The notes beneath the pieces are model-generated. The model was not told where the DNA came from and searched no databases. It saw only the letters and a list, made by a program, of their open reading frames with translations. Both the position numbers and the translations under genes were made by a program. This document shows, in pieces, positions 1 to 64,000 of a stretch of 64,000 bases of DNA (its first letter is position 1; each line of letters opens with the position of its first letter). Source of the stretch: Halothiobacillus sp. (lineage in GTDB: Bacteria > Pseudomonadota > Gammaproteobacteria > Halothiobacillales > Halothiobacillaceae); NCBI GenBank assembly GCA_016278265.1, contig JADQCE010000001.1, positions 310,001-374,000 on the forward strand, in the 5' to 3' direction.

Positions 1-3000
1 GGTGCCGGGGTTCTCCATGTTCGGCTCGCTGATGCCGATGCCGATGCTCGCGCTCAAGTACAACTCGTGACCGTCGATGCGATAGGGCCGGCTGATCTCC
101 GGCAGCAGTCGCTCGGCGACCAGCATTGCCTCTTCCTCGCCGTCGATGTCGGCGAGCAGGGTGACGAACTCGTCGCCACCGAACCGGGCCAGCGTGTCTT
201 CTGCCCGCATCTGGCCTTCGAGCCGGCGAGCCACTTCGATCAGGATCTTGTCGCCCACGGCGTGACCGAGGCTGTCGTTGATCGGCTTGAATTCGTCGAG
301 ATCGATGAAAAGCACCGCCGCGCGGGTGCCGCGGCGCCGGGTCAGTTCGATGGTGTGTCTCAGACGATCTTCGAACAGGCTGCGATTGCCCAGTCCCGTG
401 AGGGCATCGTGGGTGGCATTGAAGGCCAGTTGCGCCTCATAGGACTTGTGTGCCGATACGTCGTTCTGCAGGCCGACGAAGTGGGTGATCTCGCCGTGCT
501 CGTCCTCGACCGGGGCGATATGCAACTCGTTCCAGAACTGGCTGCCGTCCTTGCGGTAGTTGCGCAGCAGCACGCGCACCGGTTGGCGGGCGGCCAGTCC
601 GTCGTGGATCTCTGCGATCGCGGTGGGATCCGTCTGCTCGCCCTGCAAGAAGCGACAGTTGCGCCCCAGTACCTCGTCGGCACGATAGCCGGTGATCTGG
701 CTGAAGGCAGCATTGGTGTAGACGATCGGCAGGTCGGGTTTCTTCGCGTCCGCGATCACCACGCCGTGCATGCTGGCCTCGACACTGCGCTCGAGCGTGC
801 GCAGGCGTCGTTCCTGGCGCTTGCGCAGCGTCACGTCCTTGGCAATGCCGTAGGCCGCCTCGATCCGGCCGTTGATCACCATCGGCAGGAAGGTGACGTC
901 GAATTCGTGTCGACTGGCGTCGTCGTGCGTGACGGTCAGTTCCGCAACCTGGGTCCGGCCACGAAGGGTGCGCTCGATTGCCTGCTGTACCGCCTCCCGC
1001 TCGGAGGAGTCGATCAATTCGATCAGCGACTGATCCGCAATCTCGTCGGAGGAGCGATTGAGCATGGTTTCGGTGGTGTGATTGAACGTCCGCAGCCGTC
1101 CCTGGTTGTCCAACGAGAAGACCGCGTCGGGGTTGTAGGTGAACAGCGAGCGATAGCGTTGCTCGTTCTCTTCGAGGGCGATGCGATCGCGGTGACGCTC
1201 GATGGCCAGTGAGACCAAGTCCGCCGCGCGCGCAATCTGGCGGCGATGAGTCTGAGAGGGCCTGCCGGAAGTATTGCGGTAGCTGGCAAAGGTGCCGAGC
1301 ACCTCGCCGTTGGAGGCCAGCAGCGGGTAAGACCAGCAAGATCGCAGACCATCCTCGGTTGCCAGTTCGGCGAAACCGGACCAGCGTTCGTCCTGTGCGA
1401 TGTCTTCGGTGAACACCGGCTCCCGGCGGTGTGCCGCCGTGCCGCAGGTGCCGATGTCGGTGATCGGGATCATGGTCATGGCCGCGCGGTACGCGCCATT
1501 TAAGCTGGGCGCGGCGGCCAGGTGCAGGTTCTCGCCGGTCGCGTCGCTGAGCATGATCGAACAGCGCGAGTCGGGATCGTGCTCCTCCATGAGCTCGCAC
1601 ACCGAGACCAGCGTGTGCTCAAGCGAATCCGAGTGCAGAATCATCTGCTGAATGATCTGTTGTGATTCGAGTTCGCGTCGGGCGCCTGACAATCGGCGGG
1701 TCTGCTTGAGTCGGCTGCGTCCCAGTGCCAGCAGCAGGACAACCAAATGGGTGATCGCGAGACCGACCAGGGCAACAGCCGATGGCAGCACGGCGGCGAG
1801 GGCCGGTTGTTGCCCTTCCTCGAGGTAACTTGTGGCGGTCACGTTCGGCCCGAAGGGCAGTGTCAATTCCCTTTGGGCCAGCGCCACCTGATGATCATGG
1901 TGCGCCGGGTCGCTGCGGAGCTCGATGTGGGCGCCTTCGGCAAAATCGAGATGCACGGACAGCGGCCGGGTGGTCGGTCGCATCGCCCTTTCGATTAGGC
2001 GGTTGAAATCGAGCAGGGCGAGAAACTGTTCCTCACGCCGCTGCGGATTGACCATGGGCACGGCAACGAGAACGGTGCTGCTGCCGTGGGACGGGGTACC
2101 TGCCAGCAGGAGCAATCGGGGAGATGGTCGAGGCTGGGAGAGCCAGTCCCGGGTGTCCTGTTGGGAGAGCAATCGGTCGAGCAGGTCGTGGCCGCTGGGG
2201 CCGCGGGTGGACTGCCACACGGCCTGCTGTTGATCGTCCAGCATGGCGAGGACCTGCAGACTCTCCATGTCACGCAGATAGGACTGAGCCTCGCGCTCAC
2301 GGATTGAGGCGGCCGTGGGCAGCCGGCCGATCAGTCGCCAACGTTCGGCCAGGCGTCCCAGTGTTTGTACGCGGTCGGTGAGCACCTGCTGACAGACGCT
2401 TTCGACCTGGTCTAGCTGGGTCTCGCCGATGGCCTTCAGGTCGCGATTGTGCGCTAGCGACAACTCGTACCACGCCAGGGCCGCGAGCAGCGAACCCACC
2501 AGACCCGCCGTTACCGCGAGGGGCCCCAGTTCCTTGAGGTTGGTTTGGCGGAGGTGGCTGGCGAGCAGCATGGCGCCGCCGAACAGCAGGGTAAACAGCA
2601 CGGCGACCCAGGCGGCCGTTGACTGGAATTGCAGCCAGGGCGAGTTTCCCAGCAGCATCCAAAGCACCGAGACCCCGCCAAGAAACAGCATGAGCGTGCC
2701 GACCCAGCGCCAGGGACGTCGGGCCAAACGCAAGCCGCTGGGGATCATCAGGCAGATGGCAATGGCGATGAGCAGCAGGGCTGCTTCGATGGAGAGGTGC
2801 TCGTGGCCACCGTGGGTCGCGTCGATGGAGGCGGGGAAGTGAATGCCATGAGTGGCGGAGCTATAGCCGACTACTAGCAAGAGCGTCCCGCCGGCCGCGG
2901 TGTGCAGTAGCCGCCAGCCTTGCAGATGAGCACCCAGGCCGATGCCGGCAAGCACGGCAGCCAAGGCGCTCTCGCGAGGCAGGGGCAGGCCCAGCGGACC

Positions 3001-3117
3001 CGGGGCGGCTATCAGTAGCGGCGCGAGCAGCCCCATCGTGCCGATCGTCAGGCAGGCGGCGACCACCATCAGCAGATAAGACTTGGTCAGAAACGAGCTG
3101 TCGGCGGCGGGCGTCAT
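1..3117 (-). CDS. Membrane GAF-PAS-LOV-GGDEF protein, probable blue-light-responsive diguanylate cyclase (3' end outside window)
   Basis: The reading frame is open for 1039 codons from an ATG at 3117 and runs off the window. Residues 1-215 carry several hydrophobic segments. Residues about 215-440 form a soluble, possibly periplasmic, sensor stretch, followed by another membrane segment near 440-463. A GAF-like region follows at about 490-640, then a PAS domain at about 650-765 (starting near EQRYRSLF). A second PAS domain at about 776-890 contains GRNCRFLQG, the signature of LOV flavin photoreceptors, with the adduct-forming cysteine at residue 821. A GGDEF domain starts near 895 with an intact RFGGDEF (GGDEF at 980-984), so cyclic di-GMP synthesis is expected. 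Whether an EAL domain follows cannot be seen. FMN binding and light control are inferred from the motif. Domain borders are by eye. Confidence 0.85.
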   Translation of the reverse strand, partial: MTPAADSSFLTKSYLLMVVAACLTIGTMGLLAPLLIAAPGPLGLPLPRESALAAVLAGIGLGAHLQGWRLLHTAAGGTLLLVVGYSSATHGIHFPASIDATHGGHEHLSIEAALLLIAIAICLMIPSGLRLARRPWRWVGTLMLFLGGVSVLWMLLGNSPWLQFQSTAAWVAVLFTLLFGGAMLLASHLRQTNLKELGPLAVTAGLVGSLLAALAWYELSLAHNRDLKAIGETQLDQVESVCQQVLTDRVQTLGRLAERWRLIGRLPTAASIREREAQSYLRDMESLQVLAMLDDQQQAVWQSTRGPSGHDLLDRLLSQQDTRDWLSQPRPSPRLLLLAGTPSHGSSTVLVAVPMVNPQRREEQFLALLDFNRLIERAMRPTTRPLSVHLDFAEGAHIELRSDPAHHDHQVALAQRELTLPFGPNVTATSYLEEGQQPALAAVLPSAVALVGLAITHLVVLLLALGRSRLKQTRRLSGARRELESQQIIQQMILHSDSLEHTLVSVCELMEEHDPDSRCSIMLSDATGENLHLAAAPSLNGAYRAAMTMIPITDIGTCGTAAHRREPVFTEDIAQDERWSGFAELATEDGLRSCWSYPLLASNGEVLGTFASYRNTSGRPSQTHRRQIARAADLVSLAIERHRDRIALEENEQRYRSLFTYNPDAVFSLDNQGRLRTFNHTTETMLNRSSDEIADQSLIELIDSSEREAVQQAIERTLRGRTQVAELTVTHDDASRHEFDVTFLPMVINGRIEAAYGIAKDVTLRKRQERRLRTLERSVEASMHGVVIADAKKPDLPIVYTNAAFSQITGYRADEVLGRNCRFLQGEQTDPTAIAEIHDGLAARQPVRVLLRNYRKDGSQFWNELHIAPVEDEHGEITHFVGLQNDVSAHKSYEAQLAFNATHDALTGLGNRSLFEDRLRHTIELTRRRGTRAAVLFIDLDEFKPINDSLGHAVGDKILIEVARRLEGQMRAEDTLARFGGDEFVTLLADIDGEEEAMLVAERLLPEISRPYRIDGHELYLSASIGIGISEPNMENPGT

Positions 3118-3322
3118 CAGGGTCTGGGGGTGCACCGGTGTTTTATTGGATCTGTTCTTGGTGCGTACGCCTTGGATCGGGGCAACCCTTCTAAGGCAGT
3201 CGCGCAGTGCTCAGGGCACGGCCAAATGTTGAGCCACGCTAATTGTTTGTCGGCTTGGACACAAATCAAAGTTTTTTGACGGGGGGATTCGCTTGAGAGG
3301 GCATCTGTCGCGGCCCGGCGGC

Positions 3323-3778
3323 TCAAATCCAACGCCGGGTACGGGCACGGTAGGCAGAATATCCGGCGCCGAATCGCTGTGTCAGGGCCCGCTCTTCACC
3401 GCGGACCTGGAAACGGTCGATGAACCAAACGAACGCGCCAATCACGACAAGCCCAGCCGGGTGGCCGAACCAGCTCACCACGCCGGCGAGCAGCATGGCA
3501 TCGCCGAGGTAGATCGGGTTGCGACTCACGCGGTAGATACCGCTGGTGACCAGGTGGCGGGTCCGTTCGGGGTGGATCGGGTTGATGGTGGTGTGCGCCT
3601 GCCACAGCGAGATCACCGCGGCCAGCATCAGCGCGCCGCCCGCAATGAACAGCGCACCGGCGAGCCAGGTCAGCCACGCCCCGTCGAGCGCGGCGGCTGG
3701 CCAGGCCGTCGACAGTATGTAGACCAGGGCGATGCCGATCAGCAGGGCAACCGGCGGGGGAATCAGCTTGGTAAGCAT
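3323..3778 (-). CDS. Isoprenylcysteine carboxyl methyltransferase-family membrane protein
   Basis: This 151-residue protein has about four hydrophobic segments and the motif YRVSRNPIYLGD followed by a C-terminal EERALTQRFGAGYSAYRARTRR stretch. That pattern is typical of the ICMT/PEMT-like (NnrU-related) membrane methyltransferases, in which the RNPxY region contributes to the SAM site. Bacterial members rarely have a known substrate and there is no prenylated protein context here, so the substrate is unknown. It is a single gene transcribed away from ovoA. The ATG at 3778 directly precedes a hydrophobic helix (LTKLIPPPVALLIGIALVY), and no better start is visible. Confidence 0.75.
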   Translation of the reverse strand: MLTKLIPPPVALLIGIALVYILSTAWPAAALDGAWLTWLAGALFIAGGALMLAAVISLWQAHTTINPIHPERTRHLVTSGIYRVSRNPIYLGDAMLLAGVVSWFGHPAGLVVIGAFVWFIDRFQVRGEERALTQRFGAGYSAYRARTRRWI

Positions 3779-4012
3779 GGCGGGCCTTTTACGGCGGATG
3801 GGGGAATGTATTTTTGCAGTTTAGTGGGGTTGTGACCCGAATGACATCATGGGGCGCGTTGCATGGTTTATACGTCGCAGGCGATGGCCTAAAGTCGATA
3901 TCAGATTCGCTCCAACCTTCCCTTGACTACGAGAGCCCCGGCTCCGGTCGCGGGCCGCGTGTGGTCAAAGAAACACCATCAAAAGAAAACGTTTCCTAAG
4001 AAGAGGACCGCC

Positions 4013-6145
4013 ATGTTGTCCAGACTCAAGAGCCGCTCGGTATTGCTGACCGGTACGGATGCCGAGAGCAAGCGCGAAGCGGTGCGTGCGTATTTCCACC
4101 GCACCATGGATATCTACGAAAAGCTGTTCGAGGTCCTCACCGATGATCAGGCGTTCTACGAGCGCCCCGAGCCGCTGCGCCACCCGTTGATCTTCTACTT
4201 CGGCCACCCGGCTACTTTCTATATCAACAAGCTGGTCACGGCGAAGGCGACCACGCGCATCGACCCCCAGCTCGAGGGCATGTTCGCCATTGGCGTCGAC
4301 GAGATGAGTTGGGATGACCTCAACGATGCGCATTATGACTGGCCGTCGGTCGACCGGGTGCGCGAGTATCGCCGCAAGGTGCGCGAGCGGGTCGATCAGC
4401 TGATCGGCGAGCTCGACTGGACCCCGCCGGTGCGCTGGGACGACCACCCCACCTGGTCGATCTTCATGGGCATCGAGCACGAGCGCATCCACCTGGAGAC
4501 CTCCTCGGTGCTGATTCGCCAGCTCGACCTCGAGTGGGTAAAGCCACACGATGACTGGCCGATTTGCGATACCGCCGCGGCGACAGCGGCTGCCGCACCC
4601 GTCAACGAGCTCCTCGAGGTGGCCGGTGGCACGCTGGTGCAGGGCAAGTCCCACGATGCCCCCCTGTACGGCTGGGACAACGAGTACGGCCGGCTGGCGA
4701 CGCACGTCGATGCGTTCCGCGCCGGTCGCATGCAGGTCTCCAACGCGGAATTCCTCGCCTTCGTCGAGGCCGGCGGCTACGAGACGCCCGAGTGGTGGAC
4801 CGAGGAGGGACGCCGCTGGCTCGACTTTCGCAGCGCGGCCCACCCGGTCTTCTGGGTGCCGCGCGAGAATTCCTGGGGGTATCGGACCATGACCCGGGAG
4901 ATCGACATGCCCTGGGACTGGCCGGTGGACGTCAACTACCTCGAGGCCAAGGCCTTCTGCAACTGGCTTTCAGGGAGAACCGGAAAGTCGATCCGACTGC
5001 CGACCGAGCCCGAATACGAGCGCCTGCGCCAGGTGGCCGGCGTGCCGGATGAGCCGGAATGGGGCGAACGGGCGCCGGGCAACATCAACCTGGAATACTG
5101 GGCCTCGGCCTGCCCGGTCGACCGTTTCGCCCAGGGCGACTTTTTCGATGTGATCGGCAACGTCTGGCAGTGGACCGAAACGCCGATCGATGCCTTCGAG
5201 GGCTTCGAGCCGCACCCCCTCTACGACGACTTCTCGGTGCCCACCTTCGACAACCAGCACAACCTGATCAAGGGCGGCTCGTGGATCTCGACCGGCAACG
5301 AGGCGACGCGCGACGCGCGTTACGCCTTCCGTCGGCATTTCTTCCAGCACGCCGGGTTTCGCTACGTCGAGGGCGAGCCGGTGCGCCCGCCGGCGTCCAA
5401 GGACGACGGCTACTACGAGACCGACGCCCAGCTGGCGCAGTACTGCGATTTCCACTTCGGTCGCTCGTACTTCGGTGTCGCCAACTTCCCGCGGGCGCTG
5501 GCCGAGTACGCCCTGCGCCAGATGGAAGGGCGCAACCATGGCGCGGCACTGGACATCGGCTGTGCCACCGGGCGGGCGACCTTTGAACTCGCACCGCACT
5601 TCGAGTCGGTCACGGGGCTGGATTTCTCGGCGCGTTTTGTCCAGATCGCCCAGGCGATGCTCGACGAGGGACAGATCGCCTACGCGCTGCCCACCGAGGG
5701 CGAGCTGACCGAGGACCGGGCGGCCTCCTTGGCCGCGTTGGGTCTGGAGCCGCGCGACAATATGGAGTTCTGGCAGCAGGACGCCTGCAACATGAAGCCG
5801 CACTTCACCGGTTACGACCTGGTGCTCGCGGGCAACCTGATCGATCGGCTCTACGACCCGGGCAAGTTCCTCGACGACATCGCCGGGCGCATCAACGCCG
5901 GTGGGCTGCTGGTGCTGGCCTCGCCGTACACCTGGCTCGAGGACGTCACTCCGCGCGAACGTTGGCTGGGTGGCTATGTCGACGAGGACGGGCGGCCGGT
6001 GAGCACACTCGACACGCTGCTCAAGCGCCTGGAGCCGAACTTCGAGCTGGTGGGCGAGCCCGCGGACATCCCGTTCGTCATCCGCGACACGGCACGGCGC
6101 TACCAGCATACGGTCAGTCAGGTGACGGTCTGGGCACGCCGATGA
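4013..6145 (+). CDS. ovoA: 5-histidylcysteine sulfoxide synthase / mercaptohistidine N-methyltransferase (OvoA)
   Basis: OvoA is an iron enzyme that joins cysteine to histidine C5 as a sulfoxide, the first step of ovothiol synthesis. Its C-terminal methyltransferase domain later N-methylates thiohistidine. The 710-residue protein has a DinB-like N-terminus with HPLIFYFGHPATFY and the iron-binding HERIHLE (H156, H160, E162). A formylglycine-enzyme/sulfatase-modifying-like middle region contains GGSWISTGNEATRDARYAF. A C-terminal Rossmann methyltransferase has the SAM motif DIGCATG at 514-520. Length and domain order fit OvoA rather than the shorter EgtB. I chose the ATG at 4013 because AAGAAGAGGA lies just upstream; an in-frame ATG at 3923 would add 30 unlikely residues. 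The stop overlaps the next start (ATGA), so the two genes are translationally coupled. Confidence 0.93.
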   Translation: MLSRLKSRSVLLTGTDAESKREAVRAYFHRTMDIYEKLFEVLTDDQAFYERPEPLRHPLIFYFGHPATFYINKLVTAKATTRIDPQLEGMFAIGVDEMSWDDLNDAHYDWPSVDRVREYRRKVRERVDQLIGELDWTPPVRWDDHPTWSIFMGIEHERIHLETSSVLIRQLDLEWVKPHDDWPICDTAAATAAAAPVNELLEVAGGTLVQGKSHDAPLYGWDNEYGRLATHVDAFRAGRMQVSNAEFLAFVEAGGYETPEWWTEEGRRWLDFRSAAHPVFWVPRENSWGYRTMTREIDMPWDWPVDVNYLEAKAFCNWLSGRTGKSIRLPTEPEYERLRQVAGVPDEPEWGERAPGNINLEYWASACPVDRFAQGDFFDVIGNVWQWTETPIDAFEGFEPHPLYDDFSVPTFDNQHNLIKGGSWISTGNEATRDARYAFRRHFFQHAGFRYVEGEPVRPPASKDDGYYETDAQLAQYCDFHFGRSYFGVANFPRALAEYALRQMEGRNHGAALDIGCATGRATFELAPHFESVTGLDFSARFVQIAQAMLDEGQIAYALPTEGELTEDRAASLAALGLEPRDNMEFWQQDACNMKPHFTGYDLVLAGNLIDRLYDPGKFLDDIAGRINAGGLLVLASPYTWLEDVTPRERWLGGYVDEDGRPVSTLDTLLKRLEPNFELVGEPADIPFVIRDTARRYQHTVSQVTVWARR

Positions 6146-7377
6146 GTGCGCGCCAACCGTCGACCGATTTCACCCGCCTGGCCCAGTACCCGGGCTCGGG
6201 TTGCGAGAAGTACGATCGCCGCGGCGAGATCTTCGGTCGCGACGACGTCATCCCATTGTGGGTGGCGGACATGGATTTCCCGGCGCCGGACTTCGTCACC
6301 GAAGCACTCGCCGAGCGGCTCGCCGACGGTGCCTTCGGCTACGCCAAGCCCACCGCCGAGCACGTCGAGGCGATCACCGGCTGGTTGGCCGGTCAGCATG
6401 ACTGGCATGTCGGTCCCGAGGCGATCGTACCCGTGCCCGGCGTGGTCCCAGCCATGGCGATGGCGATCCGCGCCTTCACCAGTCCCGGGGCGCGGGTGAT
6501 CATCCAGCCGCCGGTGTATTTCCCGTTCTTCCAGGTGGTGCGCGACCAGGGCCGGGAGCTGGTCGAGAATTGGCTGGTCGAGCACGATTCGCCCGACGGC
6601 AGGCGGCGATACCAGATGGATTTCGAGGTACTGGAGCAGCAGGCCCGGGGCGCCGAGATGCTGCTGCTCTGCAACCCGCACAATCCCGGCGGCCGGGCAT
6701 GGAACAAGGAGGAGCTGGCCCAGGTTGCGTCGATCTGCGCCCGCCACGACGTGATGGTGATCAGTGACGAGATCCACATGGACCTGACCTACCCGGGCAT
6801 CCGGCATACGCCGTTCGCCCGAGTGGCCGACGCGGGCGGCTGTCGTTGGTTCACGGTCACCGCGCCGGGCAAGACCTTCAATACCGCCGGCATCGGCGGC
6901 GGCTATGCCGTGATCCCCGATACCCCAATCCGCAAGCGCTTCGATCGCGAGCGCCGCGGGATGCACCTGGGCGAGGGCTCGGTATTCGGGCTGACGGCGC
7001 TCAAGGCCGCCTACATCCACGGAGCGAAATGGCCGGCGGAGTTGATGGCACATGTCGCCACCAACCGCGACCGGGTGATCGAGGCGGTGGCCGATCTGCC
7101 GATTGAGCCGATGCCGCCCGAGGCGACCTACCTATTGTGGCTGGATTGCCGCGGCATGGGGCTGTCGGACGCGGCCTCGGATCCCGAGGATCGAGCCCTG
7201 CAGCGGTTCTTTATCGATGAGGCGGGGTTGGGGCTGAGCCAGGGCATCATCTTCGGCGAGCCGGGACGCGGCCACATGCGTATCAATCTCGCCACGCCGA
7301 CGCGTGTCATCGATCGGGCGATGGCACAGCTACGTGCGGCTTGGGGAAAGCGGTTCGCGGGGCAGGGCCCCACGTAA
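6142..7377 (+). CDS. ovoB: PLP-dependent C-S lyase, probable OvoB (ovothiol biosynthesis)
   Basis: This 411-residue fold-type I PLP enzyme belongs to the PatB/MalY cystathionine beta-lyase-like aminotransferase family. Visible landmarks are WVADMDFPAP near the N-terminus, LLCNPHNPGGRAW, the cofactor aspartate region ISDEIHMDL, and the PLP lysine in TAPGKTFN (K244). The known ovothiol route needs a PLP lyase (OvoB) to split histidylcysteine sulfoxide into 5-thiohistidine. The 4-base ATGA overlap with ovoA makes that the most likely job. Without this neighbour the protein would be called a generic cystathionine beta-lyase, and a second role in methionine metabolism cannot be excluded. Confidence 0.85.
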   Translation: MSARQPSTDFTRLAQYPGSGCEKYDRRGEIFGRDDVIPLWVADMDFPAPDFVTEALAERLADGAFGYAKPTAEHVEAITGWLAGQHDWHVGPEAIVPVPGVVPAMAMAIRAFTSPGARVIIQPPVYFPFFQVVRDQGRELVENWLVEHDSPDGRRRYQMDFEVLEQQARGAEMLLLCNPHNPGGRAWNKEELAQVASICARHDVMVISDEIHMDLTYPGIRHTPFARVADAGGCRWFTVTAPGKTFNTAGIGGGYAVIPDTPIRKRFDRERRGMHLGEGSVFGLTALKAAYIHGAKWPAELMAHVATNRDRVIEAVADLPIEPMPPEATYLLWLDCRGMGLSDAASDPEDRALQRFFIDEAGLGLSQGIIFGEPGRGHMRINLATPTRVIDRAMAQLRAAWGKRFAGQGPT

Positions 7378-7431
7378 CGTCCGGGGAGTCGTTCGGATTC
7401 GAGAGGGTGCAAGAACACGCTCGGGTAACTC

Positions 7432-7469
7432 GTTCGGCCAGAGCGGTAACGGATTCGTGCGCCCCCTAG
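7432..7469. repeat. Possible degenerate end of the TA-flanked repeat family
   Basis: The stretch from GGCCAGAGCGG through GGATTCGTGCG to CCCCCTAG resembles the right terminal repeat of the element at 63076-63345 (GGCCAGAGTGACATCCG then TTTCGTGCC, ending CCTA). No matching left end is obvious. It may be a solo, decayed end that now supplies the 3' end of the DUF2789 gene. The similarity is short and judged by eye. Confidence 0.3.
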
Positions 7470-7699
7470 TCGCGCAGTCGCGCGTCGAGGTGGTCGACGG
7501 CCTCGGCCCAGTCGGCATCATCGGCCAGCGATTCGCGCAGGAAGCGGCTCTGGTTCTCGTTCCAGAATGGCGCGTCACTCAGTGCCACCTCGCTCGGCAG
7601 CGGAGAGTGGCGATCGATGAATGCCTCGATGTTTTCCTCGCCGGCATCCAGACCGAGTTGTTCGAACAGTTCACTCAAGGGGTGAAATGGTGGCTGCAT
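7466..7699 (-). CDS. DUF2789 family protein
   Basis: The 77-residue product starts MQPPFHPLSELFEQLGLDAG and contains FIDRHSPL and WNENQSRFLRESLADDADWA. This is the full-length pattern of the small DUF2789 family found in marine and halophilic gammaproteobacteria. The function is unknown. I chose the ATG at 7699 because GGAGGAGATCGC precedes it; the longer frame back to 7762 adds an arginine-rich tail not typical of the family. Its end overlaps a short stretch that looks like a degenerate end of the TA-flanked repeat seen elsewhere in this window. Confidence 0.8.
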   Translation of the reverse strand: MQPPFHPLSELFEQLGLDAGEENIEAFIDRHSPLPSEVALSDAPFWNENQSRFLRESLADDADWAEAVDHLDARLRD

Positions 7700-7843
7700 G
7701 CGATCTCCTCCATCGGGTCGGTGCCGATCTTGCGTGCGGGTTGGCCGCGTGAATTTGATCAAGTGACGTCTGGATTCTAGCCGCTTTTTCGGGGGGAGAC
7801 GGGCGTGTCTATACTTGCTCCCTTTGCCCAGAGAGAATCTTCC

Positions 7844-8932
7844 ATGTGGCCCGAGTATTTCCTGTTTCTTCTCAAGACGCTGACGCTGGTGGTTGCCGTA
7901 ATCTTCGTCGTGGCCGCGGTGGTTTCGGTCGTGGCGCAGGCGCGCAGCTCGCAGGCGGGAGAGAGTCGGCTCAAGCCGCTGAAGATCCGTCGTATCAACG
8001 ACGAGATCGAGTCACGCAGCAAGCAGTTGCACGAGGCGCTGAAAAAGCCCGCCGGCGGATGGAAGGCCAAGTGGGCCGAGTTGCGCCAGCGGCTGCCCGG
8101 TAGCAAGCAAAAGGACGAGGAAAAAGCCTCTGCGGGCACCGAGGATACGCCGGCGGCAGTCGATGAGGAGACGGGCGAGAAGGCCGAGGGGGCTGACTCC
8201 GCCACCCGGACCTTCGTGCTCCGCTTCCATGGCGACATCCGGGCCTCGGCGGTCGAAGCCCTGCGCGAGGAGGTCAGCGCCGTGTTGCAGGCAGCCGTGC
8301 CGGGTCGTGATCGAGTGCTGCTGGTACTGGATAGCCCCGGCGGCGTGGTCCCGGGGTACGGGCTGGCCGCCGCTCAGCTGGCGCGTCTGCGTAGCGCCGA
8401 GATCGAGTTGATCGCCGTGGTCGACCGGGTCGCGGCCAGCGGGGGCTACATGATGGCCGCCGTGGCCAATCGCATTGTCGCCGCACCGTTCGCGATTGTC
8501 GGTTCGATCGGTGTGGTGGCTCAAATGCCCAACATCCATCGCTTGCTCAAGCGCAACGACATTGATGTCGAATTGCACACCGCCGGGCAGTACAAGCGCA
8601 CCCTGACGTTGCTGGGCGAGAACACCGAGGCCGGGCGGGAGAAATTCCGTGAGGAGCTCGAGCAGACGCATGTGCTGTTCAAGCAGTTTCTCAATCGCTA
8701 TCGACCGCAACTGGACCTCGAGAAACTCGCCACCGGTGAGCACTGGTACGGCGAGGATGCGCTCGAGCTGGGTCTGATCGACGACATTGGCACTAGCGAC
8801 GACTGGATTCTGAAGGCGGTGGACCAAGGCGATGCCTTTGAGATCACCCAGCCGATGAAAAAACGCGGCCTGCTCGGTCGCCTCAGCGCCTCGGCCCAGT
8901 CGGCGCTCAGCGAGTGGCGCCATCCGCTCTGA
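7844..8932 (+). CDS. sohB: Inner-membrane serine protease SohB (S49 family)
   Basis: SohB is a signal-peptide-peptidase-A-like protease that acts at the periplasmic face of the inner membrane. The 362-residue protein begins with a membrane anchor (FLFLLKTLTLVVAVIFVVAA). A charged linker of about 100 residues rich in K and E follows, then the S49 core. DSPGGVVPGYG, RVAASGGYMMA with the nucleophile serine at residue 199, VGSIGVVAQ, and the general-base lysine in QYKRTLT (K251) are all intact. The start at 7844 follows AGAGAGAATCTTCC; an upstream ATG at 7805 lacks support. It converges with the glycosyltransferase gene, with only 24 bases between the stops. Confidence 0.92.
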   Translation: MWPEYFLFLLKTLTLVVAVIFVVAAVVSVVAQARSSQAGESRLKPLKIRRINDEIESRSKQLHEALKKPAGGWKAKWAELRQRLPGSKQKDEEKASAGTEDTPAAVDEETGEKAEGADSATRTFVLRFHGDIRASAVEALREEVSAVLQAAVPGRDRVLLVLDSPGGVVPGYGLAAAQLARLRSAEIELIAVVDRVAASGGYMMAAVANRIVAAPFAIVGSIGVVAQMPNIHRLLKRNDIDVELHTAGQYKRTLTLLGENTEAGREKFREELEQTHVLFKQFLNRYRPQLDLEKLATGEHWYGEDALELGLIDDIGTSDDWILKAVDQGDAFEITQPMKKRGLLGRLSASAQSALSEWRHPL

Positions 8933-8956
8933 GTCATGCGCGGGTCGGGTGATTCG

Positions 8957-11215
8957 CTATCTGTTCGTGCCTTGTTGATTGGCTCGGAATTGGGCCAGTA
9001 CCAGGGTATAGGTCTCGCTCACATCACGGGCGAAGTGGTCGATGGCGTGACGCCGTGCGGTGCTTACGGCTCGGTCGGCCATGGTCGAGCGTAGGGAATC
9101 GTCTTCGATCAGTCGTTGGGCGGCCGTGGTCCAACGGTCGATGTCTTCGGCGGTCTTGAAGCCGTTGCTCTCGTGGTTGACTACGTCATCGATGCCGCTG
9201 GAACGTACCGCGACCACCGGCAGGCCCGCCGCCATTGCCTCGAGGATGACCATCCCCTGGGTTTCCGACTTCGAGGCGAACACGAACGCATCCCCCAACT
9301 GGTAGTAGTGCGCCATTTCGTCGGGTGAAATCGCCCCGACCAGGGTGATTGTCTCGGCCAGGTCGAGTGCGTCGATACGTTCCTGCAATCGCTCGTGCTC
9401 GTCACCGTCACCGATGATCAGGCAGCGAAACGGCTGGGCGCTGCGTCGACGCAGCTCGTCCATCGCCGAGATCAAAAAGTCGATGTTCTTCTCCCGTGAA
9501 AGCCTTGAAACGCTCACCAGCACGCGCTCGTCCGGGGCAATGCCGTGCCTGAGGCGCAAGGCCTCGACGGCCTCGGGTTCGTCGGCCTGGAATCGGTCGA
9601 AGTCGATTCCGGTCGGGTGGACGTAGATCGGGGCCGTGACGCCAATTACCCGCAGGTATTCCTCGGCCGACTCGGTCGGCACGATCACCCCGTCGCAACG
9701 ATTGGCGAATCGCCGGATGGCGGTGTGCGCGATCAGGTTGCGGAACAGCGGACCCGGCAGCGGCACGTAGTGCGAGTAGTGCTCCAGGCGGGTGTGGTAG
9801 GTGAACACCGTCGGTACCTTCAGTCGCCGGGCATGCCATTGCGCCGCCCAGCCGAGCCAGAACGGGTGGTGGATGTGGATCAGGTCGGGTGAAAAGTCTT
9901 TCAGTCCCCGGCGAATCCGCGGTGAAATCGGATTCGCCAGCCGGAACTCGCCGTTATGCCCCATGGTCAGCAGCGAGGGGACTCGAACCACGTCGGTCTC
10001 GCGGTCGTCCTGCTCGGCGTAGCTGGGCGCGATGATCCGCACGCGATGGCTTAAATGCTCCAATCCGCGGCGCAGTCGGTCGATAGAGATCGGCACCCCA
10101 CCGATGAACGGCAGGTAGTTGTTGGTCACCATGGCGATGGCCAGCGGTCGGCCCGTCCATGGCGAGGTGTCCAGGTCGTAGTTCCGGTAGTAGTCGCGCT
10201 CGACGAAGATGGTGCTGTAGAGCTTGATTGCCAGCAGGATCAACAGGCCGAGCACCAGCAGAAAGTTGAGGTGGCCGACGTAGAACAGCGAGTGGATGAA
10301 GAACCACAGGCTCTCTAGCGTCTTGAAGACCTGGTGCTGGCCGATATCGAGCCGCTCGACCGTGATGGCCACCTTGCCATCATCGGTCCTCACGTCGACG
10401 TAATGATAAAAACTGGTGTCATCGTTGAGCACCAAACCACCCGCGCCGCCGGTGACCACGTAGCGCACCCCGTCGCGTTGCTGCTCGTCGAACAGGTGCA
10501 GGTTGCTGGAGAACACCGCGTCGACGTCATGTGCGCGGAAAAGCGCATGCAGTCGATCCCGGAAGGCCTCGTCGGTGAGGTATTGGTCGTCGAAATCGAG
10601 CGGGCTTTTCCGGGTGGTGCGGAACATCGGGTGGCCGATGAACACGAAGCGATGCACCGCTGACGGGTCGCGCAGCTGCTCCTTGAGCCAGTGGAGCTGG
10701 AACGGGTAGGTATCCGGGTCGGTGCTGTCGAGGAACAGGAACTGGCTGCCGCCGGCGCGAAAGCCGAAGAAGTACGGCCCGAAGTGCTCGTAGTAGTTGA
10801 ACGAACCGAACGCGCCGCTCTCCTTCTCACCCACCGTCAGCAGGTAGGGCATCTCCAGGTGGGAGAGCGTGCGGTACAGGGCGCGGTACTTGTCCTCGCC
10901 GCCGCCACTGACGGCGTTGCCCGCCGAGACGACGAAATCGAGCCCGGCGCGGTTGAGCCGCGGGACCATCTTGCGCTCGAACAGGCCGACCGAGTTGTTG
11001 ATATTGCCGACGACGGCGAAGTGCAGCTCGTCATCGGCCGGGCCATTCGCCTCGGCCTGAATCCGCTCGATCTGCTCTGCGTGGACCGCGTGATAGGTCG
11101 TCTCGAAGATCGACAGGTAGACCCGGTAGCCGACCAGCAGCAGGATCGCGGCCAGCGTCAGGTAGAAGGCCAGCTTCAGTCGTCGCGGCGTCAGCTTTTC
11201 CGATAGCCGGCTCAT
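8957..11215 (-). CDS. Degenerate metallophosphoesterase-like domain fused to a GT4 glycosyltransferase
   Basis: The 752-residue protein has an N-terminal membrane helix (about 15-35), a metallophosphoesterase-like domain (about 64-290), a hydrophobic stretch of one or two segments (about 303-333) and a GT4 glycosyltransferase (about 355-740). The first half keeps the spacing of the phosphoesterase motifs but not the usual ligands: GNINN at 70-74, GN instead of GD at 99-100, GEKE instead of GNHE at 129-132, SNLHLF at 237-242. The glycosyltransferase half looks intact, with NNYLPFIGGVPISIDRL, HPTGIDFDRF, SRLSREKNIDFL and the ETQGMVILEAMAAGLPVV nucleotide-sugar motif. It resembles diacylglycerol glucosyltransferases, so a glycolipid product is plausible but unproven. 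The start overlaps the stop of the upstream flippase-like gene by 4 bases. Confidence 0.82.
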   Translation of the reverse strand: MSRLSEKLTPRRLKLAFYLTLAAILLLVGYRVYLSIFETTYHAVHAEQIERIQAEANGPADDELHFAVVGNINNSVGLFERKMVPRLNRAGLDFVVSAGNAVSGGGEDKYRALYRTLSHLEMPYLLTVGEKESGAFGSFNYYEHFGPYFFGFRAGGSQFLFLDSTDPDTYPFQLHWLKEQLRDPSAVHRFVFIGHPMFRTTRKSPLDFDDQYLTDEAFRDRLHALFRAHDVDAVFSSNLHLFDEQQRDGVRYVVTGGAGGLVLNDDTSFYHYVDVRTDDGKVAITVERLDIGQHQVFKTLESLWFFIHSLFYVGHLNFLLVLGLLILLAIKLYSTIFVERDYYRNYDLDTSPWTGRPLAIAMVTNNYLPFIGGVPISIDRLRRGLEHLSHRVRIIAPSYAEQDDRETDVVRVPSLLTMGHNGEFRLANPISPRIRRGLKDFSPDLIHIHHPFWLGWAAQWHARRLKVPTVFTYHTRLEHYSHYVPLPGPLFRNLIAHTAIRRFANRCDGVIVPTESAEEYLRVIGVTAPIYVHPTGIDFDRFQADEPEAVEALRLRHGIAPDERVLVSVSRLSREKNIDFLISAMDELRRRSAQPFRCLIIGDGDEHERLQERIDALDLAETITLVGAISPDEMAHYYQLGDAFVFASKSETQGMVILEAMAAGLPVVAVRSSGIDDVVNHESNGFKTAEDIDRWTTAAQRLIEDDSLRSTMADRAVSTARRHAIDHFARDVSETYTLVLAQFRANQQGTNR

Positions 11216-12288
11216 GAACCCCCTCCCCGGGTGGCCGCGATTTCCCGCTGGGTGACGAACAGGCCGATCAGCATGCCGACGTAGATCGTCAGCGTCCGCC
11301 AGGCCACGGTCACCAACACCAGGTGCGAGGCGGTGACCACGTCACGGAAGAAGTAGGCGAACACACCTTCGGCGATGCCCGAGGCACCCGGCGTGGGCGA
11401 GAAATACATCACGAAAGTGGTCATCACCATGCGACCGATCACCAGCCAGTAGTCGAACCCGTAACCCAGGGCCCAGAAGAGCAGGGCGGGGAACGAGAAC
11501 AGCGCCAGCAGGAAGATCGCCGTGAAGACCAACGAGGCGGCGATATCGAGCCAGCGCCCCTGGAAATAACGGACGAAACCGTGCGCGAATTGCTGCAACT
11601 CGCGCACCAGGCGGTGGCGCCAGCGGTGATGTCGTCGCGGGCTGATGAGGTGCAGGCCTCGCAGCGCCTTGAGCAGACCCAGCATCGGGCGCAACAACCA
11701 GTTGCTGCGCATCACCAGGATCGTGAAGAACCCCAGGTACAGCGCGACCGAGACGCCCAGGGTGATCACCAGCGAATTGCTCTGCGCCGCGCCTTGGGCG
11801 CCCGGGAGCGTCACCAGCAGGATCGGCGTGGCCCCGAAGATGAACAGCACTGCGAGGGCCGTGCGAATGGTGGTGGCCGCCAAGCCGGTACCCAGCGGCA
11901 CGCCGCGTCGGCGCATGAACCAGACCTGAGCCACCCCGCCGCCGGTGGCCAGCGGCGTGATATTCGAGACGAATATGTTGAGAAATACCAGCCGCGCCAT
12001 GGCCGGCAACGGGATCGAATGGCCCAAGGCGCGCAGGGTGAACCACAGGCGCAGGCCGTCCGCGGCGAAGTAGACCAGCAGGAGCGCCAGGCTTGCCAAC
12101 ACCAGCTGCCAGCCGAGCAGCCGCGCATCCCAGTGGATCTCGTGACCGGCGACCTGCGAGTAGACCGCCCAGATCCCGGCGCCGCTGAGCCCGATGAACA
12201 GCAACGCGAACCACGCCAGTCGGCGGCCACGAAAGGTTGGCTCGTTCTGGATCTCGAAGCGTTCGGGGTGGTGGTGGGGGTCGGTCAT
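11212..12288 (-). CDS. Lysylphosphatidylglycerol synthase TM/UPF0104 flippase-like membrane protein
   Basis: This 358-residue polytopic protein has about eight hydrophobic segments. It carries the family hallmarks NIFVSNITPLATGGGVAQ in the first half and FSPTPGASGIAEGVFAYFF in the second. The fold is the membrane part of MprF, where it flips charged lipids, but the synthase domain is absent. It overlaps the glycosyltransferase downstream by 4 bases (ATGA), so the pair is one transcription unit. A role in lipid-linked glycan or glycolipid movement is inferred from this pairing. Transcription starts just downstream of the tRNA terminator. Confidence 0.85.
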   Translation of the reverse strand: MTDPHHHPERFEIQNEPTFRGRRLAWFALLFIGLSGAGIWAVYSQVAGHEIHWDARLLGWQLVLASLALLLVYFAADGLRLWFTLRALGHSIPLPAMARLVFLNIFVSNITPLATGGGVAQVWFMRRRGVPLGTGLAATTIRTALAVLFIFGATPILLVTLPGAQGAAQSNSLVITLGVSVALYLGFFTILVMRSNWLLRPMLGLLKALRGLHLISPRRHHRWRHRLVRELQQFAHGFVRYFQGRWLDIAASLVFTAIFLLALFSFPALLFWALGYGFDYWLVIGRMVMTTFVMYFSPTPGASGIAEGVFAYFFRDVVTASHLVLVTVAWRTLTIYVGMLIGLFVTQREIAATRGGGS

Positions 12289-12358
12289 ATCGCCTGGGGA
12301 GCTCGTCGCTGGTCCGGCCGGCTGGCGTCGGCACGGTAGGCGAGTGTGGCAGACACAG

Positions 12359-12380
12359 AAAAACCCGCGCGAGGCGGGTT
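12359..12380 (-). terminator. Intrinsic terminator of the tRNA-Gly/tRNA-Cys unit
   Basis: On the minus strand AACCCGCC, then TCGC, then GCGGGTT forms a GC-rich hairpin followed directly by TTTTT. It lies 22 bases past the 3' end of tRNA-Cys and ends about 70 bases before the start of the flippase-like gene. Confidence 0.85.
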
Positions 12381-12401
12381 ATCCGTGACATACATCAGTG
12401 T

Positions 12402-12475
12402 TGGAGGCTGGACCCGGAGTCGAACCGGGGTAAACGGATTTGCAATCCGGTGCATAGCCACTCTGCCATCCAGCC
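12402..12475 (-). tRNA. tRNA-Cys (anticodon GCA)
   Basis: The 74-nt minus-strand sequence starts GGCTGGA, pairs with TCCAGCC at the 3' end, has TTCGA in the T-loop, and encodes CCA. The anticodon loop reads ATTGCAAAT, giving anticodon GCA. The variable loop is short and the cloverleaf is intact. Confidence 0.96.
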
Positions 12476-12481
12476 GAAATC

Positions 12482-12557
12482 TGGAGCGGGAAACCGGATT
12501 CGAACCGGCGACCCCAACCTTGGCAAGGTTGTGCTCTACCAGCTGAGCTATTCCCGC
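12482..12557 (-). tRNA. tRNA-Gly (anticodon GCC)
   Basis: The 76-nt minus-strand sequence starts GCGGGAA, with AGCTCAGCTGGTAGAGCA in the D-arm, CTTGCCAAG in the anticodon arm, GGTTCGAATCC in the T-arm and an encoded CCA. It lies 6 bases upstream of tRNA-Cys, so both are cut from one precursor. Confidence 0.97.
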
Positions 12558-12570
12558 TTGAGGGGGCGCA

Positions 12571-12599
12571 ATTTTCATCAGGAACCGGCCCCGTGTCAA
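12571..12599 (-). promoter_or_regulatory. Sigma-70 promoter of the tRNA unit
   Basis: On the minus strand TTGACA (12599-12594) is separated by exactly 17 bp from GAAAAT (12576-12571). A GC-rich discriminator (TGCGCCCCC) follows. That combination is typical of strong stable-RNA promoters under stringent control. It starts 14 bases upstream of tRNA-Gly. Confidence 0.85.
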
Positions 12600-12665
12600 G
12601 TCGCGCTTCGACGCGCCGCGTGGCGAATCCCGGTTAGGGTGATCTGCCTCATGGCTGGACCGGGT

Positions 12666-13073
12666 TCAATGCTGCCGCAGTCGAGCCAATAACCAACGCT
12701 GCAACATACGGTTGCGCGATTGACGTGCCCGGTTACACTCGGTCCGATCGGCCTGCAGGCAAGAGGCCGGGTGGCGCGAGTCGTGTAGCTCGGCCGAGCG
12801 GGCGTCGAGATAGATGCGCACGGGCAAGGTCACCGGGCGCTGGTGCGAATCGAGCGCCTCGTGGTCGGTGAACGCCATCTCCAAGGTGAAGCGCCCCCGC
12901 TCGGTGACCCGTGCGACCACCGAGAAACCCAGGGTGAATTCATTGCCCGGGGTCAGGCGCCGCAGGTCACCGAGCAGGCGACGAATCAGGATATAGTTCT
13001 GCTCGTAAAGATCCATCAACTGATCGAATGGATCGTGTTCGATGGAATGAGGAGTGCCGGTGTTGAGTTTCAT
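12666..13073 (-). CDS. DUF1249 family protein
   Basis: The 135-residue protein contains DPFDQLMDLYEQNYILIRRLL, which typifies the DUF1249 (YqiB-like) family, then RFTLEMAFTDHEALDSHQRP and a basic C-terminal tail. The function is unknown; in E. coli the family sits near cpdA/nudF. The chosen ATG at 13073 gives the normal length; a frame extending to 13208 would overlap the divergent transglycosylase gene. The two divergent starts lie 25 bp apart, so their promoters must overlap or lie inside the genes. Confidence 0.75.
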   Translation of the reverse strand: MKLNTGTPHSIEHDPFDQLMDLYEQNYILIRRLLGDLRRLTPGNEFTLGFSVVARVTERGRFTLEMAFTDHEALDSHQRPVTLPVRIYLDARSAELHDSRHPASCLQADRTECNRARQSRNRMLQRWLLARLRQH

Positions 13074-13098
13074 GTCCGCCAGTGTAAGGAAGCTCTGC

Positions 13099-13764
13099 GT
13101 GAATAGGAATGCTGATGCCCCATCCGCTTCGAGTGTGGCCAGCCGGGCGTACGCCGGCTTTCGGTTGGTCTGCTTGGGTCTGATTGTCCCGATGCTGACG
13201 GCCGGCACCGCCGTGGCGGATGTTTACAAGTACCGCGATGCCCAGGGGGTGGTGCACCTGACCAACGTGCCGCAACAGTCGGCCGGTGAACCCTACGCGC
13301 TGTGGCGCAAGAACGAGGCGACCAAGCCGAAGGGGTGGCAGGACGGCTACCGCGTCATGCCGCGGCTGGTGCGCGATCGTTACGCCGAACCGGTCAATCG
13401 GTTTGCCGGCCTGTACGGTGTCGACCCGACGCTGATCCGCGCCGTCATTCACGCCGAGAGCGCCTTCCGACCGGAGGTGGTCTCCCCCAAGGGGGCCGGT
13501 GGGCTGATGCAGCTGATGCCGGCTACCGCGGCGCGCTTCGACGTGGTCGACCGATTCAATCCCGAGGACAATATCGCCGGCGGCGTGGCCTATCTCGCAC
13601 TCTTGCTCGAGATGTTCCAGGGGGATCGCGAGCTGGCCGTGGCGGCGTACAACGCCGGCGAAAATGCGGTCAAGCGCTATGGCGGCATTCCGCCGTACAA
13701 GGAGACACGCACCTACGTCAAACGGGTCTTGCAGTTGCAGGCGGCCTACGCCGGAGCGGGGTGA
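13099..13764 (+). CDS. Lytic transglycosylase (SLT domain) with N-terminal DUF4124
   Basis: This is an exported murein lytic transglycosylase of 221 residues. A signal-peptide-like segment (GFRLVCLGLIVPMLTAGTAVA) ends before DVYKYRDAQGVVHLTNVP, a DUF4124 motif that often precedes SLT domains. The catalytic domain is complete: the glutamate in RAVIHAESAFRPEVVSPKGA, then GGLMQLMPATA, PEDNIAGGVAYLA, and AAYNAGENAVKRYGGIPPY. I chose the GTG at 13099 because AAGGA lies 8 bases upstream. ATGs at 13054 and 13072 overlap the divergent DUF1249 start and are less likely. Confidence 0.85.
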   Translation: MNRNADAPSASSVASRAYAGFRLVCLGLIVPMLTAGTAVADVYKYRDAQGVVHLTNVPQQSAGEPYALWRKNEATKPKGWQDGYRVMPRLVRDRYAEPVNRFAGLYGVDPTLIRAVIHAESAFRPEVVSPKGAGGLMQLMPATAARFDVVDRFNPEDNIAGGVAYLALLLEMFQGDRELAVAAYNAGENAVKRYGGIPPYKETRTYVKRVLQLQAAYAGAG

Positions 13765-13768
13765 GGCG

Positions 13769-14275
13769 ATGACGCCCGATGAACGCCGCATGAGCGCCGA
13801 TCTCGCGGTGGAGGAGGGCAGGCTGGCGGCCTTCCTGGAGCAGCAGTCGGCCCTCGTGCTGGCGGTGACGCCTGAGGGGGAAAGCCTGCCGGAGATCGGC
13901 ACGCTGCCGTTCGTCCACCACGAAGACGGTTTGTGGGTGCTGGTCAGCGAACTGGCCGCCCACACCCGCCCGCTGCTGGAACGCGGCGTCGCCCGCGTTG
14001 CCCTGATGGCCGACCAGTCGGCCACCCGCAATCCCTTTGCCCGCGAACGCGCCCACTGGGCAGCGCGGGTCGAGGCGGTCGACCGCGAGGACGAGCGCTT
14101 TGCGGTCATCACGGCCGCCCTGCAAAGGCGCCACGGCAAGACAGTGGCGCTCCTGTGCGGGTTGGGTGATTTTCACCTGCTGGGTCTTCGTCTCGGCGTC
14201 GGCAGCTACGTTAACGGTTTCGCCAAGGCGTTCGAGCTGGATGGATTGTCACTACGGCATCAACAGCGTCGCTAA
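13769..14275 (+). CDS. HugZ-like pyridoxamine 5'-phosphate oxidase-fold protein
   Basis: The 168-residue protein has the split beta-barrel pattern of the HugZ/PPOX-like family. ALVLAVTPEGESLPEIGTLPFVHHEDGLWVLVSELAAHTRPLL is followed by a short alpha/beta tail ending in GDFHLLGLRLGVGSYVNGFAKAFEL. This C-terminal DFHLxxxxxxxGxxVxGFGxAF-like motif is typical of haem-binding HugZ proteins. Haem or flavin binding cannot be confirmed here. It begins 4 bases after the transglycosylase stop and is probably co-transcribed with it. Its stop overlaps that of dusA on the other strand by 4 bases. Confidence 0.75.
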   Translation: MTPDERRMSADLAVEEGRLAAFLEQQSALVLAVTPEGESLPEIGTLPFVHHEDGLWVLVSELAAHTRPLLERGVARVALMADQSATRNPFARERAHWAARVEAVDREDERFAVITAALQRRHGKTVALLCGLGDFHLLGLRLGVGSYVNGFAKAFELDGLSLRHQQRR

Positions 14276-15279
14276 CGAAGTAACTCGATCGCCTCGTCGA
14301 TGACGCTCGGGTCGTCCGCACGCCGGGGCGACTGCTCGCTCAGGTGCCGGCGGTAGGCACGCGCGCCGGGGCGGCCCTGGAACAGGGTCAGAATCGGCTT
14401 GATCAGGGTGGGCAGACGCGTGCCGCGGGCGATCTCGGTCGCCGCGTAGTCCCGATACGCCAGCAGCGCGGCCAGTCGGTCGGTGGTCTCTCCGTCGTCG
14501 AACAGGGCCGCATCGATGTCGGCCAGCAGGCCGACGTTCTGGTAGGCCGCCCGGCCGACCATCACGCCATCGACCTCGGCAAGCGCGGCCTGCATCGACC
14601 CGACCTCCGTCAGCCCGCCGTTGAGCACCACGGTCAGATCCGGCCGTTCCCGCTTTAGCCGCGTGGCGAACTCGGGTCGAAGGGGTGGCACGTCGCGATT
14701 CTGCTTGGGTGAAAGCCCCTTCAGCCAGGCCTTGCGGCTGTGGACGATGAACACCTCGGCGCCACCCTGGTCGGCGACGATGTCGACGAATTCACCGAAT
14801 TCATCAAAGGTTTCCTGGTGATCGATGCCGATGCGGCTCTTGACCGTTACCGGCACGTCGACCGCCGCGCGCATGGCGGCAATGCAGTCGGCTACCAGTG
14901 TTGGCTGCGCCATCAGGCAGGCGCCGAACGCCCCGTTCTGCACCCGATCGCTGGGACAGCCGACATTGAGATTGATCTCGTCATAGCCCCAGTCGGCGCC
15001 GATTCGTGCCGCCTCGGCCAGCGCCTGTGGATCGGAGCCACCCAGTTGCAGGGCGACCGGGTGCTCGCTTTGATCGAAACGCAGGTGCCGTTCGACATCC
15101 CCGTGCAGCAGCGCCCCGGTTGTCACCATCTCGGTGTACAGCCGAGCGTGCCGGCTCAACTGGCGGGCAAGAAACCGGTAATGCCGGTCCGTCCAGTCCA
15201 ACATTGGCGCAATGCAGAAGCGCCACGGGCTGGGCGACGACGTCGGGGCAGGGGCGGTTGGCGGGATCGGATCGGTCAT
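14272..15279 (-). CDS. dusA: tRNA-dihydrouridine(20/20a) synthase DusA
   Basis: This FMN enzyme reduces U20/U20a in the tRNA D-loop. The 335-residue protein is a TIM barrel with the FMN-binding start FCIAPMLDWTDRHYRFL, the ALQLGGSDP strand, and INLNVGCPSDRVQNGAFGAC, which contains the catalytic cysteine. VTVKSRIGID, FIVHSRKAWLKGLSPKQNR and LNGGLTEV/GVMVGRAAYQNV also match. The presence of the SPKxNR loop and the length fit DusA rather than DusB or DusC. The N-terminus has an extra proline-rich stretch of about 17 residues, so the true start could be internal. Confidence 0.93.
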   Translation of the reverse strand: MTDPIPPTAPAPTSSPSPWRFCIAPMLDWTDRHYRFLARQLSRHARLYTEMVTTGALLHGDVERHLRFDQSEHPVALQLGGSDPQALAEAARIGADWGYDEINLNVGCPSDRVQNGAFGACLMAQPTLVADCIAAMRAAVDVPVTVKSRIGIDHQETFDEFGEFVDIVADQGGAEVFIVHSRKAWLKGLSPKQNRDVPPLRPEFATRLKRERPDLTVVLNGGLTEVGSMQAALAEVDGVMVGRAAYQNVGLLADIDAALFDDGETTDRLAALLAYRDYAATEIARGTRLPTLIKPILTLFQGRPGARAYRRHLSEQSPRRADDPSVIDEAIELLR

Positions 15280-15333
15280 GACGGCAGTTCGCTCTCTCAG
15301 GGAGCGGCATTGTAGCGGGGGTAATGCCGGACG

Positions 15334-16062
15334 TCAGGGCAGCAGGGCCTTGATGATGGCGCTTACGCCCGCGATCGCGGCGATGCCGAGGATGATCGGG
15401 CGCAGGGCCCCGAACGGGATGCGGTTGACCAGGTGCCCCGAGGCAAGAAAGCCAATGACGGTGCCCGGCAGCAGCGTGGCGAACAGCCACCACTCCCTTG
15501 TCCCGATAAACCCGGAGAAGAAAAGGGCCACGGCGCTGGCCAGGCTCGCGAACAGGAAGAAAGCCGAGAGATTCGCCCGCACCAACGGGCCCTTTTCGTT
15601 CTGGTAGATCAGGGCGATCGGCGGGCCGCCCACCGCGGTGATGGTGCCCATGTAGCCCGAGGCCGCCCCGGCGATGACGCTGTTGCGCGGATTGAGGGCC
15701 GGGTGAATGCCGACCACGCTCAAGATAACGGCCAGCAGGATCAGGATGCCGAAGGCCAGCTCGAAGCCCCGCGCGGTGAGTAGCGCCAGGGTCACGACGG
15801 CGAGCAGGGTGCCGACGATGTCGCCGCCAATGGCGAATCGTACCGGGCGGAAGCTCAGGCTCGATCGGCTCCGCCACAGGATCAGGATGGTCAGCAGCAC
15901 GGCGTTGAGGATCAGCGGGCCGGGCAGGAATAGCGGGCTGATCAGGAACAGTAGCGGCGCCGAGAGGGTGCCGATGCCGTACCCGGCCAGCCCCTGCAGG
16001 AAGGCGCCGGCAAAGATGGCGAGGTTGGCCAGCAGCAACTGAAGCAGGGTGATGTCGTCCAC
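15334..16062 (-). CDS. TSUP family (TauE/SafE-type) membrane permease
   Basis: The 242-residue protein has about seven to eight hydrophobic segments and the paired family motifs FLQGLAGYGIGTLSAPLL and AAGASGYMGTITAVGGPPIALIYQ. TSUP proteins move sulfite, sulfoacetate or related organic anions. With no genetic partner here the substrate is open, though sulfite export would suit a sulfur oxidiser. I chose the GTG at 16062, which has GAGG five bases upstream and begins directly at the first helix; an ATG at 16131 would add a basic leader lying in the terminator of the upstream gene. Confidence 0.82.
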   Translation of the reverse strand: MDDITLLQLLLANLAIFAGAFLQGLAGYGIGTLSAPLLFLISPLFLPGPLILNAVLLTILILWRSRSSLSFRPVRFAIGGDIVGTLLAVVTLALLTARGFELAFGILILLAVILSVVGIHPALNPRNSVIAGAASGYMGTITAVGGPPIALIYQNEKGPLVRANLSAFFLFASLASAVALFFSGFIGTREWWLFATLLPGTVIGFLASGHLVNRIPFGALRPIILGIAAIAGVSAIIKALLP

Positions 16063-16087
16063 GGGACCTCGCGAGGGGCTGGCAACG

Positions 16088-16112
16088 AAAAATCCCCGGC
16101 GGGGCCGGGGAT
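16088..16112 (-). terminator. Intrinsic terminator after the YjfB-like gene
   Basis: On the minus strand ATCCCCGGC, CCC, GCCGGGGAT then TTTTT gives a strong hairpin with a U-tract, between the YjfB-like gene and the TSUP gene. Confidence 0.88.
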
Positions 16113-16166
16113 CACGGAACCGTTGGCCCACCGTTCAAGCGATGGGCCACTGGCTGATCGGGTGGC

Positions 16167-16382
16167 TCAAGCGTAGGTCTTGACCTGACCGCCGACCGGA
16201 CCGTTGTTGGCTGCGGTGCTGGTCTGGCCGCCGCTCTCACCAATCGAGTCGATCAGCGGCGCCATTCCCTGCTCCTGCGTGTCCACCGCCTGTTTTTGAA
16301 CACGCACGCCCACTTCCTGTGCCAGTTGTGCGTTCACCATGGCAGTTTGCAGGCTGCCGGCGGCAGATACCGAGTCGGCCAT
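16167..16382 (-). CDS. YjfB-family putative motility protein
   Basis: The 71-residue protein has the SxxxxxLQTAMVNAQLAQEVGVRVQKQAVDTQ pattern of the YjfB putative motility family. These are small helical proteins often found beside flagellar or chemotaxis genes. Here its neighbour is a FliA-controlled chemoreceptor on the other strand, which supports a motility link. GGAGGAGGC precedes the ATG. It is followed by its own terminator and is monocistronic. Biochemical function is unknown. I saw no FliA box in front of it. Confidence 0.78.
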   Translation of the reverse strand: MADSVSAAGSLQTAMVNAQLAQEVGVRVQKQAVDTQEQGMAPLIDSIGESGGQTSTAANNGPVGGQVKTYA

Positions 16383-16540
16383 GATGCCTCCTCCGTGAGG
16401 CGGGTGTTTATGGGCGTATCACAAGTCGTGAGTACGCCCGACGCACGAACAGTGTACGCTCCGGCGTCTTCGAATTCACCCTCGCTGAAATGGCTTTGCG
16501 GCCGCCTTCCATAAGGTTCCGCTTATTTGTGTGGGTTGGC

Positions 16541-16567
16541 TAAAGGTTTGCCTGCCCCGGCCGAAAA
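16541..16567 (+). promoter_or_regulatory. FliA (sigma-28) promoter of the chemoreceptor gene
   Basis: TAAA (16541-16544), 15 bp, then GCCGAAAA (16560-16567) matches the sigma-28 consensus TAAA-N15-GCCGATAA with one mismatch. It ends 47 bases before the chemoreceptor ATG. Confidence 0.88.
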
Positions 16568-16614
16568 GCTGGTCGAATCGCATTGTCGCAAGTCCTCGGT
16601 CTCAAGGAGTCTTA

Positions 16615-18237
16615 ATGAACCGGTTGAACAACACCACCAAGATCCTCTTGGCGTTTGCCGTGTCCGCCGTGCTGTTTATCGGTGCACTCGGCTACGCGCT
16701 GATCCAGATGGATTCCATCTCCGAACGGTATCTGCAGGTTCAGCATCAGGACAACGCGCGTGTTAAGGCGTTGCAGGACGTTATGAGCAATGGCCTGCTG
16801 GGTGGTGTGGCGACCCGCAACAAGGTCTTCCGCCCCGATCTCGAGGCGGCGATCAAGGTCACCGGCAAGACCGACGAGGTGGTGCGTGCCGCCTTGGCCG
16901 AGGCGCGGTCGCTAACCTCCGTGAACAACGCCGAGGCTCAGGGCCTCCTGGATGACATCGAGACCCGCTGGGAACGCGTCATGGCGGCCCGCCTGGCGGT
17001 CTTCGACCAGGTGAATGCCGGCAACATCGAGCGCGCCCAGCATATCCTGGTGCAGGACGAGCACCCGGACTGGCAACAGATCCGCAAGAACATCCAGTCG
17101 CTGATCGCGACGGCCAAGGCACGTGAGGACGCGCGTACCGAGGCGGCCGAGGAGCACATGCTCGAGGCGCGCGCGGCCACGCTGTTGATCGGTGCGGTGG
17201 CACTGGGGGTGGGCATCTTCCTGCTGGTGCTGGTGATGACCACCTTCACCCGCCGCATTCACCGCGTGATTCGCGCCATGGAGGACATTGCCGAGGGCGA
17301 GGGCGACCTGACCCGTCGCCTGCCGGTGACCGGCAACGACGAGTTCGCCAAGCTCTCCCGTGGCTTCAACCGGTTCGTCGAGCGCATCCACAATCTTGTC
17401 CACGAGATCACCGACTCCACTGGCCAGCTGGCCGCCTCGGCCGAGGAAATGTCGATGATCACGCGCCAGTCTCGTGAGAGCACGCACGAGCAGAACGAGC
17501 AGACCCAGATGGTGGCCTCGGCGATCGAGGAACTGACCGCCACCACCCGCGAGATCGCCGAGAACACCAACCAGACCGCCAGTGCCTCCAACGAGACCGA
17601 GGAGGTCACGCACAAGGGTCAGCAGGCGCTCAAGCGATCGATGGATACCGTGCACGAGTTGATGGGATCGATGCGCAATACCGCCGAATCGATCGGCGAA
17701 CTCGAGTCGCAGACCAAGGACATCGGCAAGGTGCTCGACGTGATCCAGGGCGTGGCCGAGCAGACCAACCTGCTGGCGCTGAATGCCGCGATCGAGGCGG
17801 CGCGGGCCGGCGAGCAGGGCCGAGGCTTTGCCGTGGTGGCCGAGGAGGTGCGCAATCTCGCTAGCCGCACGCAGCAGTCCACCGAGGAGATCAAGGGCAT
17901 TATCGATGGCCTGCGCGATCGGGCGCAACGGACCGTCAAGGCGATGGAAGTCAGCCAGACGCAGGGCAAGGCCACGCTGGAGGCGGTCAACGAGACCGAC
18001 GAGTCGCTGGATGCGGTGGTGCGCCACGTCAATCACATCAACGAGATGACCATGCAGATCGCCACCGCCGCCGAGGAGCAGTCGGCCACGGTCGAGGAGG
18101 TCAACCGCAACCTCGAGCGCATCCGTGCCAAGAGCGAGGAGCTCGACGACTCCTCGCAGCAGGTATCCACCGCCGGCGGCGACCTCACCCGGTTGTCGGC
18201 CAACCTCGATGGCCTGGTCAATCGCTTCAAGACCTGA
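16615..18237 (+). CDS. Methyl-accepting chemotaxis protein
   Basis: This 540-residue chemoreceptor has an N-terminal membrane helix ([21 protein letters not shown]), a helical periplasmic ligand-binding domain of about 160 residues of the four-helix-bundle type, and a second membrane helix near 190-210 ([19 protein letters not shown]). A HAMP domain and a long coiled-coil signalling domain follow. The conserved hairpin tip [41 protein letters not shown] is complete. The C-terminus ends RFKT and lacks the NWETF-type tether for CheR/CheB. AAGGAG precedes the ATG at 16615. It is expressed from its own FliA promoter and closed by a terminator. The ligand is unknown. Confidence 0.95.
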
Positions 18238-18262
18238 GGCTATCTTGCGTGACCCACGTACG

Positions 18263-18289
18263 AAGGCCGGCACCTGTTGCCGGCCTTTT
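18263..18289 (+). terminator. Intrinsic terminator after the chemoreceptor gene
   Basis: AAGGCCGGC, ACCTGTT, GCCGGCCTTTT forms a nine-pair hairpin with a short T-run, 25 bases past the stop codon. Confidence 0.85.
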
Positions 18290-18341
18290 CCGTTGCGGTC
18301 GTCATGAGGGCGCGTTCAGTCGCGCCCCGGGGGCTTGCCTG

Positions 18342-19370
18342 TCAGAGGGTGTCGCGGCCGAAACGGCGTACGAATGGCAGCCGCCGCCAGAGGCTGGGAC
18401 GGGTGTCGGTCAGATCGCGGCAGGTCTCGCACTGGCCGGCACGCGGGCGCCGGGCGGTGAGCGGTTCGATCCGCGTCGGTGACGGTCCGCGCCCCGGCTC
18501 CCAGGCCGAGAGCGGTTCCTCGTGGATCATCACGTCGGCACCGGGGAAGGTGCGCAGCAGCTTGGCCTCGATCTCGTCGCCGATCTGGTGCGCGCGGTTG
18601 AGATCGATGTGATTGTCGAGATACAGGTACAGCTGGATGATCATGGTCTGGCCGGCCAGGCGGGTGCGGATCTGGTTGACGGCATGCACCGACGGGTGCG
18701 CCGTGGCGATCTGGGCGATGCGCATCTCGGTGCCGTCGAGGACCTCGCGGTCCATCAGGTGATCGAGGGCTTCCCGGCCGACCTTCCAGGCGCTGTAAAG
18801 CACGAAGATGCCCACTAAGGTGCCGAAGATCGGATCGATCCAGTTCAGGCCATAGCCGGCGAGGATCAGCACGGCGATGGTCGAGGCGTTGACCAGGAAG
18901 TCCATGCTGTAGTGCGAGGCGTCGGCCTTGATCGCCGGCGAGCGCGTCTTGATGATCACGTAGCGCTGGAAGGTGATCAGGGCGAGTGTCGCCACCATCG
19001 AGAAGATCATCACCGCCACCCCCCAGTTGACGGCATCGATCTCCTGCGGGCGGATCAGGCGTTGCAGGGCTTCGATCAGCAGGAACACGCCGGAGCCGGC
19101 GATGAAGGTTGCCTGGGCCAGGGCGGCCAGCGGTTCGGCCTTGCCGTGCCCGTAGCGATGGTCCTCGTCGGGCGGTTGCAGCGCGACGCGTACCGCCACC
19201 AGCGTGACCAGCGAGGCCAGCAGGTCCATGGTCGAATCGATCAGCGAGGCGAGCATGCTCAGCGAATTGGTGGTGATGGTTGCCGCGAGCTTGAGCGCGA
19301 TCAGGGTCAGGGCGAGCGTCACCGAGGCGGTGGTGACCATGCGCAGCAGCTTGGCGTGGGGATTGTGCAT
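18342..19370 (-). CDS. fieF: Cation diffusion facilitator, FieF-like iron/zinc efflux transporter
   Basis: The 342-residue protein has six hydrophobic segments. The metal-binding residues are visible in TM2 (DSTMD) and TM5 (HYSMD), together with HRYGHGK between TM2 and TM3 and a C-terminal cytoplasmic domain. The first ligand set D-x3-D/H-x3-D matches FieF/YiiP, so Zn2+/Fe2+ proton antiport is likely. Family members are usually about 300 residues. This one has an extra basic tail of about 40 residues containing CETC, a possible extra metal site. A 24-bp inverted repeat lies about 80 bp upstream. Confidence 0.88.
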   Translation of the reverse strand: MHNPHAKLLRMVTTASVTLALTLIALKLAATITTNSLSMLASLIDSTMDLLASLVTLVAVRVALQPPDEDHRYGHGKAEPLAALAQATFIAGSGVFLLIEALQRLIRPQEIDAVNWGVAVMIFSMVATLALITFQRYVIIKTRSPAIKADASHYSMDFLVNASTIAVLILAGYGLNWIDPIFGTLVGIFVLYSAWKVGREALDHLMDREVLDGTEMRIAQIATAHPSVHAVNQIRTRLAGQTMIIQLYLYLDNHIDLNRAHQIGDEIEAKLLRTFPGADVMIHEEPLSAWEPGRGPSPTRIEPLTARRPRAGQCETCRDLTDTRPSLWRRLPFVRRFGRDTL

Positions 19371-19447
19371 CGGGTGATCGTCGCCTGGTCGGGGTCGCGG
19401 TTCGGCCTCGCCACCGGCGGGTCGCGCCGCCGGCGAAAGTTAGTCAA

Positions 19448-19471
19448 GACTAATACCGAACTGAATTAGTC
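19448..19471 (-). promoter_or_regulatory. Inverted repeat upstream of fieF, possible IscR-type operator
   Basis: GACTAAT and ATTAGTC are perfect 7-bp arms separated by 10 bp. Read on the minus strand, GACTAATTCAGTTCGGTAT matches 17 of 19 positions of the right-hand part of the E. coli type-1 IscR consensus (GACTRWWWYAGTCRRSTAT), but the left six positions do not match. Control of a metal exporter by an Fe-S sensor would make sense, yet this is an inference from a partial match. I see no other gene or clear signal in the rest of the 308-bp gap between fieF and ycjX. Confidence 0.4.
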
Positions 19472-19678
19472 CCATTTTAATGCAGCCTGGCTTCGAGGGC
19501 TAGTCCGTCATTTCAGGTCTTTCCATTCAGGCTTTCCGGGCATGACCTGCCAAATCGTCCAAATCGCCTCCGGATGCGCCGGGCTTGGGTGCTTTGGCCG
19601 GCTCGTCTACCATCGTGACACCCCTCATTCGCCGGGATACCCCCGGCGACGGCTCCAAAATCAAAGGCCCCAACGGTT

Positions 19679-21064
19679 ATGGCCAACGACTCCCAGGCTG
19701 ATCGCTCCATCGCTGATCAATCCATGGCCCACGAGAAATCGACCACCCCGTCACTCGCCGGCTGCCCGGTCACCCGCATCGGCATCACCGGGCTGTCCGG
19801 CGCCGGCAAATCGACCCTGATCACCGCCATCATCAATCACCTGGAGAATGCCCGGCGCGGCGCGCTGTCGGAGCAGTCCGGGCTGGCGCGCATTCGCCAT
19901 GGCCGCTGGCATCGCGAGATCGAGCGTGCCTTCGACTACGACCATGCCCTGACCGCGTTGACAGGACAGCCGCCGAGCTGGCCCGAATCCACTCGCGACT
20001 GGTCGATCGCCCGTTTGACTCTCGATTACGACCGGCGCTGGTATTCGCTGCGGCCACGTCGTCGCTGCCTGGAGTTGTTCGATTACCCGGGCGAATGGCT
20101 GCTGGACCTGTCTCTGCTCGACTGGTCATTCGCCGAGTACAGCGCCCATTGGCGTGACTGGCTGGCGCGCAGTCCGCGCCGGGAGATCGCGCCGAGGCTG
20201 CTCGAGGATCTCAAGGCAATCGACCCCGCTGAGCCGGTCGATCCCGAGCGACTGGCCGCGCTGGCCAATCGCTGGTCGATGATGCTGGCCGACAGTCGTC
20301 TGCCACCGCACCGACTGTCGCGCAACCTGCCCGGTCGCTGGTTGATGCCAGGCGAGGGCTTCGATCCGGATGCCATGCCGTTCCTGCCCCTGCCGGGTGT
20401 CATGGCCGAGTCGCCAGATGACTATCCCGAGGGCTCCTGGGGCGAGGTCTGCCAGCGTCACTTCACCTACTACCGTGACCGGATCGCGCGGCCATTCTTC
20501 GAATCCCATTTCGGTCGACTGGATGCGCAGGTGATCCTGGTCGATCTGCTGGGTGCCCTGCGCAGCGGCCGCGCGGCGCTGGCCGACATGCGCGCGGCGC
20601 TCGAGTCGATTCTCGAGCCGTTTCGCTACCGCGACGGGCACTGGCTCGGCAACCTGTTCGCACGCCGCATTCGCCGGGTGGCGATCGTCGCCACGCAGAT
20701 CGATCACCTGCTGCCGGCCGATCAGGCGAGATTGACCCGATTGCTCGACAGCTATCTGTTCGAGCTGACCCAACAGCTCGCCGGCAAGGACATCGAGCTG
20801 CGCCTGTTCGCCGTCTCGGCAGTGACCGCCGCCCAGCCACGCGAGGATGCCCGCGGTCGACCCATGCTGGTGGGGACCGAGAAGAGCTCGCGGCAGAAGA
20901 TCGCCTTTACCCCGCCGACCATCCCTGAACAGATGCCGCATGATCTGGATCTGGCCATCGACGACCTGCCCACGTTGGCGCCGCCGGCGGGGCTGGACCG
21001 GGCCCGAGCCTTTCCCGGTCGGCGCGTCGATGCCCTGCTCGATTTCGTGATCGGCGAGTCCTGA
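19679..21064 (+). CDS. ycjX: YcjX family P-loop GTPase-like protein
   Basis: The 461-residue protein has a Walker A motif GLSGAGKS starting at residue 38. It also has the family-specific FDYPGEWLLDLSLL (DxPG-like switch region), DWLARSPRR, LPGRWLMPGEGFD and FFESHFGRLDAQVILVDLLGAL. These fit YcjX, a stress-linked nucleotide-binding protein of unknown mechanism. The next gene is ycjF, the usual partner, 71 bases downstream. A short charged N-terminal extension precedes the P-loop; a later ATG at 19724 is possible. Confidence 0.9.
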   Translation: MANDSQADRSIADQSMAHEKSTTPSLAGCPVTRIGITGLSGAGKSTLITAIINHLENARRGALSEQSGLARIRHGRWHREIERAFDYDHALTALTGQPPSWPESTRDWSIARLTLDYDRRWYSLRPRRRCLELFDYPGEWLLDLSLLDWSFAEYSAHWRDWLARSPRREIAPRLLEDLKAIDPAEPVDPERLAALANRWSMMLADSRLPPHRLSRNLPGRWLMPGEGFDPDAMPFLPLPGVMAESPDDYPEGSWGEVCQRHFTYYRDRIARPFFESHFGRLDAQVILVDLLGALRSGRAALADMRAALESILEPFRYRDGHWLGNLFARRIRRVAIVATQIDHLLPADQARLTRLLDSYLFELTQQLAGKDIELRLFAVSAVTAAQPREDARGRPMLVGTEKSSRQKIAFTPPTIPEQMPHDLDLAIDDLPTLAPPAGLDRARAFPGRRVDALLDFVIGES

Positions 21065-21135
21065 GCCATGAGCCGATCCACGTCCTTTTTCGCTTTGATG
21101 CCGACCCACACAAGAACAGTCTCCGGAGCCCTTCA

Positions 21136-22125
21136 ATGAGTGATGAGCAACCGCCGCGAGGAGGCCACCTGGCCACTCGCATCCACGCGCACGGTGACTC
21201 GGTGCCGGATGTCGATACCGAGGCCCTCTACGACGAGGAGTCTGCCGAAGAGATGGCCGACCTGCTCGAGCCCCGACAGGGCTTTCCCTGGGTGGCGACC
21301 CTCTTGAGCGTGGTGGCGGTCACCTGGATCACTATCAACTGGTTGCAGGCAATCTGGTGGGCGCACGCGTCCCATCCAACGCTGGGCTGGGTGATCTTTG
21401 CCATCGGTTTGGGCGTCGGTGGGACCGCGTTGGGACTGGCCTGGCGGGCCTGGCGGCAGCGCCAGCAGATCGATGCCATCACCCGCCTGAACCGCCGACT
21501 GGCAGAGGCCGAACGCGAGGGCGAGATGGGCGAGTCGGTGGTTGAACTGCGGGAAGCGGCCGAACACCTGCTCGCCGACAACCCGCAGCGGCGGATCTTC
21601 GAGGAAGCCCTGCTTGGCATCGATGCCGGCAGTCACGCCACCGAACTGGTGGTGGCGCTCGAGCGCGCCTATGCCGACCAGGATGCCCGGGCTCGTGCGC
21701 TGATCCATCGCGAAGTGGTGCGCACCGGCCTATTCATCGCCGCGAGTCCCTATCCCGCTCTCGATCTCCTGCTCGTCGCCTGGCGCAATGCGCGGCTGGT
21801 CAACGCCATCGCGCGCATCTACGGGCTGACGCTTTCCTTTCCGGCCCGCTGGCGCCTGTATCGCATGATCCTGCAGAACATGGCCTTCGCCTCGGCCACC
21901 GAGACCGTGCTCGATTCGGCCAGCGAGGGCTGGGCCTCCAACCTGATGGTCAACCTCGGCGCCCGGGCCGGTCAGGGCGTGGCTGTGGCGCTGTATTCGC
22001 TGCGCATCGGTCGGCAGGCCATGCGTGCCTCACGCATCGCCCCGGAGCACAAGCCGTTGGTCGACCGCAACCTGGCGACACTGATCCTCGGCGCGATCCG
22101 CGAGCGCTCGGCGTCGAGCCGATAG
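21136..22125 (+). CDS. ycjF: YcjF family membrane protein (DUF697)
   Basis: The 329-residue protein has an acidic N-terminal stretch and a pair of membrane helices (PWVATLLSVVAVTWITINWLQAIWW and WVIFAIGLGVGGTALGLAW). A helical domain follows, and then the DUF697-like C-terminus (RLVNAIARIYGLTLSFPARWRLYRMILQNMAFA). It forms an operon with ycjX, as in E. coli, where both sit in the phage-shock neighbourhood. No psp genes are present here. CCGGAG precedes the start. Function is unknown; association of the pair at the inner membrane is an inference. Confidence 0.9.
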   Translation: MSDEQPPRGGHLATRIHAHGDSVPDVDTEALYDEESAEEMADLLEPRQGFPWVATLLSVVAVTWITINWLQAIWWAHASHPTLGWVIFAIGLGVGGTALGLAWRAWRQRQQIDAITRLNRRLAEAEREGEMGESVVELREAAEHLLADNPQRRIFEEALLGIDAGSHATELVVALERAYADQDARARALIHREVVRTGLFIAASPYPALDLLLVAWRNARLVNAIARIYGLTLSFPARWRLYRMILQNMAFASATETVLDSASEGWASNLMVNLGARAGQGVAVALYSLRIGRQAMRASRIAPEHKPLVDRNLATLILGAIRERSASSR

Positions 22126-22150
22126 CCGGCCATCATCGGGAGGGCAGGGA

Positions 22151-22591
22151 ATGGAGCAGCGTTTGAGTGTGATCACCCTGGGCGTGGCGGACCTGGCCCG
22201 CTCGAGAGTCTTCTACGAACAAGGCCTCGGCTGGACGGTCGGTGGTGCCGCAGAGCAGGTCGTCTTCTTCCAGCTAAACGGTATCGTTCTGGCCCTCTAT
22301 CCGCGCGCTGACCTGGCGGCGGACGCCGGTGTGCCGGCCGACGAGGGCAGCGGCTTTGCCGGTATGACACTCGCGCACAACGTGCGCTCGCCCCAGGAGG
22401 TTGATGAGGTGCTTGTTGAGGCCCAACGGGCGGGCGGACGGCTGATCAAGCCGGGCGTGGCGGTGTTCTGGGGCGGCTACTCCGGCTATTTCGCCGACCC
22501 GGACGGGCATCTCTGGGAGGTGGCCCATAACCCGCTCTGGGCGTTGGATGCGGCGGGCAACGTGTCGCTGGCACCGGGGCAGGGCGAGTGA
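22151..22591 (+). CDS. VOC (glyoxalase/bleomycin-resistance fold) family protein
   Basis: The 146-residue protein shows two beta-alpha-beta-beta-beta units. The first starts SVITLGVADLARSRVFYEQGLGW; the second ends with WGGYSGYFADPDGHLWEVAHNP, the metal-binding strand of VOC proteins. The family covers dioxygenases, isomerases and binding proteins, so no substrate is assigned. GGGAGGGCAGGGA precedes the ATG. Its TGA shares one base with the ATG of the next gene. Confidence 0.85.
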   Translation: MEQRLSVITLGVADLARSRVFYEQGLGWTVGGAAEQVVFFQLNGIVLALYPRADLAADAGVPADEGSGFAGMTLAHNVRSPQEVDEVLVEAQRAGGRLIKPGVAVFWGGYSGYFADPDGHLWEVAHNPLWALDAAGNVSLAPGQGE

Positions 22592-23220
22592 TGCAGGCGG
22601 AGAGCGGGCGGTGGCTGCTGATCGGCGGCACCCTGCTGGTGCTCGTCGCCTTGCTGCTCTCGGGGATCGCCCCCTACGATCGGGCCACCTGGGTGCTCGA
22701 AGTCGCCCCGGCGGTGATCGCGCTGCCGATCCTGTGGTTCACCCGCAAGCGCTTCCCACTCACCCCGCTGCTCTACGGGCTGGTTTTCCTGCATGCCCTG
22801 GTGTTGATCTACGGTGGGGCCTACAGCTACGCCCGCGTGCCGCTGGGCTTCGAGATCCAGGCCTGGTTCGATCTTTCCCGCAATCCCTACGACAAGATCG
22901 GGCATTTCTTCCAGGGCCTCGTGCCCGCGCTGCTGGCCCGCGAGATCCTGATCCGAGGTTGCTTTGCCCGCGGGCCGTGGATGGTCGGGTTTCTCGCGCT
23001 CTGCGTCGCGATGACCGTAAGCGCCGTCTACGAGCTGATCGAATGGGGCGTGGCCGTGGTCGCCGGGGGTGGGGCGGTCGAGTTCCTCGGCACGCAGGGC
23101 GATCCCTGGGATGCCCAGTCGGACATGGCCTTCGCGTTGGTGGGAGCGGTCGTGGCGATCACCGCCTTCGGCCGGTGGCATGACCGGCAGATCGCGCGCC
23201 TGTCGGCACCCGGCGGATAA
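22591..23220 (+). CDS. DUF2238 membrane protein (YjdF-like)
   Basis: This 209-residue integral membrane protein has about six hydrophobic segments. The family motifs are DLSRNPYDKIGHFFQGLVPALLAREIL, YELIEWG, and GTQGDPWDAQSDMAFALVGA. Conserved His, Asp and Glu residues in the membrane region suggest metal or proton handling, but no function is known. The start codon overlaps the VOC stop by one base, so the two are coupled. It ends about 50 bases from the convergent hemB. Confidence 0.85.
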   Translation: MQAESGRWLLIGGTLLVLVALLLSGIAPYDRATWVLEVAPAVIALPILWFTRKRFPLTPLLYGLVFLHALVLIYGGAYSYARVPLGFEIQAWFDLSRNPYDKIGHFFQGLVPALLAREILIRGCFARGPWMVGFLALCVAMTVSAVYELIEWGVAVVAGGGAVEFLGTQGDPWDAQSDMAFALVGAVVAITAFGRWHDRQIARLSAPGG

Positions 23221-23268
23221 GGTTATCCGGCCGGGTTTCTGCGCTGCCCTGTCGGCCGAGGCGATTCG

Positions 23269-24303
<1,035 letters not shown>

Positions 24304-24304
24304 T

Positions 24305-24575
24305 TAGGGAAGGTCTGCACGAATAGCCAAAGCCTCTGGCTTACCGGCTTGTTCGCCATCAAGGCGCCGATTCGAAGTCGGGCTCATTGCCCGGCGAGAA
24401 TCGGCAACACCGAGGGCGGGCAAGCCGGTAAGCCCCTTCGGGCGGGCCGCCAGGCGCCCATCTGCGGTGTTGCAGCGCTTGCCAATGGCGACGGCCATTG
24501 GGCGGCGCACTGCGCCTTGCATCTGGATGCCTGGCGACCCGCAGAGGCGTTGGCTATTTGTGCAGACCTTCCTTA
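24305..24575. repeat. MITE-like element, copy A (271 bp, TA-flanked)
   Basis: The element is bounded by TA on both sides. It has terminal inverted repeats of about 32 bp (left GGGAAGGTCTGCACGAATAG, right end reading AGGAAGGTCTGCACAAATAG) with three mismatches. The interior has further inverted repeats (CTTACCGGCTTG and CAAGCCGGTAAG) and no credible gene. The core of the ends, TCTGCACGAAT, is shared with copy B and in part with copy C, but the interior differs. The TA target and lack of a transposase suggest a non-autonomous IS630/Tc1-type MITE. It sits between hemB and the divergent gene at 24664. The rest of that gap shows no gene. Confidence 0.75.
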
Positions 24576-24663
24576 GGATAGCAACCCGACACGCTCTGTC
24601 CCATCGGCCCGTCCATGCGGCCGGGGCTGGATCGATTGGGATCACCAAGCTGCGGGAGGTGGC

Positions 24664-25083
24664 ATGTACGAGTTCACGTTTCTGACGCCGGATCGCGGCG
24701 CGGGGTTCGTCAAGCGGCTCGAGGCCGAGGGACTGTCGGTTCGCGTGGCACGCGACCCGATGGCCGAGGAGGCCACGACGATCTCGATTCCTGACGACAT
24801 CAGCGATGAGCTGGTCGACCGGATCGAGGGCTGGTACGAGGAGGAAACGCAGGCGGCCGAGGCCGAGTTGTTCCGCGACGGCGGGGCAGAGGCCGCCATC
24901 TCCGCCGGGGTCTGGGTGACGCTGGCGGACGGCCGGTCGAGCTTCGCCCCGATCGAGCCGTCGACCATGAGCCGGATGCTGTCGGTCCTGAGCCCGGATG
25001 AAGTGGGCGAGTTCGTCGACCGGGTGGCCAAAGCGGTCGAGCATCCCGACGACACCCCGGCCTGCGCGCGCCGCGAGGACTGA
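24664..25083 (+). CDS. Hypothetical acidic protein
   Basis: I do not recognise this 139-residue protein. It is acidic and soluble, with no signal peptide or membrane helix. It starts MYEFTFLTPDRGAGFVKRLE and continues with an alternating alpha/beta pattern (LSVRVARDPMAEEATTISIPDDISDELVDRIEGWYEEE). A C-terminal helical part contains MSRMLSVLSPDEVGEFVDRVAKAVEHPDD. GGGAGGTGGC gives a good ribosome site and codon use matches the neighbours, so it is probably real. It stands alone between a repeat element and the DsrE-like gene. The first half could be a ferredoxin-like or ACT-like fold, but that is a guess. Confidence 0.65.
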   Translation: MYEFTFLTPDRGAGFVKRLEAEGLSVRVARDPMAEEATTISIPDDISDELVDRIEGWYEEETQAAEAELFRDGGAEAAISAGVWVTLADGRSSFAPIEPSTMSRMLSVLSPDEVGEFVDRVAKAVEHPDDTPACARRED

Positions 25084-25236
25084 AAGCCCACGAACAAATC
25101 GCAAGGCGTTGTTTTCCCGGCAACGCGATGCGAATCATGGCCTACCCTCTAATCGAGGGACATCCGGACCTTCCTCTGCTTGACGTGCCGGTCGGCACAT
25201 CGAGTGCGTGGTCCGGCACGACGAGAGGTGGCCGTC

Positions 25237-25788
25237 ATGAAACGCACGATCCTCCCCGCTTGGCATCTCGCGGTGCCGGCACTCCTGATGTGGTTGACCC
25301 TCGCTCTTGCAGCGCTGGGTCCATCGGCCGTCTGGGCGCAGGCGAAGGTCATCACGCCCGACTACCAGCCGCCACGGGTGGTCTACGACTTCTACCTGGA
25401 CGATCCGGCCAAGATCAACGCCGCCATGTACTGGGTGCGGTCCTTGATCAATCCGCTGCAGGCCAGTCCGTACAACATGGACCCCATGCTGGACATGGAT
25501 ATCGTGGTCATCATCCACGGCACCGAGATCGTCACCGTGGCGAAGAAGAACGAGGCGAAGTACGAGGACGCGGTCGCCCGCATGCGCTACTACGCCAACC
25601 TCGGGGTGGATTTCCACGTCTGCGGTCTGGCCGCCGAGGACTACGACTACGACAGCGAGGACTTCCAGGACTTCATTACCCTGGTGCCTTCGGCCTTCAC
25701 CGACCTGGTCCATTACCAGCAGCAGGGCTACGCGGTGATCAAGCCCGAGGTCTTCGTGCGCACCCAATCGATCGAGTCGATGCGCTGA
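25237..25788 (+). CDS. Periplasmic DsrE/DsrF-like sulfur-relay family protein
   Basis: The 183-residue protein has a signal peptide (hydrophobic stretch LAVPALLMWLTLALAALGPSAVWA, cleavage near AQA). A DsrE-like domain follows: VVIIHGTEIVTVAKKN, YANLGVDFHVCGLAAEDYDYD with the single conserved cysteine, and LVPSAFTDLVHYQQQGYAVIKPE. DsrE-like proteins carry persulfide sulfur on this cysteine. Exported members are common in sulfur-oxidising bacteria, so periplasmic sulfur handling is plausible. No dsr, sox or tus genes are nearby. The ATG at 25237 follows GAGAGG and begins with a basic signal-peptide head; an in-frame ATG at 25180 lacks a ribosome site. Confidence 0.82.
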   Translation: MKRTILPAWHLAVPALLMWLTLALAALGPSAVWAQAKVITPDYQPPRVVYDFYLDDPAKINAAMYWVRSLINPLQASPYNMDPMLDMDIVVIIHGTEIVTVAKKNEAKYEDAVARMRYYANLGVDFHVCGLAAEDYDYDSEDFQDFITLVPSAFTDLVHYQQQGYAVIKPEVFVRTQSIESMR

Positions 25789-25817
25789 CGCTCTGAGCCG
25801 GGTGTTATGCCGTATCC

Positions 25818-26089
25818 TAGGGAGCCTCTGCACGAATACCATGCCGCTCTGCGCGCCTTGAGCCGGGCAGATGCAAGGCGTTCGTCCGCCGCGGAAGGGT
25901 GATTCCCTTTCCAAGGACGACAACGCAGCAGATGCCCGGCCCAAGGCGCGCCCGGAGGGGCTTGGCGAGTCGCCCGTGCTCCGCGTTGCGATGTCTTGGC
26001 GTGGCCACCGGCACGCCGGCGACATCACGCCTTGATCACGAACGACTCGCCAAGCCAGAGCGGCATGGTATTCGTGCAGAGGCTCCCTA
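25818..26089. repeat. MITE-like element, copy B (272 bp, TA-flanked, perfect terminal repeats)
   Basis: TA flanks the element on both sides. The 32-bp terminal inverted repeats (beginning GGGAGCCTCTGCACGAATAC) are perfect. Inside are nested inverted repeats, among them CTTGGCGAGTCG with CGACTCGCCAAG and CCGGGCAGATGC with GCAGATGCCCGG, so the whole element can fold on itself. It shares most of its interior with copy C at 63076, with only scattered differences by eye. It has no reading frame with coding features. Perfect ends imply recent insertion or ongoing conversion. Its right edge lies six bases before the ATG of the next gene. Confidence 0.85.
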
Positions 26090-26094
26090 TCGCC

Positions 26095-26733
26095 ATGTTT
26101 CCCGAGGACAGCCGTTTGGACCCGCACCAGATCCAGTCGATCGATGAACTCGAATCCCTGTTCGACACGCCCGGCGAGGCGGCGATCAAGAAGGAGGTCG
26201 ACCGTCTCGTGCCGGTCTACCGCCGGCTGATCGAGGCCTCGCCGTTCTACGTGATGGCGACCGAGGGGCCGGGCGGCCTGGATTGCTCGCCGCGCGGTGA
26301 CCCCGCGGGCTTCGTGCAGGTGCTCGATGATCGACACATTGCGCTGCCCGAGCGCCGTGGCAACAACCGCATCGACAGCCTGCGCAACCTGGTCGACGAT
26401 CCGCGCGTCGGCCTGCTGTTCCTCGTGCCTGGCAAGAATGAGACGCTCCGGGTCAACGGGCGGGCCCGGGTCACCACCGACCCGGCGCTGTTGGAGCGGA
26501 CCGCCATGAAGGGCAAGCCGCCGCAGTGTGTGATCGTGGTCGAGGTCGAGACGGTGTTCTTCCAGTGCGCCCGGGCGTTGCTGCGCGCCAGCCTGTGGGA
26601 TCCGGACAGCCGGAAACTGGCCGAACAGACGCCGACGGCCGGCGAGATGCTCGCCGGGGTGCCCGAGTCCAGCATCGATGGCGCGGCCTACGACGACGGG
26701 CTCGACGAACGTCAGGCCCGCACGCTCTACTGA
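26095..26733 (+). CDS. Pyridoxamine 5'-phosphate oxidase-family FMN-binding protein (MSMEG_1061-like)
   Basis: The 212-residue protein has a helical N-terminus and a split-barrel domain: ASPFYVMATEGPGGLDCSPRGDPAGFVQVLDD, LPERRGNNRIDSLRNLVDDPRVGLLFLVPG, LRVNGRARVTTDP, and FFQCARALLRASLW near the C-terminus. This fits the MSMEG_1061-like FMN-dependent PPOX family, whose substrates are mostly unknown. The start at 26095 agrees with the family N-terminus. The region in front is the right end of repeat copy B, so the 5' leader comes from the element. The only candidate ribosome site (GAGG at 26079-26082) is inside it and is 12 bases from the ATG. Confidence 0.82.
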   Translation: MFPEDSRLDPHQIQSIDELESLFDTPGEAAIKKEVDRLVPVYRRLIEASPFYVMATEGPGGLDCSPRGDPAGFVQVLDDRHIALPERRGNNRIDSLRNLVDDPRVGLLFLVPGKNETLRVNGRARVTTDPALLERTAMKGKPPQCVIVVEVETVFFQCARALLRASLWDPDSRKLAEQTPTAGEMLAGVPESSIDGAAYDDGLDERQARTLY

Positions 26734-26785
26734 ACACCTTGCCATGCGCCGGGTCTGATCGGCCGCACCGTTGCCCGGTCAACGA

Positions 26786-26840
26786 CATGACCAAAGGTCA
26801 TGAGCAGGGACACGGGCCTTGTCCGTCAACCTGTTAGAAT
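26786..26840 (+). promoter_or_regulatory. Putative trhP promoter with upstream palindrome
   Basis: TGTTAGAAT (26832-26840) is an extended -10 element with no good -35. About 40 bp upstream, CATGACC-AAA-GGTCATG (26786-26802) is a perfect 7-bp-arm palindrome, in the position of an activator or operator site. The binding protein is unknown. Confidence 0.45.
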
Positions 26841-26882
26841 CGCGCGCCACACACGCACCCCAGAATTATTCGGAGCTCATCC

Positions 26883-28322
26883 ATGACCCAGGCCTCCACC
26901 AACGGCGCGACTCGCCGCAAGGCCCCCGAGCTGCTTTCCCCGGCCGGGACGATCAAGTCGATGCGCTACGCCTTCGCCTACGGCGCGGATGCCGTCTATG
27001 CCGGTCTGCCGCGCTACAGCCTGCGCACTCGCAACAACGACTTCCTCGAGGACAACCTGCGCATCGGTATCGAGGAGGCGCACGCGGCGGGCAAGCAGTT
27101 CTTCGTCACGGTCAACCTCTCGCCCCACAACAGCAAGCTCAAGACGTTCATCCGCGACATGGAACCGATCGTCGCGATGAAGCCCGATGCCTTCATCATG
27201 GCCGATCCCGGCCTGATCATGATGGTGCGCGAGGCCTTCCCCGAGATGCCCGTTCACCTGTCGGTGCAGGCCAACACGGTCAACTGGGCCACGGTGAAGT
27301 TCTGGGAATCGGTGGGCGTGACCCGCGTGATCCTCTCGCGCGAGCTGTCGCTCGACGAGATCCGCGAGATCCGGGAGAAATGCCCGAACATGGAGCTGGA
27401 GGTATTCGTCCACGGCGCGCTGTGCATCGCCTACTCGGGCCGTTGTCTGCTGTCGGGCTACTTCAACCACCGTGACCCGAACCAGGGTACCTGCACCAAC
27501 GCCTGCCGCTGGGAATACACCCCGCAGGGGGCCAGCGAGGACATCTCGGGCGTGGTGCGCCCGGAGCCGGCCAAAGAGAAGGACGAGAAGCCCCAGGAGC
27601 AGCCCATCTCGCTCGATGCGCTCAACGCCGCCAACCCGATGACGGACGGGGCGATGGGCGAGCAGGAACGCCATCCGCTGGCCGACCAGGTCTATCTGCT
27701 CGAGGAAAAGAACCGCCCCGGCGAGCAGATGCCGATCGAGGAGGACGAACACGGCACCTACATCCTCAACTCGCGCGACCTGCGCGCCGTCGAGCACGTC
27801 CAGGCGCTGGTCGACATCGGTGTGGACTGTCTCAAGATCGAGGGGCGCACCAAGTCGCACTACTACGTCGCCCGCACCGCGCAGGTCTACCGCCAGGCGA
27901 TCGACGATGCCATGGCCGGTCGACCGTTCAACGAGGAACTGATTGCCGATCTCGACAACCTCGCCAATCGCGGCTACACCGACGGTTTCTACAAGCGTCA
28001 CCACACGCAGGAATACCAGAACTACATCGAGGGCGTCTCCAAGAGCCGTCAGCAGCAGTTTGTCGGCGAGATTAGCGAAGTCGATGGCGACTGGGCGCAG
28101 GTCGAGATCAAGAACAAGATCAAGCTGGGTGACGAGATCACCTTCCTGCTGCCGGACGGTAACCGGGTCGACCAGCTCGCCGAGATGCAGACGCTGGACG
28201 GCCAGCCCCTGGACGAGGCGCCCGGCAGTGGTTGGCAAGTGCGCCTGCGCCTGCCCGACGGTGCACAGGGCTTCGGCGATCGGCTGCGCTACGGGCTGAT
28301 TGCCCGCAACCTGGCCGGTTGA
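26883..28322 (+). CDS. trhP: tRNA 5-hydroxyuridine synthesis protein TrhP (YegQ-type U32 peptidase family)
   Basis: TrhP takes part in prephenate-dependent formation of 5-hydroxyuridine at tRNA U34. The 479-residue protein starts ELLSPAGTIKSMRYAFAYGADAVYAGLPRYSLR. It has HLSVQANTVNWATVKFW and the iron-sulfur-type cysteine cluster HGALCIAYSGRCLLSGYF...CTNACRWEY. HGTYILNSRDLRAVEHV and LKIEGRTKSHYYVARTAQVYR follow, then a C-terminal beta-barrel. This matches E. coli YegQ rather than the shorter UbiU/UbiV. A Pro/Glu-rich insert of about 40 residues after the cysteine cluster is somewhat longer than usual. The lptF gene starts 5 bases downstream. Confidence 0.92.
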   Translation: MTQASTNGATRRKAPELLSPAGTIKSMRYAFAYGADAVYAGLPRYSLRTRNNDFLEDNLRIGIEEAHAAGKQFFVTVNLSPHNSKLKTFIRDMEPIVAMKPDAFIMADPGLIMMVREAFPEMPVHLSVQANTVNWATVKFWESVGVTRVILSRELSLDEIREIREKCPNMELEVFVHGALCIAYSGRCLLSGYFNHRDPNQGTCTNACRWEYTPQGASEDISGVVRPEPAKEKDEKPQEQPISLDALNAANPMTDGAMGEQERHPLADQVYLLEEKNRPGEQMPIEEDEHGTYILNSRDLRAVEHVQALVDIGVDCLKIEGRTKSHYYVARTAQVYRQAIDDAMAGRPFNEELIADLDNLANRGYTDGFYKRHHTQEYQNYIEGVSKSRQQQFVGEISEVDGDWAQVEIKNKIKLGDEITFLLPDGNRVDQLAEMQTLDGQPLDEAPGSGWQVRLRLPDGAQGFGDRLRYGLIARNLAG

Positions 28323-28326
28323 CGGC

Positions 28327-29418
28327 GTGCGACTCGGCGGTTACCTGCGTCGCGAGGCGCTTATCTCCATCGGCGCGGTGACCACCGTGCTGATGCTGAT
28401 CATGGCCACCAACCTGTTGGCCCGCGCGTTGTCGCTGGCCGCCGAGGGCACCCTGCCGGCCGCCCTGGTGCCGAACCTGCTGGGCTTCAACCTGGTCAAG
28501 ATGCTGATGTACGTCATCCCGGTGGCGACGTTCATCGGCCTGATGTTCGCGCTCGGGCGGCTCAATCGCGACAGCGAGCAGACCATCATGCGCTCGAGCG
28601 GCTTCGGCCTGTGGCGGATCACGGGGGCGTTGCTACCCGTCGGCATCCCGCTGGCGCTGCTGGCTGGCTGGATCGCGCTGTTCGGCTGGCCGATGGCCGA
28701 GCAGGCGCGCGATCGCATGGTCGAGGGCGCGCAGTCGGACTACATCGGTCAACAGGTGCCGGTGGGACGTTTCATCGAGGCCAACGAAGGCCGGCTGGTC
28801 GCCTACGTGGGTGCCTCCGAGGACGGCAGCTACCAGCGCATCTTCCTGTTCGACCGGGGCGAGGATGGCTCGATCGCCGTCGAGAGCGCGCCGACAGGGG
28901 TGATGGTCGAGGAGGACGGACAGCGCTACATCGCCCTCGAGGACGGGAGACGCATCGGCGGGACCGTCGGCACGGCCGACTGGAACCGGCTCGATTACGA
29001 GCGCCACCTGATGCGCCTGCCGGGGCAACCCGAGATGGAGGGTGGCGAGGCGAGCGTGCGTTCCTCGGGGTCGTTGTGGGCCAGCGGCAACCCGAACGAT
29101 CACGCTGAGCTGTTCGAGCGCCTCTCGCAGGGCATTATCGCGTTGGTGCTGGTGCTGATCGCGATCCCGCTGGCGCAGGCGCCACCGCGCAGCGGACGTT
29201 ACGGGCGTCTGTTCTGGGCGTTTCTGCTTTACGCCCTGTATTTCAATGTCGTGCCGCTGGCCTCCGATGGCATCGAGGCCGGTCACTATGGCTTGACTGG
29301 AGCCATCGCACTGGCTCACGGCGGGTTTCTGCTGCTGTGGGGTGCGCTGTTCTGGTCGGCACGTGGCGGCTGGGGACGATTGCGCAGCTTGTGGAAGGGA
29401 CGCCGTGAATACGCTTGA
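28327..29418 (+). CDS. lptF: LPS export ABC transporter permease LptF
   Basis: LptF pairs with LptG and LptB2 to pull lipopolysaccharide from the inner membrane. The 363-residue protein has the expected six membrane helices in two groups of three, separated by a periplasmic beta-jellyroll domain of about 150 residues (VPVGRFIEANEGRLVAYVG through DWNRLDYERHLMRLP). The sequence RLGGYLRREALISIG at the start is the LptF signature. I chose the GTG at 28327, which begins there; an in-frame ATG at 28300 would lie inside trhP. The end overlaps lptG by 14 bases. No terminator separates it from trhP. Confidence 0.93.
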   Translation: MRLGGYLRREALISIGAVTTVLMLIMATNLLARALSLAAEGTLPAALVPNLLGFNLVKMLMYVIPVATFIGLMFALGRLNRDSEQTIMRSSGFGLWRITGALLPVGIPLALLAGWIALFGWPMAEQARDRMVEGAQSDYIGQQVPVGRFIEANEGRLVAYVGASEDGSYQRIFLFDRGEDGSIAVESAPTGVMVEEDGQRYIALEDGRRIGGTVGTADWNRLDYERHLMRLPGQPEMEGGEASVRSSGSLWASGNPNDHAELFERLSQGIIALVLVLIAIPLAQAPPRSGRYGRLFWAFLLYALYFNVVPLASDGIEAGHYGLTGAIALAHGGFLLLWGALFWSARGGWGRLRSLWKGRREYA

Positions 29419-30502
29419 TCGCTACCTGATTCGTAGTGTCGTGATCGGCGGACTGGGGGCCTCGGCGGCCTTCGGCGTGCTGATCCTCGTCTTCGGCATG
29501 ATCGACGAGTTCAGCAAGATCGGCCCGGACTACACCACCTTCCAGGCGTTGCGGTTCGTGGTGATGAGCATGCCGGGCTATCTCTACGAGCTCTTTCCGG
29601 TGACGGTGCTGGTCGGTGGGCTGCTGAGCCTCGGGGCGCTGGCGGCCCATTCTGAGTTGACGGTAATGCGGGCGACCGGCATGTCGCTGTTGCGCCTGGC
29701 CCGCCCGGTCTTGATTGCGGGGATCATTCTGGCCGCCTTGGGTACGGTGATGGGCGAGACCATCGGTGCCTGGGGGCAGGCGGCGGCCAGCGAAATGCGG
29801 GCGGCGGCCACGGAAAAGCAGGTGAGTACGGATCTTGCCAGCGGTTTCTGGTTGCGTGAAGGCGATCGGATCGTGAACGTCGAGCGTGCGTTGGTGGACG
29901 GTCAGCTGCTGGGCCTGCGGGTGTTCGAGCTGGGGGAGGATGGCCGACCGCAGCGGGTGCTTGAGGCCACGCGCGGCGAAAGCCTGGGCGATGACCGCTG
30001 GCGGCTGGAGAACGTGGTCGACACGCGACTGTCGGTCGACGATCCCGCCAAACCGGTGAGCGTCGAGCAACGGGATGAGGACGAGATGCGCCTGTTCGAC
30101 CGCGAGGTGCTCGAGATCGCCGCGCTCAACCCGCGCTACATGAACATCATGCAACTGTCCGAGTATGTCGCCTATCTCGAGCGCAACCAGTTGGATGCCT
30201 CGGTGTATGCCACGGCGATGTGGTCACGCGTGGTGCAGCCGATCTCGGTGCTGGCGATGCTGCTGGTGACCCTGCCGTTCGTGTTCGTCGCCCAGCGGGG
30301 CGGCTCGGCGGGTCGCTGGCTGTTCATCGCCATCCTGCTGGGCGTGGCCTACATGACGCTGACCCAGATCGTCTCGGCGTTGGCGCCGGCCTATGATATT
30401 TCACCTATTTTGAGCACGACTTTGCCGCCGGCCCTGTTTTCGATTGCCGGGGTGCTGGCATTGTATCGGGCGACCCCTCGCGCCCGCCGGGCGACCGGCT
30501 GA
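29405..30502 (+). CDS. lptG: LPS export ABC transporter permease LptG
   Basis: The 365-residue partner of LptF starts [19 protein letters not shown] and has six membrane helices flanking a periplasmic domain. Typical stretches are [39 protein letters not shown] and, before the last helices, [35 protein letters not shown]. The GTG at 29405 overlaps the lptF stop, so translation is coupled. In many gammaproteobacteria the lptFG pair is divergent from pepA; here it follows trhP and precedes parC. Confidence 0.94.
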
Positions 30503-30578
30503 CCCGCGAGGATTCCGCCGAAGCCTCCAGGAGGCGCGGTCGGATACCGAGGCACGACGACTTCAACAAGGGACTCGC

Positions 30579-32813
30579 ATGTTCGAAGACCAGAGCAGCA
30601 ACGAATTCGAGCGCCAGTCGATCGGCGCCTTCACGGAAAAGGCGTATCTCAACTACGCCATGTACGTCATCCTCGACCGGGCGCTGCCGCACGTGGCCGA
30701 TGGCTTGAAGCCCGTGCAGCGGCGCATCGTCTACGCCATGAGCGAGCTGGGGCTCTCGGCGCTTGCCAAGCACAAGAAATCCGCGCGCACCGTGGGCGAC
30801 GTGCTCGGCAAGTACCACCCGCATGGGGACTCGGCCTGCTACGAGGCCATGGTGCTGATGGCCCAGCCGTTCTCGTATCGCTACCCGCTGATCGATGGGC
30901 AGGGCAATTTCGGCTCACCGGACGATCCCAAGTCGTTCGCCGCGATGCGCTACACCGAGTCGCGCCTGACCCGCTACGCCCAGACCCTGCTGGCCGAGGC
31001 CGACCAGGGCACGGTCGACTGGGTCGACAACTTCGACGGCACGCTCACCGAACCGTCGCTGTTGCCCGCGCGCCTGCCCAACGTGCTGCTGAACGGCTCG
31101 ACCGGCATCGCCGTGGGCCTGTCCACCGACATCCCGCCGCACAACCTCAGGGAAGTGGTCAACGCCTGCGTGGCGCTAATCAAGCATCCCGAGGCCGACG
31201 TCGCGGCGCTGTGCAAGTACGTGAAGGGACCGGACTTCCCCACCGAGGGCGAGATCATCACGCCGCCCGAGGACATCCGCAAGATGTACGAGACGGGTAC
31301 CGGTAACGTGCGCCAGCGCGCCCGCTACGAGATGGAATCCGGGCAGATCGTGGTCACCGCGCTGCCATTCCAGGTCTCGGGTAGCAAGATCCTCGAGCAG
31401 ATCGCCGGGCAGATGCACGCCAAGAAGCTGCCGCTGGTGACCGACCTGCGTGACGAGTCGGATCACGAGTCGCCCACGCGGCTGGTGATCGTGCCGCGCA
31501 GCCGGCAGGTCGATGTCGAGGCATTGATGGCGCACCTGTTCGCGACCACCGATCTGGAGAAGAGCTACCGGATCAACATGAACGTGATCACGGCCGACGG
31601 TCGGCCGCGGGTGCTCAATCTCCGCGAGATGCTGACCGAGTGGTTGTCCTTCCGCCAGACGACGCTGCGTCGCCGCCTCGAGTGGCGGCTGGCCAAGATC
31701 GAGCGCCGCCTCGAGATCCTCGCCGGCCTGCTGATCGCGTTCCTCAATATCGACGAGGTGATCGCGATCATCCGCGAGGCCGAGGATCCCAAGGCCGAGC
31801 TGATCGCCCGCTTCGAGCTGACCGAGCTACAGGCCGACTCGATCCTCGAGATCCGACTACGCCAACTCGCCAAGATCGAAGAGATCGCGGTCAAGAAGGA
31901 GCAGGCCGAACTGGCCGAAGAGGCCGAGGGTATCCGCACCCTGCTGGCTGACGAGCAGGCGCTGCGCGGCTTGATGCGCGACGAGCTGATCCACGATGCG
32001 AAGGAATACGGCGATGTGCGCCGCTCGCGGCTTGTCACGCGCGAATCGGCCCAGCCGCTCGACGAAACCCGTCTGATGACCGCCGAGCCGGTGACCGTGG
32101 TGCTGAGCCACAACGGCTGGATCCGGGCGGCGAAGGGTCATGACGTGGATCCCGAATCGCTGTCGTACAAGTCGGGTGATGGCTATCAGGCGCACATCGC
32201 CGGGCGCTCGACCCAGCCGACGGTGGTCTTTGACGACACCGGTCGTGCCTATACGCTGGCCACCCACACCCTGCCATCGGCACGGGGACAGGGTGAGCCG
32301 GTGACCGGTCGGGTCACGCCGCCGTCCGGGGCCCGCTTTACCGCGGTGGCAATGGGTGAACCCGAGCAGCGCGTGGTGCTCTGGTCGCCCGCCGGGTTCG
32401 GTTTTGTCACCTCGGTGGGCGATCTGGTGGGGCGCCAGCGAGCCGGCAAGAAGGTCTTCTCCCTGCCCAAGGGCGCGGTCCCGGGGCAGCCGGTACTGCC
32501 GGGCAAGGCCTTTGCCTATCTCGCCGTGGCGACCAGCGACGGGCATGTCCTCGTCGTGGATGCCGAGGAATTGCCGGTGCTTGCCAAGGGCAAGGGCAAC
32601 AAGCTCGTCTCACTGAAGACGGGCGCGGAGATCGTCGCCGTGGCCGCCTTGGGCGAGGACGATGGCCTGCGCGTCACTGCTGGTGCCCGCACCATGACCA
32701 TCAAGCCGGCCGATCTGGCGCTGTATCGCGGTAAGCGAGCTGCGCGGGGGCGCAGCCTGCCGCGGGGGCTGACTCGTGTCGACGCCATGGCTGCCGCCAC
32801 GGCAAACGGTTGA
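30579..32813 (+). CDS. parC: DNA topoisomerase IV subunit A (ParC)
   Basis: ParC with ParE unlinks replicated chromosomes. The 744-residue protein has the winged-helix/tower core with [17 protein letters not shown] and the quinolone-interaction region [24 protein letters not shown], where serine and glutamate keep their wild-type form. The catalytic tyrosine is in [30 protein letters not shown] follows. The C-terminal third is a degenerate beta-pinwheel with repeats such as [16 protein letters not shown]. The length and lack of a GyrA box fit ParC rather than GyrA. AAGGGA precedes the ATG at 30579. The gene stands alone, with parE not in view. Confidence 0.95.
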
Positions 32814-32917
32814 GTAATCGAGCAGGAGCCGCCGGCCGGTGCGTTGATTTCATCGAGCTGACGCCCGCCCGCGAGCGCCGCGCTGCCCGCATCGTTATTT
32901 CCCCACCTGCGGCAGCA

Positions 32918-32945
32918 CGAGCGATTCCTGCAGACACTTCCTAAC
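32918..32945. repeat. Possible solo end of the TA-flanked repeat family
   Basis: The sequence CGATTCCTGCAGACACTTCCTA, read on the minus strand, begins TAGGAAGTGTCTGCAGGAAT. This resembles the right end of copy A (TAAGGAAGGTCTGCACAAAT). No partner end lies within 270 bp. Otherwise the 287-bp gap between parC and htpX holds no gene. Confidence 0.3.
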
Positions 32946-32970
32946 CAGTAGCCCGGCGTTGCGAAAGGCG

Positions 32971-32999
32971 CTTGAAAAACCCACCACGGCACCCCAGAT
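32971..32999 (+). promoter_or_regulatory. Sigma-32 (RpoH) heat-shock promoter of htpX
   Basis: CTTGAAA (32971-32977), 14 bp, then CCCCAGAT (32992-32999) matches the sigma-32 consensus CTTGAAA-N13-17-CCCCATNT with a single mismatch. It ends 101 bases before the htpX ATG. htpX is a known heat-shock gene in other bacteria. Confidence 0.85.
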
Positions 33000-33100
33000 T
33001 GGGTTAGGCTTCAACGGGCGCCGCCCATGGCGCTCGGTGGCAGCGCGCGAGCGCTGAGCCCACCTGTGTAGACGACCAACCACTCATGCCTGAGGTAGAG

Positions 33101-34015
33101 ATGAAACGCATCGGCTTGTTCCTGCTGACTAACCTGGCCGTGATCGTCGTGCTGATGATCGTCTGGTTCGTGATTTCCAGTGTCTTCGGTCTCGGCCAGA
33201 CGATGGATTACCAGGCGGGTACCATCAACCTGACGTCCACGCTGGTGCTGGCCGCTGTGTTCGGTTTCGGCGGCTCGCTGATCTCCTTGTTGATGTCCAA
33301 GTGGATCGCCAAGAAGAGCGTCGGTGCGAAGGTGATCGAAAAGCCGAGCTCCGAGGGCGAGCGCTGGCTGATCGAGACCGTCCAGCGTCAGGCCCGCGAG
33401 GCTGGCATCGGCATGCCCGAGGTAGCCATCTACGACTCGCCCGAGATCAACGCCTTTGCCACCGGCGCGAGTCGTAACAAGGCGCTGGTAGCCGTCTCCA
33501 CGGGGCTGCTCTCCAACATGACCCGTGACGAGGCCGAGGCCGTGCTGGGTCACGAGGTGGGTCACATCGCCAACGGCGACATGATCACGCTGACCCTGAT
33601 CCAGGGCGTGGTGAACACCTTCGTGATCTTCTTCGCCCGCATCGTCGGTTTCTTTGTCGATCGCATGATCCTCAAGAACGAAGAAGGGCCGGGCATCGGT
33701 TTTTTCGTCACCACGATCGTGGCCGAGATCGTCTTCGGCATCCTCGCGAGCACCATCGTCATGTGGTTCTCTCGTCAGCGCGAATTCCGTGCCGATGACG
33801 CCGGGGCTCGGTTGGCCGGTCGCGAGAAGATGATCGCGGCACTCGAGCGCCTGAAGCTCAATTACGACCGCCCGTCGGACATGCCGGCGCAGATGCAGGC
33901 CTTCGGCATCTTCGGCCGTGGTGGCAAGTTCGGTCGGCTGTTCATGTCGCATCCGCCGCTCGACGAGCGGATCGCGGCCCTGCGGGCGGCCAGTGGTCAG
34001 GCCCAGGTCGCCTGA
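33101..34015 (+). CDS. htpX: Heat-shock membrane zinc protease HtpX
   Basis: HtpX degrades damaged inner-membrane proteins together with FtsH. The 304-residue M48 metalloprotease starts [22 protein letters not shown]. It has two N-terminal membrane helices, the zinc motif [14 protein letters not shown], two more helices ([18 protein letters not shown] and [23 protein letters not shown]), and the third-ligand region [17 protein letters not shown]. The C-terminus has [14 protein letters not shown]. The ATG at 33101 follows GAGGTAGAG; the in-frame ATG at 33086 is a poorer start. A sigma-32 promoter lies upstream. Confidence 0.96.
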
Positions 34016-34089
34016 TCAGCTGCCCGAGACCGCGATTTGAAACCCCGCTGACGGCGGGTGACAATTGCCGGCCCCGCGGGGCCGAAACC

Positions 34090-34115
34090 GAAGGCCCGCC
34101 ATGTGCGGGCCTTCT
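34090..34115 (+). terminator. Hairpin terminator after htpX
   Basis: GAAGGCCCGC, CATGT, GCGGGCCTTC forms a ten-pair stem followed by TTG, so the T-run is weak. It lies about 75 bases past the htpX stop, between htpX and ccoS. A second GC-rich inverted repeat (CCGGCCCCGCGGGGCCG) lies just before it. Confidence 0.6.
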
Positions 34116-34172
34116 TGTCGTTCGGCAGTCGAGATCGGCGCAATTGCAACGACACCCTGATGGAGCAACGTG

Positions 34173-34427
34173 ATGGAAGTCCTGTTTCTGTTCGTACCGT
34201 TGAGCATGCTGGTGGTCGCGGGCCTGGTCTGGGCCGCGTTCTGGGCGATCCGGAACAACCAGTACGAGGACCTGGAAGGCCCGGCGCACCGTATCCTCAT
34301 GGACGATGACGACCCGAAGATTCCGACCAATCCATCGACGGAGAAAGCGGATCGCTCGGAGCCTCGAAGGGATGGAGAGGCCGATCGAAAGGGTTCGGAC
34401 AATCCTTCCCGGGTCGGCGGGGAATAA
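34173..34427 (+). CDS. ccoS: cbb3-type cytochrome oxidase assembly protein CcoS
   Basis: The 84-residue protein has one N-terminal membrane helix (LFLFVPLSMLVVAGLVWAAFWAI) followed by the CcoS hallmark RNNQYEDLEGPAHRILMDDDDP. A charged tail then follows that is longer than in most family members. CcoS is needed for haem and copper cofactor insertion into cbb3 oxidase, a high-affinity terminal oxidase. It usually follows ccoI, but no other cco gene is in view. GGAG lies seven bases before the ATG at 34173; the preceding GTG at 34170 is in frame but less likely. Confidence 0.9.
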   Translation: MEVLFLFVPLSMLVVAGLVWAAFWAIRNNQYEDLEGPAHRILMDDDDPKIPTNPSTEKADRSEPRRDGEADRKGSDNPSRVGGE

Positions 34428-34496
34428 CCCTGAGGTGGCTAGTGACATCGCCGTACGGCTGGTTTACGATACGGCTATCAACGAGAGGAACCTGAC

Positions 34497-34598
34497 ATGA
34501 AAGAATTCTTCAACTTCGACAATTTCGCCTTCACGTTCATCGTCGGCCTGATTGTGTTTTCCTGGCTGAGCTTCCTGAGCGTCATCTTCTTCGGCTGA
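34497..34598 (+). CDS. 33-residue single-pass membrane peptide
   Basis: An ATG preceded by AGAGGA opens a 33-codon frame. The product has a short polar head (MKEFFNFDNF) and one hydrophobic helix (FTFIVGLIVFSWLSFLSVIFF), and ends in glycine. It follows ccoS by 69 bases and is itself followed by a strong terminator, so it looks like the last gene of the ccoS transcript. I do not recognise the family. Small subunits or assembly factors of oxidases are often this size, but the link to cbb3 oxidase is only by position. Confidence 0.55.
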   Translation: MKEFFNFDNFAFTFIVGLIVFSWLSFLSVIFFG

Positions 34599-34633
34599 TT
34601 ACCGCGCATTAGAAGCGCCCGGTCCGCAACGAG

Positions 34634-34663
34634 AAAAGCCACCGCATCCGCGGTGGCTTTTTT
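34634..34663. terminator. Bidirectional intrinsic terminator between the small ORF and rpoH
   Basis: AAAAGCCACCGC, ATCC, GCGGTGGCTTTTTT forms a strong stem with a T-run on the plus strand and TTTT on the minus strand, serving both convergent units. Confidence 0.9.
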
Positions 34664-34690
34664 GTTTTCCCGTATGGAGCCGGGTCGAGA

Positions 34691-35611
34691 TCAGGCCGGC
34701 TGGGGCAGCGCGGTGCGCAGTTTCTTGAGCGCGGCCGTCTCGATCTGGCGGATCCGCTCGGCCGAGACGCCATACTCGTCGGCCAATGTCTGCAGGGTGG
34801 CCTTGGGCTCGTCCAGCCAGCGACGGGAAAGGATGTCGCGGCTGCGGTCATCGAGCATCGAGAGCGCCGCGGTCATCGCGTCGACCCGATCATCGTCGTC
34901 GCGCTGCGAGGCGATGTCCTCGACCGAGAGCGCGTCCTGGTCGACCATGATCTGCTCGTAGGATGGGCCGTCGCCATCTTCCGAGCCATCGTAAGCCGGA
35001 GTATCGAGACCCATGTCGCGCCCGTAGAGGCGGGCCTCCATGGTCATGACCTCGCGCTCGGGCACGTCGAGTTCTTCAGCCATGGCCTCGGCTTCCGACT
35101 TGCTCAGCCAGCCGATCGAGTTCTTCATCTGGCGCATCTTGAAGAACAGCTTGCGCTGCGCCTTGGTGGTTGCCACCTTGACGATCCGCCAGTTCTTGAG
35201 GATGTACTCGTGGATCTCGGCGCGGATCCAGTGCACTGCGAAGGTCACCAGGCGGACCTTCTGGTCCGGGTCGAAGCGTTTGACCGCCTTCATCAGGCCG
35301 ATGTTGCCTTCCTGGATCAGGTCGGCCAGTGGCAGGCCGTAGCCCCGGTAGCCGCGGGCGACGTGCACGACGAACCGCAGGTGACCGAGCACGAGTTTTT
35401 GAGCCGCCTCGATGTCACCGGTTTCCTTCAGCCTATAGCCCAGTGCCTGCTCTTCTTCGACGGAGATGACGGGCAGACGACGCACCTCGTTGAGGTATTG
35501 AGACAACGAATCGCCCATCACCGGCGTGGTCATGCCGGCTGACAGGGTCTGAGCCGACAGGGCCGGGCCCCGCGATTTGCTGTCTGTCATCTGGTTGCCT
35601 GCTGTGTGCAT
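34691..35611 (-). CDS. rpoH: RNA polymerase sigma factor RpoH (sigma-32)
   Basis: RpoH directs heat-shock transcription. The 306-residue protein has region 2 (LADLIQEGNIGLMKAVKRFDPDQKVRLVTFAVHWIRAEIHEYILKNW). It also has the RpoH box just after (TTKAQRKLFFKMRQMK), which separates it from RpoD and RpoS, and region 4 ending in YGVSAERIRQIETAALKKLR. The start at 35611 follows GAGGCGAGAG; the frame stays open to 35665. A perfect CIRCE operator lies 47 bp upstream. The gene follows ftsX, as in E. coli. Confidence 0.96.
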   Translation of the reverse strand: MHTAGNQMTDSKSRGPALSAQTLSAGMTTPVMGDSLSQYLNEVRRLPVISVEEEQALGYRLKETGDIEAAQKLVLGHLRFVVHVARGYRGYGLPLADLIQEGNIGLMKAVKRFDPDQKVRLVTFAVHWIRAEIHEYILKNWRIVKVATTKAQRKLFFKMRQMKNSIGWLSKSEAEAMAEELDVPEREVMTMEARLYGRDMGLDTPAYDGSEDGDGPSYEQIMVDQDALSVEDIASQRDDDDRVDAMTAALSMLDDRSRDILSRRWLDEPKATLQTLADEYGVSAERIRQIETAALKKLRTALPQPA

Positions 35612-35658
35612 TCTCTCGCCTCGCTGCAAGTATCCCAATCGTGTCGTAGCCTCATATT

Positions 35659-35685
35659 TTAGCACTCGCGTAATGAGAGTGCTAA
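35659..35685 (-). promoter_or_regulatory. CIRCE operator (HrcA binding site) upstream of rpoH
   Basis: TTAGCACTC, nine bases (GCGTAATGA), GAGTGCTAA is an exact match to the CIRCE consensus TTAGCACTC-N9-GAGTGCTAA. On the minus strand the sequence TAAAAT overlaps the downstream arm and could be the -10 element of the rpoH promoter, so bound HrcA would block polymerase. CIRCE is best known at groESL and dnaK operons. Confidence 0.93.
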
Positions 35686-35749
35686 GTGCGATGCAAGTTC
35701 CATCGATCAGAGATCGGGCAGAAGAGACTAATACACCAATCGAAAAAAA

Positions 35750-36712
35750 TCATGGGGTGCTCAGGCGGCCGATATAGAAGCGGCCGATGACCTGGGCCGA
35801 CAGCCAGCCGAGCAAGGCCCCCGCGCTCATCAGGAGCAGCACCAGCGCCGGGTCGATCTGGGGCGAGATGGCCGCGCCGTAAGAGGCAGCAAACCGCTCG
35901 ATCGGGCCCGAGGTGACCGACATGGCCACACCGACCAGCCCACTGGCGACCACCCCGCCAAGCAGGCCACTCAGCGTGCCGTCGTAAAGAAGGGGGCGCA
36001 GCATGTAGCGCTCCGTGCCCCCGATGAGCGCGATGAGGGCGATCTCGCGGCGTCGCTCGTGCAATTCCAGTCGCAGGGTGTTGCTGACCACGAACACCAC
36101 GGTCAGGCCCAGCAGGAGCAGCAGCCACCAACCCAGTTCGTCGAAGAAGGCGCGGATTTGCTCCAGGCGCTGGATCCAGTCGTCCCCGGAGGAAAATTCG
36201 GCCACCGCCGGCTGCGCACGAAGACCCTCGGCCAGGGCCAGGCGGGTGTCGGAGCGCGCGTCGCTCAAGGTCAGTTCGATGACCCAGGGCAGCGGATTGG
36301 ACTCGAGTGCGTCCATGCCATCGATGTGGAGTCGTTCGGTCAGTGCCTCGAGACCTTCCTCGGGCGGGATGACGCGCTGCTCGGCCACTGTGGCCTGCCG
36401 GTCAAGCCAGTCGCGCAGCGTCCCGCGTGCGGCCTCGTCGGCATCGGTGGCGAGGTAGATGTCCATGCGGGCGGCATCACTCATCCAGATCGCACCCAAC
36501 CGCTCGACCTGGTGACCGAGGGTCATCACCAGGGCCGGCAGGCTGAGCACCACGCCCAGTACCAGGATGGTGGCCCAGGCGCCGACGGGGCGGCGAAGCA
36601 GCCGCATAAAGGCACCGCGCAGGCACTGGCGATGGTGGCGGCGCCAGGCCGCCATGGGGCGGCGGCTTTTCTCGCTGTTGCCACGCGCTTCGTTGATCGC
36701 CGGCCCGCTCAT
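35750..36712 (-). CDS. ftsX: Cell division protein FtsX
   Basis: FtsX is the membrane half of the FtsEX complex, which links the divisome to murein hydrolase activation. The 320-residue protein has a basic cytoplasmic N-terminus, one membrane helix (GAWATILVLGVVLSLPALVM), a periplasmic domain of about 140 residues, and three C-terminal helices with LLLGLTVVFVVSNTLRLELHERRREIALIALIGGTERYMLRPLLYDG. It overlaps ftsE by 4 bases (ATGA), the usual arrangement. rpoH follows it on the same strand but has its own control site. Confidence 0.94.
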   Translation of the reverse strand: MSGPAINEARGNSEKSRRPMAAWRRHHRQCLRGAFMRLLRRPVGAWATILVLGVVLSLPALVMTLGHQVERLGAIWMSDAARMDIYLATDADEAARGTLRDWLDRQATVAEQRVIPPEEGLEALTERLHIDGMDALESNPLPWVIELTLSDARSDTRLALAEGLRAQPAVAEFSSGDDWIQRLEQIRAFFDELGWWLLLLLGLTVVFVVSNTLRLELHERRREIALIALIGGTERYMLRPLLYDGTLSGLLGGVVASGLVGVAMSVTSGPIERFAASYGAAISPQIDPALVLLLMSAGALLGWLSAQVIGRFYIGRLSTP

Positions 36713-37380
36713 GACTCGGCCTCCTCGAAGGCGCTGATGCGCCCCTCGTTGAGGGCGATGCGCGGCACGGGGTATTGCTTGAGCAACTCGACGTCGTGAC
36801 TGGCGATCAGCACGGTCACGCCGACGGCGTGGAACTCGAAGAAACGGTCGAAGATATCGCGTGACAGGTCGGGGTCGAGGTTACCCGTGGGTTCGTCGGC
36901 CAGCAGGATCCGTGGTCGGTTGACCAGCGCGCGGGCGATGTTGACCCGCTGCTGCTCGCCGCCAGAGAGCTCCTCGATGCGCGCGCGCTGCCGACCCAGC
37001 AACCCGACCTTGTCGAGTGCGGCATCGACGCGCCGCCGGACGTCACCGGGCAGGTAGCCCGAGACCTGCAAGGGCAGGGCGACGTTGTCGAACACGGGTC
37101 GGTCGGTCAGCAGGTGGTGGTCCTGGAAAACCACGCCGATCTGCCGCCGCAGCTTGGGGTACTGGTGGTGCCCCATCTTGTTGAGATCGTAGCCACCGAT
37201 CAGCACCTTGCCCGAGGTCGGGCGGTCGAGTGCCGGGATCAGGCGCAGGAGTGTCGACTTGCCGGCCCCGGAATGGCCGGTGAGAAATGCCATTCGCCCG
37301 GTAGGCAGACGAAAATTGATGTCCTGCAGGCCGAATTGCCCGTTGGCGTAGCGGCGGGACACATTGGCGAATTCAATCAT
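36709..37380 (-). CDS. ftsE: Cell division ATP-binding protein FtsE
   Basis: The 223-residue ABC ATPase has Walker [11 protein letters not shown]-loop VFQDHHLL, signature LSGGEQQRV, Walker [13 protein letters not shown] and H-loop ASHD. It starts [14 protein letters not shown], typical of FtsE; GTG/ATG codons further upstream (to 37392) are less likely. It overlaps ftsX. It is preceded by a 237-bp gap from ftsY, which contains hairpins rather than a gene. Confidence 0.94.
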
Positions 37381-37617
37381 TGCGGCGGGCACCTCGAAAA
37401 CCTATTGCGCCGTTCGATTGCGGGGTCACGTGCTCGGTCGCTCCTCCCGCTTCGCGGGGAGCAAAGCCGGAGGAGCGGGGCGCGTGCGACGCAGGCAGGC
37501 CATGGAGGGCCTGCATTCGCCTATCTACTTGATATGTCTCGTCGCTCACTGCGCGGCTCCTTGCACTCTGAACTGGCACTCAAACTTGCTCATGACGGTT
37601 TTGGAGGCACCCGTGCC
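37381..37617. other. ftsY-ftsE intergenic region with competing hairpins
   Basis: No gene is credible here. GCTCCTCC (37440-37447) can pair with GGAGGAGC (37469-37476). It can also take part in a shorter hairpin closed by a TTCG tetraloop (CCGC-TTCG-CGGG). Next to the ftsY stop, GAGGCAC-CC-GTGCCTC (37604-37619) is a perfect stem overlapping the stop codon. None has a convincing T-run, so these may be RNA processing or pausing sites rather than terminators. Confidence 0.5.
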
Positions 37618-38856
<1,239 letters not shown>

Positions 38857-39031
38857 GAAATTGATGGTACCTGGGTTCGCGGCCGATGTTTGGCAGGTCG
38901 GAGCGGTGCCCCGCATGGCGCCGTCGGAGTTTATCATGCAGGCATTGCCCGGCGGTCCCGGTCACGGGTTTCCGGCGGCAGCAAAGGGGCGTCGGCCCAT
39001 CATCCATCAGCGATCGGCGAGGAGAGTCTTC

Positions 39032-39637
39032 ATGCCCAGCACTCCAAAGGGGCGAGCCCCGGCGCGCGGCGAGCAGGTGCGCATTATCGGTGGGGAGTGG
39101 CGGTCCCGGCGCCTGCGGTTTCCGTCGGCGCGGGATTTGCGTCCGACACCGGATCGCGTGCGCGAGACATTGTTCAACTGGCTGGGCCAGACCGTGCCGG
39201 GATGGCGGGTGCTCGATCTGTTTGCCGGCAGCGGGGTGCTCGGTATCGAGGCACTTTCACGCGGGGCGGCCTGGGTGGGATTCGTCGAGCGATCGACGCG
39301 GGTGGCCAAGGCGCTGGAGGAGAATCTGGCTCGCCTGGATGCCTCGCCGGAACGATTCTCGGTGTGGGCCATGAATGCCCGCCATTGGTTGTCTGCGGTG
39401 CCCGAGACGCTGGATGGACCGATCGATCTGGTCTTTCTCGACCCGCCGTTCCGTCAGCCGGATTTACTGCAGGGGGCGCTGGATGCCCTGGCGGAGGCGC
39501 CTTGGCTGGCCGAGGATGCGCGGGTGTTTGTCGAGGGGGCGGCGCTCGAGTCCCTCAGGCTTCCGGAGGGGTTCGTCGCGAGTCGCGAAACGCGGGCGGG
39601 GGAGAGTCGCTCGGTATTGCTTGAACGGCAGGCTTGA
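39032..39637 (+). CDS. rsmD: 16S rRNA (guanine(966)-N(2))-methyltransferase RsmD
   Basis: The 201-residue methyltransferase has RIIGGEWRSRRLRFP and LRPTPDRVRETLFNWL at the N-terminus. The SAM motif is VLDLFAGSGVLGIEALSRGA, and the catalytic motif is FLDPPF. These are diagnostic of RsmD. GAGGAGAG lies upstream of the ATG at 39032. It converges with flgN, with 4 bases between the stops. Confidence 0.95.
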   Translation: MPSTPKGRAPARGEQVRIIGGEWRSRRLRFPSARDLRPTPDRVRETLFNWLGQTVPGWRVLDLFAGSGVLGIEALSRGAAWVGFVERSTRVAKALEENLARLDASPERFSVWAMNARHWLSAVPETLDGPIDLVFLDPPFRQPDLLQGALDALAEAPWLAEDARVFVEGAALESLRLPEGFVASRETRAGESRSVLLERQA

Positions 39638-39641
39638 TGCG

Positions 39642-40139
39642 TCAGGCGTCGCCCAGGGTCCGGCCGCGATTAGCGGCGTTGTGCTCGGTGCCGCCGGCGG
39701 TGTAGAGCGAGCCGGCCGGCTCGTCACGCTGGATCAGGAAGTCGATTCGCTCGCCGAGGAAATGATCGATGCGCCGCAGGGCCATCAGGTTGGTCTCCGA
39801 CAGATCGCGGAAGCGCCGCGCGGTGTCTTTTAGTTCTTCCCAAGTGGCGCGTGCCGATGCGTTCTCGTGTTCCAGCGCGGTTTGGGTGTCGGTCTGGCCC
39901 GCGGCCGTCAACCACTCCAGTCGAGCCTGCTCGGCCTCGGCCAGTGCCTGGTTGTGTTCGCGGATCTGGCGGAACACCTCGTCGAACTCGTCGAGTGATG
40001 GGGTTTCTTGGCGTCGCAGCAGGGCGGCGAGTGCCTGGTGGTCGTCGAGCAGCGCCCGTGCCGGCTCGAGCATGCCGGCCAGCCAGTCGGTGGACGAGGG
40101 GGTGTTTTCGGCGGGCGCGCGGGTATCGAACTGGGTCAT
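39642..40139 (-). CDS. flgN: Flagellar chaperone FlgN
   Basis: FlgN is the export chaperone for the hook-filament junction proteins FlgK and FlgL. The 165-residue protein is almost wholly helical, with ARALLDDHQALAALLRRQETPSLDEF and a C-terminal amphipathic region containing LSETNLMALRRIDHFLGERIDFL. Sequence conservation in the family is low, so the call rests on size, helical content, and position after flgM. It is presumably transcribed from the FliA promoter ahead of flgM. Confidence 0.85.
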   Translation of the reverse strand: MTQFDTRAPAENTPSSTDWLAGMLEPARALLDDHQALAALLRRQETPSLDEFDEVFRQIREHNQALAEAEQARLEWLTAAGQTDTQTALEHENASARATWEELKDTARRFRDLSETNLMALRRIDHFLGERIDFLIQRDEPAGSLYTAGGTEHNAANRGRTLGDA

Positions 40140-40227
40140 GTTTGGGTGCCTGCTTGGCGTTCCTGCCTGATGTTCATGGATGCCGTGGAGTCAGGGTGAG
40201 CATACGAATTGTCCGCGCCCAATAGAA

Positions 40228-40258
40228 GCACCCCGGTCGGGTCATCCCGCCGGGGTGT
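40228..40258 (-). terminator. Hairpin between flgM and flgN, possible weak terminator or attenuator
   Basis: On the minus strand CACCCCGG-CGGG, ATGA, CCCG-A-CCGGGGTG forms a stem of about 12 pairs with one bulged base. Only CTTCT follows, so full termination is doubtful. It could set the flgM:flgN ratio. Confidence 0.45.
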
Positions 40259-40298
40259 CTTGTGCCGGGTTTGGCCGGCGCCCTGATCACCTGGGTGA

Positions 40299-40616
40299 TT
40301 ACAGCGTCTCGAACTGGCGCAGCCTCTCGGCGATGCGGCCGGAATCGATCTGGTACTCGCCCTGACCGATCAGGTCCTTGATGCGATCGACCTTGGCCTG
40401 ATCGAAGGGGGCGGAGTCGGCCAGTGACTGACCCAATTCCCGGAGCTGGGCAGCCCCGCTGGAGAGCGTCACGGCGTCATCCTCCTTGATGCCCGTCGTC
40501 GCGCTGCCAGCCGCTTGCTGGCTCTCGCCCTTGGCTTCGGCCCGACCGCGGGACGAGTCCACTGACGAATTCGGGCCCAGATTGCGCGGGCCAAAGCCGT
40601 TGATTTCGTTTGCCAT
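40299..40616 (-). CDS. flgM: Anti-sigma-28 factor FlgM
   Basis: FlgM holds FliA inactive until the hook is complete and is then exported. The 105-residue protein has a polar, probably disordered first half, followed by the FliA-binding helices: DDAVTLSSGAAQLRELGQSLADSAPFDQAKVDRIKDLIGQGEYQID and RIAERLRQFE. This matches FlgM. Its FliA promoter lies 100-125 bases upstream, giving the usual negative feedback loop. Confidence 0.93.
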   Translation of the reverse strand: MANEINGFGPRNLGPNSSVDSSRGRAEAKGESQQAAGSATTGIKEDDAVTLSSGAAQLRELGQSLADSAPFDQAKVDRIKDLIGQGEYQIDSGRIAERLRQFETL

Positions 40617-40715
40617 GGTGTTTGATCCTTCCTGTCTCGGACGATGTGTCCGCGCCGTGGCACGGGCCCGGCTGGCAGGCGTGTAGGTTAACTCAAAATG
40701 TTCCGTCGCCCTTGA

Positions 40716-40742
40716 ACATCGGCCGGTTGGCGGAAAACTTTA
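40716..40742 (-). promoter_or_regulatory. FliA (sigma-28) promoter of flgM-flgN
   Basis: On the minus strand TAAA (40742-40739), 15 bp, GCCGATGT (40723-40716) matches the sigma-28 consensus with two mismatches in the last positions. It lies between flgA and flgM. Confidence 0.87.
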
Positions 40743-40799
40743 GCGTCGACTTAAATGCTTGTGTAAACCGGCGCTCCTGATCGGTTTCGTGTCGCCAAC

Positions 40800-41561
40800 T
40801 CAGTGGCCGATCGCCTCGACGGAGCGGCTGTCGATGACGACGGTCTCTATCACCTTGCCGGAGCCGGTGTTCTTCACCTTGACTCGTTGGCCCACGCCGG
40901 CGCGGCCTTGGACTTCGCCGGTCGAGCCGACCACAAACCCGCCGTGGCCGACCTGGATGGAGACGATATCACCGCGCTCGACCACAGCGTTGATGCCCAG
41001 GTTGTGCGCGGTGACCAATTGACCCGACTGTAGGGGTTGAGTCGCCATCATGCCGACAAGTTCCGCGGGGTCGGTGTAGTACTGGCGTCGGGCACGGTTG
41101 GCATCCACGGTTGCCACATCGAGATCCTCGAGGCTGAGCACGTCACCGGTGGCCAGTGGTCGGGCGGCGACCACCGCCTGCTGCCGCCGGCTGAGTTCGA
41201 CCGGGACGTAGATGCGCCAGGGTGAGTTGCCGTGACAACTGACCTTCACCGTCTGGTGGCTGCGGTTGAGATTGAGGGGGCGCCCCTCGTTGATTTCCAG
41301 TGCCTGGTCACACACACCCAAGCGCAGCCGGGGGTCGAGGCGCCCGGCTCGCAGGGTTAGCTGGCCGTTGCCTCCACCTTGTGCGTCGAGGAATGCCCCC
41401 ATGGCCTGGCTTACCTGTGCCTGTACGGTTTCGGGCGAGTCGTTTGGCTCGGCCAGCACTATGGCCGGCGTCAGTAGCCAGGCGGCGAGCAGCATCGAAC
41501 GCAGCAAGGCGTGTCCGGGTGATGCGCCGGTTGGTCGAGCGAAAGCGCGGTAATTACTCAT
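40800..41561 (-). CDS. flgA: Flagellar P-ring assembly chaperone FlgA
   Basis: FlgA is a periplasmic chaperone for FlgI. The 253-residue protein has a basic head and a signal segment (SMLLAAWLLTPAIVLAEPND). The SAF-like domain follows: WRIYVPVELSRRQQAVVAARPLATGDVLSLEDLDVATVD, AELVGMMATQPLQSGQLVTAHNL, VERGDIVSIQVGHGGFVVGSTGEVQGRAGVGQRVKVKN. It belongs to the flgA-flgM-flgN strand that diverges from cheV. Confidence 0.94.
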   Translation of the reverse strand: MSNYRAFARPTGASPGHALLRSMLLAAWLLTPAIVLAEPNDSPETVQAQVSQAMGAFLDAQGGGNGQLTLRAGRLDPRLRLGVCDQALEINEGRPLNLNRSHQTVKVSCHGNSPWRIYVPVELSRRQQAVVAARPLATGDVLSLEDLDVATVDANRARRQYYTDPAELVGMMATQPLQSGQLVTAHNLGINAVVERGDIVSIQVGHGGFVVGSTGEVQGRAGVGQRVKVKNTGSGKVIETVVIDSRSVEAIGH

Positions 41562-41606
41562 CGGGATGCAAATGGTGGCCTCGGGTTGCTTGCGCTAGTT
41601 TTTTAA

Positions 41607-41621
41607 GCACTTACTATGCCA
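41607..41621 (-). promoter_or_regulatory. Possible sigma-54 promoter of flgA
   Basis: On the minus strand TGGCATAGTAAGTGC keeps the invariant GG and GC at 12-bp spacing but matches the full consensus TGGCAC-N5-TTGC only in part. It ends 45 bases before the flgA start. It is weaker than the flgB and flgF sites. Confidence 0.45.
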
Positions 41622-41778
41622 TTCCACGCGGCGGCCGCCCGTCGGATCCACGCGGCGGCGGTGAGGGGCAACCCTCGCGCGACTGCGCTACCATGACGGC
41701 ACGGCGTCGCTGCCGACCCGCTTAAGAACATGATCGAGCAAATCAGCCCGGCCGATGGGTTCGAATCGAGTGCGATGC

Positions 41779-41805
41779 TAAAGATTGCGCCGATGAGGCC
41801 GATAC
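41779..41805 (+). promoter_or_regulatory. FliA (sigma-28) promoter of cheV-cheR
   Basis: TAAA (41779-41782), 15 bp, GCCGATAC (41798-41805) differs from the sigma-28 consensus by one base. It lies 58 bp upstream of the cheV start. Confidence 0.92.
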
Positions 41806-41863
41806 GCCGTCTGATTAACGAAGAGTCCCCGCCACTTTCTGCGTCACCAGGACAGGACAAGCC

Positions 41864-42823
41864 GTGAAAAGCAACGTGATGTCATCAGTCGATTCCCGCA
41901 CCCAGCTGGCCGGTCGTAACCGTCTGGAGCTTCTGGTGTTCGGCCTGGGTACTGACCAGCGCTTCGGGATAAATGTCTTCAAGGTCCGCGAAGTGATTCG
42001 TTGTCCGAAGCTGACGGACGTACCGCACTCGGACAGCTCGATTCGCGGCATTGCCGACGTGCGCGGGCATACGATCACCGTCATCGATCTGTCGGAGGCG
42101 ATCGGCAAGGGGCGCATGACGGACGAGCAGGTACAGAACGCCTTCGTCATCATCACCGAGTACAACCGTGCCGTGCAGGGGTTCCTGGTGCATTCGGTCG
42201 ACCGGATCGTCAATCTGTCCTGGAAGGAAGTGCTGACCCCGCCGAGTGGGACCAACAACTCCAACTTCCTGACCGCCGTGGCCCGCATCGACAAGCAGCT
42301 GGTGGAGATCATCGATGTCGAGCAGATCTTTGCCCGCGTTGTTGGCGTGGCCGACACGGTGTCCGACGACGTGATCGGCGAATACGGTCATATTGCCAAG
42401 GGCTCGGACCTGGTGTTGGTCGTCGACGACTCGGTGGTCGCTCGCAAGCAGGTGGAAAGCACCCTCGAGCAGATGCATCTCAAGTCGGTGGTCACCAAGA
42501 ACGGCCAGGAGGCCATCGACACGCTCCGACGCTGGAAGGAAAAGCAGCCTGAACAACTCGAGCGGCTGGCCATGGTGGTCTCGGACATCGAGATGCCCAC
42601 GATGGACGGTTATACATTGACCTCGCTGATCCGGCAGGACCCCGTGCTCAAGGGCATCTACGTCATCTTGCACTCCTCGCTCAGTGGCGTGTTCAACGAA
42701 AAGATGGTCAAGCAGGTCGGCGCCGATCGCTTTATCCCGAAGTTCCATCCGGACGACCTGGCCCGGGTTGTGGGTGAAACACTTCGCCGCCACGAGGTGC
42801 ACCAAGCCGTGGACGAGGCTTGA
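41864..42823 (+). CDS. cheV: Chemotaxis coupling/response-regulator protein CheV
   Basis: CheV links chemoreceptors to CheA through a CheW-like domain and tunes coupling by phosphorylation of its receiver domain. The 319-residue protein has a CheW domain (NRLELLVFGLGTDQRFGINVFKVREVI, DVRGHTITVIDLSEAIG) to about residue 165. A receiver follows with LVVDDSVVARK, the phosphorylated aspartate in VVSDIEMPTMDGYTL, a threonine/serine-type LHSSLS switch position, and FIPKFHPDDLA. The start is GTG at 41864; an ATG at 41879 is an alternative. cheR starts 9 bases after the stop. Confidence 0.94.
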   Translation: MKSNVMSSVDSRTQLAGRNRLELLVFGLGTDQRFGINVFKVREVIRCPKLTDVPHSDSSIRGIADVRGHTITVIDLSEAIGKGRMTDEQVQNAFVIITEYNRAVQGFLVHSVDRIVNLSWKEVLTPPSGTNNSNFLTAVARIDKQLVEIIDVEQIFARVVGVADTVSDDVIGEYGHIAKGSDLVLVVDDSVVARKQVESTLEQMHLKSVVTKNGQEAIDTLRRWKEKQPEQLERLAMVVSDIEMPTMDGYTLTSLIRQDPVLKGIYVILHSSLSGVFNEKMVKQVGADRFIPKFHPDDLARVVGETLRRHEVHQAVDEA

Positions 42824-42831
42824 TCTGCGGC

Positions 42832-43635
42832 ATGAAGGTCGAAACCTTCGATCGGTTCTGCGCGTTTCTGGAACAGCACAGCGGTATCTTGCTGAGCCGT
42901 GACAAGCAGTACCTGGTGGAAACCCGGCTGTCGCGCGTGGCCCGTTCGAAGGGTCATGCTTCGGTGGAGGCCTTGATCGACGTATTGCTATCGCGGCGCG
43001 ATCGCATGCTGGCGCGTGACGTGGTCGACGCCATGACCACCAACGAAACGCTCTGGTTCCGTGATGGTTACCCCTTTGCTGCGCTGGAAAAGAAATTCTT
43101 CCCTGAGGCGGCCGCCGCGAAGAAATCCAGTTACCGGATCTGGTCGGCGGCCTGCTCCACCGGACAGGAAGCGTTTTCGATCAGCATCATTGCCGAGGAG
43201 CAGCGGGTGCCGTTCAATCTTGAGATCGTCGGTACCGACATCTCCGAGGCCGTGGTGGAGAAGGCCCGCCAGGGTGTTTTCGATGATCTCTCCCTGGGGC
43301 GTGGGCTGTCTCCAGAGCGAAAGCGTCAATATTTCGTCAAGACCGGTGATGGCTGGAAGGTCTCGCCCCAGATCAGTCGCCGGACGCAGTTTCGCGTCGG
43401 CAACCTGCTCGAGTTGCGTCCCGAGTCCCGTCGCTACGACCTGGTCTTCTGCCGCAATGTCCTGATCTACTTCTCGCGCGAGACCAAGGCGAAGATCATC
43501 GACCGCATTGCCGACACGCTGGTGCCGGGTGGCTACCTGATCCTCGGCGCCTCGGAGTCATTGACCCAGCTCTCCGACCGCTTTACCCCCGAACGATTAC
43601 CCACCGGTGGCACCGCCTACCGACTCAAGGACTGA
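42832..43635 (+). CDS. cheR: Chemotaxis protein methyltransferase CheR
   Basis: CheR methylates glutamates of chemoreceptors using SAM. The 267-residue protein has the N-terminal helical domain (FDRFCAFLEQHSGILLSRDKQYLVETRL) and the methyltransferase core: TTNETLWFRD, RIWSAACSTGQEAFSISI (SAM motif), VGTDISEAVVEKARQG, DLVFCRNVLIYFSRETK, GGYLILGASESL. No TPR or pentapeptide extension is present. Its position between cheV and flgB is the same as in Pseudomonas. An intrinsic terminator follows 62 bases downstream. Confidence 0.95.
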   Translation: MKVETFDRFCAFLEQHSGILLSRDKQYLVETRLSRVARSKGHASVEALIDVLLSRRDRMLARDVVDAMTTNETLWFRDGYPFAALEKKFFPEAAAAKKSSYRIWSAACSTGQEAFSISIIAEEQRVPFNLEIVGTDISEAVVEKARQGVFDDLSLGRGLSPERKRQYFVKTGDGWKVSPQISRRTQFRVGNLLELRPESRRYDLVFCRNVLIYFSRETKAKIIDRIADTLVPGGYLILGASESLTQLSDRFTPERLPTGGTAYRLKD

Positions 43636-43675
43636 CACACCCCCAAAGGGAGTCCCTCCGGCTCGATTCTCAAAA

Positions 43676-43692
43676 CTGGCACGCTTATCGCA
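43676..43692 (+). promoter_or_regulatory. Sigma-54 promoter of flgBCDE
   Basis: CTGGCACG-CTTA-TCGCA keeps GG at 43678-43679 and GC at 43690-43691 with 12-bp spacing, close to the consensus YTGGCACG-N4-TTGCW. The predicted start of transcription is about 43703. Confidence 0.88.
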
Positions 43693-43696
43693 TAAG

Positions 43697-43729
43697 CCCT
43701 CGGCACTGACATTGTGTCGAGGGTTTTTT
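43697..43729 (+). terminator. Intrinsic terminator overlapping the flgB promoter start and ribosome site
   Basis: CCCTCGGCAC (43697-43706), TGACATT, GTGTCGAGGG (43714-43723) then TTTTTT forms a ten-pair stem with one G-U pair. It ends directly before the flgB ATG. GAGGG at 43719-43723 is both the 3' arm of the stem and the flgB ribosome site. The first six bases of the 5' arm lie upstream of the predicted sigma-54 start at about 43703. Only read-through RNA from cheV-cheR could therefore form the full stem. Confidence 0.82.
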
Positions 43730-43730
43730 C

Positions 43731-44144
43731 ATGTCGATCATCAATGACCGCCTGCTTGGCATCCACGACGATGCCCTGATGCTCCAGGAGCGCAGTCTCA
43801 AGCTGCGCGCCGAGAACATCGCCAATGCCGACACGCCGGGCTACAAGGCGCGGGTAATGTCGTTCGATCAGGCGATGGAAACGGCGTTGCAGAGCAAGTC
43901 CTCCTCGCAGGCCGGGAGTGCCGGGCGCCTGATGACAGAGGATCCGCGCCAGATTGGTGGCGGGTCGTCCTCGTCGATCCGCGAAGGCTTTTCCGTACCG
44001 GATGCGCCGGCGCTGGACGGCAACACCGTCGATCTGGACAAGGAGCGGGTGGGCTTCACCCAGGATGCCGTGGGCTATCAGACGACGCTTTCGTTCCTCA
44101 ACAGTCGCGTTGCCGGCATCAAGAAGGCCCTGAGTGGCCAGTGA
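43731..44144 (+). CDS. flgB: Flagellar basal-body rod protein FlgB
   Basis: FlgB is the proximal rod subunit joining the MS ring. The 137-residue protein has the rod signature ERSLKLRAENIANADTPGYKARVMSFDQAME near the N-terminus and the C-terminal helix VDLDKERVGFTQDAVGYQTTLSFLNSRVAGIKKAL. It opens the flgBCDE unit. Its GAGGG ribosome site is part of a terminator-type hairpin. Confidence 0.96.
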   Translation: MSIINDRLLGIHDDALMLQERSLKLRAENIANADTPGYKARVMSFDQAMETALQSKSSSQAGSAGRLMTEDPRQIGGGSSSSIREGFSVPDAPALDGNTVDLDKERVGFTQDAVGYQTTLSFLNSRVAGIKKALSGQ

Positions 44145-44196
44145 TGACCGATTCGGCACTCCGCGACCTACACTTTCCAGTCAAGGCAGGTGAATC

Positions 44197-44604
44197 ATGA
44201 GCTTGTACGACGTATTCAATATCTCGTCCTCCGCGATGGCGGCGCAATCGACTCGATTGAACACCACCGCATCGAACCTGGCGAATGCCAATGTGGATGC
44301 CTCCTCACCGGAAGAGGCCTACAAGGCAAGACAGCCGGTATTCCAGACCGTGCTCGAGGCCAATGGCGGTCGTGGCGTGAAGGTCGTCGGGATAACGGAG
44401 TCCCAGGCTCAGGTGGCGCCGAAGCACGACCCGGGCAATCCGTTGGCCGATGAGAACGGCTATGTCTACAGCTCGAACGTCAATCCGGTTGAGGAGATGG
44501 TCAACATGCTGTCGGCCTCGCGCACGTACCAGACCAACGTCCAGGTGATGGATACCACCAAGCAGCTCGCCATGCGCACGCTGCAACTGGGGCAAGGGCA
44601 GTAA
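44197..44604 (+). CDS. flgC: Flagellar basal-body rod protein FlgC
   Basis: The 135-residue rod protein has MAAQSTRLNTTASNLANANV at the N-terminus. It ends with the shared axial C-terminal helix NPVEEMVNMLSASRTYQTNVQVMDTTKQLAMRTLQLGQ. AGGCAGGTGA precedes the ATG. It lies 52 bases after flgB. Confidence 0.96.
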   Translation: MSLYDVFNISSSAMAAQSTRLNTTASNLANANVDASSPEEAYKARQPVFQTVLEANGGRGVKVVGITESQAQVAPKHDPGNPLADENGYVYSSNVNPVEEMVNMLSASRTYQTNVQVMDTTKQLAMRTLQLGQGQ

Positions 44605-44629
44605 GCCTTAAAACGACAGGAGGCACGAC

Positions 44630-45331
44630 ATGGCCAGTTCAGTGACCAATGACATCTATTCCGATCTCGGGCTTGCGGCGACCAAGAGCAATAAGGGCGA
44701 GAGCAAGGAAAATCTTGATCAGACGGATTTCCTCAAGCTCTTGACCAAGCAGATGGAAAACCAGGATCCGATGAAGCCGATGGACAACACACAGATGGTC
44801 GCCCAGATGGCACAGTTTTCCTCACTTGAGGGCATAACCAAGCTAAACGAGACGGTCTCTGGATTTGAGGATTCGGTGCAGTCCAACCAGGTGATGCAGG
44901 CCTCGGCACTGATCGGCAAGGCTGCGATGGTCAAGGGCGACACGGCCAAGATGTACAGCATGGAGCAGGCCGATGGCAGTAGCCTGCCCTCCGGCATTCT
45001 GGGTGCCGTGGACGTGCCGGCTGGGGCCTCGAAGATGAGTGTGGAGATCACCAATGCCAATGGTCAGGTGGTCAAGACGATGGATGTACCGGTCAATGGC
45101 GAGGATCGGCAGTCGTTCTCCTGGGACGGGCGGTTGGCTGATGGGCGACCGGCCCCGGAGGGAAACTACAAGGTGAACGCGAACGCCACGGTGGACGGAG
45201 AAGGGCAGGCGCCCCAGACCTACGTCGGGGCGGTGATCAGCAGCGTGGGCGTGACCAAGAATGGTCCGGAATTGAATCTCGACGGTTTGTCTGCGGTCAA
45301 GCTCTCGGATATTGTCGAAATCATTAACTAA
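44630..45331 (+). CDS. flgD: Flagellar hook assembly scaffold FlgD
   Basis: FlgD caps the growing hook. The 233-residue protein has the export/cap region LDQTDFLKLLTKQMENQDPMKPMDNTQMVAQMAQFSSLEG. Tudor-like and fibronectin-like domains follow, with MSVEITNANGQVVKTMDVPVNGEDRQSFSWDGRLADGRPAPEGNYKV. AGGAGG precedes the ATG. Confidence 0.95.
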   Translation: MASSVTNDIYSDLGLAATKSNKGESKENLDQTDFLKLLTKQMENQDPMKPMDNTQMVAQMAQFSSLEGITKLNETVSGFEDSVQSNQVMQASALIGKAAMVKGDTAKMYSMEQADGSSLPSGILGAVDVPAGASKMSVEITNANGQVVKTMDVPVNGEDRQSFSWDGRLADGRPAPEGNYKVNANATVDGEGQAPQTYVGAVISSVGVTKNGPELNLDGLSAVKLSDIVEIIN

Positions 45332-45345
45332 TCGGAGGACGAGTC

Positions 45346-46653
45346 ATGTCGTTCAATACCTCCATCAGCGGCCTGAACGCCGCACAGAAAGACCTCTCGG
45401 TGACGGGCAACAATATCGCCAACGCCAAGTCCACCGGCTTTAAGAAGTCGCGGGCGGAGTTCGGTGACATCTATGCCGTCAGTGCCTTCGGCAACAGCAA
45501 GACGGCCGTGGGGCAGGGCGTCATCAACCAGGCGGTGACCCAGCAGTTCTCGCAGGGCAACCTCGAGTTCACCGACAACTCGCTCGACCTGGCGATTTCC
45601 GGTCAGGGCTTCTTCGCTTTCCAGCCGTCGCTGGACTCGAATGAGTCGGTCTTTAGCCGGGCCGGGGCGCTGGGCGTGAACAAGGACGGTTATCTGGTCA
45701 ATCAGGCGGGCGAATACCTCAAGGCGCTGCCGGTAAACGTGAACGGAACATTGCAATCGACCTCGCTCGCCACCTCCACGGCGGTCCAGTTGCCGGTCGC
45801 TGCGGGTGCGCCGCAGGCGACTACCAAAGCGAGCCTGTCACTGAACCTGCCTGCGGGGGCCCAGACGCCGCCGGTCACCACCTTCGATCCGGACACGCCG
45901 GATTCGTATAACCAAGCGAATTCGCAGCGGGTTTATGACTCGTTGGGCAACCCGACCACGTTGACCAGCTATTTCGTGAAAAATGATCCAGCCACTAATG
46001 GGGGGATCGATAACCAGTGGACGGTCCATTACCAAATTGCCGATCAGCCCGTTTCTCCGGCTTATGCCGGTGATAGCGTCATCACCTCACAGACCGTTAC
46101 CTTTGATACCGGCGGCAATCTGATCACCACTGGCGCCAACGCGCCCAATCCGCCCAACCCGGTCATTTTGACTGAAGACGGGGGCGACTTGGGCACCGGC
46201 GCGGCCGACCTGAATATCGCCATGACCTTCCGCACGGATTCGACCCAATACAATGGGCCGTTCAACATTGCCGATCAGTCAGCCGACGGCAATACCACCG
46301 GTCAGCTGACCGGCATCTCGGTGGGCACAGACGGTTTGATCCGAGCGAGCTACACCAACGGTGAAAATATTGCGCTGGGCAAGGTGGCCCTGGTCGACTT
46401 CCGTAACCCGCAGGGCCTCAAGCAGGTGGGCGACAACCAGTGGATCGAATCGATCGATTCGGGTGAGCCACTGGCGGGTGAGGCCGGCACCGGGACCTTC
46501 GGTGCGATCCAGGGCGGTGCCCTGGAGACCTCGAATACGGACCTGACCCAGGAGCTGGTCAACCTGATCACCGCGCAGCGGAACTTTCAGGCCAACTCGC
46601 GTGCGATCGAGGCCAACAAGACCCTGAGCGACACCATTATCGGCATTCGCTGA
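45346..46653 (+). CDS. flgE: Flagellar hook protein FlgE
   Basis: The 435-residue hook subunit starts MSFNTSISGLNAAQKDLSVTGNNIANAKSTGFKKSRAEFGD. It has the FlgE middle region with DLAISGQGFFAFQP and ends with the axial helix TDLTQELVNLITAQRNFQANSRAIEANKTLSDTIIGIR. Length is typical. It is the last gene of the flgBCDE unit and is followed by a strong terminator. Confidence 0.96.
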   Translation: MSFNTSISGLNAAQKDLSVTGNNIANAKSTGFKKSRAEFGDIYAVSAFGNSKTAVGQGVINQAVTQQFSQGNLEFTDNSLDLAISGQGFFAFQPSLDSNESVFSRAGALGVNKDGYLVNQAGEYLKALPVNVNGTLQSTSLATSTAVQLPVAAGAPQATTKASLSLNLPAGAQTPPVTTFDPDTPDSYNQANSQRVYDSLGNPTTLTSYFVKNDPATNGGIDNQWTVHYQIADQPVSPAYAGDSVITSQTVTFDTGGNLITTGANAPNPPNPVILTEDGGDLGTGAADLNIAMTFRTDSTQYNGPFNIADQSADGNTTGQLTGISVGTDGLIRASYTNGENIALGKVALVDFRNPQGLKQVGDNQWIESIDSGEPLAGEAGTGTFGAIQGGALETSNTDLTQELVNLITAQRNFQANSRAIEANKTLSDTIIGIR

Positions 46654-46680
46654 TCTAGTCCGCGATCATTCGATAAGACC

Positions 46681-46704
46681 AGGCGGCCCGCGGGCCGCCT
46701 TTTT
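46681..46704 (+). terminator. Intrinsic terminator after flgE
   Basis: AGGCGGCCC, GC, GGGCCGCCT then TTTT closes the flgBCDE transcript 27 bases past the flgE stop and precedes the sigma-54 promoter of the next unit. Confidence 0.9.
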
Positions 46705-46753
46705 CGTGTCGGCAAGTGGTCCAATCGCGGCGCCTTTCCTCTTGATGCCGTTT

Positions 46754-46770
46754 CTGGCACGTCTCCTGCA
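46754..46770 (+). promoter_or_regulatory. Sigma-54 promoter of flgFGHIJ
   Basis: CTGGCACG-TCTC-CTGCA has GG at 46756-46757 and GC at 46768-46769, 12 bp apart, and matches the consensus at nearly every position. It lies 60 bp upstream of flgF. Confidence 0.9.
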
Positions 46771-46829
46771 TTAACCACGACATCGGGGCATTTTCCCCTG
46801 TCTGATCACTGAATGATGGAGGTGTTGTG

Positions 46830-47573
46830 ATGGATCGTCTGGCCTATATCGCCATGAGCGGTGCCTCGCAGACATTACGGGCCCAGGCCACTAACGCCAA
46901 TAATTTGGCGAACGTGAACACCCAGGGTTTCAAGGCCGACATCGACGCCTTCGCCGCCTTGCCGGTCTACGGCCCGGGGCAGGCATCGCGGGCCTATACC
47001 GAGGCGCAGGGCAAGGGTGCGGACTTCTCCGCCGGCCCCCTGATGACGACCGGTAGGGATCTCGACATCGCCGTCAAGGGCGAGGGGTTCATCGCGGTGG
47101 AGGCCCCCGATGGCCGCACCGCCTATACCCGCCGCGGCGATCTTCACCTGACGGCCAACGGCCAGTTGCAGACTGGGCAGGGCGATCCGGTGATGGGCAA
47201 TCAGGGGCCGATCGCCATACCGCCGGCCGAGAAGATCGATATTCACGCCGACGGCAGCATCAGCATCATCCCGGTGGGTGGTCAGGCCAACGCGCCGGCG
47301 ATGGTCGATCGCATTCGACTGGTCAATCCGGATCAGGCCGATCTGACCAAAGGCGGGGATGGGCGCTTTTCCCTTCGCCAAGGTGCCGATGAGCCGCAGG
47401 CCGATGCGGCGGTGCAGGTGGCCAGTGGCGTGCTCGAGGGCAGCAACGTCAATGCCGTCGAGGCGATGGTCAACATGATCGAGTATGGCCGCATGTTCGA
47501 AACACAGAGCCGCATGATTCGCACGGCAGACGAGAACGGCGAAGCCGCCGACCGCCTGATGCGTCTCGGTTAA
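46830..47573 (+). CDS. flgF: Flagellar basal-body rod protein FlgF
   Basis: The 247-residue distal rod protein starts [38 protein letters not shown]. It has DIAVKGEGFIAVEAPDGRTAYTRRGDLHLTANGQL and ends NAVEAMVNMIEYGRMFETQSRMIRTADENGEAADRLMRLG. GGAGG lies seven bases before the ATG at 46830. It is the first gene of the second sigma-54 unit. Confidence 0.95.
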   Translation: MDRLAYIAMSGASQTLRAQATNANNLANVNTQGFKADIDAFAALPVYGPGQASRAYTEAQGKGADFSAGPLMTTGRDLDIAVKGEGFIAVEAPDGRTAYTRRGDLHLTANGQLQTGQGDPVMGNQGPIAIPPAEKIDIHADGSISIIPVGGQANAPAMVDRIRLVNPDQADLTKGGDGRFSLRQGADEPQADAAVQVASGVLEGSNVNAVEAMVNMIEYGRMFETQSRMIRTADENGEAADRLMRLG

Positions 47574-47594
47574 TTCAGTTAGGGGAGACACACC

Positions 47595-48383
47595 ATGACC
47601 ACACCCGCACTCTGGACAGCAAAGACCGGCCTGGACGCGCAGCAGACGCGCATGTCGGTGATTTCCAACAACCTCGCCAACGTTAACACCACCGGCTTCA
47701 AGCGTGATCGGGCGGTGTTCGAGGATCTGATCTATCAGAACTACCGCCAGGTCGGCGCGGCGAACAACCAGCAGGATGAGGTGCCGACCGGCCTCAATGT
47801 TGGCACCGGTGTCCGCGTCGTGGCGACCGAAAAGCAGCACAGCCAGGGCAATATCCAGCAGACGGACAATGCACTGGACATGGCCGTCAACGGCCGTGGG
47901 TTCTTCCAGGTGCTGCAGCCCGACGGCAACCTCGCCTATACCCGTGACGGCGATTTCGCACTCAATAGTGATGGGCAGCTGGTCACCGCCAACGGCCAGC
48001 CGGTTCAGCCGGCAATCAACGTGCCGCAGGGTGCCCAGTCGATCACCGTCGGCACGGACGGCACGGTGAGTGCCCAATTGGCCGGGCAGGCTCAGCCGGT
48101 GCAGTTAGGCAACATCCAGCTGGCCAACTTTGTCAACCCGGCTGGCCTGCAGCCGATCGGCAACAATCTCTTCGTCGAATCCGGCGCCAGTGGGGCGCCG
48201 CAGCTGAATACGCCCGGATTGAACGGCGCCGGGGCGATTCAACAGGGGGCATTGGAGAGTTCGAACGTCAACGTCGTCGAGGAGCTGGTCAGCATGATCG
48301 AGACCCAGCGCTCTTACGAGATGAACTCGAAGGCCATCTCCACGACCGACGGCATGCTCCAGTACCTCAACCAGAACGTGTAA
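47595..48383 (+). CDS. flgG: Flagellar distal rod protein FlgG
   Basis: The 262-residue protein has [41 protein letters not shown] at the start and [38 protein letters not shown] in the middle. The end is [37 protein letters not shown]. All are FlgG hallmarks. AGGGGAGA precedes the ATG. Confidence 0.97.
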
Positions 48384-48423
48384 TGGCCCCTTCCTTGAAG
48401 GTGGCGATCGCCGGAGGCACACC

Positions 48424-49116
48424 ATGAACTCGTCAATCCACAGGCTTTTCCGGGCACCGGTCCTGGTCGGATTTGTGCTGCTGGCCGGCTGCGCCAGTCA
48501 GCCGCCGATTAAACCCGATCCGCAGTTCAACGCCGCGATGCCGCCGGAGGCATCCGAGCACAATCCCGTGCAGAGCAATGGCGCGATCTTCCAGACCGGC
48601 CAGGTGGACAACCTGTTCGTCGATTCGCGTCCCTACCGCGTTGGCGACATCCTGACGGTGATTCTCGAGGAGCGCATGCGGGCGTCCAAGAGTGCGCAGA
48701 CCTCGACCGGGAAGAGTCAGGAGACGGCGATCACTCCGCCGAACATCCTCGGGCTGACCGGGCCGGCAATCGAGCGGCTCAACGCCCAGATTTCCGGTGA
48801 GCGTGACTTCGCCGGTGACGGGGAAAGCAGCCAGCAGAACACCCTCAATGGCCAGATTACCGTCACGGTCGCCCGCGTGCTCTCCAACGGCAACCTGGTG
48901 ATTCGCGGCCAGAAGTGGATCGGGATCAACCAGGGCAGCGAGTTCATCAAGCTCGCCGGCATGGTTCGGCCTGAGGATATCGCTGCCGACAACACCGTCA
49001 TGTCCACCCGGGTTGCCAACGCCAAGATCGCCTACGGCGGGGAAGGCGTGATCAACGAATCGAACAACATGGGCTGGATGGCGCGCTTCTTCAACAGCCC
49101 GGTCTTCCCCTTCTGA
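48424..49116 (+). CDS. flgH: Flagellar L-ring lipoprotein FlgH
   Basis: FlgH forms the outer-membrane ring. The 230-residue precursor has a signal peptide ending in the lipobox LLAGC (lipidated cysteine 23). The family core includes [68 protein letters not shown] and [32 protein letters not shown]. Its stop shares one base with an ATG at 49116. Confidence 0.96.
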
Positions 49117-49127
49117 TGGTGGAACGC

Positions 49128-50261
49128 ATGAACATCAACCTACACATTCGAGCGTTTTTCGTCGGCCTGCTCCCCCTGTTGCTCGCAACCGGCGCGGTGA
49201 CCTTCTCCCCTTTGGCGGGCGCCGAGCGCATCAAGGACGTGGCGAGTTTCGCCGGGGTGCGTGACAACCAGTTGATCGGTTACGGCATCGTTGTGGGCCT
49301 GGCCGGCACGGGTGACCAGACCACCCAGGTGCCGTTCACCCGCCAGAGTATTCAGAACATGCTCGAGCGCCAGGGGCTTTCCCCGGATGGCGGCAACGTC
49401 CAGCTGAACAACGTCGCGGCGGTCATGGTCACGGCCGATTTGCCGCCGTTCGCCAAGCCGGGGCAGACGATCGACGTCACGGTTTCCTCGATCGGCAACG
49501 CCGACAGCCTGCGTGGGGGCGAACTTCTGATGACGCCGCTGAAGGGCGCGGACGACAACATCTATGCCGTGGCCCAGGGCAGCCTGATCGTCGGCGGGCT
49601 GGATGCTTCGGGGCGTGACGGCTCACGCGTGACCGTCAACATTCCCACGGTTGGCCGCGTCCCCAACGGCGCGACGGTCGAGCGCAGCGTGCCTTCCAAG
49701 ATGGGTGGTGCCGGGGCGGTGTTCCTCAATCTGCGCGAGCCTGACTTCACGACCGCGCGGCGCATGGAACAGGCCATCAACGATTCGCTCGGCGGTGACG
49801 TGGCGCAGGCGGTCGATGGCGGCACGATCAAGGTGCGCGCGCCGGATTCGCCCGACCAGCGGGTCGGTTTCATGTCGGTGCTGGAGAACATCCGTGTCGA
49901 GCCGGGCCACGGGCCGGCACGGGTGGTGGTCAACTCGCGCAGCGGGACGGTCGTCATCGGCCAGAACGTCACGATCGAGGCCGCGGCCGTCTCGCACGGC
50001 AACCTGACGGTCACGGTGGACGAGAGCCTCAACGTCTCCCAGCCCGCCCCGTTCAGTGAGGGCGAGACGGTCGTTACGCCGGAGTCGGATGTCGCCGTGC
50101 AGGAGGCGAACAATCCCGCGTTCGTGTTCGATCCGGGCGTGAAGCTCAACGACATTGTCAAGGCGATCAACGCCGTCGGCGCCTCACCATCGGACCTGGT
50201 CGCCATCCTGCAGGCGCTCAAAAGCGCCGGGGCGCTCAAGGCCCAGTTGATCGTGATCTGA
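49128..50261 (+). CDS. flgI: Flagellar P-ring protein FlgI
   Basis: FlgI forms the periplasmic ring and needs FlgA. The protein (377 residues from the ATG at 49128) has a signal peptide ([24 protein letters not shown]). The mature start is [33 protein letters not shown]. Also seen are [19 protein letters not shown] and the C-terminal [15 protein letters not shown]. An ATG at 49116 overlapping flgH is an alternative; I prefer 49128 because GGTGGA precedes it. Confidence 0.95.
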
Positions 50262-50270
50262 GGTGACGTG

Positions 50271-51311
50271 ATGGTCAGTCCTGCACAAATCCAGTCTTAT
50301 ACCGACTTTCAGGGCCTGAATCAGCTCAAGGCCCAGGCCGGCAAGGACCCCGGGCAGGCCCTGAAGCAGGTCGCCTCCCAGTTCGAAACGCAGTTCGTCA
50401 AGATGATGCTCGAGTCGATGCGCGAGGCCACGCCGCGCGATGGCCTGTTCAACAGCGACCAGATGAAAACCTTCGAGGGCATGTTCGACCAGGAGATCGC
50501 GCAGAAGCTCTCCAGCCGCGCCGGCGGGATCGGGTTGGCCGAGATGATCGAGCGCCAGCTCTCCAAGCAGGCCGGCGGCATGGACGGTGAACGGCCATCG
50601 GAGGGCTTCCCGCTGAAAGTCAGCGAGGAAGGGGGGGTGGTCGAGCAGGCACCGCGTGCCTACCCGTTGCCCGATGCCTCCGAATGGACCCTGCGTCCGC
50701 ACGCCTGGATGCAGAAGGACCGGGAGACCGAAGGCGTCCCCGCGGAGGACAAGAAACTGGCGCAGCCGGGGCCGACGAAAGAGCGGTTGGCCGCGCTGGA
50801 TTCGTCCGAGGCGGCGAGCCTCAAGAAACAGCCGGCCTACTGGGAATCGCCGGAGCAATTCGTCGAAGCCATCCTCCCGCATGCCCGGGAGGCGGCCGAC
50901 AAGCTGGGTGTCTCGCCAAAGGTCCTGGTGGCCCAGTCGGCGCTGGAAACCGGCTGGGGCAAGCACGTGCCGCATGATGATGGAGGGCAGGCCAGCAACA
51001 ACTTCTTCGGCATCAAGGCCGATCGCGGCTGGGATGGCGAACGCCAGGTCCATGGCACGCTGGAGTTCGAGTCCGGCAGCCTGGTGCGTCGACAGGCGGC
51101 TTTCCGCGAGTACGACTCGATGGCTGCGTCCTTCAACGACTTTGCTCGCTTCATCCAGGAGAACCCCCGCTACGGCAAGGCCCTGGAGGCCCGTGATGAT
51201 CCCGAGCAATTCGCCCGCGAGCTGCAGCAGGCCGGCTACGCCACCGATCCCCGATACGCCGACAAGCTGATCTCGATCATGAACTCGCCGGCGATGAAGG
51301 ACGCTGTGTGA
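50271..51311 (+). CDS. flgJ: Rod assembly protein / peptidoglycan hydrolase FlgJ
   Basis: FlgJ caps the rod and locally cleaves peptidoglycan. The 346-residue protein has an N-terminal rod-binding domain (ALKQVASQFETQFVKMMLESMREATPRDGLFNSDQMKTFEGMFDQEIAQKLS). A variable charged linker follows, and then a C-terminal glucosaminidase domain with the catalytic glutamate in AQSALETGWGK and NNFFGIKADRGWDG. Dual-domain FlgJ is typical of beta- and gammaproteobacteria. AGGTG precedes the ATG at 50271. Confidence 0.95.
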   Translation: MVSPAQIQSYTDFQGLNQLKAQAGKDPGQALKQVASQFETQFVKMMLESMREATPRDGLFNSDQMKTFEGMFDQEIAQKLSSRAGGIGLAEMIERQLSKQAGGMDGERPSEGFPLKVSEEGGVVEQAPRAYPLPDASEWTLRPHAWMQKDRETEGVPAEDKKLAQPGPTKERLAALDSSEAASLKKQPAYWESPEQFVEAILPHAREAADKLGVSPKVLVAQSALETGWGKHVPHDDGGQASNNFFGIKADRGWDGERQVHGTLEFESGSLVRRQAAFREYDSMAASFNDFARFIQENPRYGKALEARDDPEQFARELQQAGYATDPRYADKLISIMNSPAMKDAV

Positions 51312-51328
51312 TCGGGCCAAGCCTTCGT

Positions 51329-51355
51329 TCAAGTTTTTCCTTAATCGGCCGATAA
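51329..51355 (+). promoter_or_regulatory. FliA (sigma-28) promoter of flgK-flgL
   Basis: TCAA (51329-51332), 15 bp, GCCGATAA (51348-51355): the -10 part is perfect and the -35 part has one mismatch. It lies 30 bp upstream of flgK, separating this late pair from the sigma-54 unit. Confidence 0.9.
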
Positions 51356-51385
51356 GGTCGGCAGTAAACCCTTTGAGGCCTCATC

Positions 51386-53083
51386 ATGGCGGACATTCTC
51401 AGCAACTCGGTCAGCGGCCTGCTCTCGGTGCAACGCGCACTGGCGACGACCGGGCACAACGTCTCGAATGCCAATGTCGAAGGCTACTCCCGCCAGCGCG
51501 TGGAGATGAGTGCGCAAATGCCCCAGTTCATGGGTAACGGGTATGTCGGCACGGGGACGAAAGTGGACAGCATCACGCGCAACTTCGATCAGTTCGTCGA
51601 GAGTCAGTTGCGTGATGCCACCAGTGAAAACAGCCGCCTGGGCTTCCTGCAGGATTTCGCCAGTCAGGTGACCGGTGTCCTGGGTGATACCGAAACCGGT
51701 GTTTCACAAGCCAGTCAGGCGTTTTTTAACGCCGCCGGCGACGTGGCTTCCAACCCTACCGACATCACCTCCCGGCAGGCCTTCCTGAACGAGGCGGGCG
51801 CGCTGACCGATCGACTCAATCGTGTTGATATCCAGTTGGCGCAATTGAATGCAAATGTCGGCCGGCAAGCGGGCTCGATTACCCAAGAGATCAATGTCTT
51901 TGCGGGAGAGGTGGCCGATCTCAATGACAAGATCACAACGGCCTACGCTCAGGATCCCAGTGCCTTGCCGAATGATCTTCTCGATCGCCGGGATCAACTG
52001 GTGCGCGACATTGCCAACCGGATCAATATTCGGGTGGATGACGACGGCAAAGGATCACTTAACCTAGCGGTTGGTTCGGGTCAGTCCTTGGTCACCGGCA
52101 GCGTGCACACGGATTTATCCGCCACCGCGGTTCCTAGCGGTGTGGAAATTGAAATCGACGGCAAGCCGATCACGCGGCTGGTGACCGGTGGGGATCTGGG
52201 CGGCATCGTCGAGGCCCAATCCACTCTGATTACCCCGCTGCGCAATCAACTGGGGCGTACGGCCATGGTCGTGGCACAGGAGGTCAACGCGATCCAGACA
52301 CAGGGCTTCGACCTGGATGGCAACGCCGGTGAGCCGCTGTTTTCTCTTGTGATGGAGGGCAGTGTCATCGGCAGCCCACGTAACGAGGGGAATGGCGGTG
52401 CCACCGCTGACGTCGCGGATGCGACCTTGCTGAAAGATGAGCGGTACATCGCTCGATATGACAGCAATCAATCGGAGTGGGTGATCCGTAGCGAAAAGGA
52501 TCCGGGCTCGATTTTGGCTCAGGTAGCTGTGAACGGCTCGACTACGGCGATTCCCGGCCTCGACATCACCTTTGATAGCACCCCAGCCCATGGTGACGCG
52601 CTGTACATCGATTCAGGTGTGGGTGCGGCCAGTCGGATAAGCACGCGATTGAGCGACCCGAGTGACGTGGCGGCAGCGGGCAGTGCCGACGATGGCGCAG
52701 GCGGTACGGTTACCTTGGGTTCTCGTGACAACACCAATATCCAACGCATCACGGACTTGGCCAATCAATCCGTGGTCGGGCAATCGACGTCTGACTACAA
52801 CGGCTCGCTCGACCCGGATGCGCTGGATGGCCAGACCATCGGTGGTTCACTCGCGTCTGCTGTCGGTCAGGCCGGGTCGGTGGCGCGTTCGGCCGAGTTG
52901 CAGGGAGCCTCTTCCCAGGCCGCGCTGGATAATTTGCAGGCCAGAAAGGAGTCGATCTCCGGGGTGAATCTGGATGAGGAGGCGGCCAAGCTCCTGCAAT
53001 ACCAGCAGCAATATCAGGCCTTGGCCCGGAGTATTTCCATTTCGGGGCAGTTGTTCCAGTCCGTGCTGAACGCGGTTCGTTGA
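51386..53083 (+). CDS. flgK: Flagellar hook-filament junction protein FlgK (HAP1)
   Basis: The 565-residue protein starts MADILSNSVSGLLSVQRALATTGHNVSNANVEGYSRQRVEMSAQ, the FlgK signature. It has the helical region around TDRLNRVDIQLAQLNANV and ends with GVNLDEEAAKLLQYQQQYQALARSISISGQLFQSVLNAVR. The middle (about 320-470) is variable domain sequence. FlgN is its chaperone. flgL follows after 10 bases. Confidence 0.96.
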   Translation: MADILSNSVSGLLSVQRALATTGHNVSNANVEGYSRQRVEMSAQMPQFMGNGYVGTGTKVDSITRNFDQFVESQLRDATSENSRLGFLQDFASQVTGVLGDTETGVSQASQAFFNAAGDVASNPTDITSRQAFLNEAGALTDRLNRVDIQLAQLNANVGRQAGSITQEINVFAGEVADLNDKITTAYAQDPSALPNDLLDRRDQLVRDIANRINIRVDDDGKGSLNLAVGSGQSLVTGSVHTDLSATAVPSGVEIEIDGKPITRLVTGGDLGGIVEAQSTLITPLRNQLGRTAMVVAQEVNAIQTQGFDLDGNAGEPLFSLVMEGSVIGSPRNEGNGGATADVADATLLKDERYIARYDSNQSEWVIRSEKDPGSILAQVAVNGSTTAIPGLDITFDSTPAHGDALYIDSGVGAASRISTRLSDPSDVAAAGSADDGAGGTVTLGSRDNTNIQRITDLANQSVVGQSTSDYNGSLDPDALDGQTIGGSLASAVGQAGSVARSAELQGASSQAALDNLQARKESISGVNLDEEAAKLLQYQQQYQALARSISISGQLFQSVLNAVR

Positions 53084-53093
53084 GGGTAATCTG

Positions 53094-54065
53094 ATGCGTG
53101 TTTCCACTTCCATGATTATGCAAAGCGGCCTCCAGAACCTGCAGCGTCAGCAGGCCGGAATGCTGCAAGCGCAGACGGATATCGCCACGGGGGTCAGGTT
53201 GCGAACGGCGGACGTTGATCCCGTGGCGTTCAGCCAGGTCAGCCAGATTGCCGACCAAGTGGGTCGTGTGGAGCAATTCCTGCGCAACAATGAAATGGCC
53301 GAGGGCAAGATCCGCTCGCAGGAAACCCGCTTGGCCACGAGCACCAACATTCTCCAGCGGGTGCGGGAAATCTCGTTGGAGGCCGGCAGCATTTTGCAGG
53401 ATGACACCTCCCGGCAAGTACTCAGCAACGAGTTGAGTCAGTTGCGCGATGCGCTCGCCCAGCAGATGAACGCCAAGAATGAGCGGGGGGAGTACGTCTT
53501 CTCCGGCACCCAGGCCAACCAGCAGCCGTTCGATCTCGCCTCGGGCGATGACCAGTTGATCAACCAGGCCAACCCGGCGGTCAATGCGGTGAAAGTGGAT
53601 GTCGGTGAAACGCAGCAGGTGACAATAAACCGCGTGGCCAGCGATATTTTCACCCTGGATGCCGGTGATAGCGAGTCGCCTTACCACGATCCCAGTCATC
53701 CAGCATATATTCTCAGCGAAGATGGGCCGAGGTCGGCTCTACAGGTCATTGATGACCTCAAACGGGCATTGAACGAACCGCCGCCGAAGGTGGATTTCTA
53801 TTCGGGTAGCCAGAAGGATATCGATGCGCTTCTGGGCAAGGCCATATCGGCTCGCGGTGAAATGGGCAACGACCTCAACGTGCTGGATCGTCTGAAAAAC
53901 GATCAGCAGGCCTGGAAGCTGGCAAACGAGCAGCTGATGTCCGGTTTGCGTGACACGAACATGCCTGAGGCCATTTCTCGCCTGAACGAAAATCTTTACA
54001 GCCTGCAGGCCACGCAGAAGAGCATGGTCAAGATCCAGGGGCTCTCCCTGTTCAACAGCATCTGA
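53094..54065 (+). CDS. flgL: Flagellar hook-filament junction protein FlgL (HAP3)
   Basis: The 323-residue protein starts MRVSTSMIMQSGLQNLQRQQAGMLQAQTDIATGVRLRTADVDP. It has the flagellin-like N-helix region LRDALAQQMNAKNERGEYVFSGTQANQQPFD and a C-terminal helix ending LNENLYSLQATQKSMVKIQGLSLFNSI. It closes the flagellar cluster; no terminator with a T-run is visible after it. Confidence 0.95.
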   Translation: MRVSTSMIMQSGLQNLQRQQAGMLQAQTDIATGVRLRTADVDPVAFSQVSQIADQVGRVEQFLRNNEMAEGKIRSQETRLATSTNILQRVREISLEAGSILQDDTSRQVLSNELSQLRDALAQQMNAKNERGEYVFSGTQANQQPFDLASGDDQLINQANPAVNAVKVDVGETQQVTINRVASDIFTLDAGDSESPYHDPSHPAYILSEDGPRSALQVIDDLKRALNEPPPKVDFYSGSQKDIDALLGKAISARGEMGNDLNVLDRLKNDQQAWKLANEQLMSGLRDTNMPEAISRLNENLYSLQATQKSMVKIQGLSLFNSI

Positions 54066-54288
54066 CTGAATTTGTTTGGCGCACGCACGTGATCTTGGTG
54101 CTTTAATCCGTTGCGTTCAGTCCGGTCATCGCCGCCCAGCTAGGCTGCGTTCGATTTCCTTCCTGTGTCCATTCTTGGCGGGGCAGGATCGAGACTTATT
54201 TCATGCGTCTCAAAACTCTCTTTAGCATCCATCATCCGTAACCTCGGTCGCGCGCCACTGCTGCCCTCGCCGGCGCGCCACGGCGCTG

Positions 54289-54297
54289 TGATAACAT
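54289..54297 (+). promoter_or_regulatory. Putative extended -10 promoter of fabD
   Basis: TG-A-TAACAT (54289-54297) is an extended -10 element 26 bp before the fabD ATG, in an AT-poor region, with no clear -35. The remaining part of the 257-bp gap between flgL and fabD holds no gene, terminator or repeat that I can see. Confidence 0.5.
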
Positions 54298-54322
54298 CGC
54301 CGCGATTTTTAATCGGCGAGAT

Positions 54323-55255
54323 ATGAATATGATTGCAGGGGTGTTTCCGGGGCAGGGTTCCCAGTCGATCGGCATGGCCAGCGGCTGGGGCGAACACGAG
54401 GATATCGCGCAGGCGGTGTTCGATCGCGCGGGCGATGTACTTGGCTACGACCTCTGGGCGCTGGTCGCGGAGGGCGATCCGGCCCAGCTCAACCAGACGG
54501 AACGCACCCAGCCGGCCATGCTGGCCGCCGACGTGGCGGCCTGGCAGATCTGGCGTCACAACGACGGTGCCATGCCTGCCGCGCTGGCCGGGCACAGCCT
54601 GGGAGAGTACGCCGCGCTGGTGGCCGCGCAATCCATCGATTTCGAGGCGGCGGTGGCCCTGGTCGCTCGGCGTGGTCAGCTGATGCAGTCGGCCGTGGCC
54701 GAGGGGCAGGGCGCCATGGCCGCCGTGCTTGGCCTGGAAGACGATGCCGTGCGCGCAGTGTGCGAGAAGGCCCGCGACGGTGAGGTCTGCGAGGCGGTGA
54801 ATTTCAATGCCCCGGGTCAGGTGGTGATTGCCGGTGATCGGGCCGCCGTCGAGCGGGCCGAGGCGATTGCGGGCGAGGAGGGCGCCAAGCGCTTCGTCCT
54901 GCTGCCGGTGAGCGTGCCGTCGCATTCCTCGCTGATGCGCGAGGCCGGCGAACAGATGCGTGCCGAGATCGCACAGGTCGACATTCGCCCCCCGCAGATC
55001 CCCGTGATCCATAACGTGGATGCCCTGACTCACGACAAGCCCGAGGCCATCGCCACCGCATTGGTCGAGCAGCTGTTCCGACCGGTCCAGTGGGTGGCCT
55101 GCGTTCAGGCCATGCAGGCGATGGGTGCCGGCGATCAGGTTGAGTTCGGCCCCGGCAAGGTGCTTACCGGCCTGGCGCGTCGCATCGACCGCAAGATGGG
55201 CGCCAAAGCGGTCTTCGATCAGGCCACGCTGGAAAAGGCGCTGGGCACCGAGTAA
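54323..55255 (+). CDS. fabD: Malonyl-CoA:ACP transacylase FabD
   Basis: FabD loads malonate onto ACP for fatty acid chain extension. The 310-residue protein has VFPGQGSQSIGM, QPAMLAADVAAW, the nucleophile motif GHSLGEYAALVAA, EGQGAMAAVLGL, VNFNAPGQVVIAGD, LPVSVPSHSSLM with the catalytic histidine, and QVEFGPGKVLTGL. An ATG at 54329 is an alternative start with better ribosome-site spacing. In E. coli fabH would precede fabD; here flgL does. Confidence 0.96.
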   Translation: MNMIAGVFPGQGSQSIGMASGWGEHEDIAQAVFDRAGDVLGYDLWALVAEGDPAQLNQTERTQPAMLAADVAAWQIWRHNDGAMPAALAGHSLGEYAALVAAQSIDFEAAVALVARRGQLMQSAVAEGQGAMAAVLGLEDDAVRAVCEKARDGEVCEAVNFNAPGQVVIAGDRAAVERAEAIAGEEGAKRFVLLPVSVPSHSSLMREAGEQMRAEIAQVDIRPPQIPVIHNVDALTHDKPEAIATALVEQLFRPVQWVACVQAMQAMGAGDQVEFGPGKVLTGLARRIDRKMGAKAVFDQATLEKALGTE

Positions 55256-55309
55256 ACCAGGCCACGATCAACCGGGCTACCGAATCAAGAAACATCACGA
55301 GGAATACCC

Positions 55310-56068
55310 ATGTCAGAACAAGCGACCCAATTTGCCAACCTCGACGGCCGTGTTGCCCTGGTGACCGGCGCATCGCGCGGCATCGGCGCGGCCATCGCGG
55401 ATGCCCTGGTGGCAGCCGGCGCGACGGTCATCGGGACGGCTACGTCGGAGAAGGGTGCAGCGGCGATTGGCGAGCGTCTCGGCGAGCATGGCGCCGGCAT
55501 GGCGCTGGACGTGACCGATGGCGCGCAGGTCGATGCGGTGATCAAGGAGATCGAGTCGCGCTTCGGTCCGGTCGCCGTGCTGGTCAACAACGCCGGCATC
55601 ACACGCGACACGCTGCTGATGCGCATGAAGGAAGACGACTGGGATGCGATCATCCAGACCAACCTCACCTCGGTCTTTCGCCTGTCACAGAAGGTCATGC
55701 GTTCGATGGCCAAGGCCCGCTGGGGACGGATCATCTCGATCGCCTCGGTGGTCGGCTCGATGGGCAATGCCGGGCAGACGAACTACGCGGCGGCCAAGGC
55801 GGGCATCATGGGCTTTTCCAAGTCGCTGGCGCGCGAGCTCGGCCCGCGCGGCGTGACCGTCAACGTGGTCGCCCCGGGCTTCATCGAGACCGACATGACC
55901 CGCGATCTGCCGGAAAAACAGAAGGATGCCCTGCTGGGCAACATCCCCAACGGCCGGTTGGGCCAGCCGGAGGAGATCGCCTCGGCGGTACGTTTCCTGG
56001 CCGCCCCGGAAGCCGGTTACATCAACGGTCAGACGATCCACGTCAACGGCGGGATGTACATGGGGTAA
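55310..56068 (+). CDS. fabG: 3-oxoacyl-ACP reductase FabG
   Basis: The 252-residue short-chain dehydrogenase has the NADPH-binding VTGASRGIGAAIADAL, NNAGITRD, and the catalytic SIASVVGSMGNAGQTNYAAAKAG (Ser, Tyr, Lys). VNVVAPGFIETDMT, PNGRLGQPEEIASAVRFLAAPEAGYINGQTIHVNGGMYM follow. It catalyses the first reduction of the elongation cycle. It starts 54 bases after fabD. A promoter for acpP lies after it. Confidence 0.97.
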   Translation: MSEQATQFANLDGRVALVTGASRGIGAAIADALVAAGATVIGTATSEKGAAAIGERLGEHGAGMALDVTDGAQVDAVIKEIESRFGPVAVLVNNAGITRDTLLMRMKEDDWDAIIQTNLTSVFRLSQKVMRSMAKARWGRIISIASVVGSMGNAGQTNYAAAKAGIMGFSKSLARELGPRGVTVNVVAPGFIETDMTRDLPEKQKDALLGNIPNGRLGQPEEIASAVRFLAAPEAGYINGQTIHVNGGMYMG

Positions 56069-56110
56069 GGCCCCGCTTGGGCGGTTCTGAGGACGTCCGG
56101 GCATTTTTAT

Positions 56111-56139
56111 TTGGCCTGCCGGGCGGTTTTCACTAGAAT
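56111..56139 (+). promoter_or_regulatory. Sigma-70 promoter of acpP
   Basis: TTGGCC (56111-56116), 17 bp, TAGAAT (56134-56139). It ends 79 bp before acpP and would give acpP its usual extra expression over fabD and fabG. Confidence 0.7.
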
Positions 56140-56218
56140 GCCGGGCAGTGTTGACCCGGAGTAGCCGGGCCAAAATGTTTAATCGATTAGTGTTTGTACC
56201 AGAAGAGGTTCGATACGA

Positions 56219-56458
56219 ATGAGCACCGTTGAAGAACGCGTCAAGAAGATTGTTGTAGAGCAGTTGGGCGTCAAGGAAGAAGAAGTCACCAACGAAGCTT
56301 CATTCGTTGACGATCTCGGCGCGGATTCCCTCGACACCGTCGAGTTGGTCATGGCCCTGGAAGAAGAGTTCGAGTGTGAAATTCCGGACGAAGACGCCGA
56401 GAAGATCACCACCGTTCAGCAGGCCATCGACTACGTCAACAACCACAAGGACGCCTGA
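56219..56458 (+). CDS. acpP: Acyl carrier protein AcpP
   Basis: The 79-residue acidic protein has the phosphopantetheine site [20 protein letters not shown] (serine 37). It carries acyl intermediates for fatty acid, lipid A and phospholipid synthesis. AGAAGAGG precedes the ATG. It has its own promoter and is followed by hairpins, consistent with an abundant short transcript. Confidence 0.98.
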
Positions 56459-56476
56459 TCGGGCCCTTGTGCGTTC

Positions 56477-56547
56477 CACAGGCCGCTGGCCTGTGAGCTG
56501 AAAACCGTGTTTCGGTCTTCCTTTCGGGGGATCGTTCGCGGTTTTTT
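56477..56547 (+). terminator. Tandem hairpins after acpP, probable partial terminator
   Basis: CACAGGCC-GCT-GGCCTGTG (56477-56495) is a perfect eight-pair stem. AAAACCG (56501-56507) pairs with CGGTTTTTT (56539-56547) around a loop of about 30 bases, ending in a T-run. The site would stop much acpP RNA while letting some continue into fabF, about 107 bases downstream. Confidence 0.6.
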
Positions 56548-56653
56548 ACTAAGGGGCTCGGCATGATGCGATCTCCGCTGAGATTCCCTTTGGGTTCGCC
56601 AAGCCAAACGGCAGCCCGCCCGGCCGTCACCCAACGAACTGGAATAGAGCTTC

Positions 56654-57901
56654 ATGAGCAAACGTCGCGTCGTGATCACCGGCCTTGGGCTGGTGACCCC
56701 GCTGGGGAACAACGTCAAGGATTCTTGGGACGGCATTCTTGCCGGCCGGTCGGGTGTGGCCCCCATCGATCGCTTCGATACCGAGAAGATGGCGGTCAAG
56801 TTTGCCGCCACGGTCAAGGATTTCGATCCGACCACCATCATCCCGGCGAAGGACGTGAAAAAGATGGAGCCGTTCATCCACTACGCGATGGGCGCGTCCA
56901 TTGAGGCGATCGAGGACGCGAATCTGATCAGCGATTCGCTCGATCTCGACCGCGTGGGCACGTTCATCGGTTCGGGCATCGGCGGACTCGGCGGCATCGA
57001 GCGCAACACGTTGGCCCTGGAAAACCAGGGGCCGCGTCGCGTCTCGCCGTTCTTCATTCCCGGCGCGATCATCAACATGGCCTCCGGTCAGTTGTCGATC
57101 CGCTATGGATTCCGTGGCCCGAACCTCGCCACGGTCACCGCCTGCACCTCGGGCACCCACAGCATCGGCCAGGCCGCCCGCATGATCTCCTACGGTGATG
57201 CCGACGTAATGATCGCCGGCGGCACCGAGGGGGCTGTTTCGCCGCTGGGCGTGGCAGGCTTTGCTGCGGCGCGCGCACTGTCGACGCGTAACGACGATCC
57301 CCAGCGTGCCTCACGGCCCTGGGACCGTGATCGTGACGGTTTCGTGCTGGGCGAGGGCGCCGGCGTGGTGGTGCTCGAGTCGCTGGAGCATGCCCAGGCT
57401 CGTGGTGCCCACATCTACGGCGAGATTAAGGGCTTCGGCATGAGCGCGGATGCCTATCACATGACCCTGCCGGCAGCCGACGGCGACGGTGCGCATCGCT
57501 GCATGAGGGCGGCCCTCAAGGATGCCGATCTTCAACCGAGCGATCTCGGCTACATCAATGCCCATGGGACCTCCACGCCTGCCGGTGACGGCACCGAGGT
57601 GCAGGCCATCAAGAAGCTCTACGGCGACCAGCCGGTGGCGTGCCCGGTCAGCTCCACCAAGTCGATGACCGGGCACCTGCTCGGCGCGGCCGGTGCGATC
57701 GAGGCCGTGTTCTCGGTGCTCGCCCTGCGCGATCAGGTACTGCCGCCCACGATCAACCTCGACAACCCCTCCGAGGATTGCGATCTCGATTTCGTGCCCC
57801 ACGAGGCGCGTCGTGTCGAAGGCTTCGAGGTGGCGATGTCCAACTCCTTCGGCTTCGGCGGCACTAACGGTACCTTGATCTTCGGCCGCACGATCGACTG
57901 A
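56654..57901 (+). CDS. fabF: 3-oxoacyl-ACP synthase II (FabF)
   Basis: The 415-residue condensing enzyme starts [20 protein letters not shown]. It has the Cys-His-His triad in [28 protein letters not shown] and [21 protein letters not shown], and ends [15 protein letters not shown]. It elongates acyl chains, including the palmitoleate to vaccenate step. Confidence 0.97.
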
Positions 57902-58003
57902 TGGACGCGGGGCGACGCTCGAACCAACCGGGCGTTCGTCGGTCCTGCCCGGACCGGCCGCCAATGGATTGCCTCCGTCACACGACCCTCGCGTGAACCG
58001 CCC

Positions 58004-59458
58004 GTGAGCGAGCCTGTCATCCAACGTCTCGAATCGGAGCCGGGCAGGGCGCTGCCCTCGCTCGCCGAGGTGCTGATCGCCGCCGGCAATGACGCCAGCC
58101 ACCTGTTCGAGAGCGTGACTGCCGGCGGCCCTCTGAGCCGTTGGTCGATCCTGTTCTCCGCCGCCGACGAGCGCCTGACCGCGCCAGCCAGGCCGTCAGC
58201 CGATGCACCACGATTTCTCGACGCCTTCCAGCAGGCCATCTCTCGCCGTCAGCCCCTGAACGATGGCTTTGATGCCGCCGACTGGCTGGCGGCCCAGGGC
58301 CTGTCAGCCGCGTTCCCCTTTGTCGGTGGCTGGAGCTTCTTTCTCGCCTACGAGATGGCCGCGGAGATCGAGCCCACGCTCGACCTGCCGCCGTTTGCGC
58401 TGGGGGCCGAGAGTGGCTTTCCGCGCGCGATCGCCGAATATCATCCGGCCGCCCTGGTGCGGGATCACGACACGGGCGAGGACATCGTGGTTCACGATGG
58501 CAGCCCCCGGGGGGCGGCACTGGCCGAGGCACTGAGCGACGCGCGGGCACAGGCACGTGAAGCGGACGGCAGCCATGCGAGGCGTGACGAGGTCGAGCTG
58601 GCCGAATTACAGTCTCCGGCGGGCGCGCCTCACCGCGAGCGGGTGGACCGGGTCCGCGATTACCTGTTCGCCGGTGATGTCTTCCAGGCCAACCTCTCGC
58701 ATGCCTGGCGTTTCAGGCTGGCCACGGGTGTGTTGTCCAAGGCGGTCTACGAGTCGCTTTGTCGGCGCAATCCGGCCCCGTTCGCCGCCTGGTACCGGCA
58801 GTCCGAGGGCGAGATCATCAGTTCCTCCCCCGAGCGGCTCCTGCGCGTGGCCGAGGGCCGTGCCGAGACCCGACCGATTGCCGGCACCCGTCGGCGCGAT
58901 CCGGACCCGCAGCGTGACCAGGAACTGATCGAGCAACTGCGTGCCCACCCCAAGGAACGCGCCGAACACGTCATGCTCATCGATCTCGAGCGCAACGATC
59001 TCGGCCGGGTCTGTGAGCCCGGTTCGGTGCGGGTCGACGAGTTGATGGTGGTCGAGTCCTACGCCCAGGTGCATCACCTGGTCTCGAATATCGTCGGGAG
59101 ACTTCCCGCCACCACTTCGCCACTGGCGGCGCTGGCCGCCTGTTTCCCCGGCGGGACGATCACCGGCTGCCCGAAGGTGCGGTGCATGGAGATCCTTGCC
59201 GAGCTGGAACAAACCGGCCGTGGACCGTACACGGGCAGCCTCGGTTACCTGAGCAATCACGGGCGGCTCGATAGCAATATCCTGATACGCAGCGTGTACC
59301 TCGCCCCCGACGGGCGCGGTGAATTCCGCACCGGCGGCGGCATCGTGGCGGACTCCGACCCGGCGCGTGAACTCGACGAGACCTATCAGAAGGCCCGAGG
59401 CGTACTCGATGCCCTGGGCGGCGAGGCGGCGCTGACCGCCGGGGTGCCGGTCGGATGA
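58004..59458 (+). CDS. pabB: Aminodeoxychorismate synthase component I (PabB)
   Basis: PabB makes 4-amino-4-deoxychorismate for folate. The 484-residue chorismate-binding enzyme has FVGGWSFFLAYEMA, VFQANLSHAWRF, ETRPIAGTRRRD, MLIDLERNDLGRVCEPGSV, CFPGGTITGCPKVRCMEILAELE and GPYTGSLGYLSNHGRLDSNILIR. PIAGT, with alanine, replaces the PIKGT lysine of the E. coli enzyme, so it belongs to the alanine subtype and resembles TrpE there. Overlap with pabC by 4 bases supports PabB over anthranilate synthase. The start is GTG at 58004. Confidence 0.9.
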   Translation: MSEPVIQRLESEPGRALPSLAEVLIAAGNDASHLFESVTAGGPLSRWSILFSAADERLTAPARPSADAPRFLDAFQQAISRRQPLNDGFDAADWLAAQGLSAAFPFVGGWSFFLAYEMAAEIEPTLDLPPFALGAESGFPRAIAEYHPAALVRDHDTGEDIVVHDGSPRGAALAEALSDARAQAREADGSHARRDEVELAELQSPAGAPHRERVDRVRDYLFAGDVFQANLSHAWRFRLATGVLSKAVYESLCRRNPAPFAAWYRQSEGEIISSSPERLLRVAEGRAETRPIAGTRRRDPDPQRDQELIEQLRAHPKERAEHVMLIDLERNDLGRVCEPGSVRVDELMVVESYAQVHHLVSNIVGRLPATTSPLAALAACFPGGTITGCPKVRCMEILAELEQTGRGPYTGSLGYLSNHGRLDSNILIRSVYLAPDGRGEFRTGGGIVADSDPARELDETYQKARGVLDALGGEAALTAGVPVG

Positions 59459-60369
59459 ACCGCGACGAATTGCCCCTGACCGATCGCGGCTGCGCCTTTG
59501 GTGACGGCCTGTTCGAGACCCTGTTCGTCCACGAGGGACGGGTGATCCGGCTTGCCGATCATCTTGCCCGGCTGCGCTTCGGGCTGGCGAGGCTCGGTTT
59601 GCCCGAGCCGTCCGGCGAGCGGTTGCTCGCGGTGCTCGACGAGGTGATCGAGGCAAAGGCGACCGGCGTGTGCAAGCTGATGGTGACGGCCGGCACGGGG
59701 CCCCGAGGTTATCGTCGCCCCGAGCGCCCCGAGTTGACCCTGACCGCCACCTTCGGCCCCTTGCCGCCGCTTCCGGCCGCGCCACTGGCGCTCGACCCGG
59801 TCCCGGTGGCACTGGAGGGTGCGAACGCGCTGCGCGGTCTCAAGCACCTCAATCGGCTGGTACAGGTACTGGCCCAGCAGTCGCTTCCCCGCGGTCGGGT
59901 CGAGGGACTGATGCTGGATCCGGCCGGCCGGGTGGTTTCGGGTACGATGGGCAACCTCTTCTGGCGTGAGCGCGACGGCTGGCATACACCGCCGTTGGTC
60001 GGCGGGGCGATTGCCGGCACGCGTCGCGCCTGGTGGATCGAGACCCTGGGCGCCCGGATCACCCCCTGCGCGCCGGGTCGCCTGGCCTTGGCCGAGACCG
60101 CGTTTCTTTGTAATGCGGTCTCGGCCTGGCGCCCGGTCGCCACGCTGCTCGGACGAGCGCTTGCCGACACCGATGATCCGCCCGTCGACCGACTGGAACG
60201 GGTCGAGGGCTGCTGGCAACCGCCCGGCGTTAGGACGAACCCCTGGCCTGCGACCTTGTCTGAGGCGATGGCCGACACCAGTTGGGGGCGGGGCGCCCTA
60301 CGGGAATTGGCAGCGGAGGGTGAGGCGGCACTCGCACACCCATCATCACGTGAATCGATCGAGAATTAG
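59455..60369 (+). CDS. pabC: Aminodeoxychorismate lyase (PabC)
   Basis: PabC removes pyruvate from aminodeoxychorismate to give p-aminobenzoate. The 304-residue fold-type IV PLP enzyme has DRGCAFGDGLFETLFVHEG, the PLP lysine in ALRGLKHLNRLVQVLAQQ, GRVVSGTMGNLFWRE and ETAFLCNAVSAWRPV. It sits between pabB and mltG, the usual place next to fabF. The start overlaps the pabB stop. The C-terminal tail of about 35 residues is longer than usual. Confidence 0.93.
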   Translation: MNRDELPLTDRGCAFGDGLFETLFVHEGRVIRLADHLARLRFGLARLGLPEPSGERLLAVLDEVIEAKATGVCKLMVTAGTGPRGYRRPERPELTLTATFGPLPPLPAAPLALDPVPVALEGANALRGLKHLNRLVQVLAQQSLPRGRVEGLMLDPAGRVVSGTMGNLFWRERDGWHTPPLVGGAIAGTRRAWWIETLGARITPCAPGRLALAETAFLCNAVSAWRPVATLLGRALADTDDPPVDRLERVEGCWQPPGVRTNPWPATLSEAMADTSWGRGALRELAAEGEAALAHPSSRESIEN

Positions 60370-60378
60370 GAGTTGCGG

Positions 60379-61404
60379 ATGCGGCGAGCCATTGGTGTGT
60401 TCTTGATCTGGGCGGCCGGCATGGGCCTGCTCGCGACCCTGCTCGTCGGGGCAGGAATGGCCATGCATTACTGGCAACAGCCGCTCACTGCCGAGACGAC
60501 CACGCTCACCGTGGAGTCGGGGCAATCCATGCCGACGATCGCCAAGTCCATCCACGAGCTGCAGCCGGCGATTCCGGCCCGGGCGATCGACTGGACCGCC
60601 CGCTTCCGTGGTCAGGCCCGCAAAATCCAGGCGGGTGAGTACGAGGTCCGTCCCGACGAGCGTCTGGCGTCCCTGCTCGATCGCATGGTGGCCGGGGATG
60701 TGATCGAATACCGCTTTACCGTGCCGGAAGGCGTCACCGCGCAGGCGTTTCTCGACCGGTTGGCCGAGGCGCCGCGCATCCGGCGCACGATCGACGAGCT
60801 GGCCCCGCAGGCGGTAATCGAGGCGCTCGATCTGCCCGTGGATCACCTCGAGGGCTGGCTTTATCCCGACACCTACCAGTACCCCGCAGGCACCAGCGAC
60901 CGCGCCATCATTCAGCGTGCCTTCAGCCAGATGCAAGAAGCACTCGATGCGGCCTGGGCGGCGCGTGCCGACGACTTGCCATTGGAAAACCCGTACGAGG
61001 CACTGATCCTCGCCTCGGTGATCGAGAAGGAGACGGGGATCTCAGGCGAGCGCGGCGAAGTCGCCGGCGTGTTCGTCAATCGCCTCAAGCGTGGCATGCG
61101 CCTGCAGACCGACCCCACCGTGATCTACGGCATGGGCGAGGACTACGACGGGCGCCTGTTCAGCCGGCACCTGCGTGAGGACACGCCGTACAATACCTAC
61201 ACGCGCGATGGGTTGCCGCCGACGCCGATCGCCCTGCCTTCGGCCGCCTCGTTGCAGGCCGCGACCCATCCGACGCCCACCGATGCCTTTTACTTCGTTG
61301 CCGACGGCACGGGCGGACACGATTTCTCGCGCACACTGAAGGAACACAACCGTGCCGTGGCACGTTGGCGGGCCCATCAGCGCGAACAGGGAGACCGCCC
61401 ATGA
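60379..61404 (+). CDS. mltG: Endolytic murein transglycosylase MltG
   Basis: MltG cuts nascent peptidoglycan strands at the inner membrane. The 341-residue protein has an N-terminal membrane anchor (AIGVFLIWAAGMGLLATLLVGAGMAM) and a LysM-like part (TLTVESGQSMPTIAKSI...IQAGEYEV). The YceG domain contains FTVPEGVTAQAFLDRLA, LEGWLYPDTYQYPAG, and the catalytic glutamate in LILASVIEKETG. DPTVIYG, YNTYTRDGLPPTPIALPS and FYFVADGTGGHDFS follow. AGGAG precedes the ATG at 60379. The stop overlaps tmk. Confidence 0.95.
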   Translation: MRRAIGVFLIWAAGMGLLATLLVGAGMAMHYWQQPLTAETTTLTVESGQSMPTIAKSIHELQPAIPARAIDWTARFRGQARKIQAGEYEVRPDERLASLLDRMVAGDVIEYRFTVPEGVTAQAFLDRLAEAPRIRRTIDELAPQAVIEALDLPVDHLEGWLYPDTYQYPAGTSDRAIIQRAFSQMQEALDAAWAARADDLPLENPYEALILASVIEKETGISGERGEVAGVFVNRLKRGMRLQTDPTVIYGMGEDYDGRLFSRHLREDTPYNTYTRDGLPPTPIALPSAASLQAATHPTPTDAFYFVADGTGGHDFSRTLKEHNRAVARWRAHQREQGDRP

Positions 61405-62039
61405 TCGAGCCGCGACGTATGCCGCGATTTGTCACCCTCGAGGGGCTGGAAGGGGCAGGCAAGTCGACCGCGATGGACTTCGTCCGCGAATGGTTCGAGG
61501 CACGTGGCGCGACGGTGTTGTGCACCCGCGAACCCGGCGGCACACCGTTGGCCGAGGAGCTGCGCACGGTGCTCAAGACCGTGCGCGAGGAGCCGGTGGC
61601 CGCCTCGACCGAGTTGTTGCTGATGTTCGCCGCCCGCGCCCAACACGTCGAGCGGGTGATCCGTCCGGCCTTGGCCGCCGGCAAGGTGGTGGTCTGCGAC
61701 CGGTTCACCGACTCGACCCGCGCCTACCAGGGAGCCGGCCGCGGCCTGTCGTTGGCGACCATCGACCAGTTGGCCGGGGTGGCGCACTCGGGCTGTGATC
61801 CCGAGCTGACGCTCTGGCTGGATGTGCCGGTGGCGCTCGGCCTCGAGCGGGCGGCGAGCCGCGAGGCCGCGGATCGATTCGAACAGGAGACACTCGCCTT
61901 TTTCGAGCGGGTACGTGGCGGCTTCGAGTCGCTCTGTGAGCGGGAACCGGCACGGGTGCGACGCGTGGATGCCACGCGTCCCCTGGACGAGGTGCGTGGG
62001 CAGATCGAAACCGAATTGGAGGCCGCTCATGGTGGCTGA
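61401..62039 (+). CDS. tmk: Thymidylate kinase
   Basis: The 212-residue kinase phosphorylates dTMP. It has the P-loop LEGLEGAGKST, REPGGTPLAEELR, VVCDRFTDSTRAYQGAGRGL (the DR motif) and the lid region RAASREAADRFEQETLAFFERV. The ATG at 61401 overlaps the mltG stop (ATGA); an upstream in-frame ATG at 61365 lies inside mltG. The end overlaps holB by 11 bases. Confidence 0.96.
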   Translation: MIEPRRMPRFVTLEGLEGAGKSTAMDFVREWFEARGATVLCTREPGGTPLAEELRTVLKTVREEPVAASTELLLMFAARAQHVERVIRPALAAGKVVVCDRFTDSTRAYQGAGRGLSLATIDQLAGVAHSGCDPELTLWLDVPVALGLERAASREAADRFEQETLAFFERVRGGFESLCEREPARVRRVDATRPLDEVRGQIETELEAAHGG

Positions 62040-63078
62040 CACGACAGACGCCAACCTGTCGGGGCTGGCCGAGCAACGGCTGATCAGCGATCCGGCCACC
62101 ATCCGCAGTGCCGGCTGGCTGAACGATGCCTGGTCGCAGCTCGAGCGGATGATTGTCGGCGGGCGCCTGCCGCACGGTCTGCTGCTGCACGGGCGTCTGG
62201 GCGCGCCGATGACGGCCTTGCTCCAGACACTGGCGCGCCGCCTGATCTGTGAGGCACCGGTCGATGGCTGGCCCTGCGGCGAGTGTTCCGCCTGCCGTCA
62301 GGCTGAACAGGGCAGCTTCCCCGACCTGCACCGACTGGCGGATGATCCCGAGCATCGCGATATCCCGGTGGATGCCATTCGGACTTTGATCGACGGGGCG
62401 TTTATCACCCGTTATGGCCGCATGCGGCTGGTGCTGATCGAGCGCATCGAACGACTCAACCGGTCGTCGGGCAATGCCCTGCTCAAGCTCCTGGAAGAAC
62501 CGCCGGAGTCGATGCAGTTTCTCTGCACGGTCGAGCAGGTCGACCGGTTGCTGCCCACGATCCGCTCGCGGTTGCAGCGCATTCGCCTGCGCGAGCCACG
62601 TCCCGAGGAACTAGCTGCGTGGTGGCGTCAGGCCAGTGGGTGTTCGCCCGAGCGGGCCGAGCTGCTGGCGTTCATCGACGATCCCACCCTGGTCGATGGC
62701 ACCGATCCCACGTTCGACTGGCAGGCCGTCACCAGTGCCTGGGTGCGGCTGGCCGAGCAACCCCAATCGCCGCTGGCGCCGATCGCGCCGTGGCTGGCGA
62801 CACCCCGGCCGGTGCTCGCCCGTTGGCTGTTACGGCTCTGGCCGGCGGTGGCACGGCGCCAGGCCGGTCTGTCCGATGTGCTTCCGGCGGCGATCGTGCC
62901 GATGATCGAGCGACTTGCCCGAGCCCACGACAGCGAGCGGTGGCTGGCAGTGCAGACCCGCCTGATCCAGTTCGCCCGCGAGGCCGGGCATCCGCTGCAT
63001 CCCGAGCTGTCGGTGGAGCATCTGGCGCTCGATCTGGTCGACCCACGGCTTGCCCGCCGCCTTGAGCCTGTCGGCTAA
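62029..63078 (+). CDS. holB: DNA polymerase III delta' subunit (HolB)
   Basis: HolB is the clamp-loader subunit that contacts delta. The 349-residue protein has the AAA+ fold, with a P-loop-like region that is not a functional Walker A (LLLHGRLGAPMTALL). The zinc site is CEAPVDGWPCGECSAC. PVDAIRTLIDGAFITRYGRMRLVLIERIERLNRSSGNALLKLLEEPP and IRSRLQRI follow. The TAA stop begins exactly at the left TA of repeat copy C, so the third stop base belongs to the element. Confidence 0.94.
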   Translation: MVADTTDANLSGLAEQRLISDPATIRSAGWLNDAWSQLERMIVGGRLPHGLLLHGRLGAPMTALLQTLARRLICEAPVDGWPCGECSACRQAEQGSFPDLHRLADDPEHRDIPVDAIRTLIDGAFITRYGRMRLVLIERIERLNRSSGNALLKLLEEPPESMQFLCTVEQVDRLLPTIRSRLQRIRLREPRPEELAAWWRQASGCSPERAELLAFIDDPTLVDGTDPTFDWQAVTSAWVRLAEQPQSPLAPIAPWLATPRPVLARWLLRLWPAVARRQAGLSDVLPAAIVPMIERLARAHDSERWLAVQTRLIQFAREAGHPLHPELSVEHLALDLVDPRLARRLEPVG

Positions 63079-63345
63079 GGAAACCCTGCACGAAACGGAT
63101 ATCGCTCTGCGCGCCGGAGCCGGGTAGATGCAAGGCGCTCGCCCGCCGTGGAAGGGTGAGTCCCTTTCCAAGGACGACAACGCAGCAGATGCCCGGCTCA
63201 CGGCGCGCCCCGCGGGGCCTGCCGATCCGCCCGTGCTCCGCGTTGCATCGTCTTGACGTGACCACCGGCACGTCGGCGACAACGCGCCTTGATCACGAAC
63301 GGCTCGACAGGCCAGAGTGACATCCGTTTCGTGCCGAGTTTCCTA
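63076..63345. repeat. MITE-like element, copy C (270 bp, TA-flanked)
   Basis: Imperfect terminal inverted repeats (left GGAAACCCTGCACGAAACGG, right end reading GGAAACTCGGCACGAAACGG) lie next to flanking TA dinucleotides, allowing one extra base on the left. The interior closely matches copy B, including AAGGGTGAGTCCCTTTCCAA, CAACGCAGCAGATGCCCGG and CGCCTTGATCACGAACG. Where B has CTTGGCGAGTCG/CGACTCGCCAAG, C has the changed pair CCTGCCGATCCG/CGGCTCGACAGG, so the arms change together and folding is kept. It contains no gene. The following 110 bases to pilZ hold only the presumed pilZ promoter. Confidence 0.82.
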
Positions 63346-63455
63346 ACTTCGACCGCTCCGCGATTGCCGGTAGACTGTCTAGTAGAATTTCCGCGTTCCG
63401 ATCCGGCGTACCTGATGGCCGGGCCGATCGATACACCGTGACGAGGTAGCGTGCA

Positions 63456-63809
63456 ATGGCAGCAGGAGGCGGCCTGGGTGGAGGCATGATCCACCACAAC
63501 ATCCCGGACAAGGACACGCTTTACAAGTCCTACATGCCGTTCGTGAAGAACGGCGGGCTGTTCATTCCGGGGCATACGCAGATCCCGATGGGCAAGGAGA
63601 TCTTCCTCACTCTGACTCTGATGGGCAGCCCCGAACGGCTGGCCGTGGCCGCCAAGGTGATCTGGGTCACCCCGCAAGGGGCGCAGGGTGGCAAGGCGGC
63701 CGGGATCGGCGTGCAGTTCGGCCGCATGGACCAGGGCCGCACGCGTCAGCAGATCGAGACCTACCTCGCCGGGGCGCTGGAAAAGGAAACGCCGACCTAC
63801 ACCATGTAA
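63456..63809 (+). CDS. pilZ: PilZ domain protein
   Basis: The 117-residue protein is a type IV pilus PilZ-like protein: MIHHNIPDKDTLYKSYMPFVKNGGLFIPGHTQIPMGKEIFLTLTLMGSPERLAVAAKVIWVTP and GIGVQF. The RxxxR and DxSxxG motifs for cyclic di-GMP binding are missing, as is usual for pilus-assembly PilZ located after holB. It is therefore expected to act through protein contacts (PilB/FimX-type). The chosen ATG gives a glycine-rich head; an internal ATG at 63486 is possible. Confidence 0.9.
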   Translation: MAAGGGLGGGMIHHNIPDKDTLYKSYMPFVKNGGLFIPGHTQIPMGKEIFLTLTLMGSPERLAVAAKVIWVTPQGAQGGKAAGIGVQFGRMDQGRTRQQIETYLAGALEKETPTYTM

Positions 63810-63866
63810 AGCTTCCTAAACGCGGGCGGTCTCCCGTCCTCCCACGTCCCATTCCCTCGGAGCACC

Positions 63867-64000
63867 ATGCAACTGTTCGATTCGCATTGCCACCTCGACC
63901 GGGTGGAACTTGACGCCTTCGGCAACGATTTCGACCGCTTCATGCATACCGCCTGGCTGGAATCGGTCACGCGGATGCTGTGCGTGTCGATCAAGCCGTC
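63867..64000 (+). CDS. tatD: TatD family metal-dependent deoxyribonuclease (5' part)
   Basis: The first 44 codons read MQLFDSHCHLDRVELD and onward to WLESVTRMLCVSIKPS. The HxH metal motif in DSHCHLD is diagnostic of the TatD family. The gene continues past the window. GGAG lies ahead of the ATG. The holB-pilZ-tatD order is common in Pseudomonas and relatives. Confidence 0.9.
   Translation, partial: MQLFDSHCHLDRVELDAFGNDFDRFMHTAWLESVTRMLCVSIKP

Follow-up and report, generated by a model that had tools for sequence, protein, structure and literature searches.

MITEs are usually seen as the remnants of one insertion sequence, in which the interior is irrelevant. The closest described bacterial families, Correia/NEMIS, RUP, ERIC, YPAL and CIR, resemble the elements reported here in being small, gene-free or nearly so, palindromic and often located at TA, while described bacterial MITEs differ from them in a length of about 100-200 bp (PMC2229807, in the excerpts covered). 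According to the same excerpts, RUP is believed to depend on an IS630 enzyme, the RNA of CIR has been drawn with two arms and TA sites have been described for ERIC; compensating changes, a fixed two-lobed size and an exchange of ends are not mentioned there for the described MITEs. QMITE1 of Coxiella burnetii, as described, is similar by its strong fold (-192.7 kcal/mol), its dozens of copies and its transcription, and dissimilar by its length of about 400 bp and an IHF site; its authors found no orthologues (PMC5896051, in the excerpts covered). Among the open-licence papers listed by our searches we found no description of an element with two lobes as characterized below. The excerpts covered of the 2024 review of prokaryotic MITEs (PMC10969869), the 2007 review (PMC2229807), the Coxiella MITE paper (PMC5896051) and the Guyparkeria pangenome paper (PMC9032823) do not mention one either.

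Three such elements, A, B and C, are located in the window, by which we denote the whole 64-kb stretch of DNA that was analysed (positions 310001-374000 of contig C10 in a 2.73-Mb genome, G000, which its named relatives place in all likelihood in Guyparkeria, Halothiobacillaceae). Their features, in coordinates of the window, are:

24304-24307, no strand: TTAG target duplication of A, left copy
24308-24572, no strand: element A (GGAAGG...CCTTCC), target duplication excluded, 265 bp
24338-24434, motif on the + strand: lobe of A with 97 nt, from the fold
24442-24542, motif on the - strand: lobe of A with 101 nt, from the fold
24573-24576, no strand: TTAG target duplication of A, right copy
25817-25820 and 26087-26090: flanks of B, CTAG and CTAT, with 3 of 4 bases alike
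25821-26086, no strand: element B without flanks (GGAGCC...GGCTCC), 266 bp
25851-25951, + strand: lobe of B with 101 nt and the CAAGGCG / CAACGC motif, from the fold
25959-26056, - strand: lobe of B with 98 nt and the CAAGGCG / CAACGC motif on the opposite strand, from the fold
63075-63078: left flank of C, CTAA, which contains the TAA stop codon of a holB-like gene
63079-63343, no strand: element C (GGAAAC...GTTTCC), 265 bp
63109-63208, + strand: lobe of C with 100 nt, from the fold
63216-63313, - strand: lobe of C with 98 nt, from the fold
63343-63346: right flank of C, CTAA, valid only when the repeat is taken to include the final C of the end

Measured from end to end (GGGAA in A), A spans 24307-24573 with arms of 34 nt that are 91% complementary, B 25820-26087 with arms of 34 nt (100% complementary) and C 63078-63344 with arms of 45 nt (78% complementary). 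The places and the strong internal pairing that the earlier note had given for the three elements were confirmed: Their folding energies corresponded to z values of -17.5 (B), -14.9 (A) and -9.8 (C), and for each of them none of 200 dinucleotide shuffles reached the native value. B and C indeed share their interior, with 85% identity over 227 nt. The further claim that A shares mainly the ends was not borne out, as B matches A in opposite orientation with 68% identity over query positions 8-269. In agreement with the earlier note, no transposase was found inside or adjoining A, B or C. The neighbouring genes are hemB, one gene without Pfam match, and DsrE-like, PNPOx-like and holB-like genes. 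B is intergenic, with the DsrE-like and the PNPOx-like gene on either side and on the same strand, and C is located directly 3' of the holB-like gene, the stop codon of which is overlapped by the target site.

The expectation of many copies in the genome proved correct. Searches of the own genome returned 38 matches for B and 43 for A as query, some of which are arm-to-arm duplicates. The end motif, allowing at most 2 mismatches, occurs 56+49 times compared to 3+3 times for the reversed control. After one double pairing was removed from 42 listed end pairs, 41 paired candidates remained in about 253 kb of the 2.73-Mb genome, in stretches that were chosen around the matches. Among these candidates 15 are exactly 268 bp long and 27 measure 255-285 bp; this length is kept even between A and B, which are only 68% identical. 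For 22 of the 23 own-genome copies that were compared, the nearest relative shows 84-94% identity, which argues against a recent burst. The exact end motif is present in 10 of 11 Guyparkeria genomes, in 4 of 10 genomes of the sister genus and in none of 6 from two further genera; the named relatives with the same elements belong to Guyparkeria and Halothiobacillus. Other forms also occur in Guyparkeria: six of 59-98 bp that are mostly stem only, ten of 164-200 bp with one lobe or one continuous hairpin, three of 340-361 bp and eight of other sizes. Stem-only and one-lobe forms, as judged by end-to-end distance, are found in genome G110 as well.

Comparison with related genomes provides the insertion sites. 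The site of A is uninterrupted in 6 of the 7 other genomes aligned (G001, G002, G003, G004, G005 and G008) and filled in G010. The site of B is empty in 8 of 9 (G001-G004 and G007-G010), and in G005 it is filled by a one-lobed copy with the lobe inverted. At A the own genome reads CGTTAG/GGAAGG...CCTTCC/TTAGGATAG and empty sites, for example in G002 and G005, read CGTTAGGATAG, which reveals a 4-bp duplication, TTAG, around A. The two outcomes named beforehand as speaking against an insertion, an absence of further copies and an ancestral sequence at orthologous loci, were thus not observed, either genome-wide or at the two loci. Across 103 full elements, which include a copy from Nitrosomonas, a perfect 4-bp flank repeat is present in 31 (shuffled pairs: mean 7.05, maximum 15 in 2000 trials) and absent in 72, and YTAR is found on at least one side of 60. 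The TA reported to flank the copies is real, though not the whole site: it is part of the 4-bp YTAR. Multiple copies, empty sites, end repeats, the target duplication and the lack of a transposase together support the proposed MITE form. At locus A the copy in G000 and its orthologue in G010 differ at five bases, and none of these changes is compensated, so that the fold seems unguarded once inserted. This speaks weakly for a constraint during movement and against a function for the host.

Which enzyme may have moved the elements is indicated by their ends. When plasmids were searched with the terminal sequence of A, 14 weak matches (best E 0.1) were obtained, and the two best regions inspected are termini of IS5-family elements on the plasmid of Acidovorax sp. 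DW039 and on pADP-1. Both elements carry GGAAnnTCTGCACGAAT at the left and a close form of it at the right, with TTAG on both sides, and their first 16 left-end positions agree with chosen Guyparkeria copies in 16 of 16 cases both times. Both transposases are assigned to NF033581 of NCBIfam (E 1.6e-97 and 1.4e-98) and to PF05598 and PF01609 of Pfam. The end of IS5 itself is similar, and its target is likewise YTAR. IS5-type ends together with TTAG point to an IS5-like rather than an IS630-like mobiliser, and the proposal of an IS630/Tc1-type enzyme is not supported, the ends and the 4-bp YTAR duplication matching the IS5 family. No complete IS5_4 (NF033581) transposase was detected in 11 Guyparkeria genomes, several of which are drafts. 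Matches to NF033581 above cut-off occurred in 0 of these 11 genomes and in 5 of 16 other genomes of the order. The one PF01609 gene above cut-off in the 11 genomes, at 37 kb of contig C10 and so away from A, B and C, belongs to an unrelated IS4-type element; it was rejected as partner, its ends (CAGAACCGAATGGCGC...) being unlike those of the elements. Two weak NF033581 matches were obtained in the genus: one of 24 bits in G007, and one of 39 bits (L082) on contig C1 of the own genome, a C-terminal piece running off the contig end, around which no CTGCACGA end was found within the 1.6 kb examined. A complete partner copy in the genus that is cut by a contig end may exist.

The ends of three sister-genus elements (L199-L201) were read, of which two are related to the GGAAnnTCTGCACGAAT type, namely GGAAGGTCTGATCAATT with TTAA on both sides and GGGAACCTCTGATTGAAT, for which the left end only was obtained; the third is unrelated. 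A fragmentary sister-genus repeat with GGGAACCTCTGATTGAAT ends was matched by the covariance model R1 (see below) with 29.6 bits. Among 12 element-rich other genomes, 7 had no NF033581 match at 1e-10 and 2 had matches above cut-off. For the full-length IS5_4 gene of one of them, G083, no fitting end was found. When 11 loci with IS5 fragments were scanned with the element end of their own genome, at most 3 mismatches were obtained at three loci: L323 (15 of 18 positions), L329 (16 of 18) and L322, the latter being rejected as a fitting partner because by eye it is part of a different insertion sequence. In G282 an IS5_4 fragment lies beside an end that matches the two-lobed elements of G282 itself at 14 of the first 16 positions, which makes a third, weaker case of an IS5 end match from one genome.

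Between the ends, full elements fold into a characteristic arrangement, in which the terminal stem (about 30 bp) is followed by a 97-98-nt lobe and, after a mini-hairpin of 7-8 nt, by a second lobe of 101 nt. A lobe pair of 96-99 and 100-103 nt is found in 83 of the 103 full elements. The two lobes are related to each other in opposite orientation and their common consensus contains GCAAGGCG and GCAACGCCG (51 of 66 lobes aligned; near-duplicates and one Nitrosomonas lobe excluded). For the whole element, 87 oriented copies were reduced to 60 below 93% identity and finally to 57, by dropping L234, which was too long, and L092 and by holding out the Nitrosomonas copy; L092 shares far more words with the rest when reversed and is 80% identical to A over 199 nt. 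RNAalifold predicted 86 pairs on the 57 elements, 57 of which are changed on both sides with pairing kept, where the counts refer to sequences rather than events, are too high owing to common descent in a small number of subfamilies, and use a structure derived from the same alignment. On the consensus structure 96.2% of the paired cells can pair compared to 79.2% after shuffling. The covariation score of 0.459 was reached by none of 500 shuffles (0.162) and fell to 0.04-0.09 after sliding of the partners, and variable stem positions show up to six pair types. At the Rfam gathering score, 14 loci from the class sample introduced below gave no family, apart from a neighbouring cobalamin riboswitch, and the region of A and B gave none near the cut-off at E up to 5; the sub-cut-off matches were a microRNA family over A (23 bits, cut-off 268) and one snoRNA outside.

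We furthermore investigated how far this fold extends beyond the genus. When 84,980 species genomes were scanned with exact matching for pairs of ends at element distance, 64 stretches were obtained, 62 of which carry the names Guyparkeria, Halothiobacillus or Halothiobacillaceae. The remaining two belong to Nitrosomonas europaea and to a bin of Blackburnbacteria (Patescibacteria). R1, which was built from the 57 elements of the Guyparkeria-type family only, recovered the copy from Nitrosomonas, which is outside the model, with 92.2 bits (E 3.7e-24) and that from Patescibacteria with 52.1 bits (E 3.6e-13). In the class sample it matched 85 of 369 genomes and 67 of 271 genera, with just 4 of the 85 genomes being Guyparkeria; this search used stricter filters with at most 5 candidates scored per genome, and matches near the limit of 0.01 may be chance. 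In 25 of the best 26 class loci, a favourable sample since it holds the best match of each top-scoring genome, the lobes measure 95-101 nt and the stem 26-32 pairs, the remaining locus having lobes of 100 and 119 nt. AAGGCG was present in the first half of 19 of these loci and, on the opposite strand, in the second half of 18, i.e. the exact word is missing in a quarter to a third. Named copies on replicons are those of Variovorax paradoxus (138 bits) and Halomonas sp. PA16-9 (99 bits), which were picked by blastn with one class element, L302. With whole elements as blastn queries, 72,556 plasmid records yielded no match for B or L299, two partial matches for L302 and one partial match for A, a lone lobe (46.7 bits) that is located 3' of a ruvA gene on a plasmid of Comamonas. 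No match was obtained in phages by blastn with one element. In viral contigs 9 single end-motif matches were found, which are taken as chance as none had a second strong end, and the longer pattern was found 0 times. The recurrence of one fixed two-lobed fold in numerous bacteria that are only distantly related suggests a role for the fold itself. The earlier note had missed this length-conserved, covarying interior and its presence far beyond the genus.

The ends of the 26 class loci, in turn, are very diverse and comprise IS5-like GGAAnnTCTGATnAATT forms as well as GGGCACCTCTATTAATTG, GTGTACTGCTTCACTCTTGG, GTACTCTTTCAAGGTAATAAAT, GTGGGCCAAGTGGAAAG and ACTAACCCGAACACTGG. The Variovorax element ends with GGCCTGTTAACGCTATGG at TA. 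Ends of this type are also found on IS5-family elements of the NF033580 group (PF13340) with CTAG on both sides, where 15 of the first 16 positions agree with the Variovorax end in both elements; this match rests on two plasmid copies, P. aeruginosa pWTJH2 and Enterobacter pIncA_P7536. In other bacteria one chassis thus carries ends of different IS5 subfamilies, two in number. In G110, GTGTACTG ends occur 38+36 times compared to 0+0 in the control. No element of insertion-sequence size with such ends was recognised in 12 stretches of G110 around solo ends, and ISApu2 was rejected as their origin, the match not being located at an ISApu2 end. Searches with short ends of three other types returned weak matches only (E 2 to 9), and the one region inspected among them was without annotation. 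A further weak end match lies close to an IS481 gene. GTACTCTTTC is another end type.

We consider A, B and C to be IS5-type MITEs with a conserved two-lobed chassis that are moved in trans and the fold of which is needed for mobilisation or persistence, with a probability of about 0.8. In their class assignment the elements are ordinary. An IS5-family transposase, now absent from these genomes or coming and going, would recognise the GGAAnnTCTGCACGAAT ends and, presumably acting in trans, insert the element at YTAR sites, of which 4 bp are duplicated. Between the ends the chassis presents two related hairpin lobes in opposite orientation and the mini-hairpin on the stem of about 30 bp, and its size, fold and internal-loop motifs are maintained despite large sequence divergence. 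A folded single strand, DNA or RNA, may then be needed for mobilisation or persistence, which is the weakest step. If continued spread is limited to lineages whose fold is intact, the fold would be maintained in the mobile lineage.

Template switching in quasi-palindromes copies one arm onto the other. The elements could accordingly be ordinary IS5 MITEs, in which a mutational process keeps the arms complementary and the fold has no function. The arms (34 nt) differ on average at 5.1 positions within one copy and at 9.6 between copies, and both the lobe loss with inversion at locus B in G005 and the stem-only and one-lobe forms of Guyparkeria and, by end distance, G110 fit such a process. Correction of this kind should, however, erase internal loops and let the lengths drift, while the lobes stay at 97-98 and 101 nt, the CAAGGCG/CAACGC loops recur across families and the orthologous A copies show no correction, on a basis of just five differences. 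Fixed lobe lengths and conserved unpaired motifs are thus not explained by template switching, and we regard this account as unlikely, although it deserves more weight than the others considered here. Less probable still is a structured RNA useful to the host, or an element for mRNA processing or termination, that rides on a MITE. The very stable fold with its conserved loops, the intergenic places of B (between the DsrE-like and PNPOx-like genes) and C (after holB) and the lone lobe after ruvA on the Comamonas plasmid would be expected for it; the sites are empty in most relatives (6 of 7 for A, 8 of 9 for B), though, no Rfam family was found and changes at the A locus are not compensated.

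That ERIC is a one-lobe member of the same class, and the elements its relatives, appears very doubtful. In the ERIC-like copy L318, AAGGCG and CAACGC align with the corresponding positions of the model, and ERIC is likewise found at TA sites (PMC2229807, in the excerpts covered). The 12.1 bits (E 0.052) of this copy are, however, equalled in L316 and L317 by an inverted repeat that is unrelated, the four further ERIC copies reach only 6.3-6.7 bits, and no ERIC was found by the sequence HMM or the whole-element covariance model. The kinship, convincing by eye, was rejected, being unsupported by the sequence HMM and two covariance models. A MITE of the IS630/Tc1 type with a 2-bp TA duplication has the smallest chance of all. 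TA stands on both sides at 19 of the 26 class loci and often on at least one side of Guyparkeria copies, but the empty site of A reveals the 4-bp TTAG and the ends are those of the IS5 family. This contradicts the IS630/Tc1 reading for the Guyparkeria copies, while for the GTGTACTG-type ends elsewhere it could still hold.

Returning to IS5-type MITEs with a conserved chassis, we tentatively envisage, as a possibility short of even odds, a single ancient two-lobed parasite of about 265 bp that spread through Pseudomonadota and perhaps Patescibacteria, swapping its ends to fit the available IS5-type (perhaps also other) transposases, with folded RNA or single-stranded DNA being active in mobilisation. 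If so, the elements would be structured hyperparasites that exploit insertion sequences rather than decayed forms of them. A requirement of the fold for movement would make a DDE-type transposition system dependent on a folded strand. The covariance model moreover offers an annotation route to a repeat class that is nearly invisible to BLAST.

What sets the elements apart is the covarying, fixed-size two-lobed interior that is common to many bacterial families and combined with different IS5-type ends. The NF033581 group of IS5 elements (pADP-1, DW039) is alike in its GGAAnnTCTGCACGAAT left end, its close right end and its TTAG repeats, and unlike in that it carries a transposase and gave no match below E 1 to the two-lobed models. 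The NF033580 group (pWTJH2, pIncA_P7536) has a GGCCTGTTAACG or GGCCTGTTAACA end at CTAG, as the Variovorax element, and differs as an autonomous type with two frames and a coding interior. In the elements described here it is the interior that is conserved and the ends that can be exchanged, across at least two IS5 subfamilies and many bacterial families.

Several copies of the two-lobed repeat in the Halothiobacillus sp. genome itself were irregular:

C6:85469-85819, irregular copy
C6:622089-622449, irregular copy
C10:657314-657565, irregular copy

By eye, what these copies had in common was one more palindromic module inside a lobe, lying around GAGGTTCGTCC / GGTTCAGGGGCGAGCC, as though another small repeat had nested there. 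The single transposase of this genome that matched PF01609 over the cut-off was that of an IS4-type element, whose ends of 34 nt are 94% complementary. This element is unrelated to the two-lobed repeats.

C10, about 36992-38561, IS4-type element (L081) with the PF01609 transposase

In other genomes the following features were located:

L248:631-903, element with the CTGCACGAAT core, Patescibacteria bin
L304:1313-1496, cobalamin riboswitch (strong match), class genome
L304:1501-1766, two-lobed element, same class genome
L375:985-1078, single lobe without ends, Comamonas odontotermitis plasmid

The Patescibacteria element carries the CTGCACGAAT core, yet its outermost end, AGCCTT/CGCCTT, is a distinct terminus. 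Only 4 bp separate the riboswitch match from the two-lobed element, and on the plasmid the lone lobe immediately follows a ruvA gene.

In G110, another searched genome, paired TAGTGTACTGCTTCACTCTTGG ends had spacings that included 167-194 bp and 61-90 bp as well as about 270 bp, the shorter distances having a parallel in Guyparkeria.
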